Made by a program: the position numbers and the translations under genes. Below are positions 1 through 25,703 of a DNA stretch of 25,703 nucleotides, in pieces. The notes below the pieces were generated by a model. That model had not been told where the DNA came from. It did no database searches and worked only from the letters and a program-made list of their open reading frames with translations. The stretch is from positions 1-25,703 of IMG/VR virus record IMGVR_UViG_3300034102_001223; one strand, written 5' to 3'. Source of the stretch: a virus. Every line of letters starts with the position of its first letter. Position 1 is the stretch's first letter.

Positions 1-1
1 A

Positions 2-331
2 GTAGGAGACGATGATGAAGAAAAGCAAATGGTAACTAACTTTTTGTTAAATCAAACTATTAGACTTCGTACAGATATCGGCTTTTATACTAATCCTTTA
101 GAGTTTGAAAAACTTACTAAAACAGCAGTGCCTATGGCACAAGTTGTACAAGATGTACATAGAGTAGTAGGTGATATAGGAGCGTTGTTTAATGATAATA
201 TTGAAGATGATGTCTTTGAATCAGGCACTTTTAAAGATCAACCTAAATGGTTAATACATGCAGGGCAATTATTGCCAGGATCTGCACAAGGCATTAGACT
301 ATACAGAACAGGAGACAAAGTAATGGATTAA
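2..331 (+). CDS. C-terminal end of a + strand phage protein (partial)
   Basis: The frame is open to the left edge of the window, so this is the last 109 codons of a longer gene; the ATG at 29 is probably internal. It ends at TAA (329-331), two bases before a hairpin terminator. The visible part begins with an acidic stretch (GDDDEE) and continues with a mixed helical region ending PGSAQGIRLYRTGD. I recognise no domain. It is the only convincing + strand gene, and it runs head-on into the replication module. In crAss-like phages the opposite-strand module encodes virion and transcription proteins, so a virion or RNA-polymerase-type protein is possible, but that is inferred from position only. 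Confidence 0.75.
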   Translation, partial: VGDDDEEKQMVTNFLLNQTIRLRTDIGFYTNPLEFEKLTKTAVPMAQVVQDVHRVVGDIGALFNDNIEDDVFESGTFKDQPKWLIHAGQLLPGSAQGIRLYRTGDKVMD

Positions 332-332
332 A

Positions 333-358
333 AAAGCAGCCCATTATTGGGCCGCTTT
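333..358. terminator. Bidirectional terminator between convergent modules
   Basis: The arms are AAAGCAGCCC (333-342) and GGGCCGCTTT (349-358) with a 6-nt loop. An A-run precedes and a T-run follows, so it can work in both directions. In the minus-strand RNA the single mismatch becomes a G-U pair, so the hairpin is better for the minus module. The stop codon of the 344-718 gene (344-346) sits inside the loop. Confidence 0.85.
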
Positions 359-718
359 CATTTTTTCCATCTCTTCTTCGGAAAGTTCTGTTATAACACA
401 TCTAGCTAAATCAAATCCATCTCTGGATAGTTTAGTAATTAAACTTAAAGCTATTCCATCGCCTTTAGCAATTTGTTCGCCTATTTTTTGAATAGCATAC
501 ATAAGATCAGCAGCTTTCTTTTCATCAGATTGCCAAATTCTATCCCTGTTTTTACTATTTTGTTTAGACAGCAGATTTATAGCTTCACGAACTTTAATTT
601 TTACTTTGCCTTGATCATAAATAGTGCCCTCAAGTTCTAATGCGCAGTTTAAAACTACTTGCATAGCTGAGAGCATTATAATATAAGTAGTAGTTTCAGG
701 CAGTAACGGCTTTTCCAT
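344..718 (-). CDS. Hypothetical helical protein, 124 aa
   Basis: This is the last gene of the minus-strand module. It overlaps its upstream neighbour (696-959) by 23 bases, which suggests translational coupling. The protein is predicted to be mostly helical, with alternating Lys/Glu segments and an acidic EEEMEK stretch near the end. There is no signal peptide, membrane segment or recognisable motif. The last codons (KAAQ-stop) are encoded within the terminator stem, with the stop in its loop. Function unknown. Confidence 0.7.
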   Translation of the reverse strand: MEKPLLPETTTYIIMLSAMQVVLNCALELEGTIYDQGKVKIKVREAINLLSKQNSKNRDRIWQSDEKKAADLMYAIQKIGEQIAKGDGIALSLITKLSRDGFDLARCVITELSEEEMEKMKAAQ

Positions 719-959
719 CTTTTCCTAATTGATACATGCGTTCTAATAATCCAGCTAAAGAGTAAATCTCATGAAGTATCTGATCTCCCATCCAATATTC
801 AAAAGGTTCCCACACTATCACCTCATCAGGTGGATGTATTTGCTCTCCTTTTTCACATACTTTTTCTAAAAGTTTTAACTGTTCTTCTATAGATAATCCG
901 CCATTTTCAAGACATAAGAAAAATCCTGCTGCTTCAATTAAAAATTCTCTCTGTTTCAT
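696..959 (-). CDS. Hypothetical protein, 87 aa
   Basis: A small acidic protein with a Leu/Glu-rich helix at about residues 24-42 (IEEQLKLLEKVCEKGEQ) and the aromatic segment WEPFEYWMGDQ. Its ATG overlaps the stop of the preceding gene by one base (TGATG, 957-961), a typical coupled junction. I recognise no family. It belongs to the small-gene tail of the replication operon beside the MazG-like gene. Confidence 0.7.
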   Translation of the reverse strand: MKQREFLIEAAGFFLCLENGGLSIEEQLKLLEKVCEKGEQIHPPDEVIVWEPFEYWMGDQILHEIYSLAGLLERMYQLGKDGKAVTA

Positions 960-1273
960 CAGTACACAAAATTATCAAGTTCTAACTCTAATACTTCTTC
1001 TAGATCTTCTTCAAGTTCTTGATCTTCTAATTCTCTAAATCTATCTAATCTAAACGCAGGTTCTTGATGAGTTTTAATTAGATGAATATAAATACTAGGA
1101 TTAACTACTTCTTTTAAATACATTCCTGGTACTATACCTTGATTCTCGACTATAGCTCTTACTGTGTAGATTTGACCTTCTTTAATCCAGGATGGAAAAG
1201 CATATTTTACAAAATCTTCTTTGCCAGGTTTAATACTTGCATCTACACATACTACTTTTTTACCTACTGTCAT
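959..1273 (-). CDS. Hypothetical protein, 104 aa, acidic tail
   Basis: Residues 1-80 look like a compact beta-rich fold (VVCVDAS, WIKEGQIYTVRAIV, GMYLKEVVN, then EPAFRLDRFREL). The last 25 residues are very acidic. I recall this layout as a recurrent small protein of unknown function in Bacteroidota phages, but I assign no function. Its start overlaps the upstream stop in an ATGA junction (1270-1273), so it is translated together with the MazG-like gene. Confidence 0.7.
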   Translation of the reverse strand: MTVGKKVVCVDASIKPGKEDFVKYAFPSWIKEGQIYTVRAIVENQGIVPGMYLKEVVNPSIYIHLIKTHQEPAFRLDRFRELEDQELEEDLEEVLELELDNFVY

Positions 1274-1713
1274 AGCTCTGGCGCTTTAAATTTATGAGAC
1301 TTTAATACTTTGTTATCGCCAAAGCGGTAAGTTATAAATAACCCATCAGTTTCTTTGCAATAAGTCTGTATACCTTGCTCTTTGTAATGTTTATAAGTTA
1401 TAATAGCATCTTCCTGGGTAACATCTGCTTTAGACATATTAGACTGATAGATCTTTTCAATGGTTTCTTGTGGATCTATTCCAAATTCCATCATAGCTCT
1501 GATAGTTACCCACAATAAATCACCTAAACCATCCTGAGTTTCTTTAAGATCTTTAAACGCAATAGCTTCTTCTGTCTCTTTTAACTCTTCTCTAATCAGT
1601 TTAAGTGCTAAATCAACACGTTTGTTATCAGGAAATCCTAATTCTTTTTTAATAGGTAAATCAAATACCTTACTCCAATGAGCTATCAGCTCCGTTATTG
1701 TTTTCTGTACCAT
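1270..1713 (-). CDS. MazG/HisE-like NTP pyrophosphohydrolase
   Basis: A 147-aa all-alpha NTP-PPase. The signature is visible as REELKETEEA at residues 41-50 (EExxE-type metal site) and DGLGDLLWV at 61-69 (second acidic pair), followed by the SNMSK segment common in phage members. The family hydrolyses (d)NTPs to NMP plus PPi, so the likely role is cleaning or reshaping the nucleotide pool, or lowering alarmone signalling as proposed for MazG. The exact substrate cannot be read from sequence. The C-terminal 50 residues (YKHYKEQGI...) are an extension usual in this phage subgroup. The start overlaps the upstream gene by 44 bases. Confidence 0.85.
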   Translation of the reverse strand: MVQKTITELIAHWSKVFDLPIKKELGFPDNKRVDLALKLIREELKETEEAIAFKDLKETQDGLGDLLWVTIRAMMEFGIDPQETIEKIYQSNMSKADVTQEDAIITYKHYKEQGIQTYCKETDGLFITYRFGDNKVLKSHKFKAPEL

Positions 1714-2041
1714 AATTTAAATAAAATTGTTTTTCTTCTTCTGTTAAATTTTCCCAAGTATAAGATTTATAATCTATACCTGCGAGTAATTCTTCTTCTG
1801 TGTAATATTCTTGATTTTTATGCCCAAAAGTAATAGAAAGATGTTTACTGCTTCTTTGTTTTTCTAAGATAAAATCTGTAAAAATACTGTGTATAGCCCA
1901 ATAATCTATTTTATACTTCTGAGATATCTTAACTAAGTTTAATCCATTTATAATATCTTGCTCAATCTTTTCTAGATCTTCTTTTTTAAAGATTTTTTTA
2001 TTAGGATTAAAATACTTACCAGTTGAATTTTTCTCTTCCAT
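1670..2041 (-). CDS. Hypothetical protein with possible HTH, 123 aa
   Basis: Residues 24-58 (EKIEQDII-NGLNLVKISQKYKIDYWAIHSIF) have the spacing of a resolvase-type helix-turn-helix: helix, short turn, then a second helix after KYKID. A small DNA-binding role is therefore possible. The rest is charged and Asn-rich with no recognised domain. It overlaps UDG upstream by 26 bases and the MazG-like gene downstream by 44, so it is part of the same coupled cluster. The HTH call is tentative. Confidence 0.6.
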   Translation of the reverse strand: MEEKNSTGKYFNPNKKIFKKEDLEKIEQDIINGLNLVKISQKYKIDYWAIHSIFTDFILEKQRSSKHLSITFGHKNQEYYTEEELLAGIDYKSYTWENLTEEEKQFYLNYGTENNNGADSSLE

Positions 2042-2696
2042 AGGTTTCTAGTAATAAATCAACTTGAGCAAAATTGGGACATTCCCATTTAGTATGTTTT
2101 ATATCTGCAACCATAGGATGTTCCCAAGAAAATACATGATGATCCGTAGCCAGTACTTCTGCATATTTTATAGCCTCTTTTCCCCATAGCAAAAATATAG
2201 TGCCTGGTTTATAAAGAGTAATACTATATAGTACCATGCCGAAGAATTTTTTCCAGTCATCACGATGTGTTCTAGTTTCTCCTTTGCGACAAGTTAAACT
2301 TCGATTTAGCATTAAAATACCTTGACTAGCCCAATGTTCAAAGCTTGTATCAAAATCTAGATACAACTCTTTCTTATAATTAGCTACGCATTCACGAATT
2401 TTACTAGCTGAAGCATTAGTATAGATAACAGATGTATCAGCAAATGCTAACGATCCCGTACCTGTATACGGCCCAGGTTCTGTACCTATTACTACTGCTC
2501 TGAGATTATCAAACGGACAAAGCCTAAAGGCTTTAAATATATCTTTTTTCTCTTCAGGATACATATTAACAAAAGCATAGTCAAAGACAAGCCCGTTAAC
2601 TAACTTGTCCATTTCTTCGGTTTTCAGCACAGGCTTTAAAACTTCGACCCAAGAAACTCCCAGTTGTTTAACCCAGAATTCTTTACCTCTTTGCAT
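2016..2696 (-). CDS. Uracil-DNA glycosylase family 1-like
   Basis: A 226-aa protein that would remove uracil from DNA and start base-excision repair. Residues 15-35 resemble the Ung N-terminus (SWVEVLKPVL). FEHWASQGILMLNRSLTCRKGE (about 119-140) matches the region Ung uses as EHWA-x-QGVLLLN. LLWGKEA (169-175) and EHPMVAD (192-198) fit the later motifs, including the HP of motif B. Motif A is unusual: the GQDPYHGP pattern appears as GTEPGPYTGTG from residue 71, so the catalytic Asp is replaced by Glu or displaced by an extra residue. UDG is common in crAss-like phages. The start at 2696 overlaps the coiled-coil gene by 61 bases but is needed for the N-terminal match. Confidence 0.85.
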   Translation of the reverse strand: MQRGKEFWVKQLGVSWVEVLKPVLKTEEMDKLVNGLVFDYAFVNMYPEEKKDIFKAFRLCPFDNLRAVVIGTEPGPYTGTGSLAFADTSVIYTNASASKIRECVANYKKELYLDFDTSFEHWASQGILMLNRSLTCRKGETRTHRDDWKKFFGMVLYSITLYKPGTIFLLWGKEAIKYAEVLATDHHVFSWEHPMVADIKHTKWECPNFAQVDLLLETYGREKFNW

Positions 2697-2854
2697 GCGA
2701 TTAATTCTTTTCTAAGGACTTCAGATCTTTCCTTATAATAATACTTCTCCTGTTCAACTCTTTTATAAACAGTTGCTAAAAGTTTATAAGCAGCTTTTTC
2801 TGCTTTTAGTTTTTCTTTAAGATCTTTAATCTTTTCTTTGTCTGTCTTTGCCAT
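2636..2854 (-). CDS. Small coiled-coil protein, 72 aa
   Basis: Almost the whole protein is Lys/Glu-rich with heptad-like spacing (KEKIKDLKEKLKAEKAAYKLL...), so a single coiled coil is expected. There is no catalytic motif. The gene starts 15 bases downstream of the second of two terminators (2870-2951), so it either begins a new unit or depends on readthrough. Its 3' end overlaps UDG by 61 bases in another frame. Function unknown. Confidence 0.6.
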   Translation of the reverse strand: MAKTDKEKIKDLKEKLKAEKAAYKLLATVYKRVEQEKYYYKERSEVLRKELIACKEVKNSGLNNWEFLGSKF

Positions 2855-2869
2855 CTTTTAAAGTTTAAA

Positions 2870-2890
2870 AGGGAGGAATAACTCCTCCCT
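2870..2890 (-). terminator. Hairpin terminator with GGAGGA core
   Basis: GGGAGGA (2871-2877) pairs with TCCTCCC (2883-2889), plus an A-T closing pair (2870/2890). In the minus direction it is followed by TTTTAAACTTT. It is the second of two hairpins after the 2936-3571 gene and shares the GGAGGAG core with the first. Confidence 0.7.
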
Positions 2891-2925
2891 ATCATTAGAA
2901 AATCTAATTATTATGTAGATAAAAA

Positions 2926-2951
2926 ATCGGAGGAGCTAAAACTCCTCCGAT
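2926..2951 (-). terminator. Strong Rho-independent terminator
   Basis: A perfect 10-bp stem: ATCGGAGGAG (2926-2935) with CTCCTCCGAT (2942-2951), and a 6-nt loop. In the minus direction it runs straight into TTTTT. The TAG stop of the 2936-3571 gene (2936-2938) lies in the loop. Confidence 0.9.
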
Positions 2952-3571
2952 GGTAATAAATCTTTTTGAATATGAATTTCAGTAATAATTTCTTTAGTTA
3001 ATATTTCTTTAGCATCATCTATTATTGGCCAGACTTCTTGATCTCCTAAATCTGCAGGAGAATAAATGTCTTTACCTATAAAAGTGAGTCTTTCTTCCCA
3101 GCTATTTTTAAGCACATCTGCCTTATTTAAAATCAAAGGCAAAGTAAACACTTTACCACTGAAAAAATTATTAGCTAGTATTAACCGTTTTGCTTCAGTA
3201 CTTACTTGAGAATAACCGCCGTTGATAATTAAATCAAAGTCAGCTTTCATTTCTTTAGAAACTGAAAAAACTATTACAAAACATCCTTTATATTCATAGT
3301 CATCTACATAATTAGTAAGTGCCTGAATTGTTGAATAAAAAGTACTAAAATCCACATCTTGATAGCTCCTCACTACAACAAACACATAAGTCGTTTCTTC
3401 ATTGCTTTTGTATTTTTCAATCACATTGTCTTCTAAATATGCATTTACAAATCTAGTATTGTGTTTAAATCTTCCAAAGCGATCTCTGATATCACAGTCA
3501 AACAAACTTTTTGGTATTTGAAGCAGCGGAAACAAAAAAGTCGCTGTCTTTGTGAATTTTATTTCTTTCAT
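2936..3571 (-). CDS. Hypothetical protein, 211 aa
   Basis: Last gene of the unit that ends at the strong terminator. The protein has beta-strand-like runs (TYVFVVVRSYQDV, GCFVIVFSVS) and an acidic C-terminus; no catalytic motif is visible and there is no signal peptide. It starts inside the stop of the PD-(D/E)XK nuclease gene (ATGA-type overlap at 3568-3571), so it is probably a partner of the nuclease or another recombination component. It terminates at TAG, which helps show that TAG is a real stop in this phage. Confidence 0.7.
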   Translation of the reverse strand: MKEIKFTKTATFLFPLLQIPKSLFDCDIRDRFGRFKHNTRFVNAYLEDNVIEKYKSNEETTYVFVVVRSYQDVDFSTFYSTIQALTNYVDDYEYKGCFVIVFSVSKEMKADFDLIINGGYSQVSTEAKRLILANNFFSGKVFTLPLILNKADVLKNSWEERLTFIGKDIYSPADLGDQEVWPIIDDAKEILTKEIITEIHIQKDLLPSEEF

Positions 3572-4593
3572 GTTTCAAGCATTAAATAACCTCCGTTTAA
3601 ATAATATTCCATTGGATAATCCCAAGCATTATTTTCTTCAGCATATTTATATCTAGTTATAGATTGAGTTAATCCTTCTAATAGCTTACCATTAGGTAAC
3701 TCCCCTCCACTAAATCCTATTTTATCTATTTCGCTTCCTACAACAAATATCATAGGTAGATTCTTTAAATCTTTTTCTACTGCAATATAATGGAAATAGT
3801 TTATTAGATAATTTTTTGCTAAAAGATCTTGAATAAAAGAATGTTGGGCTAAGCCAACACGATAAGTAGCTGCTTGAAAATCATAGCGATAATACCAAAA
3901 GTCAGATTGAAAACTATTAATACTTTTACCTGTGGTTTTAAAGTCAATAGGAGTAATTATTTTAGTTTTATGGTTAACCACTACTCTATCTAATTCTCCT
4001 TTAATTTCAATCCCATCCATGTTGAATTCTACAATAAACTTATCTAAGAACTCAACTTCTGTATCATATTTTTTATCGACAAATGGTCTAATAAATTTAT
4101 CTGATTTTAGAGCCATTACACACGACACAGCATTTGAATATTCAGTTTCTGTAACAGTAATCTTTCCCTCAGATTCTGTAAGAATATCAAAATACTTACC
4201 ACCTTGTTCTATTATTTTATCTACTCTAGTATCATCTTTCCATTTAGGTTGATAGTCTTGATACTTGCAGTGTTTTAAAATAACATCTTTGTAGTTACTA
4301 ATTTCTGTCACAGGAACTATGTCTTCTTTAATTTCTTTATACACGCCTATTACGATAGCTTTTACAGTATCAGTACATTTAATACTATCAGGAATGCGAT
4401 AAAATTTTTCATCAAATTCTTGCTTAGTTCCTGTTAGCATAATGTCTACCATAGTGCCAAAAGTAAAATGCTCAGCACTGCCATCATCATCTTCTTGGTA
4501 CTTACGTTGTGCATCTAAGAAATTCTTAGGACTGATCAAAATCTTCTTTAAAAGACTTTGATTTAATTTATTGATTTCTTTATACTCTGCCAT
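3568..4593 (-). CDS. PD-(D/E)XK exonuclease-like protein (RecB/RecE type)
   Basis: A 341-aa protein whose nuclease core is clear: GELDRVVV (199-206, first acid D202) followed by PIDFKTT (215-221, D217 and K219). This is the D...DxK arrangement of RecB/Cas4/exonuclease VIII-like enzymes. The upstream FGTMVDIML (45-53) is in the place of the RecB-like G-x-x-x-H helix but lacks the His. These nucleases process DNA ends or make 3' single strands for annealing; a PD-(D/E)XK nuclease is a frequent part of crAss-like replication modules. It overlaps its downstream neighbour and begins one base inside the stop of the RusA-like gene upstream, so the three are translated together. Confidence 0.85.
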   Translation of the reverse strand: MAEYKEINKLNQSLLKKILISPKNFLDAQRKYQEDDDGSAEHFTFGTMVDIMLTGTKQEFDEKFYRIPDSIKCTDTVKAIVIGVYKEIKEDIVPVTEISNYKDVILKHCKYQDYQPKWKDDTRVDKIIEQGGKYFDILTESEGKITVTETEYSNAVSCVMALKSDKFIRPFVDKKYDTEVEFLDKFIVEFNMDGIEIKGELDRVVVNHKTKIITPIDFKTTGKSINSFQSDFWYYRYDFQAATYRVGLAQHSFIQDLLAKNYLINYFHYIAVEKDLKNLPMIFVVGSEIDKIGFSGGELPNGKLLEGLTQSITRYKYAEENNAWDYPMEYYLNGGYLMLET

Positions 4594-5090
4594 TATTTCT
4601 TTATGGTTTTAAGTTTATACACAAGTTTTCTGTCTTTTAGGTTTGTGACAGGAATAAACTCATAAGTAGTGCGGCGGAGATATTCTACAGTGTCGTCGGG
4701 AAGAATACCCTTCTTGATTAATACATCATCTAAACACTTAAGCCATATCAACGCTAAGTTACCTATATCCCAATTAGGCTTATACCCAACGAGGGCAGGT
4801 TTCCATTGCACTTTACGTTTGTTTGTTTCCTTGTCCATGACCATTTTCATGTTCCCAAAGTTTACAGGAGCATATACCGTCAGCCTAGTCTCTACAGGCC
4901 CTTGAATAGTTAAATTCTCAGGGATATGCTTTTCAATATAACCATGCATGGCTGCTACGAGAGCAGCCCGCGTGGTATAATGAACAGAGGCATGAATCTT
5001 ATTGTAACCAATTTTGACCCATATCTTTTTAGTTTGAGGTATGTGCGTAATAAATTCTGGAAATTCTAATTTTAATTCTGTGTTTGCCAT
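4593..5090 (-). CDS. RusA-like Holliday-junction/branch nuclease
   Basis: A 165-aa protein. The C-terminal half carries KPNWDIGNL (about 104-112), then LKCLDDVL (118-125) and LPDDTVEYL (130-138). This reproduces the RusA order D-x-x-N, hydrophobic helix with Asp, G-I-x-x-D-D, in which the acids bind metal. RusA-type enzymes resolve four-way and branched DNA, which fits its place between a PD-(D/E)XK nuclease and a replication ATPase. The canonical KPDIDN is changed to KPNWDIGN, so it is a divergent member; the call rests on motif order, not overall identity. Its ATG is 15 bases after the upstream stop. Confidence 0.65.
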   Translation of the reverse strand: MANTELKLEFPEFITHIPQTKKIWVKIGYNKIHASVHYTTRAALVAAMHGYIEKHIPENLTIQGPVETRLTVYAPVNFGNMKMVMDKETNKRKVQWKPALVGYKPNWDIGNLALIWLKCLDDVLIKKGILPDDTVEYLRRTTYEFIPVTNLKDRKLVYKLKTIKK

Positions 5091-5105
5091 AATTACGCTT
5101 GTTTG

Positions 5106-6248
5106 TTAAATCCAGGTAAAAGTCTGGTTAGTAGGAACGACAACTTCAAGATCTTTAGGAGCTTCGGGTTCAGGAACAAAATCCTCCATAAGTTTATACT
5201 CATAGTTTTTGTTCAAGTACTTTGCTATTTCCTCATTTACTGTTAGAGTTTTGACCTGCACCATGTTAGAGAAAAAAGCACTAGGATTATTCAACTCTTC
5301 TCTAATAAGAGCGTTGATCATACCAGAAGTTAACACTCCTTTTTCCATTAGCTTTTGAATCTTTTCATCAGTACTAAACCCCATTCTGTGTTTATCTATA
5401 CCAAGATAGCTCAATAAACTCTTAAAGTTAACATGATTTACGCTTCTGCAGTCTCTGAGTCTTGCATGATATGTACTCATTAACTTCAAAATATAAAACA
5501 AACTTTCATTGAGTTTACAGTTAGCCATGATCTCCATCGCCAGCACATGATTGTCTTGATCAGAGCTTGATAACATTGCTGCTAATTGCTCGTAAACCTC
5601 TTTGTTAACCAACACAGCATCATCGCCATTGATATGCTTTAACAATGCACCCTCATCGATTATCTCTTTGCCGTCTAAGAATTTTACTAGCTCTTGATAT
5701 TCTTCTTCTACTTCATAAGTATAAGTAGAACCCTTGCTGTTATTAAACTCATAGGCAGGATTTACTATCAGACCTCTATACAAGCCATCATCTCCCATCA
5801 TAGAAAGAGATCTATAGTCAGAAATTATAACAGGTTGAGTATAGAACTCTAAAGCAGTTTTTACTCTTTCTATAGTAATGTCATCAAGTTTCTTCAACTC
5901 TACTAGTCCTTCAAAACAAGCAATAAACTTTTCTGTACTAACTTGATAAGACCAACTTCTTGTGAGTACTTTATTGTTACTTAGTTTACTACCAAATACT
6001 ACGTCAGCTTCTTTAAAATCTCTAACTGTTTTGATATGATAATCAAGAGCAAATTCTTTAAGCTTAACTCTAGGAATGTTTACTCCAGGCAGAAAGAAAA
6101 ACTTATCTTTCATATTAGGAGTATAGTCTTTTTTGACAATCTTAAATGGGTCTCTACCATCTATTAGGCAACTAATTTGTTCTAATTTAATGTCCCATAA
6201 TTGCCCATTAGCATCAACCTCGCCTTCAAATTTTAAAAATGTTTCCAT
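5106..6248 (-). CDS. Conserved-context protein of unknown function, 380 aa, next to the MoxR/VWA pair
   Basis: A large soluble protein with no recognised motif. The N-terminal third is beta-rich, the middle (about 185-345) is helical, and the C-terminus has a short Pro/Glu segment (PEPEAPKD) before a hydrophobic end (TFTWI). It follows the AAA+ gene by only two bases, so ATPase, VWA/metallopeptidase and this protein look like one translational unit. MoxR/VWA systems often have a third partner or substrate, and this is the obvious candidate, but that is inference from gene order. No signal peptide or membrane segment is seen. Confidence 0.7.
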   Translation of the reverse strand: METFLKFEGEVDANGQLWDIKLEQISCLIDGRDPFKIVKKDYTPNMKDKFFFLPGVNIPRVKLKEFALDYHIKTVRDFKEADVVFGSKLSNNKVLTRSWSYQVSTEKFIACFEGLVELKKLDDITIERVKTALEFYTQPVIISDYRSLSMMGDDGLYRGLIVNPAYEFNNSKGSTYTYEVEEEYQELVKFLDGKEIIDEGALLKHINGDDAVLVNKEVYEQLAAMLSSSDQDNHVLAMEIMANCKLNESLFYILKLMSTYHARLRDCRSVNHVNFKSLLSYLGIDKHRMGFSTDEKIQKLMEKGVLTSGMINALIREELNNPSAFFSNMVQVKTLTVNEEIAKYLNKNYEYKLMEDFVPEPEAPKDLEVVVPTNQTFTWI

Positions 6249-6250
6249 AA

Positions 6251-7420
6251 TTACTTAATTACCATGTTAGCAACTTTAGGATTAAGCATCAGTTTTGCAA
6301 ACTTAGCTTTGTTCCCGCCCAATAATTCTTTTGAAATATAATATTTCAAGTCGTCTGAGAATGCAGTACAAGTAGTAGTGATTTTAGAGAGTCTAGCTAT
6401 CATAGTATCTGGCACAGGCTGTGTTTTAGCTTTTGTCAAGCAATAATTCACAATTCTAGTTGCCATTACGCTAGACAAATCTGCGCGGAAATTATCATCT
6501 ACTCCGACAATAGCCTCAAGAGTTTCGAACACTGCTTTTTCGTCTTTAGTCATAATCTCATCAGGAGAAATAAGAGTATCTAGTTTGTTATTGATAAACA
6601 TCACAAACATAGAACTGAAATCTACTCCTACAGAGCCCTCACCAATCATTTGGATCATAGGAAGCTCTTCATAGAAATTCTGAATAGAACTGATAGCATT
6701 GAAAAACGTAGTAATACTTCTTGGATTGACCCTTTGGTTTACTAACTCTGGGTTCATCAACATGAAATTTATACAACGGCCATCTATGCCTACATCTTCT
6801 GCCCAACGAGCCCAAACATTAACATCATACTTTAACTCCACAGAGATAAAACGAGTCTGCTGCGCAACGTCAAGAGAAGTTACATTGTAATCACCATTGT
6901 CAGGATTAGTAGTCAGGATAACATGCCAGTTCTTTGGCAATTTCCACGATGCATATTCTTGACGATCACATATCTCCATTACTGCTTGCATGAATCTGTG
7001 GTCGGCACGAGTGAAGTCATCGAGTATTAAGAACCCGCCTTCTTGCTTACCTTGAATCCATTCAGGGGCAGCATGCGACATACGCTTGCCTACTACACGA
7101 TAACCTTTGGAACTTGCTGTCTCAATTTCTTGCTCAGTAATCCAAAGAGTTTTACCTTCTGAGTTACGAACCTGATATTCTTTAACAGGGAAGCCAATTA
7201 AATCACCCAGTTCTTCGAACTGCGCTAAATTTAGCTTAACCATGTCCATGTTAGATTCTTTGGCTATCTGCAAAATTGCAGAAGTTTTACCGAGTCCCGC
7301 ATCGCCGACGATGTTAATAGTTACAGGAACTTTACCTTGCTTTTGGATATGTTGGTTATTGCTAACCATGTGGGATAAAAATCCCTTTAATTCATCTATG
7401 TTTAATTGTACTTGACTCAT
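6251..7420 (-). CDS. MoxR-type AAA+ ATPase
   Basis: 389 aa. Walker A is GDAGLGKTS at 39-47. Walker B is LILDD at 131-135, continuing as DDFTRAD, which parallels the DEINRA of MoxR proteins with Glu replaced by Asp. Sensor 1 is the Asn in ILTTNPDN (168-175), and ADHRFMQAVMEI just after Walker B is the usual MoxR helix with a conserved Arg. MoxR ATPases form hexamers that remodel proteins together with a VWA-domain partner, which is encoded immediately upstream (7417-8592, overlapping by four bases). The pair sits inside the replication module, so remodelling of a replication or virion complex is a reasonable idea but not shown. Confidence 0.9.
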   Translation of the reverse strand: MSQVQLNIDELKGFLSHMVSNNQHIQKQGKVPVTINIVGDAGLGKTSAILQIAKESNMDMVKLNLAQFEELGDLIGFPVKEYQVRNSEGKTLWITEQEIETASSKGYRVVGKRMSHAAPEWIQGKQEGGFLILDDFTRADHRFMQAVMEICDRQEYASWKLPKNWHVILTTNPDNGDYNVTSLDVAQQTRFISVELKYDVNVWARWAEDVGIDGRCINFMLMNPELVNQRVNPRSITTFFNAISSIQNFYEELPMIQMIGEGSVGVDFSSMFVMFINNKLDTLISPDEIMTKDEKAVFETLEAIVGVDDNFRADLSSVMATRIVNYCLTKAKTQPVPDTMIARLSKITTTCTAFSDDLKYYISKELLGGNKAKFAKLMLNPKVANMVIK

Positions 7421-8592
7421 AATTCTAATTTTATAATTCGTCCAGGGAGATCAATATCCTTATTAGATCTTTCAGACAATACCCACAATACAGGCTTACT
7501 AGGCTTGATGTTAGTGCTACACTCGCCGTCAGTAAAATAGATCAAGCTTGTGAATTCTTTATGTCTTTCATAGTATTCTAATACAGGATCGAAGCTGGTT
7601 CCCCCGCGCCCAGCAACTTTCATTTCAAATTTGCCTTTGTAATCTTCTTCAGATCTTATCATAGTATCGCATTGTAGAATTTTAATATCTACGCCACATT
7701 TGTGAAGATGATGAATCTCATTCATAAATTCTTTGAGCTCATCATTACTTACTGATCCAGAAGTGTCAATACCTAAAAGCATTTTTTGGCGCATCTTTAC
7801 ACGCAATGCAGGATTATCAGGAAACTTTAGATTTTCTTTTCTTCTAGTTTTTCTAGTAAAAATCTTTGTACTTACTCCAGTAAACCTTCTTACATGCTCA
7901 CGCCAGTTAAATTTAGGCGGCACGATTTCTTCTAAGATAATCTTGTCCTTTAATTCATCAGGAACATGTCCTCCGCAGGCTTTAGTTTTAGTTTCTGCGT
8001 CATTTAGAATCCTTTGAACTTGCTTATCTAGAAGCTTTCTTTCTGCTTCGCTCATATTTTCAAACTCATCCCAAGTACTATGATCAGGAATGTCTCCATT
8101 ATCAATACTATCTAGAAGTTTGTCCATATTGTCGCAGCCACAGGTGCCGTCTTTGTCTTTCTTATCTTTAAACTGTTTAAGCTTGTCATAGTAATATCTA
8201 CAACCAGCTTTTAGATCCAGATTAAGATCAGAATAGTCTTCGATCTTTATTCCTCCTTCAGGAAGATCGTCCCCGTCAATGTATTGATTGATCTCCATGT
8301 CCATAGCTATGTTAGCCATTTTCTTATCGGAGAACTTAAAATACATTGTTAAATGCCCAAATGCAATATGCAGCAATTCGTGTTTAATAAGGCCACGTCG
8401 ATGAGCATCGGATAATTCATTCCAAAACTTTTCGCTTATATACAGCCTATAATTAATTCCGTCTTTGCTGACACCTGCAGTCGGCACTTTATCAGTCCAG
8501 ATTCTATTTAATCCAAGCAAAAAGAACCCATAATAAGGTTCTTTGAGCATTAAATCTTTACTGGTTTTACTTAATGATTCTTGTTTAGTCAT
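7417..8592 (-). CDS. Metallopeptidase-like plus VWA (MIDAS) domain protein
   Basis: 391 aa in two parts. The N-terminal zinc-peptidase-like domain has HELLH at 71-75, followed by NIAMDMEIN (94-102) in the position of a third metal ligand, as in DUF2201-type proteins. The C-terminal VWA domain has a complete MIDAS: DTSGS at 276-280, the Thr of GRGGTSF at 332 and TDG at 354-356. A Lys/Asp-rich linker with a CGC motif (151-153) joins the domains. It is encoded directly before, and overlaps, a MoxR-type ATPase, the standard pairing. Whether the peptidase is active cannot be told; the metal site appears intact. Upstream it overlaps the primase gene by four bases. Confidence 0.9.
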   Translation of the reverse strand: MTKQESLSKTSKDLMLKEPYYGFFLLGLNRIWTDKVPTAGVSKDGINYRLYISEKFWNELSDAHRRGLIKHELLHIAFGHLTMYFKFSDKKMANIAMDMEINQYIDGDDLPEGGIKIEDYSDLNLDLKAGCRYYYDKLKQFKDKKDKDGTCGCDNMDKLLDSIDNGDIPDHSTWDEFENMSEAERKLLDKQVQRILNDAETKTKACGGHVPDELKDKIILEEIVPPKFNWREHVRRFTGVSTKIFTRKTRRKENLKFPDNPALRVKMRQKMLLGIDTSGSVSNDELKEFMNEIHHLHKCGVDIKILQCDTMIRSEEDYKGKFEMKVAGRGGTSFDPVLEYYERHKEFTSLIYFTDGECSTNIKPSKPVLWVLSERSNKDIDLPGRIIKLEL

Positions 8593-9590
8593 AGCTCACT
8601 AATTTTAGTATTTACAATCTTAACCGCTTCTTCTATGCCTACTGCTTTTACTAAGTCACTAAAGTCTGTTACTTTAGGTAATTCAGGCACAAAGAAGTGC
8701 GGTATATTATAAGTCTCAGTAAAACTTTCAGATAATTTCTTACCTGGCTCATCATTGTCAAACAGACAAATTACTTTTTTGAATCTAGATTTATACTCAT
8801 CCATTACAGACTGCTTCATCATTACTGACTCAGACTGCAAACCTATAGCACTAATATCCATGCAATCATGTAAGCTCATTACATCTTTTAAAGACTTTGT
8901 TATAATCAGTAAATCGCCAGAAGTGGGAAGTTGAGTATAACCTTGATGAACTGTGTAATTAGCGTTATTGATCCATTTTTTTATTTTACTTTCTAATGGT
9001 TGATATATCTTATAACTTACTTTACTGTCTTTGATTTCTACATATGCATAAGCATAGTCACTTGTTTTTACAGCAGTGGTATTATAAAACACATAACTAA
9101 TAGGATAAACATTAAACTTTTCTAAAGTTTTCTTTTTAATTCCAAATGAAGACCAATAAGCTTTATCACGTATCTGCCATTCTCTAATTTTAATACCGAG
9201 CTCTATAGAGTCTTTCTGTACTATTTTAGTGTATTGAACAGGAGTTTGAGATACATTAATGTTAAATTCAGCTAGCTTCATATCAGCTGCAACTTTCTTT
9301 AATGCTTCTGAATAAGAAAGATTAAACATTTTAAGAACTAATACTACAAAGTCTCCAGAATCGCCTGTGGCAAAATCCTTAAACATTAGTATGTTTCTAT
9401 TTACTTTATGAAAATAAAGTGCAAATGATGGAATATTATCCTCACGAAGAGGACTATGGAAAACGCCAAGTTTGCTTACATCTTCTCCTAGATAAAAAGC
9501 ATAAATCTCTTCTTGAGTGACATGTTTTAATATATCCTCTCTAGTAATTAAACTGTTAAACGAAATAGAATTAAGATTGATCTCTTCCAT
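8589..9590 (-). CDS. DnaG-like primase with divergent TOPRIM domain
   Basis: 333 aa. The N-terminal part keeps the primase pattern SPLREDNIPSF (46-56) ... KDFATGDSGD (71-80) of CHC2-type domains, but the zinc-binding Cys/His set is missing. The TOPRIM domain follows: LLIITKSLKDVMSL (227-240), then LFDNDEPG (276-283) with the D-x-D pair. The first acidic position, normally T-E-G, reads T-K-S, so the usual Glu is a Lys. It would make RNA primers for the phage polymerase with the DnaB-like helicase. Its ATG is only nine bases after a strong terminator hairpin. Sequence between 100 and 220 is not recognisable. Confidence 0.85.
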   Translation of the reverse strand: MEEINLNSISFNSLITREDILKHVTQEEIYAFYLGEDVSKLGVFHSPLREDNIPSFALYFHKVNRNILMFKDFATGDSGDFVVLVLKMFNLSYSEALKKVAADMKLAEFNINVSQTPVQYTKIVQKDSIELGIKIREWQIRDKAYWSSFGIKKKTLEKFNVYPISYVFYNTTAVKTSDYAYAYVEIKDSKVSYKIYQPLESKIKKWINNANYTVHQGYTQLPTSGDLLIITKSLKDVMSLHDCMDISAIGLQSESVMMKQSVMDEYKSRFKKVICLFDNDEPGKKLSESFTETYNIPHFFVPELPKVTDFSDLVKAVGIEEAVKIVNTKISEL

Positions 9591-9598
9591 AAAATAAA

Positions 9599-9625
9599 AG
9601 GAGGGGGCTGATAGAACCCCCTCCT
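9599..9625 (-). terminator. Terminator directly upstream of primase
   Basis: AGGAGGGGG (9599-9607) pairs perfectly with CCCCCTCCT (9617-9625) around a 9-nt loop. In the minus direction it is followed by TTTTATTTT and then the primase ATG, so the U-tract forms the whole spacer. Confidence 0.9.
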
Positions 9626-9641
9626 GTAAAATTAGTAATTA

Positions 9642-10235
9642 TCACCAATCATCTCCGTCAGTGCTAGCCGCAGCAGAAGAAGCTACAGGTGCAGCAACAT
9701 TATCTGCTTGAAGCTTAGCCATAGCATCAAGATTACCTGGTTTTAATCTTGTATCTGCAAGAGCAACATTCATTGACTCTACAAACGGTACCCAACTACG
9801 AGGCTGGATATAATTCTTTACAGAACTAGTAGTACCATAATTAGCAAATACACGAAACTTAGGCCCTTGAGTTAATCCATCACGAATGATTTTCATACAA
9901 CCGTCTAGCATTTCTTTTGCCGAGTTAAAGTTAGGAAACTGATAAGTGTTTCCATAGATAGCATGGATTACATGTTTCATTACTTTACCTTGCTTAGCGA
10001 TTTGCTCATCTACGCTAGAATACTCAGTAGCTTTTTCTACATACCAGTAAGAGCTATTACAAGAACCTCCTACTTCATCAGTGAAAGTAAGCTTGTAATC
10101 AGGCGAGCCTTCTTTATCTTCAGGCTTCTTTTTGCTGATAGATAAAGTTACATTCTCAGCAATACCCGCTTTACCATCGTTAAATATTGCTTTACCTTCC
10201 GCTGCATCAAAAGATGCGTCATTCAAATTAATCAT
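9642..10235 (-). CDS. Single-stranded-DNA-binding-like protein with acidic tail
   Basis: 197 aa. Residues 1-165 form a probable beta-rich domain (AENVTLSISKKKPED, YKLTFTDEVGGSCNSSYWYV, GPKFRVFANYG). An Ala/Ser/Val-rich linker follows (VAAPVASSAAAS), then the tail TDGDDW. A flexible linker ending in an acidic peptide with a terminal aromatic is the hallmark of SSB proteins such as E. coli SSB (DDDIPF), where the tail recruits replication enzymes. Position between primase, a Sak4-like ATPase and another acidic-tailed protein supports an SSB role. The core fold is not provable by eye. A strong terminator follows the gene. Confidence 0.6.
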   Translation of the reverse strand: MINLNDASFDAAEGKAIFNDGKAGIAENVTLSISKKKPEDKEGSPDYKLTFTDEVGGSCNSSYWYVEKATEYSSVDEQIAKQGKVMKHVIHAIYGNTYQFPNFNSAKEMLDGCMKIIRDGLTQGPKFRVFANYGTTSSVKNYIQPRSWVPFVESMNVALADTRLKPGNLDAMAKLQADNVAAPVASSAAASTDGDDW

Positions 10236-10263
10236 TGTTTTGTTGTTTTAAAAAATTAATAAA

Positions 10264-10812
10264 TTACCAAACGTCTTCATCAGTATCTGCTGCAGTAACA
10301 TCATTGGCTACTGTAGTATCTAAATGAAATTCTACTTCTTCTTCTACTGCAGGCTCTGGACATACCTCTTTTATAACATTAGCAGACTCTTCTTCAATTA
10401 CTTCTTCTACGTTATTAGTAACTGTGGCCTCAGTAGAAGTCATTAATTGAAGTTCACCATAAGAATTTTCCATAGCAATTGCTATATTATTCTCTACTTC
10501 TGAATTTAGATCCCAACGCTTAGCGATAAACTCATAAGTTCTCTTATCACTAAGAGTACAAGTTTTAGTTAGCTGAAAACCAGCATCACCTTCTGCTTTA
10601 CGGACAAAAATTCTTTTTCCGTTTGTTTCAAAACCAAAGCTGATTCTGTCTTCGCCTTGAATACCAAGAGCTTCTTGAGCTGCTTTGTTAAAACTAAACT
10701 TACGGCCAGCACCTGGTTTATCAATTGCTGACATTGTTACTACAGGATGAGAAAATTTCTCCTGCTTTCTTGTTCTTTGTGCGGGAACTTCTCCCCAAAC
10801 TACATTCTCCAT
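10264..10812 (-). CDS. Replication-associated protein with SSB-like acidic C-tail
   Basis: 182 aa. The first 115 residues form a small beta-rich domain (HPVVTMSAIDK, RISFGFETNGKRIFVRKAEG, YEFIAKRW). A long Glu-rich, Val-rich segment follows, ending in the tail DTDEDVW. Like the next gene downstream it finishes with acidic residues and a Trp, so both may dock onto a shared partner. The leader (AAAACAAAACAACATG) is a typical A-rich Bacteroidota-style start. I recognise no family; an accessory ssDNA-binding or recombination mediator role is inferred from context with the Sak4-like ATPase upstream. Confidence 0.6.
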   Translation of the reverse strand: MENVVWGEVPAQRTRKQEKFSHPVVTMSAIDKPGAGRKFSFNKAAQEALGIQGEDRISFGFETNGKRIFVRKAEGDAGFQLTKTCTLSDKRTYEFIAKRWDLNSEVENNIAIAMENSYGELQLMTSTEATVTNNVEEVIEEESANVIKEVCPEPAVEEEVEFHLDTTVANDVTAADTDEDVW

Positions 10813-10837
10813 GTTGTTTTGTTTTTAAATTAAAAGA

Positions 10838-11512
10838 TTAAATTGAATAATAATCGCGAATAGCGTGATTTACAATAGCCAAATCATTGTCTATTGCTGT
10901 CTCCTCGAACATTTCTAAAGGAGTTTTACAAGTATCAGATCCTGATGACACAGTTCTGAATACATGTTTGTTAGGTTGCCCAGGTGTTTTGATGATCTCA
11001 GCATAAAGAACTATTGTGCTGAATGACTCAGGCACAAAGCGCTCTAACATTTTGCCTTGAACGCCTATACGTTCAGAACCAAAACCTGCCTCATCATAAT
11101 GAGTTTCTGGATGCGCAAACAGATAAACTATAATATCTTCTCTCATAGAGTCATTAATAAAGTTTATCAGATCATACTGGGCAGCTGCCATTTTAGTCCA
11201 TTTATCAAAGCCTTTCTCTGCTCTGAATGCTGGATTCATAATGGCGTCAGTCATAATTCTTGACCATGTATCGACTATGACAGTTTTTACATTAGGCAAA
11301 TCATTGACTTTTTTTAATGTAGCAATGACTACATTCACATCAGAAGTTTTACGATAATTACGCTTGTCTTCATTGTACTTTAGATTAAACTGCTTAAACG
11401 GCAGAGCCTTTTGGTCTGTGTTTATAATCACAGTTTCATCTGGATTTAGATTTCTTAGCGAGGTAGATTTCCCCATACCTGATTTCCCAACCAGGAACAC
11501 TAATTGCCCCAT
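10838..11512 (-). CDS. Sak4/RecA-like ATPase (AAA_24 type)
   Basis: 224 aa with P-loop GKSGMGKST (9-17) and Walker B VKTVIVDTW (75-83, D81). SMREDIIVYLFAHPE (142-156) has the hydrophobic strand and polar end typical of the RecA-like core. Phage Sak4-type proteins are small RecA-like recombinases that work with a phage SSB in single-strand annealing, and here two SSB-like candidates follow directly. There are no separate DNA-binding domains. Other small P-loop ATPases of this size exist, so the exact subfamily is less sure than the fold. Confidence 0.8.
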   Translation of the reverse strand: MGQLVFLVGKSGMGKSTSLRNLNPDETVIINTDQKALPFKQFNLKYNEDKRNYRKTSDVNVVIATLKKVNDLPNVKTVIVDTWSRIMTDAIMNPAFRAEKGFDKWTKMAAAQYDLINFINDSMREDIIVYLFAHPETHYDEAGFGSERIGVQGKMLERFVPESFSTIVLYAEIIKTPGQPNKHVFRTVSSGSDTCKTPLEMFEETAIDNDLAIVNHAIRDYYSI

Positions 11513-11560
11513 AAATGTTTGATTTTTAGATTATTTACTATTTAATAAAGATAATGAATT

Positions 11561-11857
11561 TTAAGTTAAATCCCTAATTTCCTGACGCACTTTTTGCTGC
11601 TTTTCGCCTTTTCTTTTACCATAAGATTTACCTCTCAGATGGGGATGTTCCTCTTGAACTTTGCGAGATGCACGACCAAAGCTGTCTAGATAAGGAATAA
11701 CTCTTTTTTCCATGTCTTTTAGAGCCTCTTTAAAAGATGTATTCATATCATAGTTTATCTCTTTGAGATAATGATAATACAATCTTTCATTAGAATCCCT
11801 TAGTTCAGGATGCTGAGTCAGCTTCTCCTTTACCCATAGGTACTTGTCCTTGATCAT
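11561..11857 (-). CDS. Small basic protein, 98 aa, possible DNA-binding
   Basis: Residues 1-30 (LWVKEKLTQHPELRDSNERLYYHYL) and 62-90 (GRASRKVQEEHPHLRGKSYGKRK) resemble a recurrent small phage protein with an HTH-like arrangement and the pattern R-x-x-R-x-x-Q-E-x-x-P-x-L-R-G. The C-terminal half is strongly basic, consistent with nucleic-acid binding. I know no function for the family. Its start lies 53 bases inside the 3' end of the macro-domain-like gene. Confidence 0.65.
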   Translation of the reverse strand: MIKDKYLWVKEKLTQHPELRDSNERLYYHYLKEINYDMNTSFKEALKDMEKRVIPYLDSFGRASRKVQEEHPHLRGKSYGKRKGEKQQKVRQEIRDLT

Positions 11858-12299
11858 GTTGTACTACTGTTATTAGTAAGTTTTCTTGAGTGTCAAGGAT
11901 TTTTCTTATATATTCCCATTTAGCGCCATATTCTGGTGCTGTAATTAAAGGAAAAGTAAGTTGAATATAGCTCTTTGCTGCTATAGCTTCACTAGATAGT
12001 TTTTTTAAACAACTTTTTAAAGCACTATACTCAAAATGACCCCCTGGTTCCATGCTTACATAAAAATTAAGGATTGATCCAGCATCAACTCTTGTTCCAG
12101 AATAGTCTCCAATTCTATATTCAGCAGGTAAAGGAAATTCTTCATCTACTGCTGTAATTAAATTAAACTCGTCTGCTAACTCTTTAGCTAAGCCAGTCAT
12201 TACTTTTTGACAATTAGTAATATTTGCCAAAATATTTGGCACCTTACCTTCTTTAAATAATTCAGGGATATTCCCTACGATTGATTTTACAATTGGCAT
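11805..12299 (-). CDS. Macro-domain-like protein
   Basis: 164 aa. ILANITNCQKVMTGLAKELADEF (residues 23-45) follows the macro-domain pattern N-x-x-N-C-x-x-x-M-x-x-G-(L/I)-A-x-x-(L/F), where the Asn/Asp and glycine loop bind ADP-ribose. SILNFYVSMEPGGHFEYSALKSCLKKL (75-101) matches the later strand-loop-helix, and TFPLITAPEYGAKWEYIRKIL (114-134) the P-x-x-G-x-G region, here with Gly-Ala rather than Gly-x-Gly. Macro domains bind or remove ADP-ribose and related nucleotides. In a phage this could counter ADP-ribosylation or NAD-derived signals. It overlaps the DnaB-like helicase by one base. The fold call is fairly likely; activity is unknown. Confidence 0.6.
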   Translation of the reverse strand: MPIVKSIVGNIPELFKEGKVPNILANITNCQKVMTGLAKELADEFNLITAVDEEFPLPAEYRIGDYSGTRVDAGSILNFYVSMEPGGHFEYSALKSCLKKLSSEAIAAKSYIQLTFPLITAPEYGAKWEYIRKILDTQENLLITVVQHDQGQVPMGKGEADSAS

Positions 12300-13378
12300 T
12301 ATTGTTTATTTATTTGATTACGATAATATTCATCAATTTTTCTGAGCTCTTCAGGCTTACCTTGGAGCTCGCTTATTGGAGGTAATTGATAATAACCCCC
12401 ATACTCGCCTATAAACAGGAAGCTAACAAGTAAATTGCGCTTACCATCACGATTCTTTAGAATCTTTAAAAGCCTATAACGATCCTTAAACTTAGTAATA
12501 TCATAGCCTAGACAATTATCTACTCCTACATAAAATGGACTTTCCAAACCCATCACAGTATTAGCATCTTCGGCAAGATTACCAGTGTCCTTAATATCTT
12601 GGAGCTCTGGCATCCATCCTTCTTCTGCTTGTCTGTGTTTTTGATTCTTATCACGATTAATCTGCGATACAACTACAGGACTGAAATTACACATGTTTCT
12701 GAAAAACACAAGATGCTTAGAAGCCATATCGATAGCTTCTTTCTTGCTGTTAAAATCTTTGTAGTTTATATGGCCAATGTGATCTATGATAATTAAAGTT
12801 ATCAATCCAGGATTATTAGGAGTGTAGCTTAAGATATTTCCTTCGTCATCTCTTTGAAACACACCGCGTCTCTCTGCATAAGTTACCAGATCTCTAAACA
12901 ATGACTTTGGACTAAGAGATGTTTTGAAGTATATATACTTCTCTTGAATCTCATCCATTCGTTTCTCATAGCTTAGTACTAACTGCTTTATCTCAGGTCT
13001 TATTTGTAATCTACCCTTTGATTTAATCTCATTAGTGTCAGATAGTATTCCATGTTCTTTCCAGAGCAAACTTACTATATGTTTGGCAATTTGATCTTCA
13101 GGCGGAATCTCTAAAGAATAATAGATAATCTCTAAATCATGAATATACCCAGGATTATTCTGCAAGAAACTTATCGCGCCATACACATAGGTAGAATCTA
13201 GAAAAGCAGATTTACCAATAGATGTCGGTGCGAATATCAAATCATAACGACGTTGCTGAATATTCTGAATATGATCACTTAGAGTAGTAAAGCCCTCAAA
13301 AGGAATGCCCGTATTGAGCCCTTGCTCGCCGCGTTCTATTTCCTGTTTTAGCCTATCCCAATATTTAACTTTTGCCAT
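12299..13378 (-). CDS. DnaB-like replicative helicase
   Basis: 359 aa with the RecA-like core of DnaB/gp4-type helicases. Walker A is APTSIGKS (50-57). Catalytic Glu is in YYSLEIPPED (about E90). Walker B is LIIID (195-199). VVVSQINRD (235-243) is the H3/SQ motif, and DTGNLAEDANTVMGL contains the usual phage pattern around motif H4. The N-terminal primase-binding domain of bacterial DnaB is absent, leaving only about 45 residues ahead of the P-loop, as in many phage helicases. It would unwind the fork together with the primase and family A polymerase in the same module. Small overlaps on both sides (14 and 1 bases) show tight coupling. Confidence 0.9.
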   Translation of the reverse strand: MAKVKYWDRLKQEIERGEQGLNTGIPFEGFTTLSDHIQNIQQRRYDLIFAPTSIGKSAFLDSTYVYGAISFLQNNPGYIHDLEIIYYSLEIPPEDQIAKHIVSLLWKEHGILSDTNEIKSKGRLQIRPEIKQLVLSYEKRMDEIQEKYIYFKTSLSPKSLFRDLVTYAERRGVFQRDDEGNILSYTPNNPGLITLIIIDHIGHINYKDFNSKKEAIDMASKHLVFFRNMCNFSPVVVSQINRDKNQKHRQAEEGWMPELQDIKDTGNLAEDANTVMGLESPFYVGVDNCLGYDITKFKDRYRLLKILKNRDGKRNLLVSFLFIGEYGGYYQLPPISELQGKPEELRKIDEYYRNQINKQ

Positions 13379-13682
13379 CTTTTAAGAGTTTAGTAACATA
13401 TTCTATTTGATCAATAATAACCTGCGCTTCAGGAATCACTGCCACATGTTGATTTAATTGATACAGCTTAGCTCTTAAACTTGTTAAAGGCACCTCTGGA
13501 TCGTAGTCTATTTCTTTATGTCCTAATAGAACATTTAGACACTTTTCATAATTAGTTCTTTTGTTTACTAGCTTACGACCTACAGCATGCTCTAGTTTCA
13601 TATATCGCAAAAGCTCATTAATGTATTTAATCTCTTTTTCGAAATGCTTGATACTATACTCTAGATCGATTCCGTGTTCCAT
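13365..13682 (-). CDS. Small helical protein before the DnaB-like helicase, 105 aa
   Basis: A predicted helical protein (YSIKHFEKEIKYINELLRYM, LRAKLYQLNQHVAVIPEAQVIIDQIEYVTKLLK). I chose the ATG at 13682 because a clear AGGAGG (13690-13695) lies seven bases upstream and this limits the overlap with the preceding gene to 22 bases. An in-frame ATG at 13733 would add 17 residues of unlikely composition. Its position directly before the helicase suggests a helicase loader or cofactor, but no loader motif is visible. Confidence 0.65.
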   Translation of the reverse strand: MEHGIDLEYSIKHFEKEIKYINELLRYMKLEHAVGRKLVNKRTNYEKCLNVLLGHKEIDYDPEVPLTSLRAKLYQLNQHVAVIPEAQVIIDQIEYVTKLLKDGKS

Positions 13683-14227
13683 TCTTGTTCCTCCTTTCCT
13701 GTTTCTTGAATAAATACTTCCCATTGCTCCCATTGTGAGTTATTCATTACTGTTTCCATGTTTGGCAAAAACTGCAGCTCATTTGCGAGCTTCTTCTTTG
13801 CAACAAACGCAGAGACAGCTTGAATAGCCAACTGATGCTGAGCAATTGTTTTAACTCTACTGAGATATTTCTTCTCATGTTTTAATGCTACCTGTGAGTT
13901 AGGATTCGCGCCCCTAAGAACACGAGCCCCAACTCTAATAGGATAGCAATTATAAAATTCCCAGAAATTAATCTGATCAGATCTTATACCCAACAGTTTC
14001 TCCACATGTTTCTTGCTGATAATAGTCTCAGTAAACTTACTGCTTGTGCCCAAGATATAGCTAGTGCCAGCTAATTCATCTCTTATGGCCAATGCTTTTA
14101 GCTTACCAAATATCTCTAGTATATCATCAAATTTTTGATAATACATTAAATACAGCAATACAGCATGATCAGGGGTTAACTTCGAGCTCTTGAGCGTCGA
14201 TAAGTTGAGTGTTACTTCTGTCTTCAT
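13661..14227 (-). CDS. Hypothetical replication-module protein, 188 aa
   Basis: Residues 1-50 (LTPDHAVLLYLMYYQKFDDILEIFGKL) look like a small winged-helix-type domain. The rest is helical with a Trp-rich end (NNSQWEQWEVFIQ). FWEFYNCYPIRVGARVLRG (88-106) is a distinctive segment I associate with Bacteroidota phage proteins beside helicases, without a proven role. It lies between the SF2 and DnaB-like helicases and overlaps both neighbours, so a helicase-loading or replication-initiation function is conceivable. It ends with TAG. Confidence 0.65.
   Translation of the reverse strand: MKTEVTLNLSTLKSSKLTPDHAVLLYLMYYQKFDDILEIFGKLKALAIRDELAGTSYILGTSSKFTETIISKKHVEKLLGIRSDQINFWEFYNCYPIRVGARVLRGANPNSQVALKHEKKYLSRVKTIAQHQLAIQAVSAFVAKKKLANELQFLPNMETVMNNSQWEQWEVFIQETGKEEQEWNTESI
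13690..13695 (-). promoter_or_regulatory. Strong Shine-Dalgarno deciding the start at 13682
   Basis: AGGAGG, seven bases before the ATG at 13682. It stands out because most genes here have A-rich leaders without such a motif. It also lies within the coding sequence of the upstream gene. Confidence 0.55.
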
Positions 14228-15401
14228 ATATGTCTAAAAATTCTTCCAGTGTACAGACACTAACTCTGTCTTTGTTAATGCCTTCTAAGCGCTTCTTCAT
14301 CCAAACCTCTTCCTGTGTGCCAGGAGTATAGAGATTAATAATCACAGCCTCTTTATCAGGAGTTTTCCTAACCACACGGCCTAATTGCTGAATGAAAGTA
14401 CGCTTTGTGCTTGTAGACCCCGCAATAATAGCTAGAGAACAATCTGGAACATTAAAGCCCTCGTTTAAAGCCTGCACAGAGCTGAGAAACCTAACTTTAG
14501 TTCTCTTGTCTTTAAACCTCTTGACTATTAATTCCTGATCCTTTCTCTTAATCTTACTGTGGAAAGTCATACAGATATCCCCTAGAGTATCTTGCAAACT
14601 TTCAGCAAACTCCGTAGTAGCGCTAAAGATCAAACCATTTCTGTCGCTAAACAGATCTATGATTTTCTTTGTAGCTACTATTTTATTGCTGTTATTCTGA
14701 CAGATACTCTTGCGCTTACGAAGAGAGTTATAATAAGCACCTGCCTGACCTTGCAAAGCTTTATCGCTAGACTTTAGATAACTTGTAGCATTTTTAAATG
14801 CATTAGCACCGTGGCCTAACTTAGCTGCAAAATGCTTAAAGGCATTATTAGCTTTATTATACTCTATTTGATCATCATTTGATAATACTACAGGAATATT
14901 GTAAACTTTATACGGCGCAATCCATCCATTGTCAAGCGCTTCATCTACGCTGATCTGATCAAAGACTTTTAGATACTCCAGTATTATCTCGTGAAATCCG
15001 TCTTCTCTCTCCAAAGTTGCAGTGAGTCCCAAGATATATTCACACGTAACAACGCTAAAAATATTTCTAAAGCTTTCTGCAGCATATCGATGAATCTCGT
15101 CTAACACCAACATATCTACATTGTGTATCGCCTTAATTGCGCTATTGATAACCATTACTTTGGCTATCGTTACTTTGTTTTTCTTTAGCTCCTCTTCCCA
15201 TTGAGATTTAAGCTCTAGTGTAGGCACTACTACTAGGCAAGATTTGATATCTTTTTTAGGTATCATACCTTTGATAGCCATAATAGCTGTGTAAGTCTTA
15301 CCGAAACCTGTTGGATATTCAGCAATACCGCAAAAATTACTTTCCCTCCACCGTCTCAATCCCAATATCTGTCGAGCTGTTCTGTCTAACATCTTGTCCA
15401 T
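14169..15401 (-). CDS. SF2 DNA helicase (UvsW/XPB-like)
   Basis: 410 aa with all main SF2 motifs: motif I YPTGFGKT (29-36), motif Ia VVVPTLEL (57-64), motif II DEIH (101-104), motif III LTAT (126-129), motif V region SSVQALNEGFNVPD (307-320) and motif VI QQLGRVVR (338-345). An insertion of about 60 residues between the two RecA folds (185-240, Lys/Asn-rich) is typical of phage members. Such enzymes remodel forks and recombination intermediates, like T4 UvsW. The 5' end overlaps the DnaA-like gene by 65 bases; ATGs at residues 1 and 4 are both possible starts. Confidence 0.9.
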   Translation of the reverse strand: MDKMLDRTARQILGLRRWRESNFCGIAEYPTGFGKTYTAIMAIKGMIPKKDIKSCLVVVPTLELKSQWEEELKKNKVTIAKVMVINSAIKAIHNVDMLVLDEIHRYAAESFRNIFSVVTCEYILGLTATLEREDGFHEIILEYLKVFDQISVDEALDNGWIAPYKVYNIPVVLSNDDQIEYNKANNAFKHFAAKLGHGANAFKNATSYLKSSDKALQGQAGAYYNSLRKRKSICQNNSNKIVATKKIIDLFSDRNGLIFSATTEFAESLQDTLGDICMTFHSKIKRKDQELIVKRFKDKRTKVRFLSSVQALNEGFNVPDCSLAIIAGSTSTKRTFIQQLGRVVRKTPDKEAVIINLYTPGTQEEVWMKKRLEGINKDRVSVCTLEEFLDIYEDRSNTQLIDAQELEVNP

Positions 15402-15804
15402 TGTGAATACTTTTTAATTTGTAATTAACTACACTACGAAATCCGTGTTTATGATCCGCAGATGGAACCAATTCTGTGTATGTTTCTGGATATACTTCAT
15501 CAACAACCCATTGTTGATAATGCGGCAATATACTTTTTCTTATAGGATCATTTTCATTACTAGTTTTTAATAAATAACTAATAGTTGCATGATCTCTACA
15601 CATTAACCTTGCTATCTCAGAATTATGTAATCCTTCTTTCATTAGTTTAATTACAAAGAGTCTTCGTAACTCTACCATATAACTGTTTTGTATGTCTTTT
15701 ACAGCTTTAAAATACCAGTGTATAGGTAAATAAGAAGCTAGTCTCATTGTAGTTTCTATGAGAGAATTAATATGATCCTCAAAACTGTCTTCATTAAATT
15801 TCAT
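15337..15804 (-). CDS. DnaA domain IV-like DNA-binding protein
   Basis: 155 aa from the ATG at 15804, which overlaps the polymerase stop (TAATG); an ATG 12 bases upstream is also possible. RRLFVIKLMKEGLHNSEIARLMCRDHATISYLLK closely follows the C-terminal DNA-binding domain of DnaA: helix, HTH and the RDHATI signature (RDHTTV in DnaA), which reads the DnaA box. There is no AAA+ domain, so it is a stand-alone DNA-binding module. Between polymerase and helicase genes, an origin-recognition or regulatory role is plausible. The rest of the protein is unrecognised. Confidence 0.75.
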   Translation of the reverse strand: MKFNEDSFEDHINSLIETTMRLASYLPIHWYFKAVKDIQNSYMVELRRLFVIKLMKEGLHNSEIARLMCRDHATISYLLKTSNENDPIRKSILPHYQQWVVDEVYPETYTELVPSADHKHGFRSVVNYKLKSIHNGQDVRQNSSTDIGIETVEGK

Positions 15805-17813
15805 TAGTGCTTCCAATTTAAAGTTTTACAAGGTTCAGCATTAAGCTTGATAGTCTTACAAAATACTTCACCTGCATTTTCCATACATTCTTTTAGTACT
15901 ATAGATAACTCTTCTGCTAGCTCAGCAGGAGCTTCTACAATCCATTCATCGTGAACCACATTAGGTAATAATACTCTAAACATCAGATCTTTCTCCAACA
16001 AATATCTAAAGAAATATATCCCAGCTAGCTTTGTAATATCCGCAGAAGTACCTTGAATAGGATAATTTAGCGACATCCTTTCGATGTCACCTTTCTTCAT
16101 AAAATATTCACGAACTTTTGGCTTGAAATAAGTCTTAAAGATAGTGGAATCTTGCGACTTTTCCAACTTATATTGATCCCAAAATCCTTCAGTTTCATAA
16201 ATTTCTTTATGAAGTTTTTGGTACTCATCAAAGAATGGAATGAAGCATTTTCTATTGCTGATATTATTGAACTGAATGTAACCCAAACTCAACGCTTGTT
16301 GCTTCTCTTTCTTGAAGTAGTTATTAAGCCCAGGGAACGCTTTAAAATAAGCTTTGTAGACTTCTTCACCCTCTTCCATAGAAATGTTTAGATTCTGCGC
16401 TATAGTTATCCCAGTGCCGCCATAATTAATAGCAAAGCCCGCACCTTTTGCGATCTGTCTTTTTTGCTTATGGTTGTCTTTAATTTCATCTAAGCTCAAC
16501 CCTGACAACTCAGGGAATATCTTAGATGCAATAAAACTATGCATATCACCTAAACCTTGTTGATAGAAATTCAGCAAGTCTTTGTCCAAAGATTTATTAG
16601 CCAACACTATTTGTTCCTGGCCGCTATAGTCGCTTACAAGTAGTAAGTTACCTGGCTGGGCTTGAAAGCAAGATCTTGTACGATTATCGGACGGGATATT
16701 TTGCATATTAGGCAACTGAGGCAAGCCTTTTTTTGGCGCACCCTTCTGACCACTAGACAATCTACCAGTGTTCATGATCTGAGTATAGTTACTATGGATC
16801 CTGCCTGTAGCTTTGTTGATATAACCAAACCAGTTTTCACCATAAGTACTTACTTCTTTTTGGTTCTCTTTGTACTCTAAATAAATTCCTACAAGTTCAT
16901 GTTTCTTTCTTTGTGGCCCTAAGACTTTCTTGTCTATAGAATCTTTCATGAAACCTGTTTCTTTATCTTTTGTCAAAGTGTCTACGCCTAAAGATTTAAA
17001 TAACGGTATAACTTGTTTCTCAGAGTTCCAGTTGATTCTACAACTTATGCCCGATTCAAACAGAGACAACTGATTATCTACAAATTGCGGATACTTATCA
17101 GCATTGTCTAGAATAAACTGATCTAGTTTATCTTTGATAGCTTGCATGTCTTTTAGATCATCTTCGCATTTCTTACGCCATTCTCCAGGGTTAAGATACA
17201 TGCCACAGTATTCAATATAAGCTAGTACCAACACAAACTCATTGTCTAAACTTGCAGTTCTCGTTAGTTGCTTTTCTTCTAATCCTACTATTTGCTTGCG
17301 TCTTATCTGATGAAGATACTTCACATCATCAGCAGCATATTTGATAACTCTTGTGCTAAGTCCTTCGCGATGAATATTACCACGAATAGATTTATCTAGT
17401 TCTATCTTACAGTATTTATAAGTCACAGCGTCCAAACTTCTTCGGGCTGTGTCAATACCAGTAGTTAAGATTCTTTCCACAAGAAAGCTATCAAATATCT
17501 TTTTAGGCACAATACGCCTATGATACAAAAACCTTAAGTCAAACTTTGCATTATGCATTATTAACTCTTTTGTTTCCAACAGCTCTTTAAATAGATTAAT
17601 ATCTACAGTGCTGCAGTCTACAACAAATTGTTTCTCACCATTGCCTAGCTGAATAGATATCAGCTCACAGGTATATGGATCAAAACCTCTAGTTTCTGAA
17701 TCATAGCCTATTATGTCTAAAGTCTTTAAATAATCTATAGCTTCTTGTACAGTAGCCATAGAATAGCCAACAGGAGTAAACATCTCCTGTTGACCTGTTA
17801 CTAAATAAATCAT
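15804..17813 (-). CDS. Family A DNA polymerase with 3'-5' exonuclease
   Basis: 669 aa, near full length for a phage Pol I-type enzyme without a 5' nuclease domain. Exo motifs: YDSE (37-40, D38 and E40), HNAKFDL (87-93) and YAADD (159-163). Polymerase motif A is SDYSGQE (394-400). Motif B is RQIAKGAGFAINYG (452-465), with R-xxx-K-xxx-F-xxx-YG exactly spaced. Motif C is HDE (621-623). SLNYPIQGTSADITK (581-595) is the conserved segment before it. This is the replicative polymerase for the module. A GGAG lies nine bases before the ATG. Family A polymerases occur in part of the crAss-like phages. Confidence 0.97.
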   Translation of the reverse strand: MIYLVTGQQEMFTPVGYSMATVQEAIDYLKTLDIIGYDSETRGFDPYTCELISIQLGNGEKQFVVDCSTVDINLFKELLETKELIMHNAKFDLRFLYHRRIVPKKIFDSFLVERILTTGIDTARRSLDAVTYKYCKIELDKSIRGNIHREGLSTRVIKYAADDVKYLHQIRRKQIVGLEEKQLTRTASLDNEFVLVLAYIEYCGMYLNPGEWRKKCEDDLKDMQAIKDKLDQFILDNADKYPQFVDNQLSLFESGISCRINWNSEKQVIPLFKSLGVDTLTKDKETGFMKDSIDKKVLGPQRKKHELVGIYLEYKENQKEVSTYGENWFGYINKATGRIHSNYTQIMNTGRLSSGQKGAPKKGLPQLPNMQNIPSDNRTRSCFQAQPGNLLLVSDYSGQEQIVLANKSLDKDLLNFYQQGLGDMHSFIASKIFPELSGLSLDEIKDNHKQKRQIAKGAGFAINYGGTGITIAQNLNISMEEGEEVYKAYFKAFPGLNNYFKKEKQQALSLGYIQFNNISNRKCFIPFFDEYQKLHKEIYETEGFWDQYKLEKSQDSTIFKTYFKPKVREYFMKKGDIERMSLNYPIQGTSADITKLAGIYFFRYLLEKDLMFRVLLPNVVHDEWIVEAPAELAEELSIVLKECMENAGEVFCKTIKLNAEPCKTLNWKH

Positions 17814-17815
17814 AA

Positions 17816-17974
17816 TTAAACTCTCCTTGCTCGATTGAGCTTTCGTTGCATTTTTTTCGTTTGCTTCTGGATCATTTTTTGACGTAGTTTATACGTATCA
17901 GTATTTACTCTAACACTATAATTAATTCCAGAATAGCAAGAACAAAGTATAATTAACAAAAATATTTTAATCAA
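17816..17974 (-). CDS. Tiny putative lipoprotein/membrane protein, TTG start, 52 aa
   Basis: Starting at TTG (17972-17974), which overlaps the region around the previous stop (TTGATTAA), the frame gives LIKIFLLIILCSCYSG followed by a basic, Gln/Lys/Arg-rich tail. A hydrophobic run ending in Leu-Cys or Ser-Cys resembles a lipobox, so it may be a small lipoprotein with a cationic helix. It stops three bases before the polymerase ATG and its last codons carry the GGAG that precedes that start. The TTG start is unusual and expression is not proven. Confidence 0.45.
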   Translation of the reverse strand: MIKIFLLIILCSCYSGINYSVRVNTDTYKLRQKMIQKQTKKMQRKLNRARRV

Positions 17975-18095
17975 CGTCAGCATTATCGTTTGAAATAGTT
18001 TTAAGTAATGCTTTCAATTTCATATATCTTTTTGTTCTACGATACATTTTTAGCCTTACAATTTCTTTAATGCCATATTTAATAGCAATTTTCAT
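17967..18095 (-). CDS. Tiny basic protein, 42 aa
   Basis: The ATG (18093-18095) overlaps the TGA of the preceding gene in an ATGA junction. The product is highly basic (IKEIVRLKMYRRTKRYMKLK) with an acidic end (NDNADVD). I recognise no family. The overlap pattern, identical to its neighbours', is the main evidence that it is translated. Confidence 0.5.
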   Translation of the reverse strand: MKIAIKYGIKEIVRLKMYRRTKRYMKLKALLKTISNDNADVD

Positions 18096-18274
18096 TTTTT
18101 AGTAAGATTAAAATTAATATAAGCTTGAGCTTTGCGTCTCGTATCAAATTTAATAATTATTTTGTTCTTGTCTTTTAAGTATTTCCAAGGAGTCCACCAA
18201 GATTTTTTTATTAGAATATAATATCCATTATTAATTCCATAAATTTCTTCAATTTCAATTTTATACTTTGCCAT
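18092..18274 (-). CDS. Small basic protein, 60 aa
   Basis: The core GYYILIKKSWWTPWKYLKDKNKIIIKFDTRRKAQAYI looks like a short beta-beta-alpha unit with paired Trp residues, a layout I recall from other Bacteroidota phage small proteins. There is an A-rich leader (AAAACAAACAAAAATG). It is followed by the 42-aa gene through an ATGA overlap. Function unknown. Confidence 0.6.
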   Translation of the reverse strand: MAKYKIEIEEIYGINNGYYILIKKSWWTPWKYLKDKNKIIIKFDTRRKAQAYINFNLTKK

Positions 18275-18290
18275 TTTTGTTTGTTTTAAA

Positions 18291-19169
18291 TTAAAAAATA
18301 TACCTAATAGTATTCCAAGGAATTATCTCTGCATGTAAGCTTTTAAATTCCTCTATAAATTTTGCTTTAAGATCATATCTATATCTTAGATTGACACTTC
18401 CATAAGAAGATATTTTATGTTCCTGAATGTCAGGACGCCATAATAAATCTTCACCAGGAATATCATGTTCTAAATTATACAAATGTTTTTGAGAATTGTG
18501 AGTAAGAAAAATAACTTCTGATTTCACAGAATCATCATTCCACACATAGTTTGTAGCATAAGATCTTACTAAGAGAAATAATTCTCGATAATCTTCTAAC
18601 CAGCCGTCATAGACAACTACAGGACTAAAATTAAGATGCACCTCATAGCCAGCATTTTGAAATAATTCTACAGCTCTAAGCCTTTCATTAATTATACTTG
18701 TATTAGGCTCTAAAATTGCTCTAAGTTTTTCTGGCATAAGACTAAATCTTATTCTAACCTTTTCATGTGGATCAAACTTTAGCAGCTCTTTGTTTACATA
18801 TTTAGTTGCAAGAGTTGCTTTAGCAATAGGATGATTCTTGAAGAACTCAAATATCTTTTCCCATTGATGATATTTAGCATGTGCTACAAAATCTTCATTG
18901 CAAGCTAAATCATAAGTGACAAATCCAGGATCAGTTTGATTTGGTTTTTCTACATCCGCATAAAAATAAGCATGATTATTAACAGCTGTTAAGATATCAT
19001 TATAATTTTCTGCAACTGTTAGGCCTTTAGGCTTGTGTCTTTTCATGTAGCAATAAGCGCATTCTAGAACACAGCCAAAACCAAACGAAGGAGTAATATA
19101 GTCGCTGCTTCTACCGCTAAACTTTATCTCCATGCTTTTTCTTCTTACTGTTTCTATAAGCTTGCTCAT
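18291..19169 (-). CDS. Spore photoproduct lyase-like radical SAM enzyme
   Basis: 292 aa from the ATG at 19169 (an in-frame TTG at 19175 adds two residues). The radical SAM cluster motif is FGFGCVLECAYCYMKRH, C-x3-C-x2-C at about residues 33, 37 and 40. YDLACNEDFVAHA (about 86-98) aligns with the segment of B. subtilis SplB that holds the hydrogen-donating Cys141 (AACTSDIVG), so that Cys is retained. Later blocks RIRFSLMPEKL, ERLRAVELFQNAGYEVHLNFSPVVVYDGW and IPWNTIRYIF match the family order. SPL reverses UV-induced spore photoproduct in DNA. The host group does not sporulate, so a wider DNA-damage repair role is likely. Confidence 0.85.
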   Translation of the reverse strand: MSKLIETVRRKSMEIKFSGRSSDYITPSFGFGCVLECAYCYMKRHKPKGLTVAENYNDILTAVNNHAYFYADVEKPNQTDPGFVTYDLACNEDFVAHAKYHQWEKIFEFFKNHPIAKATLATKYVNKELLKFDPHEKVRIRFSLMPEKLRAILEPNTSIINERLRAVELFQNAGYEVHLNFSPVVVYDGWLEDYRELFLLVRSYATNYVWNDDSVKSEVIFLTHNSQKHLYNLEHDIPGEDLLWRPDIQEHKISSYGSVNLRYRYDLKAKFIEEFKSLHAEIIPWNTIRYIF

Positions 19170-19171
19170 AA

Positions 19172-19414
19172 TCAACTAATTGGTAAATCCATTGCCACCA
19201 TTTCTATGTGTGATTCAGGAAGATCAAATAGATCCATTAGCTCTATCATCTTGCCATTAGACATGTTTGTTAGAGCGCTAGATTCTTCTATTAAACTTTC
19301 TGAAACTCCTTGATCATCAGGAATGCCAAATACATCGATAAAGTATCCCAATGCATGATCAAAGCCATATGCTACACTTCGACCGTCTTCTAAATTTTTA
19401 GTATATCTACTCAT
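19172..19414 (-). CDS. Small acidic protein, 80 aa (MSR start)
   Basis: Translation from the ATG at 19414 gives MSRYTKNLEDGRSVAYGFDHALGYFIDVF, with an acidic C-terminal half. This start overlaps the upstream stop by eight bases (ATGAGTAG) and repeats the junction found at 20041-20048; a further start at 19444 would duplicate upstream coding sequence. GFDHALGYFIDVF is a segment I recall from small phage proteins without known function. It ends overlapping the photoproduct-lyase start region. Confidence 0.65.
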   Translation of the reverse strand: MSRYTKNLEDGRSVAYGFDHALGYFIDVFGIPDDQGVSESLIEESSALTNMSNGKMIELMDLFDLPESHIEMVAMDLPIS

Positions 19415-19421
19415 TTTCTTT
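19406..19421. repeat. 16-bp gene-junction repeat, copy 1
   Basis: TCTACTCATTTTCTTT, identical at 20040-20055. On the minus strand both copies read AAAGAAAATGAGTAGA, coding the end of one protein (KENE-TAG) and the start of the next (MSR). Confidence 0.8.
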
Positions 19422-19604
19422 GTTTTCAAAATCATCAACTTCATTATACACTTCTACTATCATGTTGTAGAACAAAGCTGCTAACAGGTTTAATACTCCA
19501 ATAATGCCAGTAATAATTATTATGGCCATCGATCCATCATATCTATATATGACCAGATCTAATAAAATAATAGCAATAAAAACTGCTGTAAAATAAGCTC
19601 TCAT
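19407..19604 (-). CDS. Two-TM small membrane protein (holin-like), 65 aa
   Basis: Two hydrophobic segments at about residues 3-19 (AYFTAVFIAIILLDLVI) and 26-46 (AIIIITGIIGVLNLLAALF), separated by a short charged turn, then an acidic tail (EVYNEVDDFENKENE). Size and layout fit a class II-type holin, and an endolysin gene lies 2 kb upstream in the same polycistron. Other small membrane proteins nearby are equal candidates. ATGA overlap with the upstream gene; stop is TAG. Confidence 0.65.
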   Translation of the reverse strand: MRAYFTAVFIAIILLDLVIYRYDGSMAIIIITGIIGVLNLLAALFYNMIVEVYNEVDDFENKENE

Positions 19605-19789
19605 GATTTTATACTTTTAATGTCATAATGCGTTGATACAAAACGTTTATGATTTAAATAACTAAAGCTACAAAGTTCATGAAATTTAGCTAAGCAATGC
19701 CAATATGACCCTCTCATTATTTCTTTTGCTCGTGCTTTTCCTTTAGCAGTTTCTGGTTTGACTACTAATTTAAATTTACCTTCTTTCAT
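19601..19789 (-). CDS. Small basic protein, 62 aa
   Basis: A Lys-rich start (MKEGKFKLVVKPETAKGKARAKEIMRG) is followed by WHCLAKFHELCSFSYLNHKRF. No membrane segment or known motif. Both ends overlap neighbours by the ATGA pattern. Function unknown. Confidence 0.6.
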   Translation of the reverse strand: MKEGKFKLVVKPETAKGKARAKEIMRGSYWHCLAKFHELCSFSYLNHKRFVSTHYDIKSIKS

Positions 19790-19869
19790 GATTTAAGTTT
19801 TAAAATAAATAATACAAATATCCCTAAGTATATCAGGAACATACATAAGTTGATTAGTTTACTTTTCAT
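19786..19869 (-). CDS. 27-aa membrane peptide
   Basis: ATG (19867-19869) overlaps the upstream TGA, and its own TGA overlaps the next ATG. The peptide, with core LCMFLIYLGIFVLFILKLK, is a single membrane segment with basic ends. Its exact fit between two overlapping neighbours is the evidence that it is a gene. Confidence 0.55.
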   Translation of the reverse strand: MKSKLINLCMFLIYLGIFVLFILKLKS

Positions 19870-20048
19870 TTTATTTTAAATGTTTCTTCTACTAATTTCA
19901 TAGCATCTTGTAGACCTTTCTTTTCTGCTGTTAAACTTTCTATTTGTATAGCATCAAAATGTTTATCTAAAATTTCTAGTTTTAACTCATCTGTTAATGT
20001 TTGAGTTTCTAAATTCATTATAAACTCGTGGAAATCATTTCTACTCAT
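19866..20048 (-). CDS. Small acidic helical protein, 60 aa (MSR start)
   Basis: Predicted helical (HEFIMNLETQTLTDELKLEILDKHFDAIQIESL). It begins MSR at the 16-bp junction repeat (20040-20055) shared with the 19414 start. I recognise no family. It is coupled to the 27-aa membrane peptide downstream by an ATGA overlap. Confidence 0.6.
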   Translation of the reverse strand: MSRNDFHEFIMNLETQTLTDELKLEILDKHFDAIQIESLTAEKKGLQDAMKLVEETFKIK

Positions 20049-20055
20049 TTTCTTT
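20040..20055. repeat. 16-bp gene-junction repeat, copy 2
   Basis: Identical to 19406-19421; the similarity weakly continues into the A-rich codons upstream (GTTTT-x-AAAAT on the + strand in both). Confidence 0.8.
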
Positions 20056-20196
20056 AGTTTTAAAATGTTCTTTTAGTTTTCTTAAATAACTAAGAATTTG
20101 CTTAGCTACAAACTCTTCATTAAACCCTTCTGTGAGATCCTCTTCCATTTGGAAAAGCTCATCAAGCTCTTTAGCTTTCTGCTCTTTTACTGTCAT
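20041..20196 (-). CDS. Small acidic helical protein, 51 aa
   Basis: Starts at the ATG overlapping the upstream TGA (20193-20196) and ends with TAG at 20041-20043 after the residues KTKENE. The same ending (ENKENE-TAG) is found in the 19407-19604 gene, as part of a repeated junction. The body (KEQKAKELDELFQMEEDLTEGFNEEF) is acidic and helical. Unknown function. Confidence 0.6.
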   Translation of the reverse strand: MTVKEQKAKELDELFQMEEDLTEGFNEEFVAKQILSYLRKLKEHFKTKENE

Positions 20197-20345
20197 ATTT
20201 TGTCTTTCTTAATTAGCAACATGATTAACACTAATTCCATGAAAGCAATAGTATAATTGCCTTTATGTACAAAATATGCACCTGATAATACTACCAGGAT
20301 AAAATACATTTTATCACTAAATAAATAATTTAATAACTTTTTCAT
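20193..20345 (-). CDS. Two-TM small membrane protein, 50 aa
   Basis: Begins MKKLLNYLFSDK, then a membrane segment (YFILVVLSGAYFV), a short loop, a second hydrophobic segment (IAFMELVLIMLLI) and a KKDKI tail. Overlaps both neighbours by ATGA. It could be a holin or another lysis accessory, or an early host-membrane factor; sequence alone does not decide. Confidence 0.6.
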   Translation of the reverse strand: MKKLLNYLFSDKMYFILVVLSGAYFVHKGNYTIAFMELVLIMLLIKKDKI

Positions 20346-20509
20346 TGTTCTTCTTTTTTTGGTTTATAAATATGATACTCGCATTTACCTGTTTCATCAG
20401 GCTTAAAATCACCATATACTTGCTGATATCTACTAGGCACAGCTGTGAATCTATAACATGTCTTTTTCTGAAGACAATTTTCATTTTTGCATAAACTTAT
20501 ATCTGGCAT
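20342..20509 (-). CDS. Small Cys-rich protein, 55 aa
   Basis: From the ATG at 20509: MPDISLCKNENCLQKKTCYRF, then a region ending GKCEYHIY. Four Cys in the pattern C-x4-C-x4-C ... C suggest a metal-binding or disulfide mini-domain. I recall similar small proteins (SLCKNxxCPxxxxCxRYTA) as common in Bacteroidota phages. An alternative TTG at 20551 would overlap the upstream gene. Its end overlaps the two-TM gene. Confidence 0.65.
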   Translation of the reverse strand: MPDISLCKNENCLQKKTCYRFTAVPSRYQQVYGDFKPDETGKCEYHIYKPKKEEQ

Positions 20510-20520
20510 ATCAAATCTTT

Positions 20521-20679
20521 TTAAATTGTTCTCCACTCTATTAATTGACAATATTTACATTTTTTTGGAACAAATACTTTTTTGTCTATTAATTTATATC
20601 TATCATTAACTATATCCCAATTATGAGTATGGTTTTTATATAAAAATCTAATAAACCAATCTGCTATTCTTTGTTTCAT
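20521..20679 (-). CDS. Small protein with CxxC, 52 aa
   Basis: Starts one base after the stop of the 20681-21145 gene. MKQRIADWFIRFLYKN is followed by VFVPKKCKYCQLIEW, a CxxC knuckle that may be half of a zinc ribbon. The gene fits exactly between its neighbours with 11 bases to the next ATG. Unknown function. Confidence 0.55.
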   Translation of the reverse strand: MKQRIADWFIRFLYKNHTHNWDIVNDRYKLIDKKVFVPKKCKYCQLIEWRTI

Positions 20680-20680
20680 C

Positions 20681-21145
20681 TTACTCTGATTTAAGTTGTT
20701 CTACTTTATGCGCTATCATTCGCATAATTAAATTGTTGTTATACCTAATATCTTCAGGAGTTATACTTCCTGCATAAGCAATAGTTCTAATAGCTGCAGT
20801 GCTGTATTGGTCTAACCAGTAATTTACGAACTCCACTATTTCAGCTTGAAAACTTTCTAGATTTTTAAGTTTTGAGTTTAGCTCTTTGATTGTAGCAAGT
20901 AAATCTTCTATGTTATTTTCTATAGCACTTTCTTCAAATACAGTATCAGCAGTTGAAGCATAAATGTATTTAGCAAAGTTTTGGTATTGCCATGCACAAG
21001 CAGCTTTAGATCTGCCTAGTTTTTTAGCAGCAAACTCTATTCCTTCTTGTAGGCTTAACTTGTTTTCATCCACAGCTATTCTTACAAAATGAGCCAATAG
21101 ATTTCTCTCTTCGTTTGTCCAACGAACCATATGTTTATTCTCCAT
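20681..21145 (-). CDS. SANT/Myb-like DNA-binding protein with coiled coil
   Basis: 154 aa. Residues 7-57 (VRWTNEERNLLAHFVRIAVDENKLSLQEGIEFAAKKLGRSKAACAWQYQNF, with W9 and W52) have the spacing of a SANT/Myb-type three-helix domain like those of RsfA-type regulators, in which K-x-L-G-R-S-x-x-A-C is the recognition helix. Residues 75-100 (IEDLLATIKELNSKLKNL) form a coiled coil, probably for dimers. It may regulate the small-gene operon. Leader is A-rich (AAACAAAACATG). Confidence 0.65.
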   Translation of the reverse strand: MENKHMVRWTNEERNLLAHFVRIAVDENKLSLQEGIEFAAKKLGRSKAACAWQYQNFAKYIYASTADTVFEESAIENNIEDLLATIKELNSKLKNLESFQAEIVEFVNYWLDQYSTAAIRTIAYAGSITPEDIRYNNNLIMRMIAHKVEQLKSE

Positions 21146-21157
21146 GTTTTGTTTAAT

Positions 21158-21250
21158 TTAAATTGCTGATTCAATTATAAAATACAGTATGCCTGTACAT
21201 AGTATTATTCCTGTTATTATTCCTAATATAAAATACTCCCAGTTTTTCAT
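21158..21250 (-). CDS. 30-aa membrane peptide after the endolysin
   Basis: Its ATG overlaps the endolysin's TGA (21247-21250). The peptide is one membrane helix (FILGIIGIILCTGILYFII-like, with Trp near the start). Direct coupling to the endolysin makes a pinholin-like or regulatory lysis role attractive, though unproven. Confidence 0.55.
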   Translation of the reverse strand: MKNWEYFILGIITGIILCTGILYFIIESAI

Positions 21251-21735
21251 TTGATTAAATTTTTAATTTTAATTATATACATACTGTCTTCAGCATAATG
21301 TTTAGATAAATAATTTAACAAACTTTTTTGAGTTCTAAACTTGCTTAAATATTTGCTATAATACAGTGCATAGTCTATTACAGATTCCCTCCAATGAGTA
21401 TATTTTGCATGTTTTAAATACTCTCCAGAACAAGTAGTTGGCCTACACTTAGCTTGTTTCATGCCAAAAAGATTATTAGAGATTATAAATGCTTTTGATT
21501 TAAAATTTCCTGTTTCTAAACAAGCCTGTGCATATGCTACATCATAATGTTTGATATTTAAAGCTTTTAGATACTCTTTAAACTTTTCTGGAGTAAATTC
21601 ATCAGGATTTTCAGGTATAATCCTCGTTTCTGTCCTTACTATTACTTCAGGATCTTTGTCTTTTCCCATAGCTACCATCAACATAGCAGCTGCGTATAAA
21701 CAAAACACTATTAATAATGCTCGAAAATGTCCCAT
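21247..21735 (-). CDS. Membrane-anchored N-acetylglucosaminidase-type endolysin
   Basis: 162 aa from the ATG at 21735. Residues 5-23 (RALLIVFCLYAAAMLMVAM) form a signal-anchor or signal peptide. The catalytic domain is of the glucosaminidase/FlgJ type: YDVAYAQACLETGNFKS (64-80, with the general-acid Glu at about 74), NNLFGMK (85-92 region) and YTHWRESVIDYALYY. This enzyme cuts peptidoglycan glycan strands at the end of infection. A GTG at 21771 would extend the frame through a terminator hairpin, so the shorter start is preferred. It begins the small-gene polycistron. Confidence 0.85.
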   Translation of the reverse strand: MGHFRALLIVFCLYAAAMLMVAMGKDKDPEVIVRTETRIIPENPDEFTPEKFKEYLKALNIKHYDVAYAQACLETGNFKSKAFIISNNLFGMKQAKCRPTTCSGEYLKHAKYTHWRESVIDYALYYSKYLSKFRTQKSLLNYLSKHYAEDSMYIIKIKNLIK

Positions 21736-21760
21736 AAAATTTAGATTAGTTAATAAAAGA

Positions 21761-21784
21761 TGGCAGGACACTCTTCTCCTGCCA
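21761..21784 (-). terminator. Hairpin between tRNA-like region and endolysin
   Basis: TGGCAGGA (21761-21768) and TCCTGCCA (21777-21784) form a perfect 8-bp stem with an 8-nt loop. In the minus direction it is followed by TCTTTTATT. It closes the structured tRNA-like transcript and may separate it from the endolysin gene; the U-tract is weak. Confidence 0.65.
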
Positions 21785-21820
21785 GAACTTACCTACAAGT
21801 ATTAATCCATTAAACACACG

Positions 21821-21892
21821 CAACTTTTAAACGGAGTTGTCAACCCTTACCTATAGGAAGCCACGAAAAAGTGTCAAGTAAACGACTTCCTA
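21821..21892 (-). ncRNA. Stem-loops downstream of the tRNA-like gene
   Basis: TAGGAAG (21854-21860) pairs with CTTCCTA (21886-21892), enclosing a smaller CAC/GTG hairpin. CAACT (21821-21825) pairs with AGTTG (21835-21839). With the terminator at 21761-21784 they make a gene-free structured stretch of about 200 bases with the tRNA-like gene. It could be a tRNA trailer or a separate small RNA; no family recognised. Confidence 0.4.
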
Positions 21893-21893
21893 G

Positions 21894-21973
21894 AGACCAC
21901 TACAAGATTCGAACTTGTATCTTCTGTAAACAGATAAAAACAGAAAGGCTATTCCTTTTTACCCCAAATGGCC
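21894..21973 (-). tRNA. tRNA-like gene with a 12-nt anticodon loop
   Basis: 80 nt on the minus strand. The acceptor GGCCATT pairs with AGTGGTC (two G-U). The D arm has stem GGGT with GCCT-type G-U pairing and an A...GG...A loop. The T arm is ACAAG-TTCGAAT-CTTGT, textbook. A variable region of about 4 nt is seen and a U discriminator; no CCA is encoded. The anticodon stem (TCTGT/ACAGA, extendable by a T-A pair) closes a loop of 12 nt instead of 7, so no anticodon can be assigned. It may be a degraded tRNA, a tRNA-like decoy or an RNA with another job. Confidence 0.6.
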
Positions 21974-22005
21974 TACAAGATAAACTATAAACTAACTAAA
22001 CAAAT

Positions 22006-22266
22006 TTACAAAAAAGGATTACTTAATCCTAATTGACTGAAGTATTTAGCTCTTCTTGAGTCTAACTCATAGTCTTGAATAATATGATTGTGTTCTAGTT
22101 CTAAATAATGTTCTATATCTTCTACAAGACACAGCACATTAAAGTGTTGAGTTATTAAATCAGCCATCTCTTGATTATCTTCAGGCTTATAGTCTAATTG
22201 GATAGTGCGTAAATACAGCCCTATTTCATCTAATCTTACACGTGGTTTATTCTGAGTATTATTCAT
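22006..22266 (-). CDS. Hypothetical acidic protein, 86 aa
   Basis: An acidic protein; NQEMADLITQHFNVLCLVEDIEHYLEL (31-57) could be an HTH-like pair of helices. It is the first gene after a strong terminator (22297-22328), so it should have its own promoter in the short AT-rich stretch 22267-22296, or be read through. It precedes the tRNA-like gene. Function unknown. Confidence 0.65.
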   Translation of the reverse strand: MNNTQNKPRVRLDEIGLYLRTIQLDYKPEDNQEMADLITQHFNVLCLVEDIEHYLELEHNHIIQDYELDSRRAKYFSQLGLSNPFL

Positions 22267-22288
22267 AGTATATATTAATAGCTAAATC

Positions 22289-22328
22289 AGAAAAAAAAGG
22301 GAAAGTAGCCTAAAGACCACTCTCCCTT
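22289..22328 (-). terminator. Strong terminator after the 22353 gene
   Basis: 12-bp stem (22297-22308 with 22317-22328) containing two G-U pairs in the minus-strand RNA, an 8-nt loop, and a run of eight T in the minus direction. It ends the single-gene unit 22353-22868. Confidence 0.9.
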
Positions 22329-22352
22329 ATTACTAAACAATTATCTTAATGA

Positions 22353-22868
22353 TTACTCACCAAGAGCACTTGCGATAGCATCAGATGCTGTACCAGAAAC
22401 TGTTTGACGAGTAGTATCATCATAAGTAAAATGCTTAGGCTCGCCTATTACAACAGTAGTACGAACATAAATATATTTACCATCTTTCATGATAAAATCT
22501 CCATCTTTACCTGCACGCTTAGCTCTACTTTCAAAGTTTGCAACTTCCCAGTTGCTACCTTCAGTAGTCTCTGTTATTTGAATATTCAAAGATCTTGAAT
22601 CTCCAGCAATTTTTGGATCTACCATATCAATAGTAAGTTCTTCACCTTCTGCAAGGTTAAGATCTAAACCAAACTGAGCTTTGATATCTGAAGCCTCACC
22701 AGACAACCAAGCATATCTTGCTTTACTTTGGTTAAACCTATCGTCAGAAGCATTAAGCAATCCAATGATACTTGTAGGAGCTTTTCCAAGATCTACAACT
22801 TGAGAAAAACAAAGTTGGATTTTACCACCTTTAACACCTTTTGCTGATTCTAAAACTAATTTGTTCAT
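22353..22868 (-). CDS. Hypothetical protein in its own transcription unit, 171 aa
   Basis: Probably beta-rich (KIQLCFSQVVDLGKAP, EELTIDMVDPKIAG, SLNIQITETT, KYIYVRTTVVIGEPKHFTY) with a Thr/Ser/Ala-rich C-terminus ending SALGE. It stands alone: a structured leader upstream (22909-22954), an A-rich start (AAAACAAAAATCATG) and a strong terminator behind, which suggests independent and perhaps high expression. A nucleic-acid-binding or OB-like protein is one guess, but I see no decisive motif and assign no function. Confidence 0.7.
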   Translation of the reverse strand: MNKLVLESAKGVKGGKIQLCFSQVVDLGKAPTSIIGLLNASDDRFNQSKARYAWLSGEASDIKAQFGLDLNLAEGEELTIDMVDPKIAGDSRSLNIQITETTEGSNWEVANFESRAKRAGKDGDFIMKDGKYIYVRTTVVIGEPKHFTYDDTTRQTVSGTASDAIASALGE

Positions 22869-22908
22869 GATTTTTGTTTTTAATAGATAAATAAATAAAT
22901 AATTAAGG

Positions 22909-22954
22909 TGCTCAAGACAGACTTGTAAAGTCTATAAGAATATAACACTGAGCA
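22909..22954 (-). promoter_or_regulatory. Structured leader of the 22353 gene
   Basis: TGCTCA (22909-22914) pairs with TGAGCA (22949-22954) and encloses a hairpin AGACTT-GTA-AAGTCT (22919-22933). Further upstream is a 7-bp inverted repeat TACTGAT/ATCAGTA (22972-23003). The gene-free interval is 22869-23092. It may be an mRNA leader element or the remains of a small RNA. Confidence 0.4.
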
Positions 22955-23036
22955 AGTATTATATAATTGCCTACTGATATTTTTTTGACGTAGCTAATCA
23001 GTAATTGGCCAGGAAAAATAAAAGAACATAATAGCA

Positions 23037-23073
23037 AAAGCGCCGAGTAAGATAATTCTTAGCTCGACGCTTT
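23037..23073 (-). terminator. Long hairpin after the 23093 gene
   Basis: The outer stem of 11 bp is AAAGCGCCGAG (23037-23047) with CTCGACGCTTT (23063-23073), using one G-U in the minus RNA. The inner TAAGA/TCTTA stem has a 4-nt loop. The following T-run is weak, but the stem is very stable. Confidence 0.75.
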
Positions 23074-23092
23074 CTCCCTTTAAACCATAAGT

Positions 23093-23509
23093 TTAATGTG
23101 CTGCAAGATCAATTTCTGATCCTTTGTAAGTTTTGGTTTCTGGATTATATTTTATATAATAATCCTTTTTAGTAGCAAAATCTGCTGTAAATGTCATAAA
23201 ATTAGCATATGGATAAACACCTGTTTCAAAGAACAAACGTTTACTGTTGCCTTCTTGGTCTGTATAAAATATAACAAGCCATTGATTATCTGGCAACATA
23301 GCCCAATATGTAGAATCTCCCATATCAAGGACATCGATATCTGTATTTTCTAAATTATCTACTTTAATAGAATCGTTAGAGATATGATATTGAACCTTGT
23401 AAATACTTATTTCATAGCTATCAATATTTTTAGCTTTGAATAAAATAGGAACCTGCGCTATAATACTCTCCGAGAGTATTAGTAGCAATATTAAAAATAG
23501 TAGTCTCAT
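23093..23509 (-). CDS. Secreted protein of unknown function, 138 aa
   Basis: A clear signal peptide: MRLLFLILLLILSESIIAQ, with likely cleavage after the Ala of SIIA-QV (about residue 19). The mature part is beta-rich (YEISIYKVQYHIS, QWLVIFYTDQEG) and ends KGSEIDLAAH. As an exported phage product it may act at the host envelope, for instance in superinfection exclusion, but there is no homology to prove this. A 21-bp palindrome (23461-23481) lies inside the signal-peptide codons. It follows the 23516 gene by six bases. Confidence 0.75.
   Translation of the reverse strand: MRLLFLILLLILSESIIAQVPILFKAKNIDSYEISIYKVQYHISNDSIKVDNLENTDIDVLDMGDSTYWAMLPDNQWLVIFYTDQEGNSKRLFFETGVYPYANFMTFTADFATKKDYYIKYNPETKTYKGSEIDLAAH
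23461..23481. repeat. 21-bp palindrome in the signal-peptide codons
   Basis: TAATACTCTC (23461-23470), one centre base, then GAGAGTATTA (23472-23481). The arms are perfect. It is too tight for a large RNA hairpin loop and looks more like a protein-binding site or operator, although it lies within a coding region. Confidence 0.5.
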
Positions 23510-23515
23510 AATTAA

Positions 23516-23779
23516 TTAATTATAAATTTCAGCATAATCAACTGCTTTAAAAGCTAAATGAATTTGGTAAACTTTAGGAGGAGTGTTTATTAATCTATCA
23601 AAATCTTTCGATAGATTATTTATTTTATACTTAGACTTCAAAGGTTGAATGTCATAGTATTTCTGCCACATAAAGTCCAGAATTTCATCTTCTTCATCTT
23701 TGCGACCGTTAGTATAAATAGTTAATATTATACCATCTTCGCATTGAATTTTAATCTGATATACAAAATCGTCTTCCAT
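23516..23779 (-). CDS. Hypothetical protein, 87 aa
   Basis: A small soluble protein with beta-strand-like starts (YQIKIQCEDGIILTIYTNG) and an acidic segment (RKDEEDEILDFMW). It is probably co-transcribed with the secreted protein six bases downstream. It starts after the hairpin terminator at 23812-23844. No family recognised. Confidence 0.65.
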   Translation of the reverse strand: MEDDFVYQIKIQCEDGIILTIYTNGRKDEEDEILDFMWQKYYDIQPLKSKYKINNLSKDFDRLINTPPKVYQIHLAFKAVDYAEIYN

Positions 23780-23811
23780 GGTTTAAAGAGTTTTAAGTAA
23801 AGATAAAACAA

Positions 23812-23844
23812 AAGAGCCTATAGAAGTTAATTCTACAGGCTCTT
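23812..23844 (-). terminator. Long terminator hairpin after the 23863 gene
   Basis: AAGAGCCT (23812-23819) pairs with AGGCTCTT (23837-23844), and the inner TAGAA/TTCTA stem continues through one G-U pair in the minus RNA, for 14 pairs in all and a 5-nt loop. It is followed by TTGTTTTATCTTT. A second short hairpin (23846-23862, CAGATCT/AGATCTG) lies between it and the stop codon. Confidence 0.85.
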
Positions 23845-23862
23845 GCAGATCTATAAGATCTG

Positions 23863-24168
23863 TTACCAGTTAAGCACTGGTTGACTTCTACCGTATTGAT
23901 CACAGACATTTTTTCTGAATTTACGATCAAACCAACGGTGACGTTTAAATTTGCGATTGTGTTTTTTGTAATTAAATCCTTTATTTTTTTTTGCAGGTCC
24001 TTCAGGAAAGTATACAAACTCTCCTGTAGTTAAATAACTAACTACTTCTTCACGAGTAGCATATTCTACACAAGTATTGTCTTCAAAACATACAACATAA
24101 TATTCTTGTTGTTCTTCCATAGGAATCACTGTTCCTGCTAGAATGTAAATGGCTAATAAAAAGTTCAT
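23863..24168 (-). CDS. Small exported or membrane-anchored basic protein, 101 aa
   Basis: Begins with a hydrophobic stretch (NFLLAIYILAGTVIP) without the usual N-terminal Lys/Arg, so it may be a weak signal peptide or anchor. The middle is acidic (EEQQEYYVVCFEDNTCVEY, with two Cys). The C-terminal third is extremely basic (KKNKGFNYKKHNRKFKRHRWFDRKF). It forms its own short unit before two hairpins. Function unknown. Confidence 0.65.
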   Translation of the reverse strand: MNFLLAIYILAGTVIPMEEQQEYYVVCFEDNTCVEYATREEVVSYLTTGEFVYFPEGPAKKNKGFNYKKHNRKFKRHRWFDRKFRKNVCDQYGRSQPVLNW

Positions 24169-24286
24169 AATTGTTAAGATTTAGAGATTATAAAAATTGT
24201 TATTACTCATAAGTTATAGCTTAATGAGGTTTTAATTAAATAAACAAAGCTTTCACCGTCATTTGCAGCTTTAGACGTATAGTTAG

Positions 24287-24700
24287 TTAATCTACTATTT
24301 TAATACTATCAGCAGATTTTAATTGCTCTATTCTTTCAGGAGATAAGCCTTTGAGTAGGTCTTGTTTGGACACTTGAAACCAGGTTTCAATAGATTCCAT
24401 ACCATCATACTCATCGATGTAGTATTCACAGCCATCAGGAGCCCAAACAATAGCAAGTTCAGCACTGCTACCCCATGATTCTTTACCTAATTCTCTTACT
24501 ACTTCTACTAGTACAGGATCATGTCTTTTGATATCATTTGCATTAAAAACATCATTTTCTCCTACTATATAGTATTTGTGGTATTTACCTGATTTGACAC
24601 CATTTACTGCAATAGGAATATTTTTCTTTATTAACCATAATTCTACTGCTCGATTAGATAATCCATATCCACCATAGCATTTGTTGATTACAATTTCCAT
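24287..24700 (-). CDS. Conserved phage protein of unknown function, 137 aa
   Basis: The start MEIVINKCYGGYGLSNRAVELW and the blocks NDIKRHDPVLVEVVRELG and CEYYIDEYDGMESIETW form a pattern I recall from a widespread family of phage hypothetical proteins. No catalytic residues have been assigned to it as far as I know. It lies early in the minus-strand module after a 47-aa gene. The 118 bases between it and the next gene (24169-24286) hold no gene I can support. Confidence 0.75.
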   Translation of the reverse strand: MEIVINKCYGGYGLSNRAVELWLIKKNIPIAVNGVKSGKYHKYYIVGENDVFNANDIKRHDPVLVEVVRELGKESWGSSAELAIVWAPDGCEYYIDEYDGMESIETWFQVSKQDLLKGLSPERIEQLKSADSIKIVD

Positions 24701-24719
24701 TTGTTTAAAGGTTTAATGA

Positions 24720-24863
24720 TTAGTAATAATGAAAATATTTCTTTCTTCTAAAAGAACCATCTTCAGAGCGCATTGCTGCGATTATTTTGTTTGGTGTAGT
24801 AAATATCATACCTGATCTGGTATATTCAAATACTACTAAGATTTCGTCTGTTGATGAATACAT
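24720..24863 (-). CDS. Small protein, 47 aa, first gene of the minus module in the window
   Basis: Starts at ATG 24861-24863 after an A-rich leader (AAAACTAAAACACATG) and ends 19 bases before the next ATG. Residues STDEILVVFEYTRSGMIFTTPNKIIAAM could make a small beta-alpha fold; the tail is basic (RRKKYFHYY). It is the last gene before the structured non-coding region. No family recognised. Confidence 0.6.
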   Translation of the reverse strand: MYSSTDEILVVFEYTRSGMIFTTPNKIIAAMRSEDGSFRRKKYFHYY

Positions 24864-24891
24864 GTGTTTTAGTTTTAAAGGTTGTTATTAT

Positions 24892-24908
24892 TTACCCCTC
24901 TGCACTCA
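24892..24908 (+). repeat. 17-bp direct repeat, copy 1
   Basis: TTACCCCTCTGCACTCA, identical at 25430-25446, giving a 538-base period. It marks the start of modules A and B and includes the 5' strand of P1. Confidence 0.9.
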
Positions 24909-25068
24909 GTTGTAATAGAACCTGTGTTGTTCACGGTTTAACCCGTCCAGGTATTGCGCACTACTATCTATTACAACTGCTCACCCTTGGGAAGTGAGTT
25001 ATGGTGCATTAATACAAGTGGAACTATTGCCTCTTAATGGGACCCTTAGAATAGTTTACTCCACTTGT
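24901..25068 (+). repeat. Structured module A
   Basis: P1 24901-24905/25004-25008. P2 CAGTTGTAATAGA 24907-24919/24967-24979 (13 bp, perfect), containing ACCTG/CAGGT (24920-24924/24948-24952) and ACGG/CCGT. P3 CTCAC/GTGAG 24980-24984/24994-24998 with loop CCTTGGGAA. P4 ACAAGTGGA/TCCACTTGT 25014-25022/25060-25068, with an inner ACTATT/AATAGT helix and a TTAC bulge. Confidence 0.8.
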
Positions 25069-25138
25069 TTGCATGCCTCTTTCATGGTCACATGCTCCCA
25101 TATCTCCTGCATTATGGCTCAGGTAACCTTAATCCATT

Positions 25139-25253
25139 TGCACTCAGTTGTAATTCTCGGTCTATATAACGAGGCTTTGATACAATCTCTTCTTACAACT
25201 GTTTACTTTTAAAAGTGAAAGTAGTGCATTTGGTAGAAAGTGTAATAGCTACC
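25139..25253 (+). repeat. Structured module C
   Basis: Shares 16 bases with module A (TGCACTCAGTTGTAAT). P1 25139-25143/25224-25228. P2 CAGTTGTAA 25145-25153/25193-25201. P3 TTTAC/GTGAA 25202-25206/25215-25219 with a different loop (TTTTAAAA). P4 TGGTAG/CTACC 25231-25236/25249-25253, which competes with the long-range stem 25241-25251. Confidence 0.7.
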
Positions 25254-25423
25254 CAATAAACAGAGTCTTGGTACAAACATTCATTTGCAACTGGTTATAA
25301 ACCTCATCTGTTTTATGGTTGTGGGCATTACCCACCACTTTGATATCTACTTTTAAAGTACCAAAGGTTTTCAAGCTCTTGTCTTAAGTTTGTTTTTATG
25401 CCAACAAACACATAGCTATTACA
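25241..25423 (+). repeat. Long-range 11-bp inverted repeat enclosing module D
   Basis: TGTAATAGCTA (25241-25251) and TAGCTATTACA (25413-25423) are perfect reverse complements 161 bases apart. They enclose the fourth module: GTGGG-CATTA-CCCAC (25321-25335), CTTTG/CAAAG (25338-25342/25362-25366) with inner TACTTT/AAAGTA, and a GTTTGTT/AACAAAC hairpin near 25388-25409. Confidence 0.6.
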
Positions 25424-25429
25424 ATAGGA

Positions 25430-25607
25430 TTACCCCTCTGCACTCAATCATGATACAATGTCCGTCTAAACATTATTCTCGCCACATTGGGTCTATCACA
25501 GGTCATAGGATAGATAAATCCGTCCTCACTGCATAACATCATGATTGTCTACCCTTGGGAAGTAGAAATGGTGCATTAATAATGGCAGCCTAAAGTACTT
25601 TACTGCC
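25430..25607 (+). repeat. Structured module B (copy 2 of the 538-base unit)
   Basis: Begins with the second 17-bp repeat. P1 25439-25443/25571-25575. P2 CAATCATGAT/ATCATGATTG 25445-25454/25538-25547. P3 TCTAC/GTAGA 25548-25552/25562-25566 with the same loop CCTTGGGAA. ATGGTGCATTAATA (25568-25581) is identical to 25001-25014. P4 GGCAG/CTGCC 25584-25588/25603-25607 around AAAGTACTTT. The sequence continues structured to the window edge. Confidence 0.8.
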
Positions 25608-25703
25608 TCGTGATTTCTGTGCATACTACAACTTTTTCCCTCAACCCTATACCCGTGCAGATATAGTCTCTATAGAGTTCGACAAGTATCACTTTTCCAG
25701 TCT

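Follow-up and report, generated by a model that had tools for sequence, protein, structure and literature searches.

Two of the three related noncoding elements near the end of a phage contig, here called copies A and B, are quite probably self-cleaving ribozymes of a twister-like lineage, their predicted cut in the leftward phage transcript being the U-A step within a UAA. We file them, from their sequences, as a twister-like variant lineage (type I) rather than as twisters, because the L2 residues differ and the Rfam models fail even on a 70-nt minimal element. Standard RNA family models most likely miss the lineage, and a literature search, with most subscription papers outside its scope, found no earlier report of it.

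The elements lie in an IMG/VR virus record of 25,703 bases, analyzed at its full length (the window), in which almost every gene is on the minus strand, the genes reaching 24,700. A search for minus-strand genes between 24,880 and 25,703, where the contig ends, turned up none. The DNA polymerase (15804-17813) finds its best similarity, at 37 to 49% identity, in phages of the crAss-like group and a Leptolyngbya phage, and we take the source phage to be crAss-like because of this resemblance. The window has no tRNA gene over its 25,703 nt. A 294-aa protein (18291-19175, minus strand) weakly matches phrog_13321, of unknown function, and by our reading its CECAYCYMK stretch resembles a cysteine motif of the radical-SAM type. 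A covariance model, R1, was built from an alignment (A1) in which 33 diverse copies are written as minus-strand sequence; in the window, it finds exactly three copies. The features of this region are as follows.

24287-24700, minus strand: phrog_16527 gene, function unknown, the next gene downstream
24720-24863, minus strand: 47-aa open reading frame (ORF), its ATG 27 nt downstream of the copy A model match
24891-25014, minus strand: copy A, predicted twister-like ribozyme, RNA 5' end at 25014 (R1, 95.0 bits, E 9.1e-26)
24896-24900, minus strand: copy A, 3' side of L1, GAGGG; its GGG and the L4 CCC form the T1 pseudoknot, whose pairs covary in relatives
24901-24905, minus strand: copy A, P2 3' strand, GUGCA (from sequence)
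24907-24979, minus strand: copy A, P5 helix (24907-24919 with 24967-24979), 47-nt insert
24980-24998, minus strand: copy A, P4 hairpin, loop L4 UUCCCAAGG at 24993-24985; 5 of 5 P4 pairs covary
25004-25008, minus strand: copy A, P2 5' strand, UGCAC (from sequence), partner 24901-24905
25010-25011, minus strand: copy A, predicted cleavage site U25011/A25010, in the L1 UAA 25011-25009, by alignment to the twister UAA and the U-A scissile step (PMC6154101)
25014-25068, minus strand: hairpin ahead of copy A (25014-25022 with 25060-25068), inverted repeat I2, z -2.9
25129-25234, minus strand: copy C, diverged (R1, 49.0 bits, E 2.4e-12)
25429-25581, minus strand: copy B, predicted twister-like ribozyme (R1, 83.2 bits, E 2.4e-22)
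25577-25578, minus strand: copy B, predicted cleavage site U25578/A25577, placed as for copy A
25584-25607, minus strand: weak hairpin ahead of copy B (25584-25588 with 25603-25607), z -0.1, unsupported by energy

Read 5' to 3', the element consists of P1, UAA, P2 (UGCAC), a short link, P4 with its loop, and P5 with a variable insert, followed by A, P2' (GUGCA), GAGGG, and P1'. P1 is weak in many copies; it has 3 bp in copy A and 5 bp in copy B (25583-25579 with 25433-25429). The original prediction had described three diverged modules, each with a short helix next to a long one, and all of these helices are present. In copy A, CTCAC (24980-24984) pairs with GTGAG (24994-24998) and CAGTTGTAATAGA (24907-24919) with TCTATTACAACTG (24967-24979); in copy B, TCTAC (25548-25552) pairs with GTAGA (25562-25566) and CAATCATGAT (25445-25454) with ATCATGATTG (25538-25547); and in copy C, TTTAC (25202-25206) pairs with GTGAA (25215-25219), the third pair, T-G on the plus strand, becoming mismatched (C-A) in the RNA, and CAGTTGTAA (25145-25153) with TTACAACTG (25193-25201). 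What had been taken for constant unpaired elements are instead P2, L1, and the pseudoknotted L4. In the orientation of that prediction, TGCAC and GTGCA pair together (24901-24905 with 25004-25008 in copy A), closing a three-way junction, and the CCC preceding TGCAC forms a pseudoknot with the GGG of CCTTGGGAA. Nor do the modules make up one large RNA, as had been supposed; every copy is self-contained, with one to three per phage. Folding the region set it apart from shuffled sequence only weakly, with z of about -2 on either strand.

The proposal that these diverged noncoding copies are under selection for RNA structure is borne out by covariation in the 33 relatives of A1. Pairing is standard in 97.1% of cases, 16 pairs have changed on both sides, 0 of 500 shuffles are as good, and no slid register comes near the true one; double-change cells number 102, against 26.1 +/- 5.4 in shuffles. 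The T1 pseudoknot between the L4 CCC and the L1 GGG has compensatory changes in all three of its pairs, CCC:GGG becoming CAC:GUG in two sequences (e.g., L051), UCC:GGA in one (L011), and CCA:UGG in one (L092). For the first three pairs of P1, the pairing values are 0.79, 0.71, and 0.66, against 0.65, 0.50, and 0.46 in shuffles, each exceeding the maximum of 1000 shuffles. Around the scissile step, A5 and A6 are kept in 33 of 33 copies and U4 in 32 of 33, and the first G of GAGGG is kept in 117 of 119. The pattern used to retrieve relatives dictates the P4 loop and some of P2, so that invariance there is partly by construction, which is not true of the covariation in P4 and P5.

The strand of the original prediction has to be reversed: the RNA is the minus strand, where R1 matches all three window copies. 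With the module oriented as first written, coding in the left flank runs mainly antisense to it at every testable locus (76 of 76), the nearest right-hand ORF also lies on the opposite strand at most loci (74 of 85), and the coding beyond it to the right tends to switch strand (49 to 18). The RNA is therefore cotranscribed with the leftward phage genes, near a divergent junction; a plus-strand RNA is ruled out by the model matches and the orientation relative to flanking genes. For 32 of about 106 copies, an ATG follows the end of the R1 match at a distance of 20 to 40 nt; the small genes concerned are unrelated, and the genes downstream of type I elements are of many kinds. The elements are sited where phage messages could be cut just before genes.

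Twister is cleaved at a U-A step, with a conserved guanine at the foot of P2 participating in catalysis, and its stems P0, P3, and P5 are optional (PMC6154101). The alignments (A1 and A3) and pattern matches give type I the twister layout, P1-L1-P2-L2-P4-L4 with P3 absent, and the L4 CCCAAG pairs with the L1 GGG (T1) as in twister. Copies A and B have the UAA with its scissile U-A and the G of GAGGG. Copy C has AAA in place of UAA and AAUGG in place of GAGGG, and it is probably a decayed, inactive copy. The Rfam twister-P1 consensus, as printed for a match in locus L083, reads ccuu-UAA-cgCc-GCC-(P3)-(P4)-GUCCCAAGCC-UAAA-gGcg-GAGGG-aagg; its L1 and L4 residues are common to type I, in the same order. 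An independent retrieval pattern made only of invariant type I residues (TAATGCA..TCCCAAG..TGCAGAGGG) returned 72 sites, 61 of canonical twister form and 11 of type I. When Rfam was run on 11 loci, 13 of 13 canonical sites were called twister-P1 (E 7e-12 to 0.0051), and the type I site among them, L178, received no twister-P1 call. The canonical sites include P3-less forms, as well as forms with P4 and P5 and no P3 (L197, L233, L182), which is the type I plan. Moreover, a model of canonical P3-less twisters finds type I elements (L178 at 4.7e-7, L196 and L235 at 1.2e-6) and the type I model finds canonical ones (L177 at 6.9e-7, L233 at 1.2e-4), in a canonical set chosen with P2 = UGCA, which favors such reciprocal matches.

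Several results stand against a plain twister assignment. The Rfam twister models, RF03160 included, give no match at E <= 10 in positions 24700-25703 of the window or 3100-3250 of L012, which holds the minimal element, and Rfam scans at gathering thresholds and by E value return no family for the window or for examples of type I and of a second element, type II. The original prediction had matched the RNA to no family, and this holds for the window, which gives no plain match in Rfam, GOLLD and ROOL included. The canonical-twister model scores the window copies weakly, at 15.5 and 14.9 bits (E 0.15 and 0.22) and, with filters off, at E 0.11 and 0.74, partly misaligned. Since these scores are so low, the link of the window to twister runs through relatives with a short P5. 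The twister L2 residues are not found in the aligned type I copies, where GCC after P2 becomes YCA and AAA before P2' becomes A or AG. At the T2 (L2-L4) positions, the canonical phage set has G-C 15 times, A-U 3 times, and G-U once; type I has C or U with G, which is compatible, and the C or U pairs also with a base that extends P2.

A pattern drawn from the P4 loop and a P2 strand, CCTTGGGAAN{5,10}TGGTGCATT, occurs in at least 120 IMG/VR stretches. The same pattern has 46 matches in 257 Gb of bacterial genomes, against about 45 by chance by our own estimate, and a P4 stem is present at only one of them (L149). R1 finds relatives in 50 of 50 contigs examined, with one to three copies each, close together. 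Environmental phage contigs that carry the lineage number well above one hundred. Only 3 of the 50 contigs share the polymerase of the window, and several others carry phrog_6547 and phrog_6681, portal and terminase families that crAss-like phages also have, so the lineage appears to be spread over diverse phages of a broad crAss-like group. A search of the GenBank phage collection by DNA similarity found nothing. R1 matches in twelve named phages, mostly crAss-like, were weak, and as those inspected lay over tRNAs or inside coding sequence, they were rejected. Inserts identical in sequence turn up in P5 of different phages (L009/L030/L078/L093; L019/L076/L089; window copy A and L100); because the flanks differ, this suggests that P5 inserts are exchanged between phages. 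Second copies at L013:2426-2582, L028:8444-8572, L061:1561-1672, and L003:7447-7634 keep P5 and the 3' half intact and have an altered 5' half, in which AAUCAG replaces UAAUGCAC; they are perhaps decayed or recombined.

If copies A and B cut as predicted, at U25011/A25010 and U25578/A25577, the upstream RNA would stop shortly after a hairpin and carry a 2',3'-cyclic phosphate at its end. The downstream RNA, which for copy A would be the leader of the next ORF, would have a 5'-OH and start with the folded core of the ribozyme. The hairpin at 25014-25068 stops 3 nt short of the scissile U of copy A. Across the relatives, a hairpin beside the cleavage site has z < -2 in 31% of copies, against 9% of controls, which only partly supports such a hairpin as a general rule; as roughly one copy in three has a hairpin stronger than its control, upstream products with a hairpin at their end would be frequent. 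In L018, L020, L094, and L099, a common terminator-like hairpin (AAGAGCCUGUAACAGGGCUCUUUUGUUU) upstream of type I directly abuts the predicted cleavage site. The role is most likely processing and stability control of the polycistronic transcript; given that cleavage occurs, we put transcript processing with end protection at roughly even chances.

Three other readings have to be weighed. A twister-derived fold that no longer cleaves could serve as a structured mRNA leader, blocking 5'-to-3' decay or controlling translation of the next gene; the three-way junction and loop-tail pseudoknot in leaders of diverse genes would fit, as would the changed L2 residues. An exonuclease block like that of xrRNAs, considered for the same junction and pseudoknot, is retained only as part of this reading. 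Against such a leader, the UAA and the leading G of GAGGG are nearly invariant, as expected if cleavage is selected, and active ribozyme classes occupy the same zones; we regard it as unlikely. A cis-regulator with no relation to twister, either a riboswitch or a protein-binding element, whose shared motifs arose by convergence, would suit the 5'-leader position, the aptamer-like junction, and the lack of an Rfam twister match. However, it would have to share some 20 invariant residues with twister in the same order, along with the pseudoknot and the reciprocal model matches, and to precede genes of many kinds, and this makes it very improbable. Least credible of all is a DNA-level element, a recombination or packaging hairpin. 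The changes in P4 are almost all Watson-Crick, and the apparent exchange of P5 inserts would also agree with it, but the fixed orientation to transcription (76 of 76 left flanks) and the twister residues argue for RNA, and no associated recombinase was seen. Self-cleavage by a twister-like lineage is the reading we prefer.

Mixed collections of ribozymes near phage genes are already known (PMC10085705). In 3 of 50 contigs, hatchet ribozymes occur on the strand of type I, about 1 kb 5' of it (L023:46-208; L013, approximately 191-325; L003, approximately 5635-5767), and in L083 a twister-P1 with a CCA:UGG change at CCC:GGG lies 110 nt 5' of type I. Models of hammerhead II and twister-P3 gave nothing credible in the 50 contigs. 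In the gut crAss-like phage cr7_1 (NC_055895.1), a canonical twister at 15767-15825 (E 2.7e-12, below the Rfam cut-off) is intergenic, 66 nt ahead of gp67, and L200 has three ribozymes on one strand within 3 kb, two of them twisters and the third a twister-sister (L200:5163-5234, 2499-2553, 2812-2874). The type II element, UACUCUCAUCCAA(UU)GCAGG - variable insert - CAAGGGUUGCAACCUUG UGAGAGUA, occurs at about 30 distinct sites (L042:106-178, L016, L023, L050, L053, L055, and others), always on the same strand as type I wherever the strand of type I is known and, in many loci, usually 100 to 500 nt upstream. In 21 sequences, it is 99.3% paired with double changes at five pairs (0 of 500 shuffles), and it has no Rfam match; it is a candidate for a new ribozyme or structured RNA. 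It is conceivable, if doubtful, that the phage locus gathers unrelated self-cleaving ribozymes (twister-like, hatchet, type II) and cuts its own transcript into structured RNAs with functional, exchangeable P5 inserts, in which case type II would be a new ribozyme class.

Family models give weight to the optional P3 and to fixed L2 residues, and this appears to be why a widespread lineage of phage ribozymes has escaped notice. Were it active, the lineage would extend the range of sequence that the twister fold tolerates, show that P5-bearing forms are common and not confined to about 1%, and provide numerous natural gene-start cases in which to ask what self-cleaving ribozymes do in phages, noted as an open question (PMC10085705).

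Among known systems, GOLLD and ROOL are likewise noncoding structured RNAs of phages, with no match in the window. Hatchet (RF02678), also without a match there, occupies the same intergenic zones and strand as type I and differs in fold and sequence. Theta ribozymes, HDV-like RNAs of gut phages (PMC10879173), are likewise self-cleaving, located in phage noncoding DNA, and assigned a proposed processing role, but they have the HDV fold and lie beside tRNAs. Closer is twister type P1 (RF03160), which shares the element order, UAA and GAGGG in L1, UCCCAAG in L4, the T1 L4-L1 pseudoknot, a U-A step at the expected site, and an optional P5. In contrast to RF03160, type I has no P3, its 9-nt L4 ends in GG rather than GC(C), its P5 is usually long and variable whereas about 1% of annotated twisters have a P5 (PMC6154101), and it falls below Rfam detection. 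The P3-less IMG/VR phage twisters with P5 (L197, L233, L182) have the P1-P2-P4-P5 plan of type I; unlike type I, they retain the GC of L2 and the GCC of L4, and Rfam recognizes L197 and L233 (E 3.6e-4 and 5e-5).
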